Shown: piece by piece, positions 1 through 64,000 of the stretch | Numbering within the stretch: position 1 is the stretch's first letter | How the letters are laid out: each line of letters begins with the position of its first letter | Source: Actinomadura graeca | GTDB taxonomy: Bacteria > Actinomycetota > Actinomycetes > Streptosporangiales > Streptosporangiaceae | DNA: 64,000 bases | Assembly: GCF_019175365.1 (NCBI RefSeq) | Contig: NZ_CP059572.1 | Coordinates: 3,286,001 to 3,350,000, forward strand | Reading direction: 5' to 3' | The notes under the pieces: model-generated | Told to the model about the DNA's origin: nothing | Database searches by the model: none | Seen by the model: only the letters and a program-made list of their open reading frames with translations | Made by a program: the position numbers and the translations under genes

Positions 1-363
1 TCCGCGGCGCGGCGGCGGGTGCTGCCGCCTGAGGAGTCCAGCCACGTGCGGGGGCTCGCCCTGGACGTCCGGCCGACCGAGGGCGCGCGGTGGCTCGAAC
101 TCCACGGCGGGCGGTACGGGCTCTACCGCGTCTACGACAACGAGTGGTGGCACTTCGAGTACCGCACGGCCGAGCCGGTCAGGCTGCCGCATCCGGATGC
201 CGCGGCGTGGACGTCCGATCACGGTGCCGCCTACCGGCCATGCCAGGTGCCCGGCAACGGGTCCTGGCACCACCGGCCGCGTCCCCATCCGGCCGAAGCC
301 GATGCGAACGGCCGCGCGCCGATGTACAGGGGTCCCGCCGAGGATCCGCGGAGGCGGCCGTGA
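1..363 (+). CDS. D,D-carboxypeptidase, VanY-like M15 family (5' end outside the window)
   Basis: Zinc D-alanyl-D-alanine carboxypeptidase of peptidase family M15, which would trim the terminal D-Ala of peptidoglycan stems. The reading frame is open from base 1, so the N-terminus lies upstream of the window. The C-terminal half shows the two zinc motifs of the family: SSHVRGLALD (SxHxxGxAxD, a His and an Asp ligand) and EWWHFEY (catalytic Glu and the last His ligand). It is followed by a Pro/His-rich tail of about 60 residues. Its stop codon overlaps the GTG start of the racemase at 360, so translation is probably coupled. The family assignment is firm; whether it is VanX-, VanY- or VanXY-like in specificity cannot be read from this fragment. 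Confidence 0.85.
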   Translation, partial: SAARRRVLPPEESSHVRGLALDVRPTEGARWLELHGGRYGLYRVYDNEWWHFEYRTAEPVRLPHPDAAAWTSDHGAAYRPCQVPGNGSWHHRPRPHPAEADANGRAPMYRGPAEDPRRRP

Positions 364-1490
364 ACCGCGTCCCGGCCGCGCTTCAGCGCCGGGCGGGCAC
401 GTTCCGTCCGCCGACCTTGCAGATGCTGCCCGTGGCGGTGGCCGCCAACGTGGTCGAGATCCGCGCGCGGACCCGGAGCACGATCATGGCCGTGGTCAAG
501 GCCGACGGCTTCGGCCACGGCGCCGTCACGGTCGCCAGGGCCGCCGTCGCCGCCGGCGCCGGGTGGCTCGGGACGACCAGCGTCGCGGAGGCCGCGGCGT
601 TGCGCGCCGCTCGCCTGGCGGTGCCGATCCTCACCTGGCTGCACCCTTCCGGGATCGACGCCGAGGCGGCCGCCGCCGCCGGGGTCGATGTCGCGGTCGG
701 ATCCGTAGACGAGCTCGCCGCACTGCTCGCGCAAGCCACCCCGACGGTCCGGATCCATCTCCATATGGACACCGGAATGTCCCGTGGCGGCTGCCCCCGC
801 GGGCAGTGGGACGAACTGATCGGCCTCGCCCAGCGTGGTCAGCGGGCTCGGAGGGTCCGCGTGGCGGGCGTCATGGGGCATCTGCCGCTGGCCGACCGCG
901 CCGACCCCGCGGCGAACGCGCCCGCGGTCGCCGCCATGCGCCAGGCACGGCAGGCGGTCCGGGCGGCGGGGCTCGGCTCACCGCCGGCCCATCTCGCCGC
1001 CACCTCGGGGACGCTGACCGACCCGGCGACGCACTTCGACATGGTCCGCGTCGGGGCGGGGCTGGTCGGCATCGACCCGTCCGGGACGGTGCGGATGCAC
1101 GACGCGTCCCGTCTGACCGCACCGATCGTCCATACGACGGCGGTCCCGGCTGGCACACCGGTCGGCTACGGCGGCACGTACGTCACCGACCGCGCCACCC
1201 ATCTGAGCGTCCTGCCCGTCGGGTACGCCGACGGGATCCCGCGCGAATGCTCGCCCCAGGCCGGTGTCGCGATCCGCGGGCGCCGCCTCCCCGTCGCCGG
1301 ACGGGTCTCGATGGACCAGATCGTGATCGACACCGGCGCCGAGTCCTTCCCGGCCGGCACGTCCGCGACCGTGTTCGGCCCGGACGGGGGCGCGACCCCG
1401 ACCGTCCACGACTGGGCCCGCTGGGCCGGGACCATTCCGCACACCATCGTCACCGGCATCGGGCCGCGTGTGAAAAGGAGCATCGCATGA
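360..1490 (+). CDS. alr: Alanine racemase, PLP-dependent (VanT-like role)
   Basis: Fold-type III PLP racemase making D-alanine (or D-serine if it acts like VanT). The PLP lysine is Lys47 in VVKADGFGHG. Other family marks are GYGGTY (catalytic Tyr region), VGYADG and GRVSMDQ. With the GTG start at 360, which overlaps the upstream TGA, the protein has 376 residues, the normal length. Longer in-frame starts would run into the carboxypeptidase gene. There is no N-terminal membrane domain, unlike enterococcal VanT. The stop overlaps the ligase ATG at 1487 (ATGA), which makes a tight operon. D-Ala against D-Ser preference is not decidable by eye. Confidence 0.93.
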   Translation: MNRVPAALQRRAGTFRPPTLQMLPVAVAANVVEIRARTRSTIMAVVKADGFGHGAVTVARAAVAAGAGWLGTTSVAEAAALRAARLAVPILTWLHPSGIDAEAAAAAGVDVAVGSVDELAALLAQATPTVRIHLHMDTGMSRGGCPRGQWDELIGLAQRGQRARRVRVAGVMGHLPLADRADPAANAPAVAAMRQARQAVRAAGLGSPPAHLAATSGTLTDPATHFDMVRVGAGLVGIDPSGTVRMHDASRLTAPIVHTTAVPAGTPVGYGGTYVTDRATHLSVLPVGYADGIPRECSPQAGVAIRGRRLPVAGRVSMDQIVIDTGAESFPAGTSATVFGPDGGATPTVHDWARWAGTIPHTIVTGIGPRVKRSIA

Positions 1491-2479
1491 CACGGCGGAT
1501 CGTGATGATCGGCGGCGGCGAGAACGCCGAGCACGACGTCTCGCTGGCCACCTCCGCGGCGATCGCCGGGGAACTGCGCGCGGGCGGGTTCGACGTCGAC
1601 GAACTGATCATCGACCGTGACGGGACGTGGAGGCACGGAGCGGAGGCGCTGGGATCGCAGGTCGCCGGCTCCCTGGCCGCGGCGCTCGGCGTCATCGAAC
1701 GCGCCGACGTCGTCTTCCCCGCCGTCCACGGCCCGTCCGGCGAGGACGGGACCCTCGCGGCCCTGTGCGCTCTCGCGCACACGCCGATGGTCGGCTCGGG
1801 CCTGCGCGCCGGAGCGCTCGGCATGGACAAGTGGGCGACCAAGCTCGCGGCGAAGGCCGTCGGGATCCGCACCGCCCCCGGCCGGCTGGTGACCGCGGCG
1901 GAGATCACCGATGTCGAGTTCGAGAAGGACGTGGTGGTCAAGCCCGCCTCGGCCGGTTCGAGCTACGGTGTCGCCTTGGCCCGCGACGCCTCCGGGCTCC
2001 GCGACGCGCTGGACCGCGCGGCGCGCTACGACGACCGGATCCTGATCGAGGACGTCGTCGCGGGCCGGGAGATCGACGTGGCCGTCCTGCGCGAGGCCGA
2101 CGGCCGCCGGTGGGCGTCGCCGCCCCTGGAGATCCACGCCGACGGCCTCTTCGACACCGCGTCCAAATACGACGGCTCGGCCCGGTTCACCGTCCCCGCC
2201 GACATCGGCGGCGCGGACCGGACCGCCCTGGCCGAGGCGGCTGTGCGGATGTTCGACACGCTCGGCTGCGCCGGTGTCGCCCGCGTCGACTTCTTCCTCA
2301 CCGCCCACGGCCCCGTCCTCAACGAGGTCAACACCATGCCGGGGATGACGGCCCAGTCCCAGGTGCCGAAGATGTTCGCCGCCGCAGGGCTGCCGTACCG
2401 GCAGCTGGTCGCGCGCCTGGTCGACGGCGCCACCGTGCCCGTCCCCGCGCACCCGGGCCCGGAGCGCGCGAACCCGTGA
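1487..2479 (+). CDS. D-alanine--D-alanine (or D-Ala-D-X) ligase, ATP-grasp
   Basis: ATP-grasp ligase of 330 residues joining D-Ala to a second D-residue. It is preceded by the ribosome site AAAAGGAG. Visible motifs: Glu15 in EHDVS, GEDGT (residues 85-89), VVKPASAGSSYGV with Ser159, Lys227-Tyr228 in the omega loop, Arg266, Asp268, and NEVNTMPGMT (279-288). Glu15, Ser and the omega-loop Tyr are the triad of D-Ala-D-Ala ligases; D-Ala-D-Lac enzymes replace that Tyr, so lactate specificity is unlikely. The pair after the PGMT loop is Ser291-Gln292, where E. coli DdlB has Ser-Leu and some D-Ala-D-Ser ligases carry Arg. Being coupled to a racemase and a VanRS-like pair suggests an accessory, inducible ligase rather than the housekeeping Ddl. 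Confidence 0.9.
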   Translation: MTRRIVMIGGGENAEHDVSLATSAAIAGELRAGGFDVDELIIDRDGTWRHGAEALGSQVAGSLAAALGVIERADVVFPAVHGPSGEDGTLAALCALAHTPMVGSGLRAGALGMDKWATKLAAKAVGIRTAPGRLVTAAEITDVEFEKDVVVKPASAGSSYGVALARDASGLRDALDRAARYDDRILIEDVVAGREIDVAVLREADGRRWASPPLEIHADGLFDTASKYDGSARFTVPADIGGADRTALAEAAVRMFDTLGCAGVARVDFFLTAHGPVLNEVNTMPGMTAQSQVPKMFAAAGLPYRQLVARLVDGATVPVPAHPGPERANP

Positions 2480-2531
2480 GCCGGGCGGTACGAATATGCC
2501 GACGATATGTGGCGCTGCCTAGGATCCGGGT

Positions 2532-3206
2532 ATGCGCGTGCTGATCGTGGAGGACGAGCCCTACCTGGCCGAAGCCGTCCGTGACGGCCTCCGGCTGGAG
2601 GCCATCGCGGCCGACATCGCCGGCGACGGCGACTCCGCCCTGGAAATGCTCAGCGTCAACTCCTACGATCTCGCGGTCTTGGATCGTGACATCCCGGGAC
2701 CGTCCGGCGACGAGATCGCCCGGCGCATCGTCGCGTCCGGCAGCGGCATGCCGATCCTCATGCTCACCGCCGCCGACCGGATCGACGACAAGGCCTCGGG
2801 GTTCGGCCTCGGCGCCGACGACTACCTCACCAAGCCGTTCGAGCTCCGGGAACTCGTCATGCGGCTCCGGGCGCTGGACCGCAGGCGCGCGCACGCCCGT
2901 CCCCCGGTCAGCGAGATCGCGGGCCTGCGCCTGGACCCCTTCCGCCGGGAGGTCTTCCGCGACGGGCACTACGTCGCGCTCACCCGCAAGCAGTTCGCCG
3001 TCCTCGAAGTCCTCGTCGCGGCCGAAGGCGGTGTCGTCAGCGCCGAAGAACTCCTGGAACGGGCCTGGGACGCCAACGCCGACCCCTTCACCAACGCCGT
3101 CCGCATCACCGTCTCCGCCCTGCGCAAACGCCTTGGCGAACCCTGGCTCATCGCCACGGTCCCCGGCGTCGGCTACCGCATCGACACCGGCGACACCCAT
3201 GAATAG
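2532..3206 (+). CDS. Response regulator, OmpR/PhoB family (VanR-like)
   Basis: Two-domain regulator of 224 residues. The receiver domain has acidic residues in VEDEP, the phosphoacceptor Asp51 in LDRDIPG and the switch Lys in TKPF. The C-terminal winged helix (about residues 125-220) ends in the typical VPGVGYRI. The next gene starts 8 bases before its stop, so the pair is co-translated with the kinase. Position directly after the ligase suggests that it controls the carboxypeptidase-racemase-ligase operon, which is inference. Only 52 bases separate it from the ligase, so it may share that transcript. Confidence 0.95.
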   Translation: MRVLIVEDEPYLAEAVRDGLRLEAIAADIAGDGDSALEMLSVNSYDLAVLDRDIPGPSGDEIARRIVASGSGMPILMLTAADRIDDKASGFGLGADDYLTKPFELRELVMRLRALDRRRAHARPPVSEIAGLRLDPFRREVFRDGHYVALTRKQFAVLEVLVAAEGGVVSAEELLERAWDANADPFTNAVRITVSALRKRLGEPWLIATVPGVGYRIDTGDTHE

Positions 3207-4329
3207 ACGCCCGGGGCTCAGCACCCGGCTGAAACTCACCCTCAGCTACGCCGGTTTCCTCCTCGTCGCCGGTGGCCTCCTGCTGGCCGTGGTGCGAATG
3301 TTCCTGCTGCGCTACGTCCCCGACGGCACGCTGACGACCGGACCGGGGAGCGGCGGGCACGGGGGCCCGGCCGCTCCCTTCATCCCCAGCCGCTCCGACC
3401 TCCAGCGCGCGTTCGCCCCCCGCGCGGCCCAAGCCATGGCATTCCTGCTGGTGTTCGGCCTCATCGGAGGATGGATCCTCGCCGGCCGGATGCTCGCACC
3501 ACTCACCCGGATCGCGGACGCGGCGCGCATGGCCGCGGAAGGATCGCTGTCCCACCGCATCCGCATGAAAGGTGCCAGGGACGAATTCCGCGAACTCGCC
3601 GACGTGTTCGACACCATGCTCGAACAACTCGAGAATCACGTCACCCAACAGCAGCGCTTCGCCGCGAACGCCTCCCACGAACTGCGCACCCCGCTGGCGA
3701 TCTCCCAGACACTCCTGGACGTCGCCCGCAGCGACCCCACCCGCGACCAGGGCGAACTCCTCGAACGCCTCCACAAGGTCAACACGCGGGCGATCGACCT
3801 CACCGAGGCCCTCCTCCTGCTCAGCCGCAGCGACCGCGCCGGTTTCATCAGCGAGCCCGTCGACCTCTCCCTCACCGCCGAAGAAGCCGCCGAAACACTG
3901 CTCCCCCTCGCCGAACAACGCCGGATCACCCTCGACGTCACCGGCGAAAGAGCCCAGACCACCGGCTCCCCGGAACTGATGCTCCGGGTGGTGACCAACC
4001 TCGTCCAGAACGCCATCGTCCACAACGTCCCCACCGGCGGCACCGTGACGGTCCACACCGAAGCGCACCGCGACACAAGCGTCCTCCGGGTCGAGAACAC
4101 CGGCCACCCGGTCCCCGCGGAACTCCTCCCGACCCTCATCGAACCCTTCCAACGCGGAACACAACGCATCCGCACCGACGAGCACGCCGGCGTCGGCCTG
4201 GGACTGGCCATCGTGCACAGCATCGTCCGAGCACACAACGGAATCCTCGACCTTACCCCCCGCCCCACCGGCGGCCTAACCGCCACGATCAGCCTCCCCC
4301 GCGCAAACTGCGACTCCGAACACAAGTGA
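3199..4329 (+). CDS. Sensor histidine kinase (VanS-like)
   Basis: Membrane histidine kinase of 376 residues. There are two membrane segments (about residues 12-36 and 74-96), with a short extracytoplasmic loop between them rich in Gly and Pro. A HAMP linker follows, then the dimerisation box ASHELRTPL with the phosphorylated His, and an HATPase domain with N-box NLVQNA and G-box GVGLGLA. The sensing loop is only about 35 residues, so the kinase may sense within the membrane or bind a small ligand. It overlaps the regulator gene by 8 bases. The pair resembles actinomycete VanRS, but the inducer cannot be inferred. Confidence 0.93.
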   Translation: MNRRPGLSTRLKLTLSYAGFLLVAGGLLLAVVRMFLLRYVPDGTLTTGPGSGGHGGPAAPFIPSRSDLQRAFAPRAAQAMAFLLVFGLIGGWILAGRMLAPLTRIADAARMAAEGSLSHRIRMKGARDEFRELADVFDTMLEQLENHVTQQQRFAANASHELRTPLAISQTLLDVARSDPTRDQGELLERLHKVNTRAIDLTEALLLLSRSDRAGFISEPVDLSLTAEEAAETLLPLAEQRRITLDVTGERAQTTGSPELMLRVVTNLVQNAIVHNVPTGGTVTVHTEAHRDTSVLRVENTGHPVPAELLPTLIEPFQRGTQRIRTDEHAGVGLGLAIVHSIVRAHNGILDLTPRPTGGLTATISLPRANCDSEHK

Positions 4330-4338
4330 CCGCAGGGC

Positions 4339-4818
4339 TCAATGCCCACTTGAGTAGGTATGGAACAGGGCGGTACGCATCGCGTCCAGCGCGGCCTCGG
4401 CGGCGACCATATGGTGCAGGACGTCGGTGATGTCCTCGGCCACGCCCAGGCGGCGCGCGGCGGCAGCGACCTTGGCACGCTCGGCGTCGGCGTAGACACC
4501 GTCGGCCCCGGCCATCTGAATGGCGTGGTAAATGAGCGTCGGACCGGGCCGCCAGCCGTCGACGTCGACATCGAGCGCATCCAGCAGAGAATCCAGGTCC
4601 GCCGACTGGTGGTCGAAGCCCACGTAGCCGTCGATGACATGCTCGGGCACCCCGAACGAGCGCTGATGGGCCACCAGCCAGTCGAACTCCGGCTCCGTGA
4701 CCTGCCCGTCCGCCCCGACGATCGCCAGCAGGATCCGCCCGTACGCAGCCGCCGCCTCACCGCTGACCGCCCCCAGCCCGGTCTGCCGCCGCCCGAAACT
4801 ACTGACCTTGATCTCCAT
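4339..4818 (-). CDS. TerB-like tellurite-resistance domain protein
   Basis: Soluble, mostly helical protein of 159 residues with the TerB-fold signature: two acidic, Asp-rich helix starts, IVGADGQVTEPEFDWLV (about 33-49) and AGADGVYADAERAKV (about 110-124). The ATG at 4818 is chosen because GGGAGGGAG lies just upstream of it; an ATG six codons earlier has no such site. TerB proteins bind metal ions and act in phage or tellurite-stress systems, but single TerB domains are common in actinobacteria with no known role. It converges with the kinase gene, leaving nine bases between the stops. Confidence 0.75.
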   Translation of the reverse strand: MEIKVSSFGRRQTGLGAVSGEAAAAYGRILLAIVGADGQVTEPEFDWLVAHQRSFGVPEHVIDGYVGFDHQSADLDSLLDALDVDVDGWRPGPTLIYHAIQMAGADGVYADAERAKVAAAARRLGVAEDITDVLHHMVAAEAALDAMRTALFHTYSSGH

Positions 4819-4885
4819 CACCACACTCCCTCCCACCGAGTAACCCCATAGTCGACGGCGGCAAAAGACCTGTCAGCGCTTCCCA

Positions 4886-4896
4886 GGACTAGACCA
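4886..4896. promoter_or_regulatory. Half-site like the DasR-type operators of this window
   Basis: GGACTAGACCA, about 70 bases upstream of the TerB-like start, is identical to the right arm of the operator at 47971-47996. Only one arm is present, so a chance match is quite possible. Confidence 0.25.
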
Positions 4897-4922
4897 ATGT
4901 GCAAAACCAGTAAGCCCACCAA

Positions 4923-4937
4923 CCTCACCAGGTGAGG
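4923..4937. repeat. 15-base palindrome at the left edge of the island
   Basis: CCTCACC and GGTGAGG flank a single A. A second short palindrome, CTGCATGCAG, lies at 4961-4970. Both are in the gap between the TerB-like gene and the 3' end of the DUF1963 gene (4819-5036), where base composition changes. They could be an operator, a weak terminator or an integration scar. Confidence 0.4.
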
Positions 4938-5036
4938 CCCGAAAAACCCCCAAAAGACCCCTGCATGCAGGTCACCAAGATCGTTTGGCTGCCGAAACGC
5001 AGTTCATCGCGCGTCTACTCGACGGCAGCAGAGGGT

Positions 5037-5972
5037 TCAGGGATTGGCGTTCATGAGGACCGACACCCGATCAAAGCGCCGTTCCTCCAGGTCCTGCTTT
5101 CTGATCGCCCAGTAAACAATGGCGGACCACAAGTGCTCCAAGCCGCTCGGATACCATTCGGCCAGAAGCACCCAGTCCTCGGACATGAACTGCTCAACGG
5201 ACGGGATTCCCGTCTCCTTCGACGCGCAATCGAAGACGGGGTCCCCGTACCCCTCACGGTCCAAGGCGTATCCGCCGATCCGCAGGCAACGGGGGTGGCC
5301 CTCACCAGGGGCCTGGCTCCACACCTCACGCAGCTCTTTGGCATGCGGATGCGCGGCAAGGTCGAGGGCGATCTCTTTCGTGTCAAAGAACTCATGGTCG
5401 GGCAGGGACACGTCTTCCTGCAAACGCAGTTCACCTTGTAGTTCGGTGTCGAAATCCATGTCCGCTAGCAGATCGGCCGGATCGTAGTCGTACTCCACCT
5501 TGCGCTCTTGGACTGTCGTCCCAGCAGGGATGTACACCGCGGATCCATCGCATCCGTCCAGGTCGGGGTACGCAAACAGCAGCAGGTGCCCATCGGGCGG
5601 CAGGGGGAGGTTCGTCGCATCCGCGGGCAGAGCAGCGAAATCAATGGTCGCGATGAGGTGCTCGCGAACTTCCCCGTCCACCGCAGGAACATGGAGGCCG
5701 GGCGGAAGCATTATCGGAGCACCAAGGCGGCCCGCGGGCGGTCCCTTCCCTTCCGTCGTCAGGATGACGCGTCGACGGACCAATCCCAGCCACCGCTCCA
5801 CGTCCTCGGACGGGATCCCAGACTCAAGCGCCGCGCTACGGTACCGGTCCAACTTGTCCCGCAGCGCCAGCGGCAACGCACCCAGCACCGTCTTTCTCCC
5901 CTGCTCCGTGATTCCGGACACGGCCGGTGAACCTCCAGACTTGCCCGGTCGCCCGGGTTCGACCGGTTCCAT
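5037..5972 (-). CDS. DUF1963 (YwqG-like) family protein
   Basis: Cytoplasmic protein of about 311 residues with the features of DUF1963/YwqG proteins: a central HLLLFAYPDLDG strand, an acidic stretch of DPADLLADMDFDTE, and a C-terminal LRIGGYALDREGY followed by LLAEWYPSG. The family has no established function; members are often found beside mobile or polymorphic-toxin loci. The ATG at 5972 is taken because longer in-frame starts run into the upstream regulator gene. The ribosome site is weak. Codon use is visibly less GC-biased than in the core genes on either side, which fits a transferred segment. Confidence 0.7.
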   Translation of the reverse strand: MEPVEPGRPGKSGGSPAVSGITEQGRKTVLGALPLALRDKLDRYRSAALESGIPSEDVERWLGLVRRRVILTTEGKGPPAGRLGAPIMLPPGLHVPAVDGEVREHLIATIDFAALPADATNLPLPPDGHLLLFAYPDLDGCDGSAVYIPAGTTVQERKVEYDYDPADLLADMDFDTELQGELRLQEDVSLPDHEFFDTKEIALDLAAHPHAKELREVWSQAPGEGHPRCLRIGGYALDREGYGDPVFDCASKETGIPSVEQFMSEDWVLLAEWYPSGLEHLWSAIVYWAIRKQDLEERRFDRVSVLMNANP

Positions 5973-5989
5973 AATGCCTCGGGGACGGT

Positions 5990-7305
5990 TCAGGCCGAGA
6001 TGAGCGCGTGCAATTCCCGAACGGTTGGTCGGTCCCGCTGTTCGACGGGGACGGCCCGCAGGACCCTCTTCCCCGTCTCGGTGATCATGTGGCTCAGCTC
6101 GGCCGGGGGCAGCGCGGCGAAGATCTCCGTAGCTCGCTTGACGCCATGATCGGTCCCGCCCTTGATCATGGTGCACAAAGCGCGCTGCAGATGGATCATC
6201 GGCACGTACTGGTGATCCGAGATTCTGGCGAGGTTGTGCTCAGCAGCCCGATCCGCCTTGGGCTCGTCACCGATCGCGGCATAAATCTGAAGCTCGGCCC
6301 AATCCGATTGGCAATTATCCCAGTAATCCGCCATGATCCCTTGGGCTTCCGATGCGGTTTCGGCCAGGCGGAGGTGCGTTCGGAGGGCCCGCCGCGCGTC
6401 GACGTGCCTCCCCAAACTGGTAAATGCGAGGGCCTGCGCTCTGGCGATCAATGCTCTGCGTGGGCTGTGACCTGTGATGCGTTGCGCCTGGTCAATGAGA
6501 TTAAGGACGGTCGCCGGATCTCGCTGACCATAGAGTCCGTGACCTGCCTCCGTGGCGCGCACGCCAAGCCGTAGATCGAGGTCACCGGTCGCATCGGCAG
6601 CGGTTTTGGCGGTTCGCCACCAGTGAATGGCGGCATCGTCATCCCCAAGCCGGGTGAGGGTGTTCGCGTACAGCACGGTCAGCGCAGCTACGACTCGACG
6701 CAGTTCGATCAATACCCCCAGCTCACGTGATTCGGTGTCCTGTAGCTGACGCTGGACTGCGATCAGATTGACCACCAGGCCATCACGAACCTTCGCGGGG
6801 GGCCGGGTGCGGACCGCGTGCAAGTGATCCGACACGGTCAGGTGCCAGTCATCGAGATCACGAGGTTCGCTGTTCAGCGCTAGGGCGAGTAGCTGACGGA
6901 CCGGTTCCCCGGTTGAGCCGAGCGTCCCCACGCTGATTCCCAGCGTGGCGAGTTGCAGTAGTACGCGACGCTCCATGTCGTCCTCCCATGGGAGCGGAGG
7001 TGCCTGGATGTCCACGTTAACGTCCGGTATGACCGATGCATCGACTTCGCCGCTGCTAATCCCCTGCCCCTTGGAGAGCGGAGGTTCGGGGAACAGTTCC
7101 TCCTCGGTCATCTTCAGCGCGGCGGCCCACAGCAGCCGGTACCGCGGGCCGACGGCGTGCTCGCCGGCCTCGTTCCAGGCAGGGCCGCAGCGACATTCGG
7201 GGGCGCGACCGAACGGAACAACGCGGCAAGGTCGGCGACGACCAGGCCGCGCCTTTTGCGCTCGGCGCGCAGCCGCTTGCCGGTATGAATATTTTCTGTG
7301 GACAT
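5990..7305 (-). pseudogene. XRE-family regulator with TPR-like C-terminus, frameshifted in the HTH
   Basis: A DNA-binding regulator of the common actinomycete type: N-terminal XRE helix-turn-helix, C-terminal helical repeats (about 370 residues). The start MSTENIHTGKRLRAERKRRG at 7305 is in one frame. The end of the HTH (GEHAVGPRYRLLWAAALK) and everything after it is in another. The shift falls near 7180-7200, where CCTGCCTGGAACGAGG can be read in both frames, and the middle of the HTH appears to be missing. The long part (5990-7111) is open and has a possible internal ATG at 7111, so a truncated TPR-only product could still be made. A sequencing error is the simplest alternative. Confidence 0.7.
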
Positions 7306-7540
7306 GTCGTATTCCACCCAGCCGGAAATCCCTGGAAACGCTGCCCCCGTTTCGGGGCTCTTCGACGATTATCAGGCTGACCTGTGGCGTCTGTCACGGA
7401 TTCACTGTCATCAGCGGAGCCACGCACCGCGGCCACCGAAGTTCCCTATGTGGTTCGCAACACCCGATAAAACACCAGCGGTGCGTGGTTCCGCCCAGAG
7501 ACAGGCGGCACCGGAATCGCGGCGCTACGAGCACCGGCCG
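7306..7540. other. Divergent intergenic region
   Basis: Space between the broken XRE gene (leftward) and the first copy of the duplicated unit (rightward). It is AT-richer than the surroundings and must hold both promoters. I found no clear palindromic operator here, in contrast to the second regulator. Confidence 0.5.
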
Positions 7541-7992
7541 GGGCCTGACCGGAAGGAAGTCCGGCTATGGGACAGGGTAGGGAAACAGGCGGAGCGGCTA
7601 TGACAGGCCGCTTCGACGGCACCGAGCACCGGCACGCGTACCCGAAGCTTCACGACTTGATGGGCACCTTGCAGGGTCGCCGCTTCGCCGTGCACCTGAG
7701 GGCCAGCCCGCTGGCCATCATCGTCACCAGGCCGGACGATCCGACGGGTGCCAGGCAGACGGTCACGTGCAAACCGCGCGTCACCGACCAGGACCGGATG
7801 TGGTTCTACGACGACGCCAACGGTGAGCCGATCGCCGAAGCCGAGGACATCATCGGCGCCGCGGTCATCATCGTCGGCAACCTGACCCCGACGCCATGAG
7901 CGACGCCGGGGAGACCCGCGTGGGCGGCTACATCCTCAAGGGCGGCACCGGCGTCTACATGCTCCTGGACCCCGAGACCGAAGACCCCCGCG
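7541..7992 (+). repeat. Duplicated unit, copy 1
   Basis: About 450 bases that recur at 9857-10310 in the same orientation. The unit starts with a shared upstream block (CGGGGCCTGACCGGAA, then CCGGCTATGG, perhaps the promoter), contains the whole 99-residue gene and stops inside the next gene right after GACCCCCGCG. Copies differ at scattered bases only. They flank an XRE regulator and a 90-residue gene, so recombination between them would delete both. Confidence 0.9.
7600..7899 (+). CDS. Conserved small protein, copy 1 of a duplicated gene
   Basis: Unrecognised protein of 99 residues, soluble by composition. Distinct segments are RFDGTEHRHAYPKLHDLM, FAVHLRASPLAIIV and DRMWFYDDANGEPIAEAED. 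The start at 7600 is set by GGAG just upstream and by the matching start of the second copy at 9918; an ATG 11 codons earlier is open but not shared. The two copies differ at about five residues. The stop overlaps the next start (ATGA), so the two small proteins are co-translated. Small genes divergent from XRE/TPR regulators are frequent in actinomycetes, and no function is known for this one. Confidence 0.75.
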   Translation: MTGRFDGTEHRHAYPKLHDLMGTLQGRRFAVHLRASPLAIIVTRPDDPTGARQTVTCKPRVTDQDRMWFYDDANGEPIAEAEDIIGAAVIIVGNLTPTP

Positions 7993-8684
7993 TCGAGCGC
8001 GACTGCTACGACGACCGTCTGCACACCGGTTCGTCCCGCTCGGTCGTCCTGACCGCCAACGACGACGGCAAGGTGCACGTCGACGAGGAGTCCGACGAGG
8101 CGCGCATGTTCATCCGGCAGCACTACCGCGAGGCCGAGGCCCGGATCGAGCTGGCCAACGGCGACGCGCCCGTGGGCCTGCAGTTCACCCCGGACGAGGC
8201 GGAGGAGTACGCGTTCAAGCTGCTGGAGCTGGCCGCCCTCGCCCGACGCGGGCAGTCCGACGGCGGACGAGCGCCCCGCACGGTCGCAATGTGCGGGGCG
8301 CTCGCACTTCAAATGGCGCGAATTCGTCAGCTAGGCCAGGTGCCTTCCGCAGGCGTCCCGGGCATGGTGCCGCGGCGTCACATCGCCTGCCGCGAGCACC
8401 TCGGCCAGCGCGCCGGCGAACCTCTCCAGTGCCTCCACACGGCCCATCGGAACCGCAGACTCCCCCGCACCGTCGTCGCGGCGGCACAGCCACGTCTGCC
8501 CGTCGTCGTCGGTCAACACGATGACCTTCGTACCCGCGAGGTGGAACGTGGCGTCCTTGTGACCACCCGCGTTCAGCACCTCCTCCATGCTCTGGCCGCT
8601 CATCTGGTGACCTCCCGGAGTTGCTCGCGCGCCTTCCTGACCTCCGGCACCGCCGCCCACGGGCGGGTGCCGGTGAGGATGTGA
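7896..8684 (+). CDS. Unknown protein; only the first ~125 residues look genuine
   Basis: Unrecognised. The N-terminus ETRVGGYILKGGTGVYMLLD recurs at 10214. Residues 33-125 are acidic and balanced like a real soluble protein (NDDGKVHVDEESDEARMF, TPDEAEEYAFKLLELAALA). Beyond residue 125 the frame enters a perfect terminator-like hairpin (8268-8304) and then runs antisense to the 90-residue gene and the end of the second XRE gene, with no stop until 8684. The composition there becomes Arg/His/Leu-rich, as in shadow frames. I infer that the original end was near 8265 and that its stop was lost or shifted. It starts inside the stop of the 99-residue gene. Confidence 0.5.
   Translation: MSDAGETRVGGYILKGGTGVYMLLDPETEDPRVERDCYDDRLHTGSSRSVVLTANDDGKVHVDEESDEARMFIRQHYREAEARIELANGDAPVGLQFTPDEAEEYAFKLLELAALARRGQSDGGRAPRTVAMCGALALQMARIRQLGQVPSAGVPGMVPRRHIACREHLGQRAGEPLQCLHTAHRNRRLPRTVVAAAQPRLPVVVGQHDDLRTREVERGVLVTTRVQHLLHALAAHLVTSRSCSRAFLTSGTAAHGRVPVRM
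8268..8304. terminator. Bidirectional terminator-like hairpin
   Basis: Perfect 14-base stem: CGAGCGCCCCGCAC and GTGCGGGGCGCTCG with a nine-base loop. It lies between the rightward small-protein genes and the leftward 90-residue gene, where convergent transcripts should end. There is no clear U-tract. Confidence 0.7.
8331..8603 (-). CDS. Small conserved-looking protein coupled to the XRE regulator
   Basis: Protein of 90 residues, unrecognised. It starts at 8603 with ATG overlapping the TGA of the regulator (ATGA), the classic arrangement of an XRE regulator and its small partner in actinomycetes. Notable are GTKVIVLTDDDGQTWLCRRDD and a helical ERFAGALAEVLAAG. It ends just before the hairpin at 8268-8304. 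It could be a target protein or antagonist of the regulator, like the small DUF397 proteins that usually follow such regulators, but it does not show their typical sequence. The overlapping rightward frame makes this strand assignment an inference. Confidence 0.6.
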   Translation of the reverse strand: MSGQSMEEVLNAGGHKDATFHLAGTKVIVLTDDDGQTWLCRRDDGAGESAVPMGRVEALERFAGALAEVLAAGDVTPRHHARDACGRHLA

Positions 8685-9727
8685 CGAACATGGATGTCCA
8701 TCCGCCGGGATGTCAGCAGCGGCGCGACCAGAGCCACCGAGGCGACTCCCTCGGTCATCGCACCGACGTCCCCGGCCCGGATCGCTGACTTGGTCAGCCG
8801 GGCCCGGTAGAGCCCGGCGAGCAGTGGGGATTGCGACTCCACCCCAGCGACGGCCTTCCGCAGATCCACAGCACCAAGAGCGTGAAGGCCGCAATCGGCG
8901 AGGGCGATCCCCGAGTTCGCCATCACCTCGGCAGCATCGGCGGGGTTCAATCGTGAGGCGAGTGCTTGAGCCTCCTCCAGCGCACGCCGGACTGGGCGCT
9001 CCTGGCCTGGCAGGACGGCCAGCGACCGGGCCAGGCGCACCAGGAGGGCGGCCCGGGTGGCGTCGTCGAGGTCATGCAGGGCCAGGCCACGACGGACGTA
9101 TTCGGCCGCGCGGAATCGGGGCTTGCCGTAGGTGCGGATCAGAGACAGCGTCGAGTAAGCGTTGGCCTGCGCGCAGGTATCGCGCCCCTTCCCAGCGAGG
9201 GCGAGGGACAGGTTGGCGACACGCTCGGCATTGTCGAGGTCGCGGGTGTCGTGCAAGATGAGCGCCGCGTGGCGGGCGAGGCCGGATGCAGCGGATTGCA
9301 GGCCCGTGTCGGTGCCGAGCATGGCGGGCGCGACAAGACGGACGTGGCGAAGCGCCTCGCGGACGAGGGGCGCCCCGCCGATCTGTTCCTCGGTGTAGGC
9401 AAGGCGGTCTGCGAGCAGCCGCACATACGAGGCATCGCGGTAGGGGTGCCTCCCGGTCGCCGGCGGGGTCAGTGCGACGCTGGCCGCCGACGCCAGAAAA
9501 CGGCGTCGTCTCACAGGGTCGTCCTCCTCGCTGGGGACGAGTTCCAGTTCCCAGCCCACGGTACGCAGAAGCCGCGCGGCTTTGGCCATGCCGGGATCGC
9601 GTTTGCCGGCCAGCACCATCGAAACCCATGGCTGCGAGACGTCGAGCTTGCGTGCGAGTGCCGCCCCTGACCAGCCGTGACGCTTCATGACGACGGAGAA
9701 CGCATCTCCCAGGCTGCTGACGCCCAT
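8600..9727 (-). CDS. XRE-family transcriptional regulator with TPR-like C-terminus
   Basis: Intact regulator of 375 residues. The N-terminal helix-turn-helix (about residues 6-60: MKRHGWSGAALARKLDVSQP followed by WVSMVLAGKRDP) is followed by a short linker with RRRRFLASAA and then helical repeats to the C-terminus, as in the large actinomycete group of XRE regulators with TPR-like tails. The ATG at 9727 is the only good start; a 13-base palindrome lies just upstream. It is divergent from the second copy of the duplicated small gene and is coupled to the 90-residue gene, so it most likely represses that unit and itself. Confidence 0.85.
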   Translation of the reverse strand: MGVSSLGDAFSVVMKRHGWSGAALARKLDVSQPWVSMVLAGKRDPGMAKAARLLRTVGWELELVPSEEDDPVRRRRFLASAASVALTPPATGRHPYRDASYVRLLADRLAYTEEQIGGAPLVREALRHVRLVAPAMLGTDTGLQSAASGLARHAALILHDTRDLDNAERVANLSLALAGKGRDTCAQANAYSTLSLIRTYGKPRFRAAEYVRRGLALHDLDDATRAALLVRLARSLAVLPGQERPVRRALEEAQALASRLNPADAAEVMANSGIALADCGLHALGAVDLRKAVAGVESQSPLLAGLYRARLTKSAIRAGDVGAMTEGVASVALVAPLLTSRRMDIHVRHILTGTRPWAAVPEVRKAREQLREVTR

Positions 9728-9740
9728 GCCCCGGAACGTA

Positions 9741-9753
9741 TAACGGACCGTTA
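9741..9753. promoter_or_regulatory. Probable operator of the XRE regulator
   Basis: TAACGG-A-CCGTTA, a perfect 13-base palindrome 14 bases upstream of the regulator start codon, in the region divergent with the small gene at 9918. Its position fits autoregulation. Confidence 0.5.
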
Positions 9754-9856
9754 GAGGTTGACTACCGGCCGCGCTGAGTCGCTGCTTGTCTGCGAGGCGA
9801 AGTCCTCGATTCCCGATGACTGGGCGACCCCGGCCGGTGCGCGAACACCGGTGCTC

Positions 9857-10310
9857 CGGGGCCTGACCGGAACGGAGGCCCGGCTATGGACAGGGTAACG
9901 AACTACGCGGAGCGGACATGAGCGATCGCTTCGACGGCACCGAGCACCGGCACGCGTACCCGAAGCTTCACGACTTGATGGGCACCTTGCAGGGTCGCCG
10001 CTTCGCCGTGCACCTGCGGGCCAGCCCGCTGGCCATCATCGTCACCAGGCCGGACGATCCGACGGATGCCAGGCAGACGGTCACATGCAAACCGCGCGCC
10101 ACCGACCAGGACCGGATGTGGTTCTACGACGACGCCAACGGCGAGCCGATCGCCGAAGCCGAGGACATCATCGGCGCCGCGGTCATCATCGCCGGCAACC
10201 TGACCCCGACGCCATGAGCGGCACCGAGGAGACCCGCGTGGGCGGCTACATCCTCAAGGGCGGCACCGGCGTCTACATGCTCCTGGACCCCGAAACCGAA
10301 GACCCCCGCG
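9857..10310 (+). repeat. Duplicated unit, copy 2
   Basis: Second copy of the unit at 7541-7992, same orientation, ending after GACCCCCGCG. Downstream sequence differs from that after copy 1, so 10310 is a clean junction. It fuses the unit to an unrelated gene 3' end. Confidence 0.9.
9918..10217 (+). CDS. Conserved small protein, copy 2
   Basis: Protein of 99 residues, nearly identical to the product of 7600-7899 (differences at residues 2, 3, about 50, 61 and 92). The start at 9918 has GGAG seven bases upstream. It is divergent from the XRE regulator at 9727, with the palindrome 9741-9753 between them. The stop overlaps the next ATG at 10214. The very low divergence, with all changes conservative, suggests a recent duplication or continuing gene conversion. 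Function is unknown. Confidence 0.75.
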   Translation: MSDRFDGTEHRHAYPKLHDLMGTLQGRRFAVHLRASPLAIIVTRPDDPTDARQTVTCKPRATDQDRMWFYDDANGEPIAEAEDIIGAAVIIAGNLTPTP

Positions 10311-10479
10311 CGACGATCATCTCTCGGGCAACGGGACGTGGCGTGCCCGCACTCTCGACGGCGAGGCCAAGACCTACCAGCCGCCGGACGAGATCGAGCG
10401 CCCCGCGCTGTGGGTCGCCGAGCAGTTCGTCCCCGCCACCGACGAACCCGCCGCCGAGGAGGGCACGGATGCCGGATGA
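10214..10479 (+). pseudogene. Chimera: 5' end of the duplicated gene joined out of frame to another gene's 3' end
   Basis: The first 32 codons repeat the start of the gene at 7896 (ETRVGGYILKGGTGVYMLLD). After the junction at 10310 the genuine reading frame changes. In the frame ending with TGA at 10477 one reads RDDHLSGNGTWRARTLDG, then YQPPDEIERPALWVAEQF, a sensible protein end. The frame continuing from the start codon gives Ser/Arg/Pro-rich nonsense. So two gene fragments were joined with a frame mismatch. The product is probably non-functional, though the fused frame stays open into the next gene. Confidence 0.65.
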
Positions 10480-10807
10480 ACTGGACACCGAGCCGCCCGG
10501 ACCGCTGGACGCGCTACACGCCGCCGTCCGCCGCCGCGCCCCGCAGACCTCGGCGACCTCCGCCCGCCCGGCCGGGACCTTCTACCGGTCGACACCGGAG
10601 CGGCGCGCGGCCACCGAGGACGCCTTACGCCTGCGCGTCTCCTGTCAGAAGGAACCCGAGCGGATGATCACCTGGGACGAACACGGCGGCGTCTACCGAT
10701 GTACCACCGGCCCGGACGTGGGCGAGGCCGTCCCGGCCGACACCGAAAAGGCCACCGCCCGGAACACCGAGGCGCCCGGCGCGTCGGCTGATCCGACGGG
10801 CGAGTAG
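10469..10807 (+). CDS. Hypothetical protein, 112 residues
   Basis: Unrecognised acidic, hydrophilic protein. The ATG at 10469 has GAGGAGGGC about seven bases upstream and overlaps the end of the preceding fragment by 11 bases, as a co-translated partner would. It has FYRSTPERRAATEDALRLRV and MITWDEHGGVYRC, then a disordered Ala/Thr/Glu tail. The frame is the same as that of the chimeric fragment, so read-through fusion is possible. It probably belonged to the operon whose 5' part was replaced by the duplication. Confidence 0.5.
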   Translation: MPDELDTEPPGPLDALHAAVRRRAPQTSATSARPAGTFYRSTPERRAATEDALRLRVSCQKEPERMITWDEHGGVYRCTTGPDVGEAVPADTEKATARNTEAPGASADPTGE

Positions 10808-10856
10808 AGCGGGGCGGCGGCGCTTCGCCGGTGACCGCTGGCGCAACCGTCCCACC

Positions 10857-11450
10857 GTGGCCCCGGATTTGCGTGCATCGCGTCCGGGGGCCGTGCTCGC
10901 CGTGCGGGCCGATGTCGTCGATGACGCGGCCGGTGCATCGGAGGTATGCACGACCGTCACGCGGCTGAGTGACAAGGGCACGGTCGTGCAGCTTCGTCCC
11001 AAGACCGAGGCGGGCTGGCGCGTGATCGCGATGTCGGGCCACCTTGTGGAGCTGTGCCGCCGCCGTATCGCGATGGCGTGGCCGCACCCGACCGGACGAT
11101 CACGATCGTCACGGCCGACGGCGACGAGGAAGGCGCCACGCCGCAGAGGTGGGCCTGCTGTTCCCCAGCCTGCCCGGCGGGGTGCGCAACCCCTCCAACG
11201 CCAACCGGGACATTAAGGACGTGCTCGACCGGGCCGGACGCTGGCAGGTTCGGACGGTTGACGTCCCACACCCTCCGGCGGACGGTGGCGACCCGCCTGG
11301 AGGACGAGGCCGACCTGAGCGCCCGCGCGATCGCCGACCACCTCGGCCACGCCAAGCCGAGCATGACCCAGGATGTCTACCTGGGGCGCAACGTGGCATC
11401 CGCCAAGGCGGCCTTGTCCTGGGCAAGGTTGCCTACCAAGGTGGGCATAA
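10857..11450 (+). pseudogene. Tyrosine recombinase (phage-type integrase) remnant
   Basis: C-terminal catalytic domain of an integrase split over three frames. VVQLRPKTEAGWRVIAMSG is in one frame (near 10985). GLLFPSLPGGVRNPSNANRD is in a second (near 11155). SHTLRRTVATRLEDE, HLGHAKPSM and QDVYLGR with the HxxR, HLGH and Tyr catalytic motifs are in a third (11260-11400). At least two frameshifts are needed, and the N-terminal DNA-binding part is gone. No stop follows in the last frame until after the tmRNA gene. The remnant lies about 60 bases from the 3' end of the tmRNA gene, a classic integration target, so it probably brought in the island now at 4840-11510. Confidence 0.85.
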
Positions 11451-11466
11451 AGTGGGAATGCAGCAG

Positions 11467-11505
11467 AGAAGCCGCCGACCAGACGGTGTCTGATCAGCGG
11501 CTTCT
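11467..11505. terminator. Hairpin after the tmRNA gene
   Basis: AGAAGCCGC and GCGGCTTCT form a perfect outer stem. An inner GACCAGAC/GTCTGATC stem with one mismatch extends it, with a GGT loop. It lies just past the tmRNA 3' end and also ends the integrase remnant. Confidence 0.6.
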
Positions 11506-11512
11506 TGTGTCG

Positions 11513-11881
11513 TGGAGGTGGCGGGAATCGAACCCGCGTCCTTCGGTAATGAGTCAGGGCTTCTCCGGGTGCAGCCTGCTCGGCGTTTTCTCAGCCCCGG
11601 CGCTCATGCAGGCAAGTCGCCGACGGGCTCAGCCGCTGTTTGTTTTTCCTACAGGCCCCGCGACCGGGCTTGCAGGTGGAGTCTCCTTACGATGCCAGAC
11701 CCCGGGTCGGAGACGCTCCCGGGCTGACAGAGTTCGCTACTCGCCTCAGGCGGCGAGGGCGAACTCGGACTGCTTCTTGTTGGCAGTTGTGGTTTGCTGT
11801 CACAGGATTTACGAGGTCACGACAGCAACCCTCGACCCGCTTCCCCTGGCTCGATCGACCGAAGTCGAAGCCGGTCACCCC
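11513..11881 (-). ncRNA. ssrA: tmRNA (transfer-messenger RNA)
   Basis: Ribosome-rescue RNA of about 369 bases. The 5' end GGGGGTGACC pairs with 3' CCACCTCC to form the acceptor stem. The T-arm is GCGGGTTCGATTCCCGC, near 11522-11540. CCA is not encoded and must be added. The tag reading frame, 11784 down to 11746, encodes ANKKQSEFALAA followed by TGA, of the actinobacterial type ending in ALAA. SmpB, its protein partner, is encoded at 14145-14618 on the same strand, with one gene between. The 3' end was probably used as an integration site. Confidence 0.97.
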
Positions 11882-12189
11882 CATGTTGAGTTGTCAAAGC
11901 GGCCGTCCGGGGACGTCCGCACCATGACGCTACAAGAGTAACGCGTCCGGGGGCAACGTGATTCCCGTGGGGGCGCACGTGAAACCCCGGTGGACGCGTC
12001 GCGCCCACCGGGGTCGACCGGCAGGGTCGGGCCGGTCCGGACGGCAGAGCCTCCCCCGAGACGAGGCTCTGGTCTCATCACGGCGACTGGAACCCGCAAC
12101 CCCCCAGGCGGAGCCCCAGTCACTTGGGAAGACGCAAGGGAGGGCACTGGAGGTTGCGTGCTCGGCGGTAAAGGGTTGCCAAAACCGGG
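11882..12189. other. Gap with two terminator-like hairpins
   Basis: 308 bases without a gene. Two perfect nine-base stems are visible: CAGAGCCTC/GAGGCTCTG at 12045-12071 and CCCCGGTGG/CCACCGGGG at 11985-12013. On the minus strand they follow the PBP homologue and precede the tmRNA, so they probably separate these transcripts. The tmRNA promoter should lie in 11882-11980; I could not pick convincing -35/-10 boxes. Confidence 0.55.
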
Positions 12190-14148
12190 TCAGGGGGTGC
12201 CTCTGCTGCCGGACGGGACGCCGCGGAGGAACGTGGCGGCGACCTTGGCGGCGGAGACGTGGCCTTCGAGGGCCACGGCGAAGGCGAGGTCGCCTCGGGA
12301 GCCCACGAACCAGGAGATCTCGCGTTTCTGGCCGCCCTCGGTGACGGCGGGCAGGGCGGCGACGCCGACGACGTCGCCGGACACGCGGGCGGGGGTGGCG
12401 AGGCCGGTCCTGATGGAGCGGGAGAGGAGCTTCTTGAGGCTGGAGATGGATTCGCGCTGGAGGTTGGTGGGCGGGACCTGGTCGGCCTTGGAGATGTCCT
12501 TGAGGATGTAGGGGGCCTTCCAGGTGCCGTTCTGGGCGGCGGCGGCGACCAGGGCCATGGCGAGGGGGCTGACCTGGACCTTGCCCTCGCCGATCATGGT
12601 GGCGGCCTTCTCGCCGTCGTTGGCGGGGGCCGGGACCGAGCCGGTGAAGGCGGGGACGGACAGCCCCCAGTCCTTGCCGAGGCCGAGACGGGACGCCTCC
12701 GCCATGAGCGTCTGCGCGCTGAGCCTGCCGCCGAGCTGGGCGAGGGTCGTCCGGCAGGAGTAGGCGAAGTGGGTGCCGAAGCCCCCGTCGGGGCGCGCCT
12801 TGTTGGTGAAGGTCAGGCCGCCGACGGTGACGGTGCCGGGGCAGGTCGTCTCGGTGGACTGGTTCATCCCGGCCTCGGAGAACAGGGCCTCGGCGGAGAC
12901 GATCCCGAAGGTCATGCCGGGCGGGTAGCGGCCCTCGAACGCGAGGTTCCTGCCGCTGGTCAGGTGGTTGGACACGGCGAGGACCTCGCCGGTGCTCGGG
13001 CGGAGGGCGACGAGTGAGCCGGTGACGGGCAGGCCGGCGAGGGCGTTGTCGGCCCTGCGCTGCATGGTGGGCTCAAGGGTCATGCGGACGTCCTGCGGCG
13101 GCTGGCCCGGCCAGGAGCGCAGTTCCTCGGTGTTCTTGCCGGTCGGGTCCTGCGCGACGACCCGGACGGTCGGGGTGCCGGCCAGGCGGCGCTGCTGGAG
13201 GAGCTGGACGCCGCTGACGCCGATGGTGTCGCCGGGCTGGTAGGGGGCGCCGACCTGCTGGAGCGTGTCGGCGGTGGCGGGGCCGAGGCTGCCGATCAGC
13301 TCCGGCGCGTACATGGGGTCGATGGGGACCTTGACGGGCTCGAAGTGCAGCCCGTCGATCTGGCGGAGCCGCTGGATGAGCGCGTTGTGGTCGGGGACCT
13401 GGAGGGTCAGCAGCGGCAGGAACTGCTGCGGCGGCGCGGAGCGGACGCGGCCGAGCAGGCGCTCGGAGTCCAGCCGGCGGCCGCCGTCGATCTTGGTCTG
13501 GCGGGCGAGGCCGTCCAGGGTGCGCTGCTGGTCCGCGAGGCGCCCGGGGTACACGCCGACGTTGTAGGCCCAGACCTCGCGCAGGACGGAGCGGCCCTGG
13601 TTGTCGCGGATGGGGGCGCGTTTCGGGACCTCGGTCAGCACCGCGAGCCGCTGGCCCGGCTTCAGCTTCGGGTTGATGATGGACGGGTCCCAGACGACCT
13701 TCCACCTGCCGCCCTGGCGCCGCAGGTGCAGCAGGCCCGTGTACGTCCAGGGCTGGCCGTTCTCGCCGAGGTCGACCTTGACCGAGAAGCGGGCGTCGGC
13801 CTCGTCGCCCTTCTTGTCGATCGCCTTGACGTCGGTGTCCTGGCCGGGGACGCCGAGGGCGAGGCGCAGCGACGCGGCGTCGAGCTGGGCGCGGACCTGG
13901 CCGAGGGCGTCGGAGACCTCCTTGCGGTCGGCGCCGACCGTCCGCTTGGCGGCCGCCGGGTAGTTGCCGACCTCCCAGGCGATCAGGAAGTCGCGGACGG
14001 CGGGCATCGCGGACGGCTCCGCCCAGCAGCCCGTCGTGAGCGTGCCGACGAGCGCGCCGCAGGACGCGATCGAGATCACCCGGCGCCGTACGGTGCGCGT
14101 GCCCCGCGGGGCGCGTCCGTGACCTCGACTGAGCATCGACACCCTCAC
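12190..14148 (-). CDS. Penicillin-binding-protein homologue with all catalytic motifs lost
   Basis: Exported protein of 652 residues with the layout of MecA/PBP2a-like transpeptidases: N-terminal membrane or lipoprotein-like signal (about residues 22-42, ending TLTTGC), an NTF2-like domain (about 45-160), a PBP dimerisation region and a C-terminal transpeptidase fold (about 355-645). The active-site motifs are changed. SxxK in the YPPG box reads MTFG (Ser and Lys both gone), SxN reads SCR, and the KTG strand reads GVAALPA. It therefore cannot acylate beta-lactams or crosslink stems by the known mechanism; a scaffold or sensor role is inferred. The GTG start overlaps the smpB stop; an ATG at 14136 is an alternative. 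Confidence 0.88.
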
Positions 14149-14618
14149 CGTCTCCTGAACCGGGCCGCCGCGGCCTTCTGCATCTCCCGGTCGGCTTCCC
14201 GCTTGGCGATGGCCTGCCGCTTGTCGTAGGACTTCTTACCACGGGCCAGGCCGATCTCGACCTTGGCCTTGCCGTCCTTGAAGTACAGCGCGAGGGGTAT
14301 CAGCGTCCACCCGGGCTCGGACGACTTGGCGATGATCTTCTGGATCTCGCGGCGGTGCAGCAGCAGCTTGCGGCGGCGCCGGGGGGCGTGGTTCGTCCAG
14401 GTGCCCTGCGTGTACTCGGGGATGTGGACGTGCTCCAGCCACACCTCGCCGTCCATCACGTGGGCGTACCCGTCGGCGAGGGACGCGCGTCCGGCGCGCA
14501 GCGCCTTCACCTCGGTGCCCATGAGCACCATGCCCGCTTCCCAGGTGTCGTCGATGTGGTAGTCGTAGCGGGCACGCTTGTTCTGGGCGATGAGCTTGCG
14601 CCCTGTGTCGCGTGGCAC
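14145..14618 (-). CDS. smpB: SsrA-binding protein SmpB
   Basis: tmRNA-binding protein of 157 residues that carries tmRNA into stalled ribosomes. Signature segments are [32 protein letters not shown] and the basic C-terminal tail [18 protein letters not shown], which helps occupy the empty mRNA channel. The GTG start at 14618 gives the normal length. The stop overlaps the PBP homologue's GTG start. The order ftsE-ftsX-smpB-tmRNA is conserved in many actinobacteria; here the PBP homologue is inserted between smpB and tmRNA. Confidence 0.98.
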
Positions 14619-14759
14619 GTGATCAGCCTCGGTCCTTGTCCGGCTCCGGTTCGTGCACCGGGCCCCTTCCCCGTCCGAAGGCGATCTTACGAGGACCGCC
14701 CCGGTGAGGTGGAACCGCTTTGTCCGACGGCCGGAACCGGCGGCCGGTTCGGCACCGGA

Positions 14760-15665
14760 TCAGATCTTCAGATATCTCCGCAGCGTAAGGAACGACGCGA
14801 TGGCGCACAGGAGCACGCCGAAGCAGATCGAGACGATGATCACGAAGACGACGTTGCTCCAGCCGAGCTTGCTGACGAGCTGGACGTCCTCGGCGAGCCG
14901 GTCGACGAGGAACAGCTTGCTGAACACCAGCAGGATCGAGGCGAACAGCCCGCCGATCATGCCCGCGATGGCGCCCTCCAGGATGAAGGGCATCTGGATA
15001 TAGGTGTTGGACGCGCCGACGAGCCGCATGATGCCCGTCTCCCGGCGCCGGTTGAACGCCGACAACCGGACGGTGTTGCCGACCAGCAGCACCGCGGCCA
15101 CCACCTGGATCAGGGCGATGAGCAGCGCGGCGACCTGGAGCCCGTTGAGGATCCGGAAGAACTTCTTCAGGATCTCCTGCTCGTTGATCACCGTGTCGAC
15201 GCCCGGCTGGCCGAGCATCGCCTGGGCGACCGCCTTGTACTCCTCCGGGTTCTTCAGCTTCACCCGGAACGAGTCGGGGATGTCGCCCTCGCGGGTGCTC
15301 TCCACGAAACCGGGCGATCCGGAGAAGCGGTCCTTGAACCGCGCGTACGCCTGCTGCTTGGTCTCGTACTGCACGTTGGAGACCTGGGACATCTTCTCCA
15401 GCTGCCCCTTGAGCGCGTCCCGCTGCTCGGGCGTGACGTCACGCTTCTGGCAGCTCTGGTTGGAGCTGGTCTTGGCGCACAGGAAGATCGAGACCTCGAT
15501 CTTGTCGTACCAGTAGCTCTTGGACTCGTCCACCTGGTTGCGCAGGAGCAGGCCGGTGCCGAAGAGCGCCATGGCGATGGCGACCGTGATGACGAGGGAG
15601 ATGGTCATCGTCATGTTCCGGCGGAGACCGATCCAGATCTCCTGGAGAACGAACTGTGCGCGCAT
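14760..15665 (-). CDS. ftsX: Cell-division permease-like protein FtsX
   Basis: Integral membrane partner of FtsE, 301 residues. It has a first membrane segment near residues 20-42, a large extracytoplasmic loop with a Cys pair (FLCAKTSSNQSCQK, about 62-75), and three further membrane segments from about residue 170 to the end, with the family's NTVRLSAFNRRRETGIMRLVGAS. In mycobacteria and streptomycetes FtsEX controls wall hydrolases at division sites through this loop. About 160 bases separate it from ftsE, more than usual, but the two are probably one operon. Confidence 0.97.
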   Translation of the reverse strand: MRAQFVLQEIWIGLRRNMTMTISLVITVAIAMALFGTGLLLRNQVDESKSYWYDKIEVSIFLCAKTSSNQSCQKRDVTPEQRDALKGQLEKMSQVSNVQYETKQQAYARFKDRFSGSPGFVESTREGDIPDSFRVKLKNPEEYKAVAQAMLGQPGVDTVINEQEILKKFFRILNGLQVAALLIALIQVVAAVLLVGNTVRLSAFNRRRETGIMRLVGASNTYIQMPFILEGAIAGMIGGLFASILLVFSKLFLVDRLAEDVQLVSKLGWSNVVFVIIVSICFGVLLCAIASFLTLRRYLKI

Positions 15666-15825
15666 GCCTCGCTGTCCTTGATCGCCTGTGTTCCGCCGGA
15701 AGCGCGGGCGCGGTGCGCGCCCTGTGGGCCGTGTCGTACGTCTGGGCTGTCGTACGCCCCGGCGAGAATCGTTGGTTCAGATGGTCGCGGGACCTGCCCG
15801 GACGTGGCGGCGGGCCCCGGATGGG

Positions 15826-16515
15826 TCAGTAGGCCTGGCCGTACACGCCGCGCGACTGGTCGCGGACGACCCGTCCGTCCTCCAGCTCGACGACGCGTTT
15901 GCGGAACGCGTCGACGATCGCGGCGTCGTGCGTGGCCATGACGACGGTGGTGCCGGTCCGGTTGATCCGGTCCAGCACCTTCATGATGCCGATGGACGTG
16001 GCGGGGTCGATGTTCCCCGTGGGCTCGTCCGCCAGCAGGATCATCGGCCGGTTGACGAACGCCCGCGCGATGGCGACGCGCTGCTGCTCGCCGCCGGACA
16101 GCTCGTCCGGCATCCGATGGGCCTTGCCCTCCAGGCCGACCAGGTCGATGACCTCCGGCACGACCTTGCCGATGAAACGCCGCGGCTTGCCGATCACCTC
16201 AAGGGCGAACGCGACGTTCTCGAAGACGTTCTTGTTGGGGAGCAGCCGGAAGTCCTGGAAGACGCAGCCGATTCTGCGGCGCAGGTGCGGCACCTTCCAG
16301 TTGGTCAGCCTGCTCAGGTCCTTGCCCGCCACGTGCACGTGACCCTGGGAAGGACGTTCCTCTTTGAGGATGAGTCGCAGGAAGGTCGACTTGCCGGAGC
16401 CGGAGGGACCCACCAGGAACAGGAACTCGCCCTTCTCGATGGCGACGTTCACATGCTGCAGGGCGGGCCGGTTCTGGCTCGGGTAGACCTTGGTGACGTT
16501 GTCGAAATGGATCAC
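15826..16515 (-). CDS. ftsE: Cell-division ATP-binding protein FtsE
   Basis: ABC-type ATPase of 229 residues that energises FtsX. Walker A is GPSGSGKST, the signature [14 protein letters not shown] and Walker [10 protein letters not shown]; an H-loop follows in ATHDAAIV. The GTG at 16515 ([12 protein letters not shown]) matches the usual N-terminus. The frame is open for 50 further codons, but that stretch lies in a region with a 24-base palindrome and reads as non-coding Arg/Pro-rich sequence. The ribosome site in front of the GTG is poor. Confidence 0.96.
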
Positions 16516-16945
16516 GGCTGCATCACGGCGGTTCAGTCTAGGGGTTGGGGAGCGGCCCGTTCCGTGGCCACGGAACGGGTCCGTGGTCTGCGGCCTGGGT
16601 CGCCGGGCTTCACGGCCGGGTGGACCGCGGAGCCTGCGAGCAGTGTAGAGGGGACAGTCAACCACCTCGGCCCGCCCGGCGCGGGACGCTTGGCCGGGAG
16701 CGGCGACACGCCGGGAATGCGGGACGGCCCGTTCGTGGCCATGCGGTTCACTGCCATGCGACCGTCTCCCGACGTCGGGCCGTTTCGTACCGTCGAGCTC
16801 CCGGACTTGCCGGAACGACCATACAGTCCGGCTACGCTGGATGATGGCGAAAGATACCTAATAGGTCGTCGATCGACGTTCTCACCCCGCACGGACTCAC
16901 CCCGCACGGACCCACGTGCCGTTCACGGAGATTGGGGCCCACGAC
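16516..16945. other. Intergenic region upstream of ftsE, with a 24-base perfect palindrome
   Basis: 430 bases between divergent ftsE and the small membrane gene at 16946. At 16556-16579 CCCGTTCCGTGG is followed directly by its reverse complement, with no spacer, 41 bases upstream of the ftsE start. Further on are CGTCGATCGACG (16867-16878, palindromic) and a short tandem repeat of CCCCGCACGGACTCA near 16887-16915. It must hold the ftsEX promoter. Confidence 0.6.
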
Positions 16946-17128
16946 ATGAGCTGCGAACATCTGATCTGCGCCCGGTGCTCGAACCCGGTGGTCGAGGGGC
17001 GCTGCGCCACCTGCCGGGAGGCCCGCTCGGAGCTGCACCGCCACGGCCCTTCGATCCCGCCCGCGCTCGTCCTCGCGGGGCTGGTCGCCCTGCTGTTCGT
17101 CGCGCTCGTCCTGCAGAAGATCTACTAG
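16946..17128 (+). CDS. Small membrane-anchored zinc-ribbon-like protein
   Basis: Protein of 60 residues. The N-terminal half has two Cys pairs, CARC and CATC, with an extra Cys3 and His5, as in a small zinc ribbon. Residues about 37-57 are one hydrophobic helix (LVLAGLVALLFVALVL), so the ribbon is anchored to the membrane, probably facing the cytoplasm. The start at 16946 is chosen because the ribbon begins there; an in-frame ATG ten codons earlier is possible. Small proteins of this type are widespread in actinobacteria without a known role. Confidence 0.65.
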   Translation: MSCEHLICARCSNPVVEGRCATCREARSELHRHGPSIPPALVLAGLVALLFVALVLQKIY

Positions 17129-17161
17129 GCGCGCCGGGCGCGCGGCCCCGCCCGCCCGTGG

Positions 17162-18217
17162 TCAGGGCTTGCGAGGCGGCGGTGTCGCCGCCTTGGCGAC
17201 CGCGCCGTCATCGGCGACCAGGACCGCCTTGGGCTGCGCTCTGCCTTTTTTGGCACGCGGCGGGTCGTACGCCGCGAAATGCAGCATCGCCGTCGTGTCG
17301 ATCTCGTTGCCCTCGACGGTGCCCTCCAGGAGATGCTCGGCCTCTGCCGGGATCTCCGGTTTGGGCGTCGCCGGGTCCTTGGCGATGAGCGAGGTGTTGC
17401 GGAACAGGGAGTACAGGACCAGCCCGCCGCCGCGGTCGGTGCGCAGCGCGAAGTAGGGGTACGGCGTGGCGGTGTAGACGACCTGGAGTGTGAGGTCCTT
17501 CTCCTTGGCCTTCTTCTTGGCGCGTTTCGCCTGCTGGTAGTAGCCGGTGGTGACGGGCCCCGGCCGCATCACCTTCGCCGCCACGCTGCCGCCCCCCTCG
17601 GCCGCGACGGTCGCCTGGATGCCGCCGACGTCCCGGGGCCGGATCAGCACCGAGGTGTCGTCGGTCCCGAGCGCCTCCGCGTACCCCTCCGGATCGATCA
17701 CGATCTTGGGTTCCTTGGACTTGGCGGCCAGGAGGGTGGTCATGGTGACACGCCAGCGGTCGGACGGGCTGCGCAGCATGAACGCCATGAACGCCGTCCG
17801 GTCGCTTTTGGGCTTGCCCTGGACGGACCGGCGCACCGACGCCACGAACCACTGGGGATAGCCGTCCGGTTTCAGCTTCGGCACGTACAGGCGGGGCTTG
17901 GCGTAGACGAAGCGGCGGACCGGGTCGCCGTCGAAGGCGGCCTTGCGGAACTCGGCGGCGGTGAGCAGGGACTGCCCGTCCGACGTCCAGGTCAGGGCGA
18001 GCCGCTCGTCCCCGGCGGCGCGCGCCACGTCCTCGTCGATGACATAGGTGCCGAACGCCTTCTGCGCGACCTGCGGGGTCAGCGGGATCTTCGGCGGGGG
18101 GGACGTCGTGGGCATGGCGGTGGGCGGTGCCGCCTCCGGCTCGCCGTCCGCGCAGCCCGTGGCCGCGAGCGGCACGAGCAGCGCGGCGGCCGCGACCGCC
18201 CGAGAGATCCTCTGCAC
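17162..18217 (-). CDS. Lipoprotein, paralogue of the one at 19618
   Basis: Exported protein of 351 residues with a lipoprotein signal (VAAAALLVPLAATGC; Cys about residue 21) followed by a Pro/Thr-rich linker. The mature part has no named domain that I recognise. It shares a pattern with the product of 19618-20586: a YPQWFVASVR segment in the first third, DPEGYAEAL in the middle, and LVLYSLFRN near the end. The GTG at 18217 is chosen for its GGGGGA site and for placing the signal at the N-terminus. It is divergent from prfB. The function is unknown; envelope binding is a guess. Confidence 0.75.
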   Translation of the reverse strand: MQRISRAVAAAALLVPLAATGCADGEPEAAPPTAMPTTSPPPKIPLTPQVAQKAFGTYVIDEDVARAAGDERLALTWTSDGQSLLTAAEFRKAAFDGDPVRRFVYAKPRLYVPKLKPDGYPQWFVASVRRSVQGKPKSDRTAFMAFMLRSPSDRWRVTMTTLLAAKSKEPKIVIDPEGYAEALGTDDTSVLIRPRDVGGIQATVAAEGGGSVAAKVMRPGPVTTGYYQQAKRAKKKAKEKDLTLQVVYTATPYPYFALRTDRGGGLVLYSLFRNTSLIAKDPATPKPEIPAEAEHLLEGTVEGNEIDTTAMLHFAAYDPPRAKKGRAQPKAVLVADDGAVAKAATPPPRKP

Positions 18218-18347
18218 AGCCTCGTCCCCCGGCCAGGAAATCTTGACGCCGATCGTGACGATCAGCCTCCTAGGCCCGTGATTCTGCCATCCACAGCGTA
18301 TTGTCAGGACGCTCGGGCACTCCCGGGACGGCGATAAGCTCGGGTGC

Positions 18348-19457
<1,110 letters not shown>

Positions 19458-19523
19458 CGCCGCGGCCATGCGGCACCCTGCTGCCGTGCGGCACCCCGGG
19501 GCCGTGCGGCAGGTGAGGTCGCC

Positions 19524-19549
19524 GCGGGCCCCGTGAGGACGGGGCCCGC
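19524..19549. terminator. prfB terminator
   Basis: GCGGGCCCCGT, loop GAGG, ACGGGGCCCGC: a perfect 11-base stem about 65 bases after the prfB stop. It may serve the convergent lipoprotein gene too. Just before it are three copies of a TGCGGCA-containing motif (19464-19512). Confidence 0.75.
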
Positions 19550-19617
19550 CGGATGCCGGTAGCGGTCCCGCTGCAGCGGTCAGAAGAGCGGGAACGCCCC
19601 CGGGCACCCGACGGAGT

Positions 19618-20586
19618 TCAGGAGCCGCGCAGGGCGACGGCCTTGCGGTACATCCCGCCGACCGTCACACGGCCCTTGGGCGGGACGGTCGCCAGGTACT
19701 GCACCAGGACGGTGGTGTCCATCCGGTTCCTGGTGGCCCTGGCCGGGGCGAGCCCGACCAGATCACCGCTTACAGCCAGCGTCCCCCGATTCGGGGCGGA
19801 ATACGCCTCGTTCTGCTTCAGGACATACCAGACGAGCGCTCCGCGGTCCCTGGTCCGCAGCGCATAGACCCCGTACGGCGCGGCGGAGAACCGCGACGAC
19901 AGCGTGATGCCCCGCTTCGCCAGGGCCTGCTCACCATCGCGCAATGCCTCGAATGTCTGATGTGTCCGGGGCCCGTCGGCGAGCACGGACACGCCCGAGG
20001 CGCCCGGCCCCTCCGTCAGGAGCCTCGCGTGGACGCCGGGAAGCGCGGCGGGCGTGACGGCGAGGCCCTTGGAGCCGGGATCCACCGGCGTGGCGAAGCC
20101 GTCCGGGTCCAAGGCGACCCGGCTCAGCGCGGCCTCCATCGGATAGGGGTCGGCGGCCAGCAGCCACGGCGCCCCGGCCTTGGCCTGCGTGAACAGCAGC
20201 GCGTGCCGCACCGTCTGCTTGCCCGACCCGGTGGCGGCGTCGGCGGCGAACCAGCGCGGATAGCCGTGCATGCGCGGGATGTAGTACGCGACCTGGCCGA
20301 GCCTGAGGACCGGCGGACGCTGCCGGACGACCCTGCGCAGCCGGAACGACGCCGTGTCCATGGACAGCTGCGGATCGACCTCGATCCCCCTCAGCGCCAC
20401 GCGGTCGAGCCGCCGTCCCGCGCGGTTGGCCCCCTCCGTGAACGACGCCAGCGCCTGCTGTGCCTGCGCCTTGGTGAGCGCGGGCGGATCCGCCCCCGCG
20501 GACGAACTGTTCCCGCAGCCCGCCGCCGCGAGGGCGGTGAGCAGGCAGGACGCCAGCGACAGGGCGGTGACGGCACGTGCGGGCAT
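19618..20586 (-). CDS. Lipoprotein, paralogue of the one at 17162
   Basis: Exported protein of 322 residues with signal and lipobox LAAAGC. The mature part shares YPRWFAADA, DPDGFATPV and ALVWYVLKQN with its paralogue, in the same order, so one fold is likely. The ATG at 20586 follows GGGGGAGATCC; a longer in-frame start at 20631 is less likely. It converges with prfB. The pair seems to be an old duplication around prfB. No catalytic motif is visible, and the function is unknown. Confidence 0.78.
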   Translation of the reverse strand: MPARAVTALSLASCLLTALAAAGCGNSSSAGADPPALTKAQAQQALASFTEGANRAGRRLDRVALRGIEVDPQLSMDTASFRLRRVVRQRPPVLRLGQVAYYIPRMHGYPRWFAADAATGSGKQTVRHALLFTQAKAGAPWLLAADPYPMEAALSRVALDPDGFATPVDPGSKGLAVTPAALPGVHARLLTEGPGASGVSVLADGPRTHQTFEALRDGEQALAKRGITLSSRFSAAPYGVYALRTRDRGALVWYVLKQNEAYSAPNRGTLAVSGDLVGLAPARATRNRMDTTVLVQYLATVPPKGRVTVGGMYRKAVALRGS

Positions 20587-20734
20587 GGATCTCCCCCCGA
20601 TGGAGACGACGGTCCGGTCCTGCGGAATCATCGCAGAGTGACTGGACGGTCACAGTACGAATGCCCAAACGTGACCCGCACGGACTGGGCGCGCCACAAG
20701 TTCCACCGGGACGTGAGGGTTCGCGCCCGTCCAC
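20587..20734. other. Upstream region of the lipoprotein gene
   Basis: No gene seen. It holds the ribosome site and presumably the promoter of the leftward lipoprotein gene. TGACTGGACGGTCACAG near 20639-20655 is a small imperfect palindrome. Confidence 0.4.
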
Positions 20735-21060
20735 CCTGCTCCCCTCGCCCGTGCACGGCGAGCGGGGACGGGCGTTCGGGGCGGTCGGCGCCGCGGGCTC
20801 CGCCGTCGGCCCCGTCGCGGACGGGCTGCTGACCGAGTACACGGACTGGCGATGGTGCCTGCACCATCAACGTCCCGATCGCACTGCTCGCCGTCGCGGG
20901 CACGGCTGGACGTCCCGGGCGCGGTGCTCAGGGCTTCGCCGCCGTCGTCTACGGCTTCAACGAGGCCGAGCCGCTCGGCTGGGACTCGCCGAAGGTGGCG
21001 GGACTCCTCACCGGGGGCGTCCTGCTCCTGGTGGCGTTCGCGGCGTCGAGCGGACCCAGA
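20735..21060 (+). pseudogene. MFS drug-efflux transporter (DHA2/EmrB type) relic
   Basis: Fragments of one transporter in several frames. ERGRAFGAVGAAGSAVGPV and GLLTEYTDWRW match the conserved loop of 14-helix MFS exporters (R-G-R-A-F-G, then G-P, then WRW). The expected next strand, with NVPIALLAV, follows in another frame near 20865. AAVVYGFNEAEPLGWDSPKV and the hydrophobic LLTGGVLLLVAFAAS follow near 20940-21050. Both ends of the gene are missing. It is a deletion and frameshift remnant and makes no functional product. Confidence 0.8.
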
Positions 21061-21094
21061 CGTCCGGCCTCAACCGTCACGCGAGCGCGATGGC

Positions 21095-21136
21095 AGCCCG
21101 CGTGAGGCGATGCCGAAGGCGAGCCTCACGCGGGCT
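21095..21136. repeat. 14-base inverted repeat
   Basis: AGCCCGCGTGAGGC and GCCTCACGCGGGCT with a 14-base loop, between the transporter relic and the glutamate dehydrogenase terminator. It is probably the old terminator of the lost transporter. Confidence 0.6.
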
Positions 21137-21172
21137 GATCGCGAAGCGATGACGCGCTCGCACAAGTACGGT

Positions 21173-21204
21173 CAGAGGGGCGAGCCGCCAGGCGAGCCCC
21201 TCTG
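21173..21204 (-). terminator. Glutamate dehydrogenase terminator
   Basis: CAGAGGGGC and GCCCCTCTG, a nine-base perfect stem with an inner GCC/GGC pairing, 39 bases downstream of the dehydrogenase stop. GC-rich with no U-tract, as usual in actinobacteria. Confidence 0.65.
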
Positions 21205-21242
21205 GGCCGGGATTGCAATAAACACAGCCGGGGTTGCAATTA

Positions 21243-24200
21243 TCACAGCGAGCTGGCGGTGACCAGGGTGCGGATCGCGCCTAGGGCGACGGAGAGGGTC
21301 GCCAGGTCGAAGCTGTCGCTCTCCCAGATCTCGCTGAGCGTCTGCTGGGCGCGCCGCACGGCGGTCCGGTTCTTGTCGGCCCAGCGGACGAGGCGGTCCT
21401 CGGGCTGCTCTCCCGGCTCGCTGGTGACGAGGACGTCCCGGGTGAGGGCGGCGTGCGCGGCGTACAGGTCGTCGCGCAGGGCGGAGCGGGCCATCGAGCG
21501 CCAGCGGTCGTCGCGGGGCAGGGTGATGATCCGCTCGCGCAGCCGCGCCAGCTGGAGCCGGTCGGCCAGGTCGAAGTAGACCTCGGCGACCTCCTCGACC
21601 GGGCGGCCCGTCTCGTGGGCGATCCCGACCAGGTCGAAGGTGGAGTAGGCGGCGACCAGCATGGCGCCCTGCTCGGCGAGGTCCTCCGGGACGCCGAGTT
21701 CGGCGAAGCCGTCCCTGCGCTGCTCGAACGCGGCGAGGTCGAGGCCGACCAGCAGCTTCGGGAGCCGTCCGCTGAGGGTGGCGGCGCCGCCGGCGAAGTA
21801 GTCGATCGTCTCGCGGATGTCGAAGGGGGGCCGCCGGTTGTGCAGCAGCCAGCGGGCGCCGCGTTCGGTGAGCTTGCGCGCCTCCAGCAGCATCGCGATC
21901 TGGGTGGACTGCTCGACCTGGTCGGTGAGCTCCTCCACCGACCGCCAGAACCGCGGCATCCCGAAGACCTCGCGGGCCACCAGGTAGGCGCGGGCGATGT
22001 CGGACGAGGACGCGCCGGTCTCCTCGTTCATCCGGAAGACGAACGTGGAGCCGCTGTTGTTGACCAGGTCGTTCACGACGGCCGTGGTGATGATCTCCCG
22101 GCGCAGGGGGTGGCGGTCCATGGAGGACCGGAACCGCTCGCGCAGCGCCGTCGGGAAGTACTCCACCAGCCAGGATTCCAGGTAGGGGTCGTCGGCGAGG
22201 TCGGAGGCGACGATGTCGGCGTCGAGGGTGAGCTTGGCGTAGGCCAGCAGGGTGGCGAACTCCGGGCTGGTCAGGCCGAATCCCGACTGGCGGCGCTCGG
22301 CGAGGGCCTTGTCGTCGGGGAGGAACTCCAGCCGCCGCTTGAGCCGCCCGTCCCGCTCCAGCTTGCGCAGGTGGCGGGCGTGGACGTGCAGCATCGCCGA
22401 CGCCTGCGCGCGCGCCGCGGCGAGCACCACGTTCTGCGCGTAGTTGTCGCGGAGGACGAGCCGTCCGACCTCGTCGGTCATCTCGTAGAGCAGGGTGTCG
22501 CGCTGCTTGCGGGTCAGCTCCCCGTCCCGGACGACCTGGTCGAGCAGGATCTTGATGTTGACCTCGTGGTCGGAGGTGTCGACACCGGCGGAGTTGTCGA
22601 TGAAGTCGGTGTTGACCAGCGCCGGGGTGCCGCGCCGCTCGCCCTCGCGGGCGAACTCGATGCGGCCGAGCTGGGTGAGGCCGAGGTTGCCGCCCTCGCC
22701 GATCACCTTGCAGCGCAGTTCCTCGCCGTCGATCCGGACGGGGTCGTTGGCCTTGTCGCCGACGTCGGCGTTGTTCTCGATCGACGCCTTGACGTAGGTG
22801 CCGATGCCGCCGTTCCACAGCAGGTCCACGGGGGCCTTCAGCACGGCGCGGATGAGTTCGTGCGGGGTCATGGCCTTCACCCCGTCGTCGATGCCGAGGG
22901 CGGCCCTGACCTGGGGGCTCAGCCTGATCGACTTGGCGGTGCGGGGGAAGATCCCGCCGCCCTTGGACAGCAGCGAGGCGTCGTAGTCGGCCCAGGAGCT
23001 GCGCGGCAGGTCGAAGACGCGGCGGCGCTCGGCGAACGAGACGGCCGGGTCGGGGTCGGGGTCGAGGAAGATGTGCCGGTGGTCGAAGGCCGCGACCAGC
23101 TTGATGTGCTCCGACAGCAGCATCCCGTTGCCGAAGACGTCGCCGGACATGTCGCCGATGCCGACGACGGTGAAGTCCTCGCGCTGGATGTCGGTGCCGA
23201 GGGAGCGGAAGTGGTACTTGACCGACTCCCACGCGCCGCGGGCGGTGATCCCCATGGCCTTGTGGTCGTAGCCGACGGAGCCGCCGGAGGCGAACGCGTC
23301 GCCGAGCCAGAAGCCGTACTCGGCGGCGACGCCGTTGGCGATGTCGGAGAACGTCGCGGTGCCCTTGTCGGCCGCGACCACGAGGTAGGTGTCGTCGCCG
23401 TCGTGCCGGACGACGTCCGGCGGCGGGACGACCTTGCCGTCGACGAGGTTGTCGGTGACGTCGAGCAGCCCGGAGATGAAGTCCTTGTAGCAGGCGATCC
23501 CGGCCTGCATGAACGCCTCGCGGTCGGCGGCGGGGTCGGGCAGCTGCTTGCCGACGAAGCCGCCCTTGGCGCCCGCGGGGACGATGACGGTGTTCTTCAC
23601 CGCCTGCGCCTTGACCAGGCCGAGGATCTCGGTGCGGAAGTCCTCGCGCCGGTCGGACCAGCGCAGGCCGCCGCGGGCCACCGACCCGAACCGCAGGTGG
23701 ACGCCCTCGACCTTCGGCGAGTACACGAAGATCTCGTACATGGGGCGGGGCTGGGGGAGGTCGGGGATGCCCTCGGGGTCGAACTTGACCGCCAGGTACG
23801 GCTTGCCCTGGTAGTGGTTCGTCCGCAGCGTCGCCTGGATCATCGCCAGGTAGGCGCGCAGGATGCGGTCCTCGTCGAGGCTGGCGACCTCGTCGAGCTT
23901 GCCCTGGAGTTCCTCGGTGATGCCGAGGCCGCGCTCCTCCTCGCCGCCGGCGAGCGCCGGGTCCAGGCGGCTCTCCCACAGCCGGACGAGCAGCCGCGTG
24001 ATCTGCGCGTTCCGCAGCAGGACCTGCTCGATGTAGCGCTTGGAGAAGCTGGTGCCGGTCTGCCGGAGGTAGAGGGCGTAGGCGCGCAGGATCATCGCCT
24101 GCCACCAGTTCAGGCCGACGTGCAGGACGAGGGCGTTGAACCCGTCGTTCTCGATCCGGCCCTCCCACAGCGCCGTGAACGCGTCCTGGAACAGGCCCTT

Positions 24201-26132
24201 GATGGCCTCCTCGGAGACGTCCTTCGGCGGGACGTACCGCAGCCCCAGGTCGTAGATCCAGAACCGCTGCCCGTCACGGCTGTTGATCTCGTAGGGGCGT
24301 TCGTCGATGACCTCGACGCCCATGTTCTGCAGCAGCGGCAGCACCCGCGACAGCGAGATCGGCTCGCCCAGCCGGTAGATCTTCAGGCGCCGCTCGCCGG
24401 GCCCGGCGCTGTAGGGCTCGTACAGGTTGATGGAGGTGTCGGAGTCGCCGGTCAGCTCGTCGAGGCGGCGCAGGTCGGCGACGGCGGTGCGGGCCGGGAA
24501 GTCGGCCTTGTAGCCCTCGGGGAAGGCGTCGGAGTAACGCCGCGTGAGCGTGCCGGAACGTTCCTCGCCGCACTGCTCGACGATCGCGTCGGCCAGGTCG
24601 TCGGCCCAGGAGCGGGTCGCGCCGGCGAGGCGCGCCTCCAGCTCGTCCACGTCCACGTCGGGCAGCGGGCGCCCGCGCTCGCCGCGCACGACCACGTGCA
24701 GGCGGGCGAGCATCGATTCGGTGACGTTCGCACTGTAGTCGACACTGACGCCCTCGAACGCGCTGCGCAGTATCTCCTGGATGCGCAGCCGGATCCGTGT
24801 GGTGTAGCGGTCGCGCGGCAGGTAGACCATGCACGACATGTAGCGCCCGTACAGGTCCTTGCGCAGGAACAGCTTGAGCTGGCGGCGCTCGCGCAGCCGC
24901 AGCACGCCGAGGGAGATCGGCAGCAGGTCGTCGACGGAGATCTGGAACAGCTCGTCGCGCGGGTAGCTCTCCAGTATCTCGATGAGGTCCTGGCCGTCGT
25001 AGCTGTCGGGGGTGAACCCGGCGCGCTCCAGCACCTCGTCCAGCTTGCCCTTGAGGACGGGCACGTGCGCGATCGACTCGCTGTAGGCGACGTGGGTGAA
25101 CAGGCCGAGGAACCGCCGCTCGCCGACGACCTCGCCCGACTCGTCGAACTTCTTCACCCCGATGTAGTCGAGGTACAGGGGCCGGTGGACGGTGGAACGG
25201 GAGTTGGCCTTGGTCAGCACGAGCAGGTGCTTCTCGGTGGCCTTCTCGCGGACCTCGGGCGGCAGGGAGGCGAAGCTGTCGGACTCGCGTTTGTCGTTGC
25301 GCAGGATGCCGAGGCCGGTGCCCGGCTCGGGGCGCAGCCCGAGCTGGCCTCCGGCGGCGTGCTGCACGGCCTCGCCCGTGCTCTCCTCGCCGCCCTCGGT
25401 GAGCGTGTAGTCGCGGTAGCCGAGGAAGGTGAAGTGCCCGTCGGCCAGCCAGTCCAGGAGCTCGACGCCCTCGGCGATCTCCTTCTCGGCGATCGGCGGG
25501 GGGACGTCCCGGATCGCGGCGGCGATCTCACCGGCCCGGGCCCGCATCTTCGGCTCGTCCTCGACGGCGACCCGCACGTCCTGGAGGACGCGCAGGAGGT
25601 CCTTCTCCAGGACGGCGAGCCGCTCGCGGTCGCTCGTGCGGTCCACCTCGATGTGGATCCACGACTCGTCGATGTCGGTGGCGCTCTCCAGCTTGCCGCG
25701 GAACGCCCGCAGGTGGCCGGCGACGTCGCGGTCGACGCCGAGCAGCGGGTGGACGATCAGGTGGGTGGCGAGCTGGTGCCGGCTCAGCTCCATCATCACC
25801 GAGTCGACGAGGAAGGGCATGTCGTCGGTGACGACCTGCACGACGGTGTGGCCGGGGTCCCAGCCGTTCTCCTCCAGCGTCGGGGTGAAGACCCGCACCT
25901 TCGCGCGTCCCTGCGGCCGCTCCTCACCGAGCAGGCGGTGCGCCGTCGCGGGGCCGCAGATGTCGGCCGGGTCCCGGGACAGCAGGTCCTCCGGCGCGAC
26001 ATGGTGGTAGTAGAGGCGCAGGTAGGCGAGGGCCTCCTCCACGTCCCCGGCACGTCCGCCGGGGCGCTGCGCGCACGTCTCCGCGGCCCGCCGGAGCCAA
26101 TCGTCCTTCGCCTGGTCGAGCTTGCCGCCCAT
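21243..26132 (-). CDS. gdh: NAD-specific glutamate dehydrogenase, 180-kDa class
   Basis: Very large enzyme, 1629 residues, converting glutamate to 2-oxoglutarate with NAD. It belongs to the 180-kDa class known from Streptomyces and Pseudomonas. The long N-terminal regulatory part (about 1-700; ACT-like folds in this family) is followed by the catalytic domain, with EIFVYSPKVEGVHLRFGSVA, RWSDRREDFRTE, VPAGAKGGFVGKQLPDP (substrate-binding Lys) and the nucleotide fold near VVGIGDMSGDVFGNGML. The ATG at 26132 is chosen for GGGGAG six bases upstream over TTG codons just before it. It is probably monocistronic, with its own terminator. It links amino-acid catabolism to pruA at 31119, which produces glutamate. 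Confidence 0.97.
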   Translation of the reverse strand: MGGKLDQAKDDWLRRAAETCAQRPGGRAGDVEEALAYLRLYYHHVAPEDLLSRDPADICGPATAHRLLGEERPQGRAKVRVFTPTLEENGWDPGHTVVQVVTDDMPFLVDSVMMELSRHQLATHLIVHPLLGVDRDVAGHLRAFRGKLESATDIDESWIHIEVDRTSDRERLAVLEKDLLRVLQDVRVAVEDEPKMRARAGEIAAAIRDVPPPIAEKEIAEGVELLDWLADGHFTFLGYRDYTLTEGGEESTGEAVQHAAGGQLGLRPEPGTGLGILRNDKRESDSFASLPPEVREKATEKHLLVLTKANSRSTVHRPLYLDYIGVKKFDESGEVVGERRFLGLFTHVAYSESIAHVPVLKGKLDEVLERAGFTPDSYDGQDLIEILESYPRDELFQISVDDLLPISLGVLRLRERRQLKLFLRKDLYGRYMSCMVYLPRDRYTTRIRLRIQEILRSAFEGVSVDYSANVTESMLARLHVVVRGERGRPLPDVDVDELEARLAGATRSWADDLADAIVEQCGEERSGTLTRRYSDAFPEGYKADFPARTAVADLRRLDELTGDSDTSINLYEPYSAGPGERRLKIYRLGEPISLSRVLPLLQNMGVEVIDERPYEINSRDGQRFWIYDLGLRYVPPKDVSEEAIKGLFQDAFTALWEGRIENDGFNALVLHVGLNWWQAMILRAYALYLRQTGTSFSKRYIEQVLLRNAQITRLLVRLWESRLDPALAGGEEERGLGITEELQGKLDEVASLDEDRILRAYLAMIQATLRTNHYQGKPYLAVKFDPEGIPDLPQPRPMYEIFVYSPKVEGVHLRFGSVARGGLRWSDRREDFRTEILGLVKAQAVKNTVIVPAGAKGGFVGKQLPDPAADREAFMQAGIACYKDFISGLLDVTDNLVDGKVVPPPDVVRHDGDDTYLVVAADKGTATFSDIANGVAAEYGFWLGDAFASGGSVGYDHKAMGITARGAWESVKYHFRSLGTDIQREDFTVVGIGDMSGDVFGNGMLLSEHIKLVAAFDHRHIFLDPDPDPAVSFAERRRVFDLPRSSWADYDASLLSKGGGIFPRTAKSIRLSPQVRAALGIDDGVKAMTPHELIRAVLKAPVDLLWNGGIGTYVKASIENNADVGDKANDPVRIDGEELRCKVIGEGGNLGLTQLGRIEFAREGERRGTPALVNTDFIDNSAGVDTSDHEVNIKILLDQVVRDGELTRKQRDTLLYEMTDEVGRLVLRDNYAQNVVLAAARAQASAMLHVHARHLRKLERDGRLKRRLEFLPDDKALAERRQSGFGLTSPEFATLLAYAKLTLDADIVASDLADDPYLESWLVEYFPTALRERFRSSMDRHPLRREIITTAVVNDLVNNSGSTFVFRMNEETGASSSDIARAYLVAREVFGMPRFWRSVEELTDQVEQSTQIAMLLEARKLTERGARWLLHNRRPPFDIRETIDYFAGGAATLSGRLPKLLVGLDLAAFEQRRDGFAELGVPEDLAEQGAMLVAAYSTFDLVGIAHETGRPVEEVAEVYFDLADRLQLARLRERIITLPRDDRWRSMARSALRDDLYAAHAALTRDVLVTSEPGEQPEDRLVRWADKNRTAVRRAQQTLSEIWESDSFDLATLSVALGAIRTLVTASSL

Positions 26133-26389
26133 CAACAACTCCCCTAGAGACCATGCGCCACCTCGTTGTGGCGCCGCTCACTGCGTCAGCGTAGCCAGGA
26201 ATTCCCCCAAAGCCGACCTGCTCTGCCGCGAGGGGAACGTGGCTTTGCCCACCCTGCCAGGCGCTCCCGCGCCGCCGCCCGGTGATCGCCGAAGTCCCGG
26301 TGGGGCCGTCCCGCGCGCACGCCGGACGGCGGCGGGAGCCGCGGCGGGGCAGCACATCCGTCACCGCGGCGGCCGCTGAGGGGGCCGGA

Positions 26390-27913
26390 CTAGCCGGCGC
26401 CGGGGTCGGTGCCCGTCCCCGGCGGGGTGGGCGTGATGGTCGGGAGGGTGGCCGTCGGGTCGGGGCTGTGCGTCGGGCCCGTCGGCGTCGGGTCGGCCGT
26501 GGGACGGGTCGGCGTCGGGGACCCGGTCGGGCTGGGGCTCTCGGACGGCGACGGGCTGTACGACGGCGACCGGCTGTAGGACGTGCGGGGCGCCGGGCCC
26601 GACGGGGTGTGGCTCCTCGGCGCCGACGAGCTGGGCACGACGTCGCTGGTCCCGGGCGGTCCGCTGGGGTCGCTGACCTTCTGCCCCGCCTTGCCCTTGT
26701 CGCCGGAGCCGAGCGCGAGCGCCGCGGACACCACCACGATCGCCACGAACAGCGCGGCGGCGCCGGCGAGCACGGCCGGGCGGCCGGAGCCGGTGAGGGC
26801 GGTGCGGAGGCCGCGCCGCCCGCCGTCGCCGGGGAGGTGGCGGGGCAGGGTGTTGTCGGCGGCCCACTCGGCGGGCGTCGGGAGGCGGTCCGCGGACCCG
26901 CCGCCGGGCAGGTCCAGCTCGTCCCATTCGCCGGTGCCACCGGCCGCTCCGCGGTCGAACGCTCCAACCGGGGACGGCGCGGGACCGGCGCCCGCGGCGC
27001 CGTCGACGGCCTCCGCCGCGAGGACGCTGCCCACGGCGAGCATCGCGGTCTCGTCGGTGTCGCCCGCGGGGTGGACGGCCGCGGCCGCGGCGGCGGGGAC
27101 GACCGCGTCCTCGTGGCCGAGCAGCCGCATCAGCACCTGCCGGGCGTGCGGGCGGGCGGACGGGTCCTTGCGCAGGCAGTCGGTGACGAGGCCGCGCAGC
27201 GGGCCGTCCAGGTCGCCGAGCTCGGGCTCCTCGTGCAGGATCCGGTTGATCACGGCGGGGATGGTGTCCTGCCCGAAGGGCGGCTCGCCGGTGGCGGCGA
27301 ACACCAGCGTGGCGGCCCAGCAGAACACGTCCGCGGCGGTGCCAACCTCCTCGCCCTGGATCTGCTCGGGCGCCATGTAGGACGGGGTGCCGATGACCCG
27401 GCTGGTGAGCGTGGTGGAGCCGCTGATGGCGCGGGCCACGCCGAAGTCGATGACGCGCGGGCCGTCCGGGCCGATCAGCACGTTGTGCGGCTTGAAGTCG
27501 CGGTGGATGATCTTCGCCTGGTGGATCGCGGCGAGCGCGGTCGCGGTGCCGACGGCGAGCCGGTCCAGGGCCGCGCCGCCGAGCGGGCCGTCCTGCGTGA
27601 CCTGCTGGTTGAGCGAAGGCCCGGGGACGTACTCGCTGACGATGTAGGGCCGCTCGCCGGTGGCGTCGGCGTCGATGACCTGGGCGGTGCAGAACGGCGC
27701 GACCTTCTTGGCGACCTCCAGCTCCCGCAGGAAGCGGGCGCGCGCCTTATCGTCGGAGGTCAGCTCGGAGTGCAGCAGCTTGACCGCGACGCGCCTGCCG
27801 TTCTCGTCCTCCCCGAGGAACACGGTGCCCTGGCCGCCCTCGCCCACGCGGCCGGTCAGGGCGTAGGAACCAAGCCGCTCCGGGTCACCGGACCGCAGCG
27901 CCCCAACCTCCAT
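26390..27913 (-). CDS. Membrane Ser/Thr protein kinase (Hanks type)
   Basis: Protein of 507 residues. The kinase domain covers about residues 15-275: glycine loop GEGGQG, Lys45 in VAVKLL, catalytic loop HRDFKPHN, DFG and the APEQ motif. A variable cytoplasmic linker leads to one membrane helix (AVLAGAAALFVAIVVVSAAL, about 380-400). An extracytoplasmic tail of about 100 residues made of Pro/Ser/Thr repeats ends the protein; there are no PASTA modules. The ATG at 27913 starts right before the kinase fold; the frame is open upstream but reads as non-coding. The substrate is unknown. The Pro/Thr tail could contact the wall. Confidence 0.92.
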   Translation of the reverse strand: MEVGALRSGDPERLGSYALTGRVGEGGQGTVFLGEDENGRRVAVKLLHSELTSDDKARARFLRELEVAKKVAPFCTAQVIDADATGERPYIVSEYVPGPSLNQQVTQDGPLGGAALDRLAVGTATALAAIHQAKIIHRDFKPHNVLIGPDGPRVIDFGVARAISGSTTLTSRVIGTPSYMAPEQIQGEEVGTAADVFCWAATLVFAATGEPPFGQDTIPAVINRILHEEPELGDLDGPLRGLVTDCLRKDPSARPHARQVLMRLLGHEDAVVPAAAAAAVHPAGDTDETAMLAVGSVLAAEAVDGAAGAGPAPSPVGAFDRGAAGGTGEWDELDLPGGGSADRLPTPAEWAADNTLPRHLPGDGGRRGLRTALTGSGRPAVLAGAAALFVAIVVVSAALALGSGDKGKAGQKVSDPSGPPGTSDVVPSSSAPRSHTPSGPAPRTSYSRSPSYSPSPSESPSPTGSPTPTRPTADPTPTGPTHSPDPTATLPTITPTPPGTGTDPGAG

Positions 27914-28187
27914 GCGTGGAACCGTCCCTCTCCCAATCGACGGACCGAGCGGACCACGGGCTGATCGACGCAGGCCAGCGCTCCGCATATGTGACGCCCC
28001 GACCCCGGGGGAAGTTCACCCGGCCCCCCGGCCATACGGCGCGTTCTGCCCCCCGCCCCCGATCGAACACATTTGGGCCGGGCCCCCACCCTAATGCCGC
28101 CGGACCCCCCGCGATACCGCGCAACCACGGGTTCACCAAGGTGAGACCTGCGTTCCGGGGCGCGCCCGCCGCCCGGACGGGGTGGGT

Positions 28188-30149
28188 TCATGGGGTGAAA
28201 TGGGTGAGCACCTCTGGATTCGCCATGGAATCGCGGTTGGCGGCCTTGTCGACCGGCGTGCCCTGGAGGATCTTGCGGACGGGGACCTCCAGCTTCTTCC
28301 CCGACAGCGTCCGCGGGATGCCCGGCACCTCGCGGATCTCGTCGGGGACGTGGCGGGGCGACAGCGCCGACCGGATCCGGCGCTTGAGGCCGTCCACCAG
28401 CTCGTCGCCGAGGGACGCGCCCGGGGCGAGCTGGACGTACAGCAGGAGGCGCCCTTCCTGGCCGAGGCGCCCGGTGTCGATGACCAGGCTGTCGGCGATC
28501 TCCTCGAACGCCTCGACGACACGGTAGAAGTCGGACGTGCCCATCCGGACGCCGCCGCGGTTGAGGGTGGAGTCGGAGCGGCCGTAGATGACGCAGCCGC
28601 CGTCCGGGAGGATCTTGATCCAGTCGCCGTGGCGCCACACGCCCGGGTACATCCCGAAGTAGGACTCGCGGTAGCGTTCGCCGCCCTCGTCCTTCCAGAA
28701 CCCGACCGGCATGGACGGCATGGGCTCGGTGATGACCAGCTCGCCGACCTCGTCCAGCACCGGCTTCCCGTCGTCGCCGTAGGACTCGACCTTGGCGCCG
28801 AGGCCGCGGCACTGGATGACGCCCGCGCGGAGCGGCAGCAGGGGGGACGGGCCCACGAAGCCGGTGCACAGGTCCGTGCCGCCGGAGAACGAGCCGAGCA
28901 GCAGGTCCGCGCCGACCGCGTCGTACACCCAGGCGAAGCCCTCGGGCGGCAGCGGCGAGCCGGTGGAGCCGATCCCGCGCAGGCGCGAGAGGTCGAGGTC
29001 GCGCCCGGGGCGGAGGCCCTGCTTGGCGGACGCGGTGATGTACGGCGCGCCGACGCCCATGTAGGTGACGCCGCTGTCGGCGGCGAGGGTCCAGAGGTCG
29101 AGCGGGGCGCCGTCGTACATGACGACGGTGGAGCCCACCAGCAGGCCGCCGACGAGGTAGTTCCACATCATCCAGCCGGTGGTGGTGTACCAGAAGAAGA
29201 CGTCCTCGGGGCCGAGGTCCTGGTGGAACGACAGGGCCTTCACGTGCTCCAGGACGATGCCGCCGTGCCCGTGGACGATCGGCTTGGGCAGTCCCGTCGT
29301 CCCGGACGAGTAGACGACCCACAGCGGGTGGTCGAACGGCACGTCCTCGTACTCCGGGGCGTCGTGGCCCTGGCGCGGCAGGTCGCGGTAGTGGACACCG
29401 GCGCGCAGCCCGTCCGGCGTGGCGGCCGGGTCGAGGTAGGGGATCAGGACGGTGGCTGCGAGCGTCGGCAGCTCCGCCTCGATCTCGGCGACGACGTCCC
29501 GGCGGTCGAAGCGCTTGCCGTTGTAGGCGTAGCCGTCCACGGCGATCAGGACCTTCGGCTCGATCTGCGCGAACCTGTCGATGACCGACGAGGCGCCGAA
29601 GTCCGGGGAGCAGGACGACCAGATCGCGCCCAGCGACGCGGTCGCCAGGAAGCAGACGAGCGCCTCGGGGATGTTCGGGATGTAGGCCACGACGCGGTCG
29701 CCCCGGCCGACGCCGAGGTCGGCGAGTCCCGCGCGGACCTCCGCGACGTGCAGGGCCAGCTCGCGGTAGGTGAGGACGCGGTGCCCGCCCGCCTCCGACC
29801 GGAAGACCACGGCGGTCTTGTCGGGGGTGTCGGCGGCCCTGCGCAGGGCGTTGGCGGCGTAGTTGAGCGTGGCGCCGGGGAACCACTCCAGGCCGTCCAC
29901 CGGCATGGGGCCGCCCGACCGGACGGGGCCGTCTCCGCGCCGTCCGACGATCCCGAAATAGGACCAGATCGCGTCCCAGAACGCGTCGACCTCCGTGACC
30001 GACCAGCGCCAGAGGTCCTCGTAGGACGAGGTGTGCACGCCCCGGTCCCGCAGCCAGCGGGCGAAGCGCGTCGCCTGCGCGCGGTCGACGACCTCCGCCG
30101 ACGGCTCCCACAGCGGCGCACCCTCGGAAACCTCATGGTCACGGGACAT
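28188..30149 (-). CDS. Acetoacetate--CoA ligase (acetoacetyl-CoA synthetase)
   Basis: Adenylate-forming enzyme of 653 residues that activates acetoacetate with ATP and CoA. It has the AMP-binding motif YSSGTTGLPKPIVHGHGG, EWFPGATLNYA of the acetyl/acetoacetyl-CoA synthetase N-domain, and GRSDSTLNRGGVRMG of the C-domain. The length and N-terminal motif favour acetoacetyl- over acetyl-CoA synthetase. The ATG at 30149 follows GGAGGGGAG. It stands alone, with a 270-base gap to the kinase gene. It may feed ketone bodies or leucine-degradation products into acetyl-CoA metabolism. Confidence 0.93.
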   Translation of the reverse strand: MSRDHEVSEGAPLWEPSAEVVDRAQATRFARWLRDRGVHTSSYEDLWRWSVTEVDAFWDAIWSYFGIVGRRGDGPVRSGGPMPVDGLEWFPGATLNYAANALRRAADTPDKTAVVFRSEAGGHRVLTYRELALHVAEVRAGLADLGVGRGDRVVAYIPNIPEALVCFLATASLGAIWSSCSPDFGASSVIDRFAQIEPKVLIAVDGYAYNGKRFDRRDVVAEIEAELPTLAATVLIPYLDPAATPDGLRAGVHYRDLPRQGHDAPEYEDVPFDHPLWVVYSSGTTGLPKPIVHGHGGIVLEHVKALSFHQDLGPEDVFFWYTTTGWMMWNYLVGGLLVGSTVVMYDGAPLDLWTLAADSGVTYMGVGAPYITASAKQGLRPGRDLDLSRLRGIGSTGSPLPPEGFAWVYDAVGADLLLGSFSGGTDLCTGFVGPSPLLPLRAGVIQCRGLGAKVESYGDDGKPVLDEVGELVITEPMPSMPVGFWKDEGGERYRESYFGMYPGVWRHGDWIKILPDGGCVIYGRSDSTLNRGGVRMGTSDFYRVVEAFEEIADSLVIDTGRLGQEGRLLLYVQLAPGASLGDELVDGLKRRIRSALSPRHVPDEIREVPGIPRTLSGKKLEVPVRKILQGTPVDKAANRDSMANPEVLTHFTP

Positions 30150-30261
30150 GGTTCTCCCCTCCTGGCAACGCTCCTGCGGCGGCACCCACAGTATCGGCCG
30201 CACCCGTGCCCGACGCGCCCGCCCCGGGGGGCCCGCCGGGCGGGGCTACAAACGGGGCGGG

Positions 30262-30972
30262 TCAGAGGCGGGTGAGGTCGGCGGCGGCCGCGACGACCGC
30301 GTTGGTATCGGCGAGGGTCGACAGGACGCGGTCGGCGCCGGCGGCGCGCAGCTCGGCCTCGGTGGCGCTGCCGGTGGCCACGGCCACGACCGGGGACCCG
30401 GCGATGCGGGCCGCCTGGACGTCGCGGGGCGAGTCGGCGATGTAGACCGTCGCGGACTCCAGGTAGCGGGCGCCGTGCCGCTCCCCCGCCCGCGAGCGGG
30501 CCAGTTCCAGCAGCGCCGCCTTGCTGTAGACGCCGTTCTCGTATCCGCCGGACTCCAGGTCGAGGTGCTCGGCGAGGCCCAGCTCGGTCACCTTCAGCAC
30601 CGCGTTCGGCCGGAGGGAGCCCGTCAGCACGGACTGGGCCACCCCCGGGACGTGCGCGAGCGCCTGGACGGCCTCGCGGGCGCCCGCGAGGACCCGCCCG
30701 TGGGTGCGCAGGTCACCGCGGCGGGAGGCGAACGCCTCGGTGAGGGCGGCCGTGAACGCGGGCAGGTGGTCGTCGGTGGTGACGACGTCGTTGAAGGCCA
30801 GCGTCTCGAAGATGATCTCGGATTCGGTGCGGCCGGGGGTGGGGGCGAGCCGGACGAGGGGCCGTCCGATCGTCCGCCGGAACGCCTCGGCGTACGCCTC
30901 GCGGGTGACCCGCCCGACGTCGACCAGCGTGTGATCGATGTTCCACAGCACCAGTCGGTTCAGCGTCGACAT
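30262..30972 (-). CDS. HAD-superfamily protein with Asn in place of the nucleophile Asp
   Basis: HAD fold of 236 residues, like phosphoglycolate phosphatases. Motif I reads LVLWNIDHTLVDVG. The family needs DxDxT, where the first Asp is the nucleophile; here it is Asn11 (codon AAC), while the second Asp is kept. Motif II is SVLTGS (Thr), and the acidic motif is YIADSPRDVQAA. A helical cap lies between about residues 20 and 85. With the nucleophile changed, ordinary phosphatase chemistry is doubtful; deamidation or a binding role are possible. It lies between acetoacetyl-CoA synthetase and pruA, with separate promoters likely. Confidence 0.85.
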   Translation of the reverse strand: MSTLNRLVLWNIDHTLVDVGRVTREAYAEAFRRTIGRPLVRLAPTPGRTESEIIFETLAFNDVVTTDDHLPAFTAALTEAFASRRGDLRTHGRVLAGAREAVQALAHVPGVAQSVLTGSLRPNAVLKVTELGLAEHLDLESGGYENGVYSKAALLELARSRAGERHGARYLESATVYIADSPRDVQAARIAGSPVVAVATGSATEAELRAAGADRVLSTLADTNAVVAAAADLTRL

Positions 30973-31118
30973 CCCGTTCCCAAGCGCGGTCGGAGGAGCG
31001 TCCGCGGGCAGGTTGCGGCGCGCCCGCGACGTGCGGCGAGCTTATCGTCCGGCCTCGCGCCGCCGAGCGCAACCGGCCGCCGGGGGGCGGGCCTCACCCC
31101 CGCCGCGCAAGGGCCTCC

Positions 31119-32759
31119 TCACGCCGGGGGCGGGCCCATGTGGGGGTAGCGGTGGTCGGTCGGCGGAACGAACGTCTCCTTGATCGCCCGGACGTTCGTC
31201 CAGCGCAGGAGGTTGAACACCGACCCGGCCTTGTCGTTGGTGCCGGACGCGCGGGCGCCGCCGAACGGCTGCTGCCCGACGACCGCGCCGGTCGGCTTGT
31301 CGTTGATGTAGAAGTTGCCCGCGGCGAAGCGGAGGGTCTCGGTGGCCGCGGCGATGGCGGCGCGGTCCCGGGCGATGACGGCTCCGGTCAGGCCGTACTC
31401 GCTGACGCCCTCCATCTGCGCCAGGACGGCGTCGTAGTCGCCGTCGTCGTAGACGTGGACGGCGAGGATCGGGCCGAAGTACTCGGCGGTGAAGATCTCG
31501 TCGGTGGGGTCGTCGCACTCCAGGACGGTCGGCCGGACGAAATAGCCCCGCGAGTCGTCGAACGTGCCCCCGGCGAGGATCCGGATCGAGTGCAGGGTGC
31601 GGGCGCGCTCGATGGCGCGGCGGTGCTTGGCGAACGCGCGCTCGTCGATGACCGCGCCCATGAAGAGCGAGAGGTCCTCGGCGACGTTCCCCATCGTCAG
31701 GCCCTCGGCCTCGGCGCACAGGTCGTCGCGCAGCCCGTCCCAGATCGAGCGGGGGACGTAGGCGCGGGAGGCCGCGGAGCACTTCTGCCCCTGGTACTCG
31801 AAGGCGCCGCGGATCAGGGCGGTCTTCAGGACGGCCGGGTCGGCGGACGGGTGCGCGACGACGAAGTCCTTGCCGCCCGTCTCGCCGACGATGCGCGGGT
31901 AGCCCCGGTAGCCGGCGATGTTCTCGCCGATCGTCCGCCAGAGGTGCTGGAAGGTCGGCGGCGAGCCGGTGAAGTGCAGGCCGGCGAGCTCGGGGTGCCG
32001 GAGCGCCACGTCCGACACGGCCCGGCCGTTGCCCGTCACCATGTTGATCACGCCGGGCGGGAGCCCGGCGGCCTCCAGCAGCCGCATCGTGTGGTGCGCG
32101 GCGAGCTGCTGCGTCGGGGACGGCTTCCAGACCACGACGTTGCCCATCAGCGCGGGCGAGGTCGGCAGGTTCCCGGCGATCGCGCTGAAGTTGAACGGGG
32201 TGATGGCGAGGACGAAGCCCTCCAGCGGCCGGTACTCCATCCGGTTCCAGGCGCCCGGCGGGGAGTTCGGCTGCCGCTCGCGGATCTGCCGCGCGTAGGC
32301 GACGTTGAACCGCAGAAAGTCGATCAGCTCGCAGGCCGAGTCGATCTCCGCCTGCTGCACCGACTTGGACTGCCCGAGGATCGTCGCGGCGTTCAGCGTG
32401 GACCGCCACGGGCCCGCCAGCAGCTCCGCGGCCCGCAGGAAGATCGCGGCGCGGTCGTCGGGGGCCATGGACCGCCAGCCGGACGCGGCCTGGCGCGCCG
32501 CGGCGACGGCCTCGGCCACGTCGGCGTCGGTGGCCTCGCCCATCCGGCCGAGGACGTGGCCGTGGTCGTGCGGCTCCACGACGTCGATCGGCGCGCCCGC
32601 GCCCATGCGCCGCTCGCCCCCGATCGCCATCGTCAGCTCGGCCGCCGCGCCGCCGAGGTCCTTGATCCGGGCTTCGAGCGCGGCCCGCTCGGCGCTGCCC
32701 GGCGCGTAGCCCTTGACCGGCTCGTTCACGGGTACCGGCACGTCGGTGACGGCGTCCAT
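31119..32759 (-). CDS. pruA: L-glutamate gamma-semialdehyde (1-pyrroline-5-carboxylate) dehydrogenase
   Basis: NAD aldehyde dehydrogenase of 546 residues, the second step of proline degradation, producing glutamate. Catalytic Cys is in YQGQKCSAASRAYVP. The Glu region is VGETGGKDF, and the NAD site is FTGSPPTFQ. The N-terminus (VPVNEPVKGYAPGSAERAAL) is that of actinobacterial PruA proteins, about 540 residues long. The ATG at 32759 is clear. The proline dehydrogenase gene normally beside it is not in the window. Its product glutamate is the substrate of the large dehydrogenase at 21243. Confidence 0.97.
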   Translation of the reverse strand: MDAVTDVPVPVNEPVKGYAPGSAERAALEARIKDLGGAAAELTMAIGGERRMGAGAPIDVVEPHDHGHVLGRMGEATDADVAEAVAAARQAASGWRSMAPDDRAAIFLRAAELLAGPWRSTLNAATILGQSKSVQQAEIDSACELIDFLRFNVAYARQIRERQPNSPPGAWNRMEYRPLEGFVLAITPFNFSAIAGNLPTSPALMGNVVVWKPSPTQQLAAHHTMRLLEAAGLPPGVINMVTGNGRAVSDVALRHPELAGLHFTGSPPTFQHLWRTIGENIAGYRGYPRIVGETGGKDFVVAHPSADPAVLKTALIRGAFEYQGQKCSAASRAYVPRSIWDGLRDDLCAEAEGLTMGNVAEDLSLFMGAVIDERAFAKHRRAIERARTLHSIRILAGGTFDDSRGYFVRPTVLECDDPTDEIFTAEYFGPILAVHVYDDGDYDAVLAQMEGVSEYGLTGAVIARDRAAIAAATETLRFAAGNFYINDKPTGAVVGQQPFGGARASGTNDKAGSVFNLLRWTNVRAIKETFVPPTDHRYPHMGPPPA

Positions 32760-32851
32760 CTGGTCGCTCCCTGCGGTTCTCCGGCGGCGTTTCCGACGTG
32801 CGGGGACCTACCCGCCGGTCCGCGGCCGAATACTCCGGCGACCGCCCGCCG

Positions 32852-33343
32852 TCATTCCAGGTGCGGGAGCTCCTGGGTGGCGTACCAGAGCAGCTCGTGG
32901 CCCTTGGCTCCGTCCACGGTGAACCGGGCGTCCTCGTCGCCCGCGTCGGCGGCGGCCAGGGCGTCAGCGGCGGCGGCGATGTCGGGGGCGGCTGACGGAT
33001 CGTCCACGTGGGCGGAGGCGATCTTCCGCCACGGGACGGCGGCGGCCAGCTCCGACAGCGACCGGTCGGCGGAGCCGCCCCGCCAGGCGACCGCGTCGCC
33101 GGGCACCTCGGCGGCCAGCACGACCCGGCGGCGGGGCGCGGACGGGTCGGCGGCGAGCAGCCGCAGGGAGGCGCGGGCGGCGGCGGTCATCGCCGCGTAC
33201 TCCAGCTCCTCCAGGTCGCCGGAGGCGTACCACTCGCGGAGCGCGGGCGTCACCGCGTGGGCGGACAGCGGGGCGGGGCCGATCTCCCGCGCGGCCCGGA
33301 CGGCGGCGAGGAGGGTGAGCGTGGACGGCAGGTAGACGCGCAT
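32852..33343 (-). CDS. DUF6912-type conserved protein
   Basis: Soluble Ala-rich protein of 163 residues. It starts MRVYLPSTLTLLAAV and contains YAAMTAAARASLRLL and RRVVLAAEVPGDAV, a pattern common to a small actinobacterial family of unknown function (I believe DUF6912). It ends with GHELLWYATQEL. Its start is 17 bases from the stop of the HAD gene, so the two are probably co-transcribed. No catalytic residues are evident. Confidence 0.65.
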   Translation of the reverse strand: MRVYLPSTLTLLAAVRAAREIGPAPLSAHAVTPALREWYASGDLEELEYAAMTAAARASLRLLAADPSAPRRRVVLAAEVPGDAVAWRGGSADRSLSELAAAVPWRKIASAHVDDPSAAPDIAAAADALAAADAGDEDARFTVDGAKGHELLWYATQELPHLE

Positions 33344-33360
33344 GACGGTCAGTCAGTCTG

Positions 33361-33996
33361 TCACGGCAGCAGGCCCAGGCCGCGCAGTTCGGCGATCGTG
33401 GCCTCGGCGGAGGTGTGGTGGAGGCCGCGCAGGCCGAGGGCCTCGGCGGCGCGGACGTTGTGGTCGATGTCGTCGATGAACACGCAGTCCGCGGCGTCCA
33501 GGCCGAGCAGGTCCAGGGTGTACCGGAAGATCGCCTCGCCGGGCTTGCGCAGCCCGACCTCGCAGGAGATGACGACCTCGTCGAAGACGCCGGCGAACAG
33601 CTCGCGGGGGTAGTCGTTGCCCCAGGAGTTGGACAGCAGCGCGGTGCGGGCGCCACCGGCGCGGACCGCGCGCAGCGCCGCGTACATCGGCTCGACGGGG
33701 ACGAACGCGCCGAACATGCGGGTGAGCAGGCCGTCCGCGGCGACCGGGCCGCCGTCCTCGGTGAGCAGCTCGGCGGCGAGGAGCCGCTCGAACTCGGCGA
33801 CGGGCAGCGTGCCGTCCTCCAGCCCGTGGACGGGGTTGGTCCCGGCGCCGTCGTACGCCTGCCGCACCCAGCCGCGCATGACGGCGCGGTAGCGGACGGC
33901 GTCGACGCGGTCGGCGGCCAGCCACGCGGCGACGGTCTCCTCCAGCGGGGACGTCAGGACGCCGCCCCAGTCGGTGATGACGCCTTTGACGGTCAC
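33361..33996 (-). CDS. HAD-family hydrolase (haloacid dehalogenase/epoxide-hydrolase N-type)
   Basis: Hydrolase of 211 residues. Motif I is GVITDWGGVLTSP (nucleophile Asp in DWGG), motif II ALLSNSWG, motif III GLRKPGEAIF and motif IV FIDDIDHNVRAA, all intact. This DxGGV variant is typical of the HAD-IA group related to the N-terminal domain of epoxide hydrolases. GTG 33996 is used because the fold begins there. The substrate is unknown. It precedes the DUF6912 gene closely and is separated from murQ by a strong terminator. Confidence 0.85.
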   Translation of the reverse strand: MTVKGVITDWGGVLTSPLEETVAAWLAADRVDAVRYRAVMRGWVRQAYDGAGTNPVHGLEDGTLPVAEFERLLAAELLTEDGGPVAADGLLTRMFGAFVPVEPMYAALRAVRAGGARTALLSNSWGNDYPRELFAGVFDEVVISCEVGLRKPGEAIFRYTLDLLGLDAADCVFIDDIDHNVRAAEALGLRGLHHTSAEATIAELRGLGLLP

Positions 33997-34059
33997 GGGC
34001 CCGATCGTAGGGGATCGGCGGCGCCGCACCGAACATCGTTCTGGCGGGCGCCGTCCCGA

Positions 34060-34108
34060 GGGCCGTGATCATACGATCGATGCGGGGACGATCGCATGAT
34101 CACGGCCC
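34060..34108 (-). terminator. murQ terminator, two-tier hairpin
   Basis: GGGCCGTGATCAT and ATGATCACGGCCC form a perfect 13-base outer stem; CGATCG/CGATCG form an inner stem. It starts nine bases after the murQ stop (minus strand). Confidence 0.8.
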
Positions 34109-34117
34109 CCGGCCCGG

Positions 34118-35014
34118 TCAGGCCGACCGGAGCCGCTGCAGCGCCTCCCTGACGCCTCCGTCGGCCTCCTCCAGGACGATCGTCGCACGCGCGGCGGGGA
34201 CCTCGCCGAGCAGTGAGACGAGGGCGACGCGGGTGTTCCCCCCCGCTTCCGACAGCGCGTTCTCGCAGGTGCGGGCGTCCATGCCGGTCGCCTCCGTGAG
34301 GATGCGCACGAGCCGGGTCCGCAGTTTGGAGTTCAGCGCGTTCACACTGACCATCAGGTTGGAGTAGGTGCGGCCGAGCCGCACCATCAGGGTGGTGGAG
34401 AAGGAGTTGAGGACGAGCTTCGTCGCGGTCCCCGCCTTCATCCGGGTCGAGCCGCTGATCACCTCCGGGCCGGTGGCCAGGCCGATGTGCACCTCCACTT
34501 CGTCGCCGTACGGCGTGTGCGGGTTGCAGCTGATCAGTGCGGTCCGCGCCCCGATGGCGGCGGACGCGCGCAGCGCCCCCACCACGTACGGGGTGCGGCC
34601 GCTCGCGGCGATGCCGATGGCGATGTCGCCTGGCTGGACGTCGCGGGCGTCCCGGGTGCCGAGCTCGACGTCGTCCTCGACGTCGGAGATCGCCTGGGAC
34701 AACGCCCCAGGGCCGCCCGCGTGGTGGGCCACGACGCGGCCCCAGATGCCGAACGTCGGGGGCAGCTCGGCGGCGTCGATCACCGCGAGCCGTCCGGACG
34801 TGCCGGCGCCGAAGTAGTGCACGCGCCCACCGGCGCGCAGCGAATCCACCGCGAGGTCGACCAGCCGGGCGATCTCGGGCAGGACGGACGCGACGACCAT
34901 GGGCACGGTCGCGTCCTCAGTATTGATCAGGTGCAGCACCTCCAGGGTCGGCAGTGTGTCGACGTCGAGGGTGCGCGGGTTCCTGCCCTCGGTGGGGAGC
35001 TCGCAATCGATCAC
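34118..35014 (-). CDS. murQ: N-acetylmuramic acid 6-phosphate etherase
   Basis: Etherase of 298 residues, cleaving the lactyl ether of MurNAc-6-P to give GlcNAc-6-P and D-lactate. It has the SIS fold with YFGAGTSGRLAVIDAAE, the catalytic Glu region EDDVELG, and NPHTPYGDEVEVHIG. The GTG at 35014 overlaps the stop of the RpiR regulator (GTGA), so the two are co-translated and the regulator very probably controls this pathway. The GlcNAc-6-P it makes is the substrate of NagA at 46758. Confidence 0.96.
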   Translation of the reverse strand: MIDCELPTEGRNPRTLDVDTLPTLEVLHLINTEDATVPMVVASVLPEIARLVDLAVDSLRAGGRVHYFGAGTSGRLAVIDAAELPPTFGIWGRVVAHHAGGPGALSQAISDVEDDVELGTRDARDVQPGDIAIGIAASGRTPYVVGALRASAAIGARTALISCNPHTPYGDEVEVHIGLATGPEVISGSTRMKAGTATKLVLNSFSTTLMVRLGRTYSNLMVSVNALNSKLRTRLVRILTEATGMDARTCENALSEAGGNTRVALVSLLGEVPAARATIVLEEADGGVREALQRLRSA

Positions 35015-35973
35015 CGACGCCTCCGGTCGGGTCGCACGGTCCGGCCGCGGACCGCCTCGAATGTGGCTTCCAGGGCCTTGCGGGTGGGCCCGTAGGTGCG
35101 CTGCGCCACACCGACGAAGACGCAGTCGACCACGGTCAGCTGCGCCAGCCGGCTGGCGGTGGCGCCGGAGCGGAAGGTCGTCTCCCGCGCCGCCGTCGTC
35201 AGGATCAGGTCGGACACCTCCGCTATCGGGGATTTGGGAAAATTGGTCAGAGCCACGGTCCTCACTCCGTTGTTCCTGGCCACCTCCAGTGCGTCGATGG
35301 TCTCCACGGTCGCGCCCGAGTGCGAGATCCCGATCGCCACGTTCCCGCTGCCCAGCACGGCCGCGCTGGTGAGCATGATGTGGGCGTCCGACCACGCCGA
35401 GCACACCCGGCCGATCCGGTGCAGCTTCTGCTGGAAGTCGGCGGCGACGAAGGCGCTCGCGCCCACGCCGTAGACGTCGACGCGGTCGGCGGCGACGACG
35501 GCGTCGACGACCTGTTCCAGCATCTTGATGTCGAGCTGGGCGGCGGTCTCCTCCACGGCCCGCGCGTCGGCGAAGGTCACCTTCTCCACGATCTGCTCAA
35601 GGGAATCGTCGGGACTGATGTCGCTGCCGATGACCCGCCCGCCGCTGGCGCTCTGGGCACGTCCCGCCTCGGTGGCGAGGGTCAGTCGGAGCTCTGGATA
35701 ACCATGGAACCCGATCGCCCGGCAGAACCTGATGACCGTGGTCTCCGAGGTACCACAGGTCTGGGCGAGTTCGGTGATGGTGGAGTTCGCGACCCCCTCG
35801 GGGTCGTCGATGACGCGTTGAGCGACTCGTCGCTCGGCGGGGGGCAGCGAGGGCAGCAGCGAGCGCACCCGCACCACGGTGCTCAGCGGCGTCTGATCCT
35901 TGGGCGCCGCGTCTTCCCTGGACGTACCGGCCTCCCCTGTGCTCCCGCTGTCGGGGCCGATGGGTTTCCTCAT
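35011..35973 (-). CDS. murR: RpiR/MurR-family transcriptional regulator
   Basis: Regulator of 320 residues. The N-terminal helix-turn-helix (about 40-105: ELAQTCGTSETTVIRFCRAI followed by GFHGYPELRL) joins a C-terminal SIS domain (about 150-290: VDVYGVGASAFVAADFQQKL, ISHSGATVETIDALEVA) that binds a sugar phosphate, expected to be MurNAc-6-P. It is coupled to murQ. A palindrome of GTAAG/CTTAC type sits directly before its start codon, in the region divergent with the kinase gene, so it can control both directions. Confidence 0.92.
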   Translation of the reverse strand: MRKPIGPDSGSTGEAGTSREDAAPKDQTPLSTVVRVRSLLPSLPPAERRVAQRVIDDPEGVANSTITELAQTCGTSETTVIRFCRAIGFHGYPELRLTLATEAGRAQSASGGRVIGSDISPDDSLEQIVEKVTFADARAVEETAAQLDIKMLEQVVDAVVAADRVDVYGVGASAFVAADFQQKLHRIGRVCSAWSDAHIMLTSAAVLGSGNVAIGISHSGATVETIDALEVARNNGVRTVALTNFPKSPIAEVSDLILTTAARETTFRSGATASRLAQLTVVDCVFVGVAQRTYGPTRKALEATFEAVRGRTVRPDRRRR

Positions 35974-35990
35974 GTAAGGAATTTTCTTAC
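35974..35990. promoter_or_regulatory. Probable operator of the RpiR regulator
   Basis: GTAAG and CTTAC arms around an AT-rich centre (GAATTTT), nearly palindromic over 17 bases, a base before the regulator start codon and 44 bases before the kinase start. It is the most AT-rich spot in the neighbourhood. Confidence 0.55.
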
Positions 35991-36034
35991 TGGCAGGATG
36001 TCACGTCAACGGTAGAAAAGGCTACGGTCGCCAT

Positions 36035-37246
36035 GTGTTGACCCATTTGGCCGGTCCTTACGTGGTCGGTATCGACGCGGGTGGCACGAAGACCCGCTGT
36101 GTCGTACTGACGCTCGGGGGAGCCCTGGCCGGTTCCGGCACCGGCCCAGGGGCCAACCCCAACTCCGGAGGCGACACCGTGGGGGCGCTGACGACCGCCC
36201 TGCGGCAGGCGCTGGGAGACCTCGACAGAACCCATGTCCTCACCGGCGTGTTCGGTATCGCCGGTGCCGGCTCGGCAGGCCGGCCCGCCGCCGTCTCGGC
36301 GGCGCGGCGGGCCTGGCAGGCCCTCGGGCTGCGCGGCTCGCCCGCCGTGGTGACCGACATCGCCGTGGCGTTCGCCGCGGGCACCAACGAGCCCAAGGGC
36401 ATCGTGGTGTTCTCCGGCACCGGCGCCGGGGCGGCCGTCATCAACGACGGCTCGATCGTGCAGCGCGCGGACGGCTACGGCTGGCTGGTCGGAGACGAGG
36501 GTTCGGCGGTGTGGCTCGGGAAGGAGGCGGTCAGGGCGGCGCTCGCGGCCTACGACGGCCGCGGCTCCCCGACCCTGCTCACCGACGCGGTCCCCCGTGC
36601 CCTGCTCGGTCCCTCGGTGGTCGCGGAGATCGATCCGGCACGGCGGCGGCCCGTCCCCCGACGGGAGCTGGCCATGGCCGGCGCGCCGCCACCGGGTGCC
36701 CCCGCGCTCGCCCCGACGTCCCCGTCCCCTCTCTCCTCCGCCGTCTCCTCACCCTCCGGGACCGGCACGGGCACGGCCGTGCTGCTCTCGGATCCTCCGG
36801 AACCGCAACCCGGCGGGTCCGGACCGGCCCGCGCTCCCGGCGGCCCGGACGGACCGGGCCGTCCCGAGATACCCGGGACCCCGCCGAACCCGCAGCTCGC
36901 CCAGGCGATCATCAAAGAGGTGTACGGCCGCCCGCCGGCCGCCCTGGGCCGGCTCGGCCCGGTGGTCGCCGCCGCGGCGGCCGCGGGCGATCCCGTGGCC
37001 AGGCGCATCACCGAAGAGGCCGCGCAGTGGCTGCTGCGCGACGTCGACGCGGTGCGCCCGGCCTTGTCCGACCCGTGCGCGCCGGTCGTCATGCACGGCT
37101 CGGTGCTGCGCGAGGGCCCCGTCGCCGAGGCCGTCCGCACCGGGCTGCGCGACCGGTTCGCCGCCGCGCCCCGCAGTGCGGGCGACGGCGCCGTGGGCGC
37201 GGCCGGGCTGGCGCTGCGCCGCCTCGGCCACCCCCTGCCCGGCTGA
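36035..37246 (+). CDS. N-acetylglucosamine/N-acetylmuramic acid-type kinase, BadF/BadG ATPase family
   Basis: Sugar kinase of 403 residues that probably phosphorylates GlcNAc or MurNAc. The N-terminal phosphate loop is VVGIDAGGTKTRCV, the adenosine region VFSGTGAGAAVI, and DGYGWLVGDEGSAVW is diagnostic for GlcNAc-kinase-like members. Residues about 205-290 are a long insertion rich in Pro, Ser and Gly that the family normally lacks; the fold resumes at AQAIIKEVYGRPP. The GTG at 36035 has a poor ribosome site. It is divergent from the MurR-like regulator, with the operator between, and is followed by a strong terminator. Confidence 0.88.
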   Translation: MLTHLAGPYVVGIDAGGTKTRCVVLTLGGALAGSGTGPGANPNSGGDTVGALTTALRQALGDLDRTHVLTGVFGIAGAGSAGRPAAVSAARRAWQALGLRGSPAVVTDIAVAFAAGTNEPKGIVVFSGTGAGAAVINDGSIVQRADGYGWLVGDEGSAVWLGKEAVRAALAAYDGRGSPTLLTDAVPRALLGPSVVAEIDPARRRPVPRRELAMAGAPPPGAPALAPTSPSPLSSAVSSPSGTGTGTAVLLSDPPEPQPGGSGPARAPGGPDGPGRPEIPGTPPNPQLAQAIIKEVYGRPPAALGRLGPVVAAAAAAGDPVARRITEEAAQWLLRDVDAVRPALSDPCAPVVMHGSVLREGPVAEAVRTGLRDRFAAAPRSAGDGAVGAAGLALRRLGHPLPG

Positions 37247-37626
37247 GCCTTCCGGCCCGCCGAGGCGAGGACGGCATCGCCGTCCGGTCTTCATCGCGAT
37301 GGACCCCAGATGATCCGCAACCGCTTGCGGTGATGGGGTCCATCGTGATTAGGCTGTGACCACGGTGGCAGAAGATCCGCCGGCGCGGCCCCGTTGGTGC
37401 CGTGACCGGTGGGACCACCGGCCACAGACGTGGCTCGTACCGATCCGGCTGCGTTCCTTCGCAGCGTCGTCCGCCGGCGGCGCGGACCCGCCCCGACCGG
37501 CGGATCCGGCTCAGCGCGCCTCCCATCGCCCCCCGGCGTGCGCTTCCGCACGCCCTCGCGCGTGGCCCGGCGCCCCCCGCCTCCCGGACGACGGCCGACT
37601 CCGTACTCCACGTCGAACGAGGTCGC
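37247..37626. other. Intergenic region with a long inverted repeat
   Basis: 380 bases. At 37293-37349 ATCGCGATGGACCCCA pairs with TGGGGTCCATCGTGAT (one mismatch), and an inner CCGCAA/TTGCGG stem completes a two-tier terminator for the kinase gene. The rest (37350-37626) probably carries the promoter of the class A PBP; the PBP frame is open here but reads Arg/Pro-rich and non-coding. Confidence 0.7.
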
Positions 37627-39876
37627 ATGCACTCCCTGCCCCGGGCGCGCCGTTTCCGGCCCGCCCTCACCCGCCTGTCCCGCGTCCTGCGCCGCACGCT
37701 CCGGCTCCGCACGCTCCGGCTCCGCACGCTCCGGCGCCGCCGTCTCGCCATGACCGCCGTCGCGCTGCTGCTCGCGGCCGCCGGCGCCGTCGTGGTCGCC
37801 TACGTCCGGACGCCGCTGCCGACCGAGCCGCAGCCGGGCGTCACCGACGAGGGCTCGACGGTCTACTACGCCGACGGCCGGACGCCGCTGTTCCGCCTCG
37901 GCGCGAACCGGGAGATCGTCCGGCACGACCAGATCCCCGACCGGCTGCGGTGGGCCGTCCTCGCCGCCGAGGACCGCGGCTTCTACGGCGGCCACGGCGT
38001 CTCGCCCACCGGGACGATGCGCGCCCTGTGGAACAACGCGTCCGGCGGCGACACGCAGGGCGGCTCCACCATCACCCAGCAGCTCGCCCGCAACTACTTC
38101 AAGGGCCTCAGCAAGGACAGGACGGCCGGGCGCAAGATCAAGGAGATCTTCGTCGCGGTCAAGCTCGCCCGCAGGCGCTCCAAGGACGAGATCCTCGACC
38201 TCTACCTCAACACCGTCTACTTCGGCCGCGAGACGTCCGGGGTGCAGGCGGCGGCGCGCGCCTACTTCGACAAGGACGTCTGGCAGCTCGGCGTCGCCGA
38301 GGGCGCCCTGCTCGCCGCGATGATCCAGCGGCCGGCCTACTTCCGGACGCAGGGCGACGACGCCCCGGCGCGCGCGCTGCGCAGCCGCTGGCGGTACGTC
38401 CTGGACGGGATGGTGTCGATGGGCAGGCTCAGTCCCGCCGAGGCCGCCCGGCAGCGCTTCCCCCGGACCCAGGACCAGTGGCGCGGGGTGGCGCCGTCCG
38501 GCCAGGGTCTGCTGGTCAGGCAGCGCGTCCTCGCCGAACTGGAGGGTCTCGGCATCCCGGAGCGCACCGTGGTGAACGGGCGCCTGAGGATCTACACCGG
38601 GCTCGACCGGCGCTGGATGGAGCACGCGGAACGGGCCATGCGTCAGGTCCGCGAGCCGGAGTGGCCTCGCAACGCGCGGGGCGGCCTCATCGCGGTGGAC
38701 CCGCGGGACGGCGCGGTCAAGGCGTTCTACGGCGGCGATCCGCGGCGCAGCATGTTCGACTCGGTGTTTAACCCGGTCGCGCAGGCGGGCTCCACGTTCA
38801 AGCCGTACGTGCTGGCCGCCGCCCTGCGCCGCGGCTACAGCGTCCGGACGAGGGTGAGCGGGAGGTCGCCGCTGAGGTTCGCGCCGGACGGCTCCGTCAC
38901 CCCGATGACCGCCCCCGGGTACAAGGTCGCCAACGACGAGGAGATCGGGTCGCTCGGGACCGTCGACCTGGTCAGGGCGACGGCGCTGTCGGTCAACACC
39001 GGCTTCGTCAAGGCGGCGCTGAAGGTCGGCGTCGCGAACGTGCTGGAGACGGCGCGGCGGTTCGGCGTCCCCGAGTCGGCGCTGAAGCCGCACAAGGGGC
39101 AGGCCGGGATCGCGCTCGGCGTCCCCGACGTCGCCGCCGCCGACCAGGCCGCCGGGTACGCGGCCTTCGCCAACGGCGGCAGGGCCGTGACCCCGCACCT
39201 GATCACCCGGATCGTGGACGCGCGGGGGCGCCGGGTGCCGCTCCCTTGGGACCGGCACGACCGGCACGACAGTTACGACCGGCACGACGGGCAGGGCGGC
39301 CTGGGCAGGCAGGGCGGACGGGTGCTGGACGGCGAGCAGGCCGCGCAGGCGACCTACGCGATGCGGGCGGTCGTGACCGGCGGGACGGGCAGGCGCGCGG
39401 CCCTGCCCGACCGGGACGCCGCCGGCAAGACCGGGACGACCGACGGAAACCGCGCCGCCTGGTTCGTCGGGTACGTCCCACAGCTGTCGGCGGCGGTGGT
39501 GATGGCCAACACCGAGCGCGCACCGCTCCGAGGGCTGCCCGGCCATCCCGGGAAGGTCGCCGGAGAGAACCTCCCGGCGACCGTGTGGCGGTCGTTCATG
39601 GAGGAGGTCACCCGCGACATGCCCGCGCTGCCCTTCCCCGAGCCCGCCTTCACCGGTGTGGCGGCGGACTGGGACGACCCCGGTCCCGGCCAGGGCGAAG
39701 GCCCCGGCAAGGCGCCGGGCACCGGCGGGACACCGGATCCCGGCGGGACACCGAATCCCGGCGCGACGCCCTCGCCCGGCGGAACACCCTCGCTGACGCG
39801 GAACCCGCGCGGGACGCCCGCCCCGCCGAAGGACGCCCGCAAGAAGCCCTGCGCGCCCTCCTGCCCCACGTCCTGA
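37627..39876 (+). CDS. Class A penicillin-binding protein (transglycosylase/transpeptidase)
   Basis: Bifunctional wall polymerase of 749 residues. The cytoplasmic Arg/Leu-rich N-terminus is followed by one membrane helix (about 41-60). The glycosyltransferase domain has AEDRGFYGGHG and GGSTITQQLARN. The transpeptidase has all three motifs: GSTFK, SVN and GKTGTT. Oddities are a His/Asp-rich insertion DRHDRHDSYDRHDGQGG before the KTG motif and a Gly/Pro/Thr-rich C-terminal tail of about 70 residues with repeated GGTP units and two Cys near the end. The ATG at 37627 is chosen because it opens the charged N-tail. It lies between a wall-sugar kinase and a hexosaminidase. Confidence 0.94.
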   Translation: MHSLPRARRFRPALTRLSRVLRRTLRLRTLRLRTLRRRRLAMTAVALLLAAAGAVVVAYVRTPLPTEPQPGVTDEGSTVYYADGRTPLFRLGANREIVRHDQIPDRLRWAVLAAEDRGFYGGHGVSPTGTMRALWNNASGGDTQGGSTITQQLARNYFKGLSKDRTAGRKIKEIFVAVKLARRRSKDEILDLYLNTVYFGRETSGVQAAARAYFDKDVWQLGVAEGALLAAMIQRPAYFRTQGDDAPARALRSRWRYVLDGMVSMGRLSPAEAARQRFPRTQDQWRGVAPSGQGLLVRQRVLAELEGLGIPERTVVNGRLRIYTGLDRRWMEHAERAMRQVREPEWPRNARGGLIAVDPRDGAVKAFYGGDPRRSMFDSVFNPVAQAGSTFKPYVLAAALRRGYSVRTRVSGRSPLRFAPDGSVTPMTAPGYKVANDEEIGSLGTVDLVRATALSVNTGFVKAALKVGVANVLETARRFGVPESALKPHKGQAGIALGVPDVAAADQAAGYAAFANGGRAVTPHLITRIVDARGRRVPLPWDRHDRHDSYDRHDGQGGLGRQGGRVLDGEQAAQATYAMRAVVTGGTGRRAALPDRDAAGKTGTTDGNRAAWFVGYVPQLSAAVVMANTERAPLRGLPGHPGKVAGENLPATVWRSFMEEVTRDMPALPFPEPAFTGVAADWDDPGPGQGEGPGKAPGTGGTPDPGGTPNPGATPSPGGTPSLTRNPRGTPAPPKDARKKPCAPSCPTS
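37692..37736 (+). repeat. Three 15-base tandem repeats inside the PBP gene
   Basis: CCGCACGCTCCGGCT repeated three times, the last with a final G. In the PBP frame it encodes RTLRL-RTLRL-RTLRR, a basic segment just before the membrane helix. Copy number may vary between strains. Confidence 0.85.
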
Positions 39877-40043
39877 CCTGGCCGGGCCCCGCGGCCAGTC
39901 GTCACCATCGCCGGGGCCACGGTAATGAGCCGTGGAGGGGGAAGGAGTCGGGTCGACAGGCGGGCGGAGGACCCGTTAGCGTCGCGGCGTCCGGAAAGGA
40001 TCGGGCGACCGTGGCGGCGAACGACGTCGGAGGGCCTGGTCAG

Positions 40044-41690
40044 ATGCGTGTCAGACGTCCACTCGCGCTCGCGGCGGCGGCGGTCATCGCCGTGCCGCTG
40101 GCGGGCTGTGGCGGCGGGACGGGCAAGGGCGGGCCGGGCCCGTCCGCCCGGTCCGGCGCGTCCGGGCCGCCTGGCGCCGGGACGTCCCCGGCCAGGCCGG
40201 ACGCGTGGATCCCCGGCTACGTCGGCCGGATGAGCCTCGCCGAGAAGGTCGGGCAGCTGTTCGTCCCCCGGTTCTCCAGCCGCGCCGACGGGCTGTCGAT
40301 CGTCCGGCGCTACCACGTCGGCGGGCTGATCTACTTCCCGGAGAACATGGGCTCGCCGTCCCGCGCGGCGGCGCAGTCGAACGCGCTGCAGAAGGCGTCG
40401 AAGGTGCCGCTGCTGCTGGGCGTGGACGAGGAGCAGGGCATCGTGTCCCGGACCCCGTTCCTCACCCGGTTCCCGGGCAACATGGCGCTCGGCGCGACGG
40501 GCCGCCCGGCGGACGCGCGGGCCGCGGCCCGGGTCACCGGCACCGAACTACGGGCGATCGGCATCAACCAGGACTTCGCGCCCGTCGCGGACGTGAACGT
40601 CAACGCCCGCAACCCGGTCATCGGGCTGCGCTCGTTCGGCTCGGACCCGGCGAAGGTGTCGGCGATGCTGGCGGAGGCGATCGGCGGCTACCAGGACGCC
40701 GGGGTCGCGGCCACGGCCAAGCACTTCCCCGGCCACGGCGACACCGCCACCGACAGCCACACCGGGCTGCCGGTCATCACCCACTCGCGGGCGACGTGGG
40801 AGCGGCTCGACGCGCCCCCGTTCAAGGCGGCGATCGCCGCCGGTGTGGACGCCGTCATGACGGCGCACATCGTGGTGCCGAAGCTCGACCGCTCCGGCGA
40901 CCCGTCCACGCTGTCCAGGACCGTGCTGACCGGGCTGCTGCGCGGGACGCTCGGCTACCGCGGCGTGATCGTGACGGACTCGCTGGAGATGGCGGGCGCA
41001 CGGCGCCGGTACGGCGACGCGGCGGTGCCCGTGCGGGCGGTCGGCGCGGGCGCGGACCAGCTGCTCATGCCACCGGACCTCCCCCGCGCCTACAACGCCG
41101 TGCTCAAGGCCGTCCGCTCCGGGAGGATCCCCGAGCGGCGGCTGGACGAGTCCGTGACCAGGATCATCGACCTCAAGCGGCGCCGCGGCCTGTTCGCCGG
41201 GACGCGCGCCGACCCGGCCACGGCCGCCTCGAAGATCGGCACGCCCGCGCACCGGGCGGTGGCGCGGCGGGTCGCCGAGCACGCGATCACGCTCGTCCGC
41301 GACGACCGGAAGGTGCTGCCGCTGAAGGGCCGGACGGTCGCGGTGGCGGGCCCGGACGCCGCCGGGCTCGGCGCCGCCCTGCGCCGCCGGGGCGTCCGCA
41401 CGGCCGCGCCCGGCGCCGCGGACGTGACCGTCCTGACCACGATCGACGCCGGGCGCGCCACGGCGGTCCGCGTGCGGGCGCTCGGCCCGAAGCCGGTGGT
41501 CGTGGCCGCGCTCGGCCGCCCCTACGACCTCGACGCGGCCGGCGGCGCGGCGGCGGCGCTGGCCGCCTACTCCTCGGGCCGCGCCTCGATCGACGCGCTG
41601 GCCGGGGTGCTGGCGGGCGCGGTCGAGCCGGTGGGACGCCTCCCGGTGCCCGCCGCCGGGAAAAGGGCCGGTCACGGCCTGGGCCGCTGA
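40044..41690 (+). CDS. Beta-N-acetylhexosaminidase lipoprotein, glycoside hydrolase family 3 (NagZ-like)
   Basis: Protein of 548 residues, exported by a lipoprotein signal (VIAVPLAGC, Cys about residue 21) and a Gly/Pro/Ser linker. GH3 marks of the NagZ subgroup are KHFPGHGDTATDSHTGLP (the His/Asp acid-base loop) and VIVTDSLEMAGA with the nucleophile Asp. A C-terminal domain of about 150 residues follows, which single-domain NagZ proteins lack. The ATG at 40044 has GGAGGG at good spacing. It would release GlcNAc from muropeptides outside the membrane, providing sugar to the PTS encoded next to it. Confidence 0.93.
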   Translation: MRVRRPLALAAAAVIAVPLAGCGGGTGKGGPGPSARSGASGPPGAGTSPARPDAWIPGYVGRMSLAEKVGQLFVPRFSSRADGLSIVRRYHVGGLIYFPENMGSPSRAAAQSNALQKASKVPLLLGVDEEQGIVSRTPFLTRFPGNMALGATGRPADARAAARVTGTELRAIGINQDFAPVADVNVNARNPVIGLRSFGSDPAKVSAMLAEAIGGYQDAGVAATAKHFPGHGDTATDSHTGLPVITHSRATWERLDAPPFKAAIAAGVDAVMTAHIVVPKLDRSGDPSTLSRTVLTGLLRGTLGYRGVIVTDSLEMAGARRRYGDAAVPVRAVGAGADQLLMPPDLPRAYNAVLKAVRSGRIPERRLDESVTRIIDLKRRRGLFAGTRADPATAASKIGTPAHRAVARRVAEHAITLVRDDRKVLPLKGRTVAVAGPDAAGLGAALRRRGVRTAAPGAADVTVLTTIDAGRATAVRVRALGPKPVVVAALGRPYDLDAAGGAAAALAAYSSGRASIDALAGVLAGAVEPVGRLPVPAAGKRAGHGLGR

Positions 41691-41811
41691 CCTGTCACCG
41701 GCCCGTCAGGCGTCGCCGAGGCGCCGGGCCCCGGTGGAGGCGGGGCCGGTGGACGCGGAGCCGCGCGACCTGGGAAGATCGGCGCGCCTTCGCTTCCCCA
41801 GGAGGTCCCCC

Positions 41812-42297
41812 GTGCTGGTCCGCCCGTCCCTGGCCGCCCTGGCCTTACTGCCCGTCCTGTCCGCCTGCGGCGGCGACCGGGAGATCGCGATGCCGCCGCT
41901 GACGCCCGAGCCGTCCGGCACGCTGCTGATCGACGGCTCCGGCGACCGGGAGACCCTGCCCGCGCGGCTCGTCCTGTACCGGTTCCTGCGCGGGGTGGCC
42001 GCCGCGGACGTCCGCGTCTGCGCCCACCTGGCACCCTCCTACGAGCGCACCGCCTTCGGACGGACCGGCGGCTGCCGCGACGGCCTCCGCCGGGCACGCG
42101 CGAGACTCGACCCCCAGAGCGTCGCCGCGCTGCGCGGCGTCACCGTCCCGACCGGGGAGACCGGCCCCGGCGACGGCGACTTCACCGTCCGCTTCGAGGA
42201 CCTGGAATGGCGCGGCGAGCCCGCCCGTCCCGGCGGCCTGCTCGCCCCGGCCTTCACCCTCCACCAGACCCGCGAACGCTGGCTCATCACCGCCTGA
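41812..42297 (+). CDS. Small lipoprotein of unknown function
   Basis: Exported protein of 161 residues. The GTG at 41812 follows AGGAGG. The signal LAALALLPVLSAC has a clean lipobox (LSAC). The mature part has two Cys (VCAHLAP and GGCRDGLRRA), which could pair, and ends LHQTRERWLITA, a typical last strand of NTF2-like export proteins, although I cannot confirm that fold. It follows the hexosaminidase on the same strand and converges with ptsI. Function is unknown. Confidence 0.75.
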   Translation: MLVRPSLAALALLPVLSACGGDREIAMPPLTPEPSGTLLIDGSGDRETLPARLVLYRFLRGVAAADVRVCAHLAPSYERTAFGRTGGCRDGLRRARARLDPQSVAALRGVTVPTGETGPGDGDFTVRFEDLEWRGEPARPGGLLAPAFTLHQTRERWLITA

Positions 42298-42302
42298 GCC
42301 GG

Positions 42303-43985
42303 TCAGAGGCCCAGGTCGGCGAGGTGGGGAAGGTGGCCGCGGGCCGCTTCCCTGGCCTGGCCGGGCGTGCGCGCCGCGCGGGCGGCGACGGCGGCGCGGC
42401 GGCACTGGTCCAGGGTGTGGCGGGCGAGCGCGGCGCGCACCAGCGGGAGGGACGGCGCGCTCATCGACAGCGACGTCACCCCGAGGCCGACCAGCACGCA
42501 GGCGAGCGCCGGGTCCCCGGCGGCCTCACCGCAGACGCCGCAGGGGATCCCCGCCGCGGCGGCGGGCGCGACCAGGTCCAGGACGGCGGGCCGCCACGGG
42601 TCCTGGAGGTGGGCGAGGCCGCCGACCTGCCGGTCTGCGGCGCACGCGTACTGCGCCAGGTCGTTGGTGCCGATGCTGAAGAACCGGACCTCCGGCGCCA
42701 GGTCGCGGGCGCGCAGCGCCGCGGCCGGGACCTCGATCATGACGCCCGGGGAGGCGATGCCGGCCTCGCGGCAGGCGCCGGCGAAGAACGCCGCCTCGTC
42801 CGCGTCGGTCACCATCGGGGCCATCACCTGGAGGTCGGCGTCCAGCCCGGCGGCGGCGCGGGCCAGCGCGCCCAGCTGGGCGGACAGGACGTCCGGGTGG
42901 CGGCGCATCATCCGCAGGCCGCGCTCGCCGAGCGCCGGGTTCGGCTCCTCGCCGGGGGCCGGGAGGAACGCCAGCGGCTTGTCGGCGCCCGCGTCCAGCG
43001 TCCGGACGACCACGCGGCCCCCGGGGAACGCCTCCAGGACCGACCTGTAGGCCTCCTCCTGCTCGGCGTCGGACGGCGGATCCGAGCGGTCGAGGAAGAG
43101 GAACTCGGTCCGGTAGAGGCCGACGCCCTCGGCGCCGTGGGCCAGAGCCGCCTCGACGTCCTTGGGGCCGCCGATGTTGGCCAGCAGCGGGACGGGGTGG
43201 CCGTCCGCGGTGGCGCCCGGCCCGGCCGGTCCCTCCAGGACGGACGCGCGGGCCGCGTCGGCGGCGCGGGCCGCGGCGACCTCCTCGTCGGACGGGTCGA
43301 CCCGGACCGTTCCGGCGGAGCCGTCCACCAGCACGCGGGTCCCGTCGGCGAGGGCGGTCGCGCCCGGCAGCGCCACGACGGCGGGCACGCCCATCGTGCG
43401 GGCGAGGATCGCGGTGTGGCTGGTCGGGCCGCCCTCCTCGGTCACGAACGCGACGACCCGCGCCGGGTCGAGGACGGCGGTGTCGGCGGGCGCCAGGTCC
43501 CGGGCGACCAGCACGAACGGCTCGCCGGACTCCGGGACGCCCGGCATCGGCAGCCCGAGCAGCCGGGCGACGGCGCGGTCGCGGACGTCGTCGAGGTCGC
43601 TCACCCGGGCGGCCATGTACTCCCCGGCCCCGGCGAGCATCTCCCGGTACACGCCGAACGCCTCGTACACGGCGCGGGCCGCGGCGGTCCCCTCCCCGAC
43701 CCGGGCGCGGACGCCGTCGGCGAGGCCCGGATCGCGGGCCATCATCGCCTGGGCGTTCAGCACGTCCCGGCCGTCGGGGTTGCCCGCCTCGGCGGCGCGC
43801 GCGCCGCGGTCCTCCAGGTCGGCCGCCACCGCCTCCAGCGCCGCGAGCGCCGCGCCGGCCTCGGCCCCGGCGTCGCCGCCGTGCCGGGACCCGGCGGGCG
43901 GCTCGGGGACGGCGCCCGCGATCGTCCGCACGGGCCCGGCCCCGGCGCCGGGGCTGACGCCCGCGCCGCGCAGCGGTTCAGGCAC
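42303..43985 (-). CDS. ptsI: PTS Enzyme I (phosphoenolpyruvate--protein phosphotransferase)
   Basis: General PTS enzyme of 560 residues passing phosphate from PEP to HPr. The active His is in EEGGPTSHTAILARTMG; the C-terminal PEP site has GVGLYRTEFLF, FSIGTNDLAQY and the Cys in CGVCGEAAGDP. The GTG start at 43985 overlaps the end of the HPr gene. In Streptomyces the general PTS genes lie apart from the sugar-specific ones; here they share one locus. The start is somewhat uncertain because the first 30 residues are Gly/Pro-rich. Confidence 0.96.
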   Translation of the reverse strand: MPEPLRGAGVSPGAGAGPVRTIAGAVPEPPAGSRHGGDAGAEAGAALAALEAVAADLEDRGARAAEAGNPDGRDVLNAQAMMARDPGLADGVRARVGEGTAAARAVYEAFGVYREMLAGAGEYMAARVSDLDDVRDRAVARLLGLPMPGVPESGEPFVLVARDLAPADTAVLDPARVVAFVTEEGGPTSHTAILARTMGVPAVVALPGATALADGTRVLVDGSAGTVRVDPSDEEVAAARAADAARASVLEGPAGPGATADGHPVPLLANIGGPKDVEAALAHGAEGVGLYRTEFLFLDRSDPPSDAEQEEAYRSVLEAFPGGRVVVRTLDAGADKPLAFLPAPGEEPNPALGERGLRMMRRHPDVLSAQLGALARAAAGLDADLQVMAPMVTDADEAAFFAGACREAGIASPGVMIEVPAAALRARDLAPEVRFFSIGTNDLAQYACAADRQVGGLAHLQDPWRPAVLDLVAPAAAAGIPCGVCGEAAGDPALACVLVGLGVTSLSMSAPSLPLVRAALARHTLDQCRRAAVAARAARTPGQAREAARGHLPHLADLGL

Positions 43986-44250
43986 CTTCGGGCTCCGGGG
44001 TCGACAGCAGGGCCTCCAGGCTGTCGAGCAGCGCGTCCGCGCCGTCGCCGTCCGCCGCGATCACGATCTCCTCGCCGTGCCGGGCGTCCAGGCCCAGCAC
44101 CGCGAGGATGCTCTTGGCGTTCACCGGCGCGCCGCCGGGCTTGGCGACGGTGACCTCGCCCGCGGCCTTGGCCGCCGTCTGCACGAACAGCGCGGCCGGC
44201 CGCGCGTGCAGCCCCACCCTGGACACGATCTTGACGTTGCGCTCGCTCAC
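43978..44250 (-). CDS. ptsH: PTS phosphocarrier protein HPr
   Basis: Phosphocarrier of 90 residues. His15 in VGLHARPAALFV takes phosphate from Enzyme I. Ser47 in NAKSILAVLGL sits where Gram-positive HPr has its regulatory serine, though actinobacteria usually lack the HPr kinase. It overlaps ptsI by eight bases, so the two make one operon. A hairpin just upstream (44264-44286) separates it from the nag genes. Confidence 0.97.
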   Translation of the reverse strand: MSERNVKIVSRVGLHARPAALFVQTAAKAAGEVTVAKPGGAPVNAKSILAVLGLDARHGEEIVIAADGDGADALLDSLEALLSTPEPEGA

Positions 44251-44263
44251 TGATCACTCCTCA

Positions 44264-44286
44264 AGGGGCCGTGGGTCACGGCCCTT
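44264..44286 (-). terminator. Terminator between the nag operon and ptsHI
   Basis: GGGCCGTG, loop GGT, CACGGCCC, with an extra A-T pair outside. It is downstream of the HAD gene and upstream of ptsH. Confidence 0.65.
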
Positions 44287-44335
44287 CCCGTCGGCCCCCG
44301 GGACGGTCCGCCCCGGGACGCCGCTGCCGGGGACG

Positions 44336-45004
44336 TCATCGGCCGCGCACCCGCAGCGCGGGGCCGGCGACCACGTCCACTTCCTTCAGGTCGGCCACCA
44401 CGTGGTCGGCCTCGGCCAGCGCCCCCACCGGCTGTGTGGTGGTGACGCCGACGCAGGTCATGCCCGCGGCCTTCACGGCCGCGACGCCCGCCGGGGCGTC
44501 CTCGAACCCGACCGCGTCCCGGGGCGTGACGTCCAGGTCCCGCGCCGCCGCCAAGTACCCCTCGGGGTGCGGCTTGCCGGTGACGACGTCACCGGCGGTC
44601 ACCACGAGGTCCAGCAGGTCGCGGACGCCCAGCTCCTCCAGCAGGCCCTCGGCGTAGGAACGCTGCCCGGACGTCACCACCGCGAGCGGGACGCCCGCCG
44701 CGACCAGCGACCTGACCAGCTCGACGGCGCCGGGGACGGGCGCGGCCAGGGGCAGCCCCGGCAGCGTCCCGTAGGAGAGCGCCTCCTCGAACAGCTCCTC
44801 GGCCGTGCGGCCGGGGAACAGGTGCGCCAGCCCGGCGAGCACCTCCATCCCGCGGCGGCCCGCGAACGACGCGATCACCGCGTCGTCGTAGGGCGCGCCG
44901 TGCGCGTCGAACAGCCGCGACCACATCACGCGGTTGCGCGGCTCGGTGTCGATGAGGGTGCCGTCGAGGTCGAACACCGCCGCCCGGAGCGCGATCAGCT
45001 CCAT
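44336..45004 (-). CDS. HAD-family sugar-phosphatase-like hydrolase
   Basis: HAD hydrolase of 222 residues with all motifs intact: DLDGTLIDTEPRN, VVTSGQRSYAE, VTGKPHPEGYL and GFEDAPAGVAAVKAAG. The cap and the EDAPAG motif place it with beta-phosphoglucomutase and 2-deoxyglucose- or glycerol-phosphatase relatives. The ATG at 45004 lies inside the last codons of the IIA gene (10-base overlap), making it the last member of the nagA operon. It may remove excess or unusual sugar phosphates taken up by the PTS, which is inference from context. Confidence 0.88.
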   Translation of the reverse strand: MELIALRAAVFDLDGTLIDTEPRNRVMWSRLFDAHGAPYDDAVIASFAGRRGMEVLAGLAHLFPGRTAEELFEEALSYGTLPGLPLAAPVPGAVELVRSLVAAGVPLAVVTSGQRSYAEGLLEELGVRDLLDLVVTAGDVVTGKPHPEGYLAAARDLDVTPRDAVGFEDAPAGVAAVKAAGMTCVGVTTTQPVGALAEADHVVADLKEVDVVAGPALRVRGR

Positions 45005-45444
45005 GTGAACAGCTCGGCCCCCCTCGTCACCTCGCCCGACTCCACGACGTCCGACAGGGCGCCGTCGCCCGCGTCCAGCGCGACGACCGCGCAGATCGGC
45101 GAGCGGCCGCCGGCCTCGATCGCCGCCGGGTTCCAGCCGACCAGCGGCTGCCCCGCGGTGACCGCGTCGCCCTCGGAGACGAGCAGCTCGAAGCCCTCGC
45201 CCTTCAGCTTGACGGTGTCGATGCCGAGGTGGACCAGCACCCCGTGCCCCTCGTCGTCCACGACGACGTAGGCGTGCGGATGCAGCTTGACGATCTTTCC
45301 GGTGACCGGCGCGAGGGCGTGCCCGGGGCCCCGCTCGGGGTCCACGGCGGTGCCCGGGCCGACCATGGCCTGCGCGAACACCGGGTCGGGCACGCCCGCC
45401 AGGCCGACGACCCGGCCGGCGACCGGGGACAGCACTCGGGTCAT
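44995..45444 (-). CDS. crr: PTS EIIA component, glucose family (Crr-like)
   Basis: Free-standing IIA of 149 residues that carries phosphate from HPr to IIB. It begins with VLSPVAGRVVGL, and the active-site His is in HGVLVHLGIDTVKLKGEGF, with the partner His in KLHPHAYVVVDD. The ATG at 45444 begins the conserved fold; a GTG seven codons earlier is the alternative. It overlaps the downstream HAD gene and follows the IIB gene, so all sugar-specific PTS parts are encoded separately rather than fused. Confidence 0.94.
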   Translation of the reverse strand: MTRVLSPVAGRVVGLAGVPDPVFAQAMVGPGTAVDPERGPGHALAPVTGKIVKLHPHAYVVVDDEGHGVLVHLGIDTVKLKGEGFELLVSEGDAVTAGQPLVGWNPAAIEAGGRSPICAVVALDAGDGALSDVVESGEVTRGAELFTWS

Positions 45445-45461
45445 CGCGGTCGTCGCCTCCC

Positions 45462-45695
45462 TCACTCGAGGATGTCCTCGATGTCACTGGCGATTGTGTC
45501 GGCCTGGGGGCCGACGACGACCTGCACGACGGTGCCGCTGCGCATGACTCCGAACGCCCCGGCCCTCTTCAGGGCCGCCTCGTCCACCCTGCCCGCGTCC
45601 GAGACCTCGGTGCGCAGCCGCGTCGCGCACGGCTCGATCTCGACGATGTTGTCGGCGCCGCCCAGGGCGGCGACGATCGCCTCGGCCTTGTCCAT
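45462..45695 (-). CDS. nagF: PTS EIIB component, glucose/GlcNAc family
   Basis: Small IIB of 77 residues. The phosphorylated Cys is Cys23 in IEPCATRLRTEV, the usual C-x-TRLR motif. It ends TIASDIEDILE. Start at 45695, 26 bases after the SIS gene. In Streptomyces the free-standing IIB for N-acetylglucosamine is NagF, a good match in size and context, so the symbol is given by analogy. It would phosphorylate sugar in one or both IIC permeases encoded at 48085 and 50332. Confidence 0.93.
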   Translation of the reverse strand: MDKAEAIVAALGGADNIVEIEPCATRLRTEVSDAGRVDEAALKRAGAFGVMRSGTVVQVVVGPQADTIASDIEDILE

Positions 45696-45720
45696 GTCTT
45701 CCCTGTCTTCCTTGGTTCCG

Positions 45721-46761
45721 TCAGTCGGTCTGCGTGACCTTGTTGAGGCCGCGCGGCACGTCGGGGTCGATGCCGAGCCGGCGGGCGAGGTTCTCGACCA
45801 GGATCTGGCCGGGGACGATCAGGCCGAGCGGCGCCACCCACTCGGGCAGCGCGGGACCGGGCAGCGCCGCCGCGCACGCCTCGGCGAGGCCGGGACCGCC
45901 GCCGACGCCGAACGCGCGCGCGCCCGCGCCCTGGACGCGGCGCGCCAGCGCGATCGTGCCGGGCAGCGTCGGGCCGGAGTCGGCGGCGACCAGCAGCGCG
46001 GGGGTCCGGTCGTCCACGACGGCGATCGGGCCGTGCAGCAGGTCGGCGTAGGACAGGCCCATGGCGTGCAGGTAGCACGCCTCCTTGATCTTCAGCGCCA
46101 GCTCCAGGGCGGTGCCGAACGCGATCCCGCGTCCCGACACGACGGTGCCGGGGACCTGCGCGAGCTCCTCGACGATGCGGGGCAGCGCGGCGGACGCCTC
46201 GGTCTGCGCGATCAGCCGGGCCACCTCGTCGGGGACGCGGCGCAGGTCGTCGACGGCGACGTCCGCACCGAGGCCGAGCGCGAGCACCGACAGCGCGGCG
46301 AGCTGCGTGGTGTAGGTCTTGGTGGCGGGGACGGCGATCTCGTCGCCCGCGTCGGTGACCAGCGCGACCTCGGCGGCCTCGGCCAGCGGGGACCCGGCGC
46401 CGTTGGTGACCGCGACGGTGCGGGCGCCGCACGCGGCGGCCCAGTCGAGCGTCTCGACGATCTCCTCGGTCTTGCCGGACTGGCTGATCGCCACGGCCAG
46501 CACGCCGCCCAGGTCGACGCGCCGCCGGTAGGTGGTCGCGATGGACGGCGCGGCCAGCGTCGCCAGCCGCCCGGTGTGCGCCTCCACCAGGTACCGCCCG
46601 TACACGGCGGCGTTGTCGGACGAGCCGCGCGCGATGAACAGCACCTGCCGCGTCTCGCGGGCCAGCGCCCCGATGTCGGCCGTCCGCGGCAGCAGCGCGC
46701 CGGCCGTGCGGGCCAGCGCGTCCGGCTGCTCGCCGATCTCGGCGCGCATCAGACTGGTCAT
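45721..46761 (-). CDS. SIS-domain protein, GlmS-isomerase-like (possible glucosamine-6-phosphate deaminase)
   Basis: Protein of 346 residues with two SIS domains like the isomerase half of GlmS, without the glutaminase domain. Motifs are FIARGSSDNAAVYGRYLVE, ISQSGKTEEIVE, VSGRGIAFGTALELALKIKE and, at the C-terminus, LNKVTQTD. The ATG at 46761 follows GGAGGGGG and overlaps the nagA stop (ATGA). Right after NagA, such proteins are thought to turn glucosamine-6-P into fructose-6-P and ammonia, in place of NagB; no classical NagB is present here. Confidence 0.9.
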   Translation of the reverse strand: MTSLMRAEIGEQPDALARTAGALLPRTADIGALARETRQVLFIARGSSDNAAVYGRYLVEAHTGRLATLAAPSIATTYRRRVDLGGVLAVAISQSGKTEEIVETLDWAAACGARTVAVTNGAGSPLAEAAEVALVTDAGDEIAVPATKTYTTQLAALSVLALGLGADVAVDDLRRVPDEVARLIAQTEASAALPRIVEELAQVPGTVVSGRGIAFGTALELALKIKEACYLHAMGLSYADLLHGPIAVVDDRTPALLVAADSGPTLPGTIALARRVQGAGARAFGVGGGPGLAEACAAALPGPALPEWVAPLGLIVPGQILVENLARRLGIDPDVPRGLNKVTQTD

Positions 46762-47918
46762 GATCCCCCTCCGAAGACTTTCTGCCCGTTGATCCAGGTC
46801 GCAAGCGCGCGGTGGTCCGGGCCCAGCCACACCAGGTCGGCGGCGGCGCCCGGCGCGATCCGGCCGAGGTCGGCGCGGCCGATCAGGTCGGCGGGGACGC
46901 GCGTCGCGGCGTCCACCGCGGTCGCGGTGTCGATGCCGAGCGCGGCGGCGTTGCCGACCGCGTCGTCCAGCCGGAGCCCGGACCCGGCGATGGTGCCGTC
47001 CGCGCGCAGCGGCGGCCCCTCCTCGGGCATCGTGATGGGCTCCCCGCCGAGGTCGTAGGTGCCCGGCGGCATCCCGGCGGACGCGGCGGCGTCGGTGACC
47101 AGCACGACCCGTCCGGACGCGGCGCCGAACACCAGCTTCGCGGTCTCGGCGGAGACGTGGTGCAGGTCGAGGATCAGGCCGGGCCTCAGCCGCCGGTCGA
47201 TCAGCGCCTGCGTCGCGACGCCCGGGTCACGGTGGTGGACACCGCTCTGGGCGTTGAAGATGTGGGTGACCATGCGGGCCCCGGCGTCGGCCGCGGCCGC
47301 GGTCTGGGCGGCGGTGGCGTCGCTGTGCCCGACGCTGACCAGGACCCCGGCCGCGTCCAGCGCGCGGACGGCGTCGATCGCGCCGTGCCGCTCGGGCGCC
47401 AGGGTGACGAGCTTGACCAGCCCGGTCTCCAGCAGGGTCAGCAGCGCCTCGGGCTCCGGGTCGATCAGATAGGCGGCGTTGTGCGCGCCCTTGCGCTTCT
47501 CGGAGAGGAACGGCCCCTCCAGGTGGACGCCGAGGACCCTGGCCCCTGCGGGGAGCCGGGGCAGGAGGTCGCGCGCGTGGCGCAGCGCCTCGGCCTGCGT
47601 CCCGACGGGCGCGGTGATGAAGGTCGGCATGAACGCGGTCACGCCGGTCTCGGGGAGGCGGGAGACGACGGTGCGCCAGCCCTCCTCGTCCGCGTCCACC
47701 ATGTCGTACCCGAAGAACCCGTTCACCTGGAGGTCGACCAGCCCGGGCGCGAGCAGCCCGTCCGCCAGCCGGACGTCGGGCGGCCCGGGCGGGCGGCCCT
47801 CGCCGACCTCGGCGATCACGCCGTTCTCCGCCCGGACGAATCCCGGGGACAGGACACGGGTAGGACCGTCCGCGGGGGTAGTGATCATGTGGTTGGCGCT
47901 GATCAGTAGTGATGCCAT
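46758..47918 (-). CDS. nagA: N-acetylglucosamine-6-phosphate deacetylase
   Basis: Amidohydrolase of 386 residues that removes acetate from GlcNAc-6-P, giving glucosamine-6-P. Metal and substrate motifs are DLQVNGFFGYD, GVHLEGPFLS, SVGHSDAT, THIFNAQSGVHHRDPG and VLVTDAAAS with the catalytic Asp. The ATG at 47918 follows GGAGAG. It heads the operon nagA-SIS-IIB-IIA-HAD and is divergent from a IIC permease gene, with a long perfect palindrome (47971-47996) between them. That is the expected position of a DasR-type operator, so repression relieved by glucosamine-6-P is likely. Confidence 0.96.
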   Translation of the reverse strand: MASLLISANHMITTPADGPTRVLSPGFVRAENGVIAEVGEGRPPGPPDVRLADGLLAPGLVDLQVNGFFGYDMVDADEEGWRTVVSRLPETGVTAFMPTFITAPVGTQAEALRHARDLLPRLPAGARVLGVHLEGPFLSEKRKGAHNAAYLIDPEPEALLTLLETGLVKLVTLAPERHGAIDAVRALDAAGVLVSVGHSDATAAQTAAAADAGARMVTHIFNAQSGVHHRDPGVATQALIDRRLRPGLILDLHHVSAETAKLVFGAASGRVVLVTDAAASAGMPPGTYDLGGEPITMPEEGPPLRADGTIAGSGLRLDDAVGNAAALGIDTATAVDAATRVPADLIGRADLGRIAPGAAADLVWLGPDHRALATWINGQKVFGGGS

Positions 47919-47970
47919 GGGTGCGCACTCTCCGTGACGCGACGATCGCCGATCGACGCCTCCGCGTCGA

Positions 47971-47996
47971 ACTGGTCTAGTCCGGACTAGACCAGT
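47971..47996. promoter_or_regulatory. DasR-type operator, perfect 26-base palindrome
   Basis: ACTGGTCTAGTCC followed directly by GGACTAGACCAGT. The arms match the streptomycete dre consensus (ACTGGTCTAGACCACT), but the centre is widened by a TCCGGA core. It lies between divergent nagA and the IIC gene at 48085. Confidence 0.88.
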
Positions 47997-48084
47997 ACGC
48001 ACCTTATCCCACCAATCGGAGGGAGCTGAAGACGTCGGCCCGAACTCGTCCGGGATCGGGCCCTTTGGGGGGAGGCGACCGCGG

Positions 48085-49413
48085 ATGAGTTCCGGCGCCG
48101 CCGCGTCCGGCGGCAGGGGCGGCCTGGGCGGGGCATGGTCGGCCGCGTTCGCGGTGCTCCAGCGCGTCGGCCGCAGCCTGATGCTCCCGATCGCCGTCCT
48201 GCCCGCGGCCGGGATCCTGCTCCGCCTCGGCCAGGCCGACCTGCTCGGCGCGGACGGCCTCGGCTGGGACCGCGTCGCCGAGGTCTTCGCCGCGGCGGGC
48301 GGCGCCCTTCTGGACAACCTCGCGCTGCTGTTCGCGGTCGGCGTCGCCATCGGCTTCGCCAAGAAGTCCGACGGGTCCACCGCGCTCGCGGCCGTCGCCG
48401 CCTACCTGGTGTTCGACCGGGTGTCGAAGGTGATGTTCTCGCACACGAGCGAGCTCAAGGGCACGGTCGTGCAGACGGTGCGGCAGGAGGACGGCTCGCT
48501 CAAGGAGACCATCGGATACGGGCTCCAGAACCCCACCCAGGTGCTCGGCGGCATCGTCGTCGGGATCATGGTCGCGCTGCTCTACCAGCGCTTCCACCGG
48601 GTCAAGCTCGTCTCCTGGCTGGCCTTCTTCGGCGGCCGCCGGTTCGTCCCGATCGTCTCGGCGGGGGCGGCACTGCTGCTCGGCGTCGCGTTCGGCCTCG
48701 TCTGGCCGACGCTCGGCGGGTGGATCGACGACTTCGGCGACTGGATCACCGGGGCGGGCGCGGCGGGCGCCGGGATGTACGGCGTCGCGAACCGGATGCT
48801 GCTCCCCTTCGGCCTGCACCACATCCTGAACTCGCTGATCTGGTTCGTGTTCGGCACCTACGACGGGCCGGAGGGACCCGTCCACGGCGAGATCAACCGG
48901 TACCTGGCGGGCGACCCGCACGCCGGCACCTTCCTCGCGGGGTTCTTCCCCGTCCTGATGTTCGGCCTGCCCGGCGCCGCCCTCGCCATCTGGCGCTCAG
49001 CCGCCCCGCACCGCCGCGGCACGGTGGGCGGCCTGATGATCTCGGCGGCGCTCACCGCGTTCGTCTGCGGCGTCACCGAGCCGATCGAGTTCTCGTTCAT
49101 GTTCGTCGCGCCGCTGCTGTACGCCGTCCACGTCGTGCTGACCGGCGTCTCGCTGTACGCGCTCGCGGCGGCGGACGCACAGCTCGGCTTCAGCTTCTCC
49201 GCCGGTCTGATCGACCTGCTGCTGAACGCCACCAAGGACAACACCCGCCATCTGTGGCTGATCGTCGCGGTGGGCGTGGTCTACTTCTTCGTCTACTACG
49301 CGGTCTTCGGCTTCGTGATCAGGAGGTTCGATCTGCCCACTCCCGGCCGGGAGCCCGACGAGGACGCGCCACCGGAGCCCGAACCGGAGGCGCCCCCCGA
49401 ACGTGCCCCCTGA
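48085..49413 (+). CDS. nagE: PTS EIIC permease, N-acetylglucosamine/glucose family (copy 1)
   Basis: Integral membrane permease of 442 residues with about ten helices, carrying the sugar while it is phosphorylated. Family marks are RSLMLPIAVLPAAGILLRLG, GFAKKSDGS, FGLHHILNSLIWF and GVTEPIEFSFMFVAP. The HHIPN motif of most relatives reads HHILN here. It has no fused IIA or IIB domain; a Glu/Pro-rich tail ends it. The ATG at 48085 follows GGGGGGAGG. It is followed by the DasR-like regulator and a second, closely similar permease, like nagE1/nagE2 of Streptomyces. Confidence 0.94.
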   Translation: MSSGAAASGGRGGLGGAWSAAFAVLQRVGRSLMLPIAVLPAAGILLRLGQADLLGADGLGWDRVAEVFAAAGGALLDNLALLFAVGVAIGFAKKSDGSTALAAVAAYLVFDRVSKVMFSHTSELKGTVVQTVRQEDGSLKETIGYGLQNPTQVLGGIVVGIMVALLYQRFHRVKLVSWLAFFGGRRFVPIVSAGAALLLGVAFGLVWPTLGGWIDDFGDWITGAGAAGAGMYGVANRMLLPFGLHHILNSLIWFVFGTYDGPEGPVHGEINRYLAGDPHAGTFLAGFFPVLMFGLPGAALAIWRSAAPHRRGTVGGLMISAALTAFVCGVTEPIEFSFMFVAPLLYAVHVVLTGVSLYALAAADAQLGFSFSAGLIDLLLNATKDNTRHLWLIVAVGVVYFFVYYAVFGFVIRRFDLPTPGREPDEDAPPEPEPEAPPERAP

Positions 49414-49495
49414 CCTGCGGATTCATGCGATCATGAGCCGCCGGTCCTTGATCCGTCCGTTACGCATCTGTGCATTGACACGCCTTTCCCCGTTG

Positions 49496-49517
49496 TGGTC
49501 TAGTCCGGCCTAGACCA
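49496..49517. promoter_or_regulatory. DasR-type operator upstream of the regulator gene
   Basis: Arms TGGTCTAG and CTAGACCA are perfect, separated by TCCGGC. It is the same widened form as at 47971 and lies 51 bases before the regulator start, which suggests autoregulation. Confidence 0.85.
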
Positions 49518-49567
49518 GTACGAACCAAGTCGAAACCGTCGAAGCACCCGTCCGCCGAGGACTCCTC

Positions 49568-50308
49568 TTGACGACCATCGATCCGCACAGCCCGGTCCCG
49601 AAGTACTTCCAGCTGCGCGCCATCCTGCTGGACCTGATCGAGAGCGCCGAGCTGCCCGTCGACGCCCCGATCCCGTCGGAGCGTGAGCTGTGCGTCCGCT
49701 ACGGGCTGTCGCGCATGACCGTCCGCCAGGGCGTCGATCAGCTTGTCTCCGAGGGCCGGCTCTACCGCGTCCCCGGCAAGGGCACGTTCGTCGCCCGGCC
49801 CAAGATCGAGATGCCGCTGCGGCTCGTCTCGTTCACCGAGGACATGCTCAGCCGCGGGCTGCGCCCCGGGGCCGTCGACCTGGACCGCCGGACCGTTCCC
49901 GCCGACGCGCGCCTCGCCCGCGTCTTCGAGGTCGAGCCGGGCACCGAGATCCACGTCATCGAGCGCCTGCGCACCGCCGACGGCGAGCCCATGGCCCTGG
50001 AACGTGCCCACATCCTGGCCTCGCTCGCCCCCGACCTCCTCGACCGGCGGCTCGCCGACCGCTCCCTGTACGGCGTCCTCGAAGCCGTCTACGGGCTGGT
50101 GTTCGACGCCGGGGACCAGACCATCGACGCCAGCCTGGCCGACGCGGCCGACTCCAGGCACCTGCAGATCCCCCGCGGCAGCGCCGTGCTGCTGCTGCAA
50201 CGCCGCTCCTACACCGGAGGCGTCTGCGCCGAACTGGGCGTGTCGACCTACAGGGCGGACCGCTACCAGATCCACACGGCCCTCGGAAACCCCCCGCCGC
50301 ACTCCTGA
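49568..50308 (+). CDS. dasR: GntR-family regulator, DasR-like (HutC subfamily, UTRA domain)
   Basis: Repressor of 246 residues. The N-terminal winged helix (about 10-75) has LPVDAPIPSERELCVRYGLS and the wing LYRVPGKGTFVA; the C-terminal UTRA domain (about 90-235) binds the effector, glucosamine-6-P in DasR. The TTG start at 49568 is supported by GAGGA upstream and by the DPHSPVPKYFQL beginning. Two operators of matching sequence lie before it and between nagA and the first IIC. In Streptomyces DasR controls GlcNAc uptake, chitin use and development; a local PTS/nag role is firm here, a global one is inference. Confidence 0.93.
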   Translation: MTTIDPHSPVPKYFQLRAILLDLIESAELPVDAPIPSERELCVRYGLSRMTVRQGVDQLVSEGRLYRVPGKGTFVARPKIEMPLRLVSFTEDMLSRGLRPGAVDLDRRTVPADARLARVFEVEPGTEIHVIERLRTADGEPMALERAHILASLAPDLLDRRLADRSLYGVLEAVYGLVFDAGDQTIDASLADAADSRHLQIPRGSAVLLLQRRSYTGGVCAELGVSTYRADRYQIHTALGNPPPHS

Positions 50309-50331
50309 AACCCCCTGAGGAGGACCCCCCG

Positions 50332-51693
50332 ATGACTTCGACAACAGCGGACGCCGCGCCACGCCGAGGGTCGAGCGCCCTCGCGGTGCTGCAGCGCATC
50401 GGACGCAGCCTCATGCTGCCCATCGCCGTCCTGCCCGCGGCCGCCCTCCTGTTCCGGCTCGGCCAGCCCGACATGCTCGGCGCGGACGGTCTCGGCTGGA
50501 TCCGCGTCGCCGAGGTCGTCGGGGGCGCCGGCCAGGCCCTGTTCGACCACCTGCCGCTGCTGTTCGCGGTCGGCGTCGCCATCGGCTTCGCCAAGAAGGC
50601 CGACGGCTCCACCGCCCTCGCCGCTGTGGTCGGCTACCTGGTCTTCGACCAGGTCTCCAAGATCATGTTCTCGCACTCCGGCGACCTCAAGGGCAACGTG
50701 CTGATCACCAAGATGGTGGACGGCGCGCCCAAGGAGGTCATCGACTTCGGCGCCAAGAACCCCACCGACGTCCTCGGCGGCATCCTCATCGGCGTCGTCG
50801 CCGCACTGCTCTACCAGCGCTTCTACCGCGTCAAGCTGCCCACCTACCTCGCCTTCTTCGGCGGCCGCCGGTTCGTCCCGATCATCACCGCCGTCGCCGC
50901 GCTGGCCCTCGGCGTCGCGGTCGGCCTCATCTGGCCCGTCTTCGGCAACTGGCTGACCGACTTCGGCGACTGGATCACCGGCGCGGGCGCGCTCGGCGCC
51001 GGCACCTACGGCGTCGTCAACCGCCTCCTGCTGCCCTTCGGCCTGCACCACATCCCGAACTCCCTCGTCTGGTTCGTGTTCGGCGACTACAAGGGCCCGG
51101 ACGGCGTCGTCCATGGCGAGATCAACCGCTACCTGGCCGGCGACCCCACCGCGGGCGGCTTCCTCGCCGGGTTCTTCCCCGTCCTGATGTTCGGCCTGCC
51201 CGGCGCCGCCCTCGCCATCTGGCGCGCCGCTCCCCCGCACCGCCGTCCCGCGGTCGGCGGCATCATGATCTCCGCCGCCCTCACCGCGTTCGTCACCGGC
51301 GTCACCGAGCCGATCGAGTTCGCCTTCATGTTCGTCGCACCCGTCCTGTACGCGGTGCACGTCGTCCTGACCGGCATCTCGATGGCGGTCCTGGAGGCCG
51401 CGGGCGCCAAACTCGGCTTCGGCTTCTCCGCGGGCGGCATCGACATGCTGCTCAACGCGTCCAAGGACAACACCAAGGGCCTCCCGCTCATCATCGGGAT
51501 GGGCGTCCTGTACTTCCTCGTCTACTACTTCGTGTTCAAGTTCCTCATCGTGAAGTTCGACTTCGCCACCCCGGGCCGCGAACCCGACGACGAGGAGTCG
51601 GTGGCCGCCGACCCCGGCTCCAACCCCGAACTGACAGGCGGCGCCAAGCGCAAGGGCGCCCGCGACGCCCAGGACACCCCGGCCTCCGGCTGA
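50332..51693 (+). CDS. PTS EIIC permease, N-acetylglucosamine/glucose family (copy 2)
   Basis: Membrane permease of 453 residues, closely similar to the one at 48085 over its whole length (RSLMLPIAVLPAAALLFRLG, GFAKKADGS, GLHHIPNSLVWF, GVTEPIEFAFMFVAP). This copy keeps the usual HHIPN motif. Start at 50332 after GAGGAGG, 23 bases from the regulator stop, so it is co-transcribed with dasR. The C-terminal tail is hydrophilic and unrelated to that of copy 1. The two copies may differ in sugar preference or be redundant. Two strong hairpins follow. Confidence 0.93.
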   Translation: MTSTTADAAPRRGSSALAVLQRIGRSLMLPIAVLPAAALLFRLGQPDMLGADGLGWIRVAEVVGGAGQALFDHLPLLFAVGVAIGFAKKADGSTALAAVVGYLVFDQVSKIMFSHSGDLKGNVLITKMVDGAPKEVIDFGAKNPTDVLGGILIGVVAALLYQRFYRVKLPTYLAFFGGRRFVPIITAVAALALGVAVGLIWPVFGNWLTDFGDWITGAGALGAGTYGVVNRLLLPFGLHHIPNSLVWFVFGDYKGPDGVVHGEINRYLAGDPTAGGFLAGFFPVLMFGLPGAALAIWRAAPPHRRPAVGGIMISAALTAFVTGVTEPIEFAFMFVAPVLYAVHVVLTGISMAVLEAAGAKLGFGFSAGGIDMLLNASKDNTKGLPLIIGMGVLYFLVYYFVFKFLIVKFDFATPGREPDDEESVAADPGSNPELTGGAKRKGARDAQDTPASG

Positions 51694-51734
51694 CCCTCAC
51701 CCCGGCCGGTCCAGCCCACCGGCCGCCCCTCCAC

Positions 51735-51810
51735 CGAGTCCCGGCCTCCCACACCCCTCCGGGACTCGCACCCCGCGGCGGCGGGACGCCTGCGGGCGTC
51801 CCGCCGCCGC
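51735..51810 (+). terminator. Tandem terminators after the second IIC gene
   Basis: First stem CGAGTCCCGG/CCGGGACTCG (51735-51768). Second, a 16-base perfect stem, GCGGCGGCGGGACGCC with its complement and a TGCG loop (51775-51810), followed by CCCTTTG. Confidence 0.8.
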
Positions 51811-51932
51811 CCCTTTGCGACCTTGGAGGACGCGTTACCGCACGGCGTTACGGGGTTGGCCCTATGTGGTCTGGACGTATTTTCCGGCTTCCCTGCGGCT
51901 CTTCTTCTCGAACCCAAGTCGAGGAGGCCATC

Positions 51933-52559
51933 GTGGGCCGACGTCCTGTCCCGCCGCCGGCCGTCCGGATCATCCGGTACGCGCCTGTCCCGCCTGCCAC
52001 ACCGCCCGCCCTGAGGAGCGCCGGGCGCGGCACGGCCGTCCAGCGTCCCGTCAAGAAGGCCAGGGGAGGCGGGACGTCGCCGTTCCGTGGACGGCCGATC
52101 GTCGAACCCTTCGGAGCTCCCAGTGGGTGGTGGTCGTTCCGAGGGGCGGTCACGTCCACGGACGGGGCGCTCGCGCTGAGCCGGGCGCCGGTGCATGCGC
52201 GGTCGCCTGACGCGCTTCGGCTCGTCCGGGCCGGGGAGAGCGTGGAGACCGAGTTGCGGGCGCGGGCCGAGGCCACCGTGCGGATCATCGCGGACGTGCT
52301 CGCCGGGGTCCGTCCGGCGCACCGGCTGACGGAGGTGGCCGTCCCCGCGGTGTGCCGGGAGATCGCGCGGCTGTGCCCCGGGCGGGGACGGGCCGTCCCA
52401 CCGCGGGTGCTGTCCAGCTGGTTGCAGCGACCCGCGCCGGACGCGGCGGAGGCGGGCGCCGTGGTGGCCATGGAAGGGCGCGTGAAGGCCCTGGCGGTCC
52501 GGCTGGAACTCCAGCGGGGACGGTGGCGCTGCACGGCCCTGGAAACGACAGGGGCGTGA
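51933..52559 (+). CDS. Rv3235-family protein
   Basis: Basic protein of 208 residues. Its N-terminal third is a Pro/Arg-rich linker; the C-terminal 120 residues (SPDALRLVRAGESVETELRA, TEVAVPAVCREIARLC, VLSSWLQRPAPDAAEAGAVV, RGRWRCTALETTG) have the pattern of the actinobacterial Rv3235 family. The family has no known function, but its gene usually lies next to secA, as here. GTG 51933 follows AGGAGG. It converges with secA, and a strong hairpin (52568-52597) lies between them. Confidence 0.78.
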   Translation: MGRRPVPPPAVRIIRYAPVPPATPPALRSAGRGTAVQRPVKKARGGGTSPFRGRPIVEPFGAPSGWWSFRGAVTSTDGALALSRAPVHARSPDALRLVRAGESVETELRARAEATVRIIADVLAGVRPAHRLTEVAVPAVCREIARLCPGRGRAVPPRVLSSWLQRPAPDAAEAGAVVAMEGRVKALAVRLELQRGRWRCTALETTGA

Positions 52560-52567
52560 GAACGGAA

Positions 52568-52597
52568 GCGGCCTCCCGGAAGGTTCCGGGAGGCCGC
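52568..52597. terminator. Terminator between the Rv3235-like gene and secA
   Basis: GCGGCCTCCCGGAA and TTCCGGGAGGCCGC with a two-base GG between: a perfect 14-base stem, usable in both directions. Confidence 0.85.
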
Positions 52598-52599
52598 CT

Positions 52600-52625
52600 C
52601 TCAGTGCCTTACTTGGCTCAGTGCC

Positions 52626-52633
<8 letters not shown>
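52600..52633. repeat. 17-base tandem duplication at the secA stop
   Basis: CTCAGTGCCTTACTTGG occurs twice in direct succession. The second copy contains the secA stop codon (minus strand TAA), the first a duplicate of it just downstream. Confidence 0.95.
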
Positions 52634-55487
<2,854 letters not shown>

Positions 55488-55573
55488 TCTCGAAGGCTCC
55501 TTGCAGATCGTGGTACACCGCTTCTGGCGGCGCGCACACCACACGTACGATGCCCATCGTAGGCGAGACCCAG

Positions 55574-55589
55574 AATGGTCTAGGTCACT
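55574..55589. promoter_or_regulatory. Possible DasR-like site upstream of secA
   Basis: AATGGTCTAGGTCACT agrees with the published dre consensus at 13 of 16 bases. It lies between secA and the divergent small membrane gene. It may instead be part of the secA promoter. Confidence 0.35.
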
Positions 55590-55670
55590 CCGGAGCGCAA
55601 TCCACACGGCGCCCTGTTTGACCTTCCGGGTCCCGGAGAAGATCTCTCCGAGCACTGAGGGGAGGCCCGA

Positions 55671-56009
55671 ATGTCCGAAGAGTCGCATGGGTCGCACGCG
55701 GGCCGGCCCGGTTCGTGGGTGGCCGTGACCATCATCTTCGCCGGTTTCGTGGTCGGCGGAGTGGCCATCTGCCTGGGCCCGTCCTGGATCATGTTCTGGG
55801 TCGGGGTCGGCATCATCGTCGTCGGGATGATCGTCAGCGGTCTCGTCCACCTCTTCTCGGATGTCGTGGTGGACGCCCCCCGCGTCATTCCGGAGATAGT
55901 CGACTACTCCCTGTTCGGATCGCGCTCCGAGAGGCGCCGCGGCGGCACGGAGGGTGAGGCACTGGACCGTCCCATCGCCACCGACCCCCAGCAGACTCCC
56001 CACGGCTGA
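55671..56009 (+). CDS. HGxxPAAW-type small membrane protein
   Basis: Protein of 112 residues with two membrane helices (about 17-37 and 44-65), preceded by [14 protein letters not shown], the HG-x-x-x-P-x-x-W signature of this actinobacterial family (here PGSW in place of PAAW). The C-terminal tail is hydrophilic and probably cytoplasmic. Start at 55671. These proteins have no known function; many lie near secA or biosynthetic genes. It is divergent from secA and converges with the glycosylase gene. Confidence 0.75.
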
Positions 56010-56051
56010 GTCCCCAGGCGCTCAAGGCGCGGCGTCCTAGGGCACGGCGCC

Positions 56052-57245
56052 CTAGGACGCGGCGTTCTTGAGGGCGGCGTCGACGAGGGCGCGGTCGACG
56101 CCGTCCGGCACGATCCGCTCGACACGGATGGCATCGCAGCCCACCCACGCCGCCGCGCGTTCCAGGGCCGTGCCCAACGCCGTGGCCGACGCCTCGGCCC
56201 GCGCCGCCGTCCTGACGGCCCAGGGCTCGAAGGACACCTGGCGTGCGATCAACGTCCGCCCGTCCCGCGCGGGGTCGACGCGCCCCAGCAGCCGCCCGCC
56301 GGACAGCAGCGGCATCGCGAAGTAGCCGTGCACGCGCTTGGCCTTGGGCACGTACGCCTCCAGCCGGTGGTCGAAACCGAAGACACGCGAGGCCCGCGCT
56401 CGATCCCACACCAGGGAGTCGAACGGCGACAGCAGCGTCGTGACGTGCCTGCCCCTCGCCGGGGTGGCGAGCGCGTCCGGGTCGGCCCACGCCTTCTGCG
56501 CCCAGCCCTCGACCGCGGCGGGGACGAGCCCGGTCGCCCCGATCACCCGGTCGACCTGGTCTTGCCTGACCCGGTAGTAGTCGGCCAGATCTCCCCGCGT
56601 CGCCACACCGAGGGCCTTCCCCGCGCGCGCTACGAGCGCCGTCAGGCAAGCGTCGTCGTCAGGCTCCTGCCCCAGCAGCCCGCCAGGGACGGCCCGCTCC
56701 GCCAGGTCGTAGACCCGGCGCCAGCCCACCCGCTCCACACAGACGACCTCGCCGACGTCCAGCAGCCATTCGATACCGATTTTGTGGTCGCTCCAGTCCC
56801 ACCACTCGGAACTCGCCTTGGCGCCCCCCAGTTCCTTCGTGGTGAGAGGCCCGTCGGAGCGGAGCCTCGCGCGGATCTCGTCGCAGACCCCTTCTGGCAC
56901 TCTGTGCCAACGCCACCCACGATTCCGGTACGCGCGGCGCCGGAAGGTGAACAACGGCCAGTCCGTCATCGGCAATACGGACGCGGCATGCGCCCAGTAT
57001 TCGAATGCCCCGTACGACCCGTTGCCCCAGTACGCGGCCTCGATCGCCTTCCGCCCGACCGCTCCGAGCCGTGCGTAGGGGACGAGCTCGTGCGACCGGG
57101 CCAGCACCGAGATCGTGTCCAGCTGGACGGCCCCAAGCCGCTTCAGCATGGCCGTGACCCCGCCCTTGGGACGGGCGCCAAGGAAACCCTGGGCCCGGAG
57201 TTGAAGCCGCCGTGCCTCGTCCGCGCCGAGCTCTACCTCATCCAC
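56052..57245 (-). CDS. Winged-helix DNA glycosylase, AlkX/YcaQ type
   Basis: Protein of 397 residues with three tandem winged helices of the HTH_42 family (DNA crosslink repair glycosylases). The motif VQLDTISVLARSHELVPYAR contains Gln41-Leu42-Asp43, the Q-x-D catalytic pair of the YcaQ/AlkX branch (the AlkZ branch has Q-x-Q). Later motifs are LLSPFDSLVWDRARASRVFG and YFAMPLLSGGRLLGRVDPA. Relatives excise alkylated purines and unhook interstrand crosslinks; AlkZ members protect producers of genotoxic natural products. Here no toxin cluster is in view, so a general repair role is the safer call. Confidence 0.9.
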   Translation of the reverse strand: MDEVELGADEARRLQLRAQGFLGARPKGGVTAMLKRLGAVQLDTISVLARSHELVPYARLGAVGRKAIEAAYWGNGSYGAFEYWAHAASVLPMTDWPLFTFRRRAYRNRGWRWHRVPEGVCDEIRARLRSDGPLTTKELGGAKASSEWWDWSDHKIGIEWLLDVGEVVCVERVGWRRVYDLAERAVPGGLLGQEPDDDACLTALVARAGKALGVATRGDLADYYRVRQDQVDRVIGATGLVPAAVEGWAQKAWADPDALATPARGRHVTTLLSPFDSLVWDRARASRVFGFDHRLEAYVPKAKRVHGYFAMPLLSGGRLLGRVDPARDGRTLIARQVSFEPWAVRTAARAEASATALGTALERAAAWVGCDAIRVERIVPDGVDRALVDAALKNAAS

Positions 57246-57479
57246 GCCGCGATGCTATGGCACGACACCGACAAAAAAGGAATGCCGGTCGCACCACCCT
57301 TCCCTCACAGAGAGCAGACCCCGCCCCAAGGCACTCCCACGCAGCGCAACACCTCCCATCGCGAGCAGCCCGGACGTCTCCCGGCCTCGGCGACGGTGTC
57401 CAGTGAGCCCCGTACCGGTCGTCCTCTCATGTCGGCCCGTACGCCGTCGCCTGCGCCGCAGATGTCCTTTCGATCCCTG
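57246..57479. other. Intergenic region, glycosylase/sigma factor
   Basis: No gene supported. It should contain the glycosylase promoter (leftward). No clear terminator for the sigma gene was seen. Confidence 0.4.
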
Positions 57480-58091
57480 TCACCGACATGGGATCTCGGA
57501 TCGACCGCCGACGCTCCAAGATCCAGAGGAGTCGTCCCGCCACATTTCCGCCAGTTTTTCGCGGGCATGGCGGAGATGGGACCGAACGGTGGCCTCGGAG
57601 ATATCCAATACCACGGCGATGTCGGCGGTGGTCTTACCATCGTGGGCCAGAGCGACCACGCTGGACTGCCTCGGCGGCAGCAGCTTGAGCAGGTTTCTGA
57701 GTGACTGTTGGAGCTCGACCTCGTCTATCTCGTCCATAGAGATCATGAGCCTGTCGAAATGGAGGGAGGTATCCGAGACCGGGACGTGGCGCGCGCTCTT
57801 CCTTGTGATCGAGAGGGCCTCATTGTAAGCGATCCTTCTCAGATAGGCGGACGGCTTCTTCAAATCGATGGCGTGCGGCCAAGACTTCGCGATCTTGACG
57901 AAGGCGTTCTGTGCGGCGTCCTCCGCCGTGCTCCGGTCGACCCCCACCTTGCTGGTCACATACCGGACCGCCCCTCCGAACTCGGCGCGGAAGAACTCTT
58001 CGAACTCACTCAGGCGGGGGAACGGCAGGCCCCGGTCCGCGGGGAGCGGCCCGGGACCCTCCGACCCGGCGGCCCGGCTAGGCGGGCTCAC
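57480..58091 (-). CDS. ECF-type RNA polymerase sigma factor
   Basis: Sigma factor of 203 residues. Region 2 (about 30-100) has AEDAAQNAFVKIAKSW and KKPSAYLRRIAYNEAL. Region 4 (about 130-185) has LLPPRQSSVVALAHDGKTTADI and a helix-turn-helix ending SEATVRSHLRHAREKLAEM. The N-terminal 25 residues are Pro/Gly-rich. GTG 58091 overlaps the end of the small membrane gene upstream by 14 bases, so the two are co-translated and the membrane protein may act in its control. Codon use is less GC-biased than that of the neighbours. Its target promoters are unknown. Confidence 0.87.
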   Translation of the reverse strand: MSPPSRAAGSEGPGPLPADRGLPFPRLSEFEEFFRAEFGGAVRYVTSKVGVDRSTAEDAAQNAFVKIAKSWPHAIDLKKPSAYLRRIAYNEALSITRKSARHVPVSDTSLHFDRLMISMDEIDEVELQQSLRNLLKLLPPRQSSVVALAHDGKTTADIAVVLDISEATVRSHLRHAREKLAEMWRDDSSGSWSVGGRSEIPCR

Positions 58092-58419
58092 CGGCCGGAC
58101 CGTCCTCCGGGCCGCCGGAGCCGCCCAGACGTTTCCGGCGGCGCTTGATGAACCAGCGCAGCGTCGCCATCGCCCCGCCCATGAGGATCGACACGATGGT
58201 CAGGACGGGTGCCACCTGCTTGGCGAAGGAGATGACCTGCGCCCACTTCCACAGCAGGAGAAGCCCAACGGAAGGCGCCAAAATGGACGAGAGTACCCAC
58301 ATTAGAAGGACACAGTGGTCCTGAATCCAGATGTCCATACCCTTGATCACGCCGAGGATGCGGCATACCGCGGCGCCGAGAACACGTCGCAGGCGATCTC
58401 TTAATTCGCGGAACGGCAA
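58078..58419 (-). CDS. Small membrane protein coupled to the ECF sigma factor
   Basis: Protein of 113 residues with two hydrophobic helices (about 36-56, LLMWVLSSILAPSVGLLLLW, and 64-88, VAPVLTIVSILMGGAMA), a basic loop RWFIKRRRKRLGG and an acidic end. It has no zinc-finger motif. It is unrecognised. The 14-base overlap with the sigma gene suggests a functional link, possibly sequestration of the sigma factor at the membrane, but this is inference from position only. Confidence 0.6.
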   Translation of the reverse strand: MPFRELRDRLRRVLGAAVCRILGVIKGMDIWIQDHCVLLMWVLSSILAPSVGLLLLWKWAQVISFAKQVAPVLTIVSILMGGAMATLRWFIKRRRKRLGGSGGPEDGPAGEPA

Positions 58420-58945
58420 CGTCTACCTCCATGTCGTCGTACTCGGACATGAGAGGACGCACAGAGCCATCGAGATCTCCGGTCTCCCGGGTTCTCGATG
58501 GCGCCGTGACGGTTCCTCTCGGTCGGGGGGGGCTCAGGACGGCGCGTTCTCCGCAAAAAGACTTCGCCGTTCCCGGCCCTGCTGACCGGTCGATGGTTGA
58601 GCCTCCATTACACCGCACTTCTCCTGGAGCCGCCCTCACCCCTGCTGTGAGGTGGTTCACATAGGTTCCCGGGGATCGGGTTGCACGAATACACCCGCTC
58701 GAAGGGTTGTTACTAGTGAAGGCACCGACGCAGGCCGGGGAGGTGGAGTGGATGACGTCAGCACGCCGATTCGCCGTCAAGAGCACCACTGTGCCTCTCG
58801 CCGTCAAGCGGGCGGCCTCGCATGCTTCAACCGTGGGGTGACTCTCGGTTGGGGGAGGGCCCGTAGTCCCCGTTCTCCGCAAAGATCCAGGGACTGCGGG
58901 CCCTTGCTACGCCCGTTCCGCGCCGTGCACCGATCCCCGTCGGGG
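58420..58945. other. Intergenic region with the anti-sigma terminator
   Basis: 526 bases with no convincing gene. At 58857-58903 GGGCCCGTAGTCCC pairs with GGGACTGCGGGCCC (one mismatch), about 43 bases beyond the stop of the leftward anti-sigma gene, and acts as its terminator. CAACCG/CGGTTG near 58828-58851 is a smaller stem. The promoter of the leftward sigma operon should lie at about 58420-58600. Confidence 0.65.
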
Positions 58946-60157
58946 TTATGGGCCTGCGAAGGCTGGGGCGGCTGCGAGTAGGCGTCGTCCTAGCGGGACG
59001 TCACCGCCGAGTTCGGCCCGTACGCGGCCCGGCGGGAGGCGGTCACCGGCGAGGAGGCAGAAGTCCATGGCGTCCAGCGCCAGCGTCACCGTCGGCTTGT
59101 CCGGGGCGGCGGAGCCGAGGGGCAGGTCCCACTCGCCGCCTCCGGGGCCCTGCAGGTCGATGTGGACGCTCTCACCGTCGGCCGGGCGTCCCTCGTGCAG
59201 GATCAGCGCCGCCGGGAGCCCGCGGACGCCCAGGCTCGCCATGGCGTGCAGGTGGCCGGGCAGCGGCGACGGCAGCGAGCGTCCGGTCGCCGCGGCGATG
59301 TCACGGGCGTGGATCCACGTTTCGAAAGCGCGCTGCACGAGCGCGCTGGCGAGCTTCATCGGGAATCTGATGCGGACGAGGTCGGTGGCCATGTCCTCGT
59401 CCAAGCGCGCGCACAACGCCTCCGCCTGCGCACGCCAGGCCGTTCGTGTCTCATGCGGCTCCCGCGCGCGCTCTCGCGCGACGAGGCGAGCAGTGCGGGC
59501 GAGCACGTCCTGCTCGGTGCCCATGGCCGCCGCCACATCCGGAGTCTCCGTGCCCGTTTCCTCTGGCGCGCCCTCGTCCGCGGGCACGCCGTGCCCGGAG
59601 CGTTCGTCGTCAGAGTCGGCCGGTTCGGTATCGGATGCCCCGCCCGCGTCCACGCCGTCGTTTGCGCGGTGCGCACCATCGGCACGTGCCATTCTCGCCT
59701 GAAGGAGCTCCGCCATGATCTCGGCGGCGGCGTTCTCGGCGATGCGGGCGCCGACTTCCAGCTGTTCCGCCACCAGGCCGTCGGTGGCGGACAAGTGGGC
59801 GACGACGTCCTGGACGCTCCAGTCGTCGATGACCGTGGTCGACCAATCCTGGGTCTGGAGTTCCGTCAGCAGCGCATCCAGCAGGGACACCTGGGCGGCA
59901 TAAGGCGCCGCGTAGTCCGGGACGGAGGGGGCCGCCGGGCGGCGGGCGCGCGCGCCGGCGAGAGTCCGTTCACGCAGGGACGGGCCGGGGGCTGCGCCGC
60001 CGAGCAACTCCGCGGTGCCGCCGAGGAGGAGCGATTCCTCCTCGCAGGCGGGGCAGTGCCGGACATGGTCCATGATCAGCCGGGTCTCGTCCTCCGAGCA
60101 GGCTCCCAGCGCCCATGCGCCGAGCAGCGAGGCGACGTGCTCGTGCACCGGGCTCAT
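58946..60157 (-). CDS. Zinc-finger anti-sigma factor fused to a maleylpyruvate-isomerase-like domain
   Basis: Protein of 403 residues. The N-terminus (1-50) is an anti-sigma zinc finger with HVRHCPAC (His-x3-Cys-x2-Cys). From about residue 85 follows a DinB-like, mycothiol-dependent maleylpyruvate isomerase domain (WSTTVIDDWSVQDVVAHLSA, FETWIHARDIAAATG). It is interrupted by a very acidic linker of about 55 residues (about 160-215). A C-terminal domain ends the protein. No membrane helix is present, so it acts in the cytoplasm. Its ATG overlaps the stop of the sigma gene (ATGA). Thiol or redox sensing through the zinc finger is the known mode of such proteins. Confidence 0.87.
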   Translation of the reverse strand: MSPVHEHVASLLGAWALGACSEDETRLIMDHVRHCPACEEESLLLGGTAELLGGAAPGPSLRERTLAGARARRPAAPSVPDYAAPYAAQVSLLDALLTELQTQDWSTTVIDDWSVQDVVAHLSATDGLVAEQLEVGARIAENAAAEIMAELLQARMARADGAHRANDGVDAGGASDTEPADSDDERSGHGVPADEGAPEETGTETPDVAAAMGTEQDVLARTARLVARERAREPHETRTAWRAQAEALCARLDEDMATDLVRIRFPMKLASALVQRAFETWIHARDIAAATGRSLPSPLPGHLHAMASLGVRGLPAALILHEGRPADGESVHIDLQGPGGGEWDLPLGSAAPDKPTVTLALDAMDFCLLAGDRLPPGRVRAELGGDVPLGRRLLAAAPAFAGP

Positions 60158-60879
60158 GGCGTGATCCCCTCCTCGGCGAGCGTGTCGGCGATGCGGCGCA
60201 GGGCCGTCCTGATGCGCGACTTCGCGGTCCCTTCGGCCAGCCCGAGCTCGGCCGCTACCTGACGGTACGTGCGCTCCTTGAAATAGGCCAGCACGATCAC
60301 CTCCCGCAGCACGCCGGGCAGCCCGGCGACGGCCTGCCGGACATGCCCGGAGACGTCCGCGCCCGCCACCACGTCCTCGACGAGATCGGGGACCGCCGGA
60401 TCGTGCGCCCGTGGCAGCAGCCGTTTGCGCCGCTCCTCACGACGCACCACCTCCACGGCTCTCCGGTGGGCCAGCAACCCGAGGAACGAACGCATCGTGC
60501 CCTTGGCCGGGTCGAACACCAGGGGACGCTCCCAGACGAACCCGAAGACCTCCTGTGTGACATCTTCGGCGGCCTCCCGGGAGCGTGTGACGCGGAGCGC
60601 CAATCCGTAGACGAGCGCGGAGTAAGCCTCGTACAGCTCGTCCAGGACGGTCTTGTCACCGGCGGCCAGCCGTTGTGCCCAGGCCGCCTCGACGTCCGCG
60701 GACTCCTCCGGCCGCCTGCGCCCGCGTCCGGCGCGTCCGGCAGGGCCCGATCCGGCCTCCCGGCGTTCCGCCCGCCGTAAGGCCCGCCTGAGCGTCCCGT
60801 CCGCCACGCGCTCGTCCAGTTCAGAGGCGGCCGCCCCGCATCGCGCCTCCAGGGCGTGCTGGGGTGGCTCCTCGCCCAT
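60154..60879 (-). CDS. ECF-type RNA polymerase sigma factor, partner of the zinc anti-sigma factor
   Basis: Sigma factor of about 241 residues if it starts at ATG 60879. The sigma fold itself begins near AAWAQRLAAGDKTVLDELYE. Region 2 has SREAAEDVTQEVFGFVW and KGTMRSFLGLLAHRRAVEVV; region 4 has LPGVLREVIVLAYFKERTYR and GLAEGTAKSRIRTALRRI. A GTG at 60807 is an alternative start (217 residues); neither has a good ribosome site, and the frame stays open further upstream. The stop overlaps the anti-sigma start, so the two form a classical sigma/anti-sigma pair, probably autoregulated. Confidence 0.82.
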   Translation of the reverse strand: MGEEPPQHALEARCGAAASELDERVADGTLRRALRRAERREAGSGPAGRAGRGRRRPEESADVEAAWAQRLAAGDKTVLDELYEAYSALVYGLALRVTRSREAAEDVTQEVFGFVWERPLVFDPAKGTMRSFLGLLAHRRAVEVVRREERRKRLLPRAHDPAVPDLVEDVVAGADVSGHVRQAVAGLPGVLREVIVLAYFKERTYRQVAAELGLAEGTAKSRIRTALRRIADTLAEEGITP

Positions 60880-61397
60880 CGGCGGACCGGCGGGGAATTC
60901 CTCGCCCTGGGTGAGGTCGGGTCGCTGGGACACCCCTCCGCAGTGGCCGACGGCGTGCCCGGGCTTCGACCGCGGCCCGGAGGACGGCCGTTCCGCGGCC
61001 GTTCCACCGTTCTGGGCGGCCGTGCGGCGCCCGCGCTGAGACCGGGGAGGGGTGCGGGGCGGCTGCGGCCCCGCGGGGTTCCCGGGCTGGTCCTCCGGCC
61101 ATGGCTGCGGCGTGGACGGTCCCGCCGTCGCGGGTGGACGTTCATCGGGCTCCCGCCTTTCCGGGAGACCGCCCTCGACGGCGGGGATCCACTGGTCGAA
61201 CGACTCTCGCCCGGTGCGATCGTTCCCGCACACCGGATCCTTGGCACGCGCCACCGACAAACAACCCCCGCCGTCCCGCCCCCGTTCCTGCGGTCCGCCG
61301 ATCCTCGCGGGACGAGCTCGTGGCCGGCGGGCCGGAGGCGGGCGGGGGACGGCCTCGCTGTTGATTCGCGCGACGGCCCCCGGCGGATGAAGATCTT
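60880..61397. other. Intergenic region upstream of the sigma operon
   Basis: 518 bases between the response-regulator stop and the sigma start, both leftward. Open frames exist but read as Pro/Arg/Gly-rich shadows. It probably carries the sigma promoter and the end of the regulator transcript. The palindrome GAAGATCTTC lies near 61389. Confidence 0.45.
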
Positions 61398-62165
61398 CTA
61401 AGTGATCTCCAGAAGTTTTTCCCGGACCGCGTAGACGACGGCCTCCATCCGCGAGTGGAGCTGGAGCTTCTCCAGGATGTTGCGGACGTGGTTCTTCACC
61501 GTGTTCTCGGAGATGAACAGTTCCCGGGCGATCTCCCGGTTGCCGAGGCCGCGGGCGACGAGCCGCAGGACCTCCATCTCGCGTTCGGTGAGGCGCGGCG
61601 CCGGGACCTGCTGCGTCCGCTCCTCGCTGCGCTTGGCGAGCGCGGCGAACTCGGTGATGAGCTTGGACGCCATCGACGGGCTGATCAGCGACTGGCCGCC
61701 GTGCACGGCGCGGACCGCCTGGGGGACCTCGTCGATCGAGATCTCCTTGAGCAGGTAGCCGCTGGCGCCCGCCTTGATCGCCTCGAAGAGGTCCTCCTCC
61801 TCGTCGCTGATCGTCAGCATGACGATCTTCGCGCTGGGCGCCGCCTCCTTGATCGCGGTGCATGCCTCGATGCCGCTTCGGCGGGGCATCCGGATGTCCA
61901 TCAGCACGACGTCCGGGAGGAGGTCGCCCGCCATCTCGACCGCCTCGTGGCCGTCGCCGCCCTCGCCGATGACCTCGATGTCGTCCTCGCCTTGGAGGAC
62001 CATCTCCAGTCCCCGGCGGAACAGCGCGTGGTCGTCGACGATGAGCACGCGGATGGGGTCGGCCGCGCGGGCCGGCTCCGCCGCCTCCCGGCCGGCGGGG
62101 GTCGCACCGGCGCCGGCCTGCCGGGGTACGGCCGCGGCGCCGCGAGCCTCGGGATTCTCGCTCAC
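61398..62165 (-). CDS. Response regulator, NarL/LuxR family
   Basis: Regulator of 255 residues. After a disordered Ala/Pro-rich N-terminus of 37 residues comes the receiver domain ([15 protein letters not shown], phosphoacceptor Asp90 in VLMDIRMP, switch Lys in LLKEIS). The LuxR-type helix-turn-helix follows ([20 protein letters not shown], then [16 protein letters not shown]). It is an orphan: no kinase gene is adjacent. It is widely conserved in actinobacteria in this region near secA/hpf. Its target genes are not evident from the sequence. Confidence 0.94.
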
Positions 62166-62818
62166 CTGAGTCGCGGCGTGGAGGAGACGCCGCTTCCCCC
62201 CTTCGCTGTCAGTGTTCTGTTCTACAGGACGTTTTCGGTCTCGGCACCTTCTGGCGCCGGCTCGTCCGCTTTCTTGTGCTTCCGGAGGTCGTGTTTCGGG
62301 GTGGTGCGGCTCGCGCGCCGCGATCGGAGCGCGGGGACCGCCCTCGTTCTCGCGGATCCGAGTCGCCTCGGTCCGCCGATGGCGTTCCCTCCGCGGGGTG
62401 CGTCCTAGGTCCGGCCGTGGGTCCGTCTCCGCCGTCGGGCGGGGTGTTCCGGTCGTCCCGGTGTCGCGGGTGCCGAAGCTGCCTCCAGAGGAGTCGCGGG
62501 GTCGCGGGTCGTCCCGGCGGGACGTGCGGTACCGGGTCGGCTCCGAGCGACTTGGGCGGAGCCTCCCACGGTGAACTGCTACCGGCCCCGGGAAGGTTCC
62601 CGGAGGCGGATCGCCCGGACCCCGGATCCTCCGGGGCGGAGCGCGTTCCGAGGCGTCTCCCGGCCGCCGCGGAAGCGAGGCGGGACGAGGGGCGGGACCG
62701 GCCGGGCGGTAGGCCCGACCCGTGCCCGATCACCCCGGACCACCCCGTCCGCGGATCGGCCGGTGACGCCGTTCAGATCATTACATGCTCAGGGCGGTGA
62801 CGTGACGCAAGTGCCGCA
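62166..62818. other. Intergenic region between hpf and the response regulator
   Basis: 653 bases without a supported gene. A short perfect hairpin CCGGGAA-GG-TTCCCGG lies at 62588-62603 and could end the hpf transcript. The response-regulator promoter should lie in the left part, near 62170-62300. Confidence 0.5.
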
Positions 62819-63469
62819 TCACTCTTCGACGAGCCGGATGACGCCGTAGTCCCAGCCTCTCCTGCGGTACACGACCGAGGGGTGGCCGGTGGCCTTGTCG
62901 CGGTAAAGGAAGAAGTCGTGGCCGACGAGCTCCATCTCGAAGAGGGCCTGCTCGATGCCCATCGGCTCGGCCTGGTGGAACTTCTCGCGGACGACGATGG
63001 GGCCGTCGCCCTCCATGGGGATCGGGACGATGCCCTCGTCGCCGGGGGCCTGGCGTCCAGGGGGCTCGTACTCGGGCGCCTGCTTGCGCGCCTTCTCGGG
63101 TGCTCGTCGGGGCGGTGTCTCGGGGACCGGTTCCACGGTGGTGACCTTGGCGCGGGCCTTCCCGCCGTGGGCCTTGCGTCGCTCGCCGTCGCGGCGGAGC
63201 CGCATTTCGAGCTTGTCCAGCGCCAGGTCGAGGGCGCCGTAGCGGTCGTCGGCCGCGGCCTCGGCCCGGATCACCGGGCCGCGGGAGCGGATCGTGAGCT
63301 CCACTCGTTCGCGCTGGTCTGCGAGCCGTGGGTTGCGTTCTTCGGACACCTCCACGTCCACGCGGATGACCTTCTGGTTCAGCCGCTCGATCTTGGCCAG
63401 TTTGGTGTCGACGTGCCGGCGGAACCTGTCGTTGATGTCGGTGTGCCGGCCCCTCACGATGATCTCCAC
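62819..63469 (-). CDS. hpf: Ribosome hibernation promoting factor, long form
   Basis: Protein of 216 residues that dimerises ribosomes into inactive 100S particles when growth stops. The N-terminal HPF/YfiA domain (1-105) starts [20 protein letters not shown] and has [21 protein letters not shown] variable basic linker leads to the C-terminal dimerisation domain (about 160-216: [49 protein letters not shown]). The GTG at 63469 follows GGGGGG. In actinobacteria hpf usually sits immediately next to secA; here about 7 kb separate them. Confidence 0.96.
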
Positions 63470-64000
63470 GCTGGACCCCCCTTCTCCCGATTGCGTTTCT
63501 CACCCGATCCGGGGCGTTTGAACACCCCGCACGGGTTCCACAGGACGATGGGTCGCACCCGCCCGGCCGACCTGGTCTTCGTCCCCACATCCGCCTGCTG
63601 AGGGGCTCGCGGCGCTCTCGCCACTACTGCCCTTCTCCCGGTTCGAAGGATGTCGGATCCCTCGATGAGGCAGGACTTACCTCTAAGGCGCACCGTGATC
63701 GGTCGACGAGAAGTCGCCTTACGTGGGCCGTTTCGCCTGCGCCTGGCATCGGCTAGCCGGACCGCCTTCCATGCTCCTGACGAGCACTGCGATCCGACGC
63801 AACCACGGACCCGGGCGGGTGCCATGTCAGGAACGCTAACCCCTTACGCCACGAATGTCAGGGGGGTCGGCTGAGGAAAAACTCACTGACCGTCATCGAC
63901 GGACGCCCCGGCGACACCCCGTCCTCCTTTCTGGAGCCCGTCACATCTCGTGGATGGCCCTGTCCGCTGGGTGCACGCGCCACACTTGCCTGCAGGTCAG
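63470..64000. other. Region upstream of hpf, no gene recognised
   Basis: 531 bases up to the window end. No frame shows a recognisable protein; the usual upstream neighbour, a ComF-like phosphoribosyltransferase, is not seen here and may lie beyond the edge. The hpf promoter must be in this stretch. Confidence 0.5.

Follow-up and report, generated by a model that had tools for sequence, protein, structure and literature searches.

S. aureus PBP2a, E. faecium PBP5 and B. subtilis PBP3 share an overall fold and one domain order, an NTF2-like MecA_N domain followed by PBP_dimer (the pedestal) and the transpeptidase. In PBP2a an allosteric peptidoglycan site opens the active site, as described in the accessible part of PMC7617827. 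According to the accessible part of PMC8078798, the pedestal domains of class B penicillin-binding proteins (PBPs) activate SEDS polymerases, and catalytically inactive PBP2B supports division, the cross-linking then likely coming from PBP3; how the chemistry of class B PBPs relates to their activating or organising role has so far been asked, in that part of the same source, with dead laboratory mutants. Evolution seems to have made and kept such a dead mutant across a large part of one bacterial order (here, the grouping used in the genome search), in a gene adjoining smpB that we analyzed in Actinomadura graeca.

The window, that is, the whole stretch of 64,000 nt analyzed here (NZ_CP059572.1, positions 3,286,001 to 3,350,000), carries this gene between those for tmRNA and SmpB (Table 1). 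Its product has the domain order of the three proteins named above, with all three Pfam domains above the cut-offs (Transpeptidase, 75.5 bits; MecA_N, 48.3; PBP_dimer, 36.9). The AlphaFold model (mean pLDDT 89.3, pTM 0.83) is structurally closest to B. subtilis PBP3 (TM 0.64, rmsd 7.6) and PBP2a, followed by E. faecium PBP5; the VIA-align rows span mainly residues 168–647 and hardly cover the NTF2 domain. The preliminary description of a full-length PBP2a-like protein with MTFG, SCR and no KTG is confirmed by Pfam, the model and the alignment. It had also pointed to the intact frame of 652 codons: there is indeed no internal stop, but in this GC-rich DNA an open frame says little by itself, because overlapping plus-strand ORFs of 528 and 566 aa in the neighboring stretch are open as well, and it is conservation that carries the case. 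A chance ORF or a pseudogene is ruled out by the Pfam domains, the conserved locus, the open frames in relatives and dN/dS, and an oddity of a single strain, by the motif loss common to relatives. Translation more likely starts at ATG 14136 (648 aa) than at GTG 14148, since P0001, the 648-aa orthologue in A. macra, begins at the matching position and a GAGGG stretch stands in front; this ATG lies 8 bases past the smpB stop, while GTG 14148 overlaps smpB.

Table 1. Features of the smpB–ssrA locus, with positions counted from the first letter of the window.
Feature	Position	Strand	Basis or remark
tmRNA (ssrA)	11512..11882	−	downstream of the pseudo-PBP gene
pseudo-PBP gene	12190..14148	−	ORF list; 652 codons from GTG 14148; Pfam MecA_N + PBP_dimer + Transpeptidase
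transpeptidase domain, degenerate, residues 350–640	12229..13101	−	Pfam; fold kept in model
VAA, residues 596–598, place of lost KTG	12355..12363	−	sequence, alignment
SCR, residues 464–466, remnant of SxN	12751..12759	−	sequence, alignment
Cys436, possible pairing with Cys465 (12754–12756)	12841..12843	−	both invariant
YPPGMTFG, residues 408–415, remnant of YPPG-SxxK nucleophile/general-base motif	12904..12927	−	sequence, alignment
PBP_dimer (pedestal) domain, complete, residues 174–343	13120..13629	−	profile 3–179 of 180
NTF2-like MecA_N domain, residues 47–166	13651..14010	−	Pfam; most conserved domain in dead sets
Cys41, lipobox-like LTTGC	14026..14028	−	probable lipid anchor; Cys conservation in relatives
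smpB	14145..14618	−	ORF named from sequence and conserved order in relatives
ftsX	14760..15665	−	ORF named from sequence and conserved order in relatives
ftsE	15826..16665	−	ORF named from sequence and conserved order; true start probably further in

The catalytic motifs were compared in three sets of proteins: an Actinomadura-type dead set (120 listed of 346 significant homologues), a second dead set of 119 listed proteins, mostly from Nocardiopsis and relatives where named, and an intact set of 120 listed relatives of L139, an intact orthologue. One Actinomadura-type protein, P0058, carries a Mycobacterium tuberculosis label in the source database, and its assembly is probably mislabelled or contaminated. 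The SxxK Lys is present in none of the 239 listed dead-set rows (120 + 119), versus all 120 listed rows of the intact set. Both Ser and Lys of SxxK are missing from all 120 listed Actinomadura-type proteins, and the 119 listed Nocardiopsis-led ones have Ser at position 412 in one case, the SxN Asn in 19 and a Lys at the aligned KTG position in two, with KTG[T/S] in none. KTG strings do occur in 13/120 and 3/119 listed dead rows, never at the motif position. By alignment, all 120 listed intact proteins retain Ser, Lys, SxN and KTG, and a strict text pattern catches 106 of them.

The same picture is observed at the locus itself. Ser 412, Lys 415, Asn 466 and Lys 596 were found in none of the 102 loci read (L043–L114, n = 72; L013–L042, n = 30), which partly come from the same species and include this genome as L013. 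Of 20 further best matches from other genomes of the order, 19 were readable, and all of these lack the SxxK Lys and KTG; L115, L126, L128 and L133 still have Ser at 412, with the Lys missing in all four. The gene of L134 is probably the same as that of P0277, a degenerate protein of 667 residues. Matches were obtained in 297/297 genomes, a figure that lumps dead and active relatives together and is no count of the dead gene.

No nearby residue is seen to replace the nucleophile, in agreement with the preliminary description: position 412 is variable (mostly L or M in the Actinomadura-type set, mostly G, E or Q in the Nocardiopsis-led set), and nowhere in the alignment of either dead set is a Lys conserved at 93% or more. 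Positions 415 (mostly G versus mostly T) and 596 (mostly V versus mostly Q) differ between the two sets in the same way. A substitute nucleophile was rejected, as the transpeptidase domain has neither a conserved Lys nor a candidate peculiar to the dead sets. The window protein, then, retains the architecture of a catalytic class B PBP and lacks SxxK, SxN and KTG altogether; it shows the features of a PBP-superfamily pseudoenzyme, namely the homologous fold, clade-wide loss of essential residues, purifying selection and a conserved locus. From the sequence it is near-certain that SxxK chemistry has been lost, and the protein is predicted to have no catalytic activity.

Cys is found at position 41 in 108/120 and 86/119 listed dead relatives and in 111/120 listed intact ones. 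We take the LTTGC at this place to match the lipobox pattern, with an atypical residue at –3, and the protein is probably anchored through this putative lipidation site. Cys436 and Cys465 are both present in every listed row of the two dead sets (120/120 and 119/119) and of the intact set (120/120), and possibly form a structural disulfide common to the intact relatives.

In five genomes that lie outside the dead clade (L139, L159, L234, L236, and L237), the gene at this smpB locus is a full-length intact orthologue, with the motifs PGSTFK, SCNT and KTGT. Outside the order, where we considered 36 smpB loci from 35 genomes of 31 families, a PBP gene downstream of smpB was found in L139 and L159 only and not found in 29 of the 31 families, with the stretches of L149 and L158 ending less than 1 kb from smpB. 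Within the order, family f3 (three genomes; L234, L236, L237) has the intact full-length enzyme at the ftsX–smpB place, and the genes read from families f2 (L115/L235, one genome) and f1 have the dead form. In a quick tree built from the NTF2 and transpeptidase columns, with the motif columns removed, the dead proteins form one clade (SH-aLRT 100). An earlier full-length tree had given a three-way fork; with 57 rows of its alignment, the AU test does not reject one dead clade (p-AU 0.596). Multiple independent losses were rejected given the single clade of the former tree, with which the AU test is compatible. The f3 orthologues grouped with compact sibling PBPs at weak support (83), and L007, a sibling from the A. 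graeca genome, forms a long branch of unsure placement.

Because intact orthologues exist at the locus and the dead proteins form a single clade, an active class B PBP beside smpB probably lost catalysis, most likely once, and was then kept. An intact SxxK at the same locus had been named in the preliminary description as a finding that would speak against it. Such genes do exist, but they belong to genomes outside the dead clade, so that the objection holds in form, not in substance, and catalysis is not rescued here.

The gene neighborhood is highly conserved. The dead PBP gene adjoins smpB in 72/72 (L043–L114) and 30/30 (L013–L042) loci and in 20/20 of the further best matches from the order, with tmRNA downstream in 71/72, 30/30 and 18/20 of them, respectively; L101 has no tmRNA within its stretch. 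Every one of the 70 named loci with contigs extending to ftsX shows the order ftsE–ftsX–smpB–PBP. Judged by gap size, 47 of these 70 have an extra gene between ftsX and smpB. It looked by eye like an S41-type protease in the four gaps read and, in L047 (L047:4119-5492), the sole case run against Pfam, it has Peptidase_S41 and PDZ domains, so that this one is not a wall hydrolase. The remaining 23 loci have no room for an S41/PDZ gene, which is missing in the window and in its nearest named relatives, L043–L046. In two Actinocorallia loci, L110 and L113, the tblastn matches of smpB and the dead PBP overlap by 20 and 16 bases, a packing tighter than in most Actinomadura loci.

On the other side of the locus, a phage-type integrase fragment (11054–11512; PF00589, 28.4 bits at a cut-off of 27.1) abuts the 3′ end of tmRNA. 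The window is collinear with A. macra (L043), L044 and L045 only as far as 11510–11512, with a further 180-base match to L044 at 10988–11165, and L047 and L050 are collinear on to 11468 and 11369; ssrA may carry an integrative element, or what is left of one, at its 3′ end. Further left, two near-identical small ORFs of about 99 aa (7567–7899 and 9918–10217), 2 kb apart, are a recent local duplication.

The distribution of constraint along the protein differs sharply between dead and intact relatives. The intact set is taxonomically wider than the dead ones, although pairs were matched on total identity. Intact relatives at about 50% total identity have mean identities of 0.37 in NTF2, 0.45 in the pedestal and 0.58 in the transpeptidase domain, versus 0.63/0.59, 0.58/0.57 and 0.47/0.46, respectively, in the two dead sets (total 0.54 and 0.52). 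When motif regions were masked, rows thinned to 80% identity and pairs of 0.47–0.58 total identity taken, the transpeptidase domain proved more similar than NTF2 in 97% of 2015 intact pairs, compared to 0.3% and 0.5% of the dead pairs (n = 382 and 737), and more similar than the pedestal in 97% of intact pairs, compared to 5.5% and 10% of dead ones. In the dead clade constraint has moved from the transpeptidase domain towards NTF2 and the pedestal. In the most divergent Nocardiopsis-led pairs (n = 924, total 0.35–0.45, about 0.37), the pedestal is the lowest (0.318; transpeptidase, 0.378; NTF2, 0.427), and therefore a pedestal interface common to the whole clade is left unsupported.

In the Actinomadura-type set the most strongly conserved stretches span residues 300–310 (within the pedestal), 52–62 and 230–240, all of them 11 residues long; the YPPG box has a conservation score of 0.86. 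A number of polar residues in the N-terminal half (S46, Q88, D90, D126, R167, Y303, and T308), as well as W346 and W543, reach at least 93% conservation in the dead sets without doing so in the intact set. Median dN/dS over 23 pairs is 0.27 for NTF2, 0.28 for the pedestal and 0.38 for the transpeptidase domain, with values below 1 in all 23; the medians for neighboring genes are 0.10 for smpB (23 pairs), 0.17 for ftsX (22) and 0.03 for ftsE (19). These are Nei–Gojobori estimates, rough in very GC-rich DNA, on pairs hand-picked from near neighbors. By these medians the whole pseudo-PBP is constrained, NTF2 most, yet less than its neighbors. The frame is open for at least 639 codons in all 102 loci read. 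The earlier proposal of selection for something other than catalysis is supported by dN/dS, the conserved locus and the shift of constraint.

Active siblings are encoded elsewhere in the same genomes. In A. graeca 12 loci match PF00905, and the 11 others all have KTG; a class A PBP gene in the window (37402–39876; Transgly and Transpeptidase, 824 aa) also has it. A relative of L007 is found at E ≤ 1e-40 in 91/91 genomes of the order; in the three f3 genomes it is the gene at the locus that matches, and this may also hold for some of the other 88. SxxK, SxN and KTG are intact in the ORFs of 17 of the 18 sibling loci read; L230 yielded no such ORF. L223, L225, L226 and L229 consist of MecA_N and Transpeptidase and match only about positions 114–179 of the PBP_dimer profile (180 positions), in two cases with a score below the cut-off; L007 has no PBP_dimer match. 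The siblings are compact: between window-protein positions 160 and 352, 14 of them have a median of 108.5 residues (75–149), while the dead and the intact full-length proteins both have 189. A second NTF2-PBP gene was not found in the intact-locus genomes G302 and G346 (E ≤ 1e-25), nor in G002, G004 and G006 (E ≤ 1e-40 and E ≤ 1e-50). The exceptions among dead-type genomes are G109 and G272, where the locus gene was the sole match at E ≤ 1e-50, so that, with L230, the complementarity of dead gene and active siblings, as read from these searches, is incomplete. In L251 (G231), a relative of the compact type, the three motifs are replaced by PGGAF, RCTT and HAAT; this is perhaps a second, independently dead PBP.

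With a confidence slightly above even, we propose that the class B PBP beside smpB lost its chemistry and was kept as an anchored, non-catalytic regulatory or scaffold subunit, with siblings catalyzing. An ancestral class B PBP with intact transpeptidase chemistry would have sat downstream of smpB, and this chemistry would have been lost in the ancestor of most of the order, including Actinomadura, Thermomonospora, Actinoallomurus and Nocardiopsis among named members. The protein would have been retained as a secreted, probably lipid-anchored pseudoenzyme, acting on peptidoglycan synthesis through its NTF2-like and complete pedestal domains, and cross-linking would be supplied by the siblings, with their SxxK, SxN and KTG and shortened pedestal. 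The anchor as well as the scaffold or allosteric role are predictions from sequence. Candidate partners may be an active sibling, a SEDS polymerase, FtsX or peptidoglycan itself; the complete pedestal, a feature of SEDS partners, is present, but standard SEDS partners make a transmembrane contact that a lipid anchor would take away, which counts against the proposal. That one enzyme has been split in two, the dead copy at smpB keeping the NTF2–pedestal half and supplying the pedestal in trans to compact siblings that keep catalysis but lack the front part of the pedestal, is unlikely in our estimate; if true, this would be a heteromeric transpeptidase with its regulatory and catalytic halves on different genes.

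Other explanations place the function of the protein elsewhere. The old active-site cleft could serve as a non-covalent receptor for stem peptides or beta-lactams, reporting the state of the wall, and the fold and the YPPG/TF frame round the cleft are indeed kept, as is the SxN Asn in the 19 Nocardiopsis-led rows mentioned above; nevertheless, cleft motif positions 412, 415 and 596 vary from one lineage to another, and constraint is generally weakest in the transpeptidase domain, which weakens the earlier suggestion of wall-precursor or beta-lactam binding there and makes this reading unlikely. Similarly unlikely, though in line with the strongest constraint being in the NTF2 and pedestal lobes, is a peptidoglycan sensor that would use a putative PBP2a-like allosteric-type site in these lobes with no catalytic output; the nearest folds include the PBP2a structures 3zg5 and 3zfz, which by their titles have a peptidoglycan analogue or muramic acid in the allosteric site. 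An adaptor docked to FtsX for FtsEX-controlled processes would fit the gene order observed in all 70 named loci reaching ftsX. The adjacency, stressed in the preliminary description, is real but says little, because the same neighbors surround the intact orthologues L139, L234, L236 and L237, and in most other families of the class ftsX lies near smpB without a PBP (none found downstream of smpB in 29/31, with two of these stretches ending less than 1 kb from smpB); the conserved neighborhood may be inherited rather than functional, and we regard such an adaptor as improbable. Residual or altered catalysis through another residue is very improbable: Ser is seen at 412 in four loci and in one of the 119 listed rows of the second set, but all Ser-412 cases lack the SxxK Lys, and the domain offers no conserved Lys or nucleophile candidate specific to the dead sets. 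Least credible of all is a decaying gene carried along with smpB, for while the pseudo-PBP evolves faster than smpB, ftsX and ftsE, its frame and dN/dS in the relatives, given above, contradict decay. The non-catalytic subunit is the preferred explanation.

Since the dead protein can be compared with intact orthologues from the same locus and shares its cells with active siblings, such a non-catalytic role is directly testable. Database names for these proteins, where given, are mostly penicillin-binding transpeptidase, FtsI or PBP2, which would distort any count of beta-lactam targets in this group of actinomycetes.

Among open-licence articles, searched by titles and the starts of abstracts (weak evidence of absence), no naturally dead, clade-wide class B PBP was found. 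Unlike PBP2a and other MecA-type PBPs, the window protein has no SxxK, SxN or KTG, carries a lipobox-like Cys and is encoded chromosomally at smpB–ssrA. Compared to the intact orthologues, it shares the smpB neighbor and, with L139, the same three Pfam domains, but has lost the PGSTFK, SCNT and KTGT that they retain. The compact siblings (L007 in this genome; L223, L225, L226, and L229) belong to the same superfamily and differ in having intact catalytic motifs and a reduced pedestal. A functional parallel is provided by inactive PBP2B and other FtsI homologues, likewise class B PBPs valued for their non-catalytic part; those are, in the accessible part of PMC8078798, laboratory mutants of active enzymes, whereas here the loss is natural and common to a large clade. 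The architecture itself is known; what is new is the conserved loss of catalysis, alongside compact active siblings and orthologues still intact at the locus.
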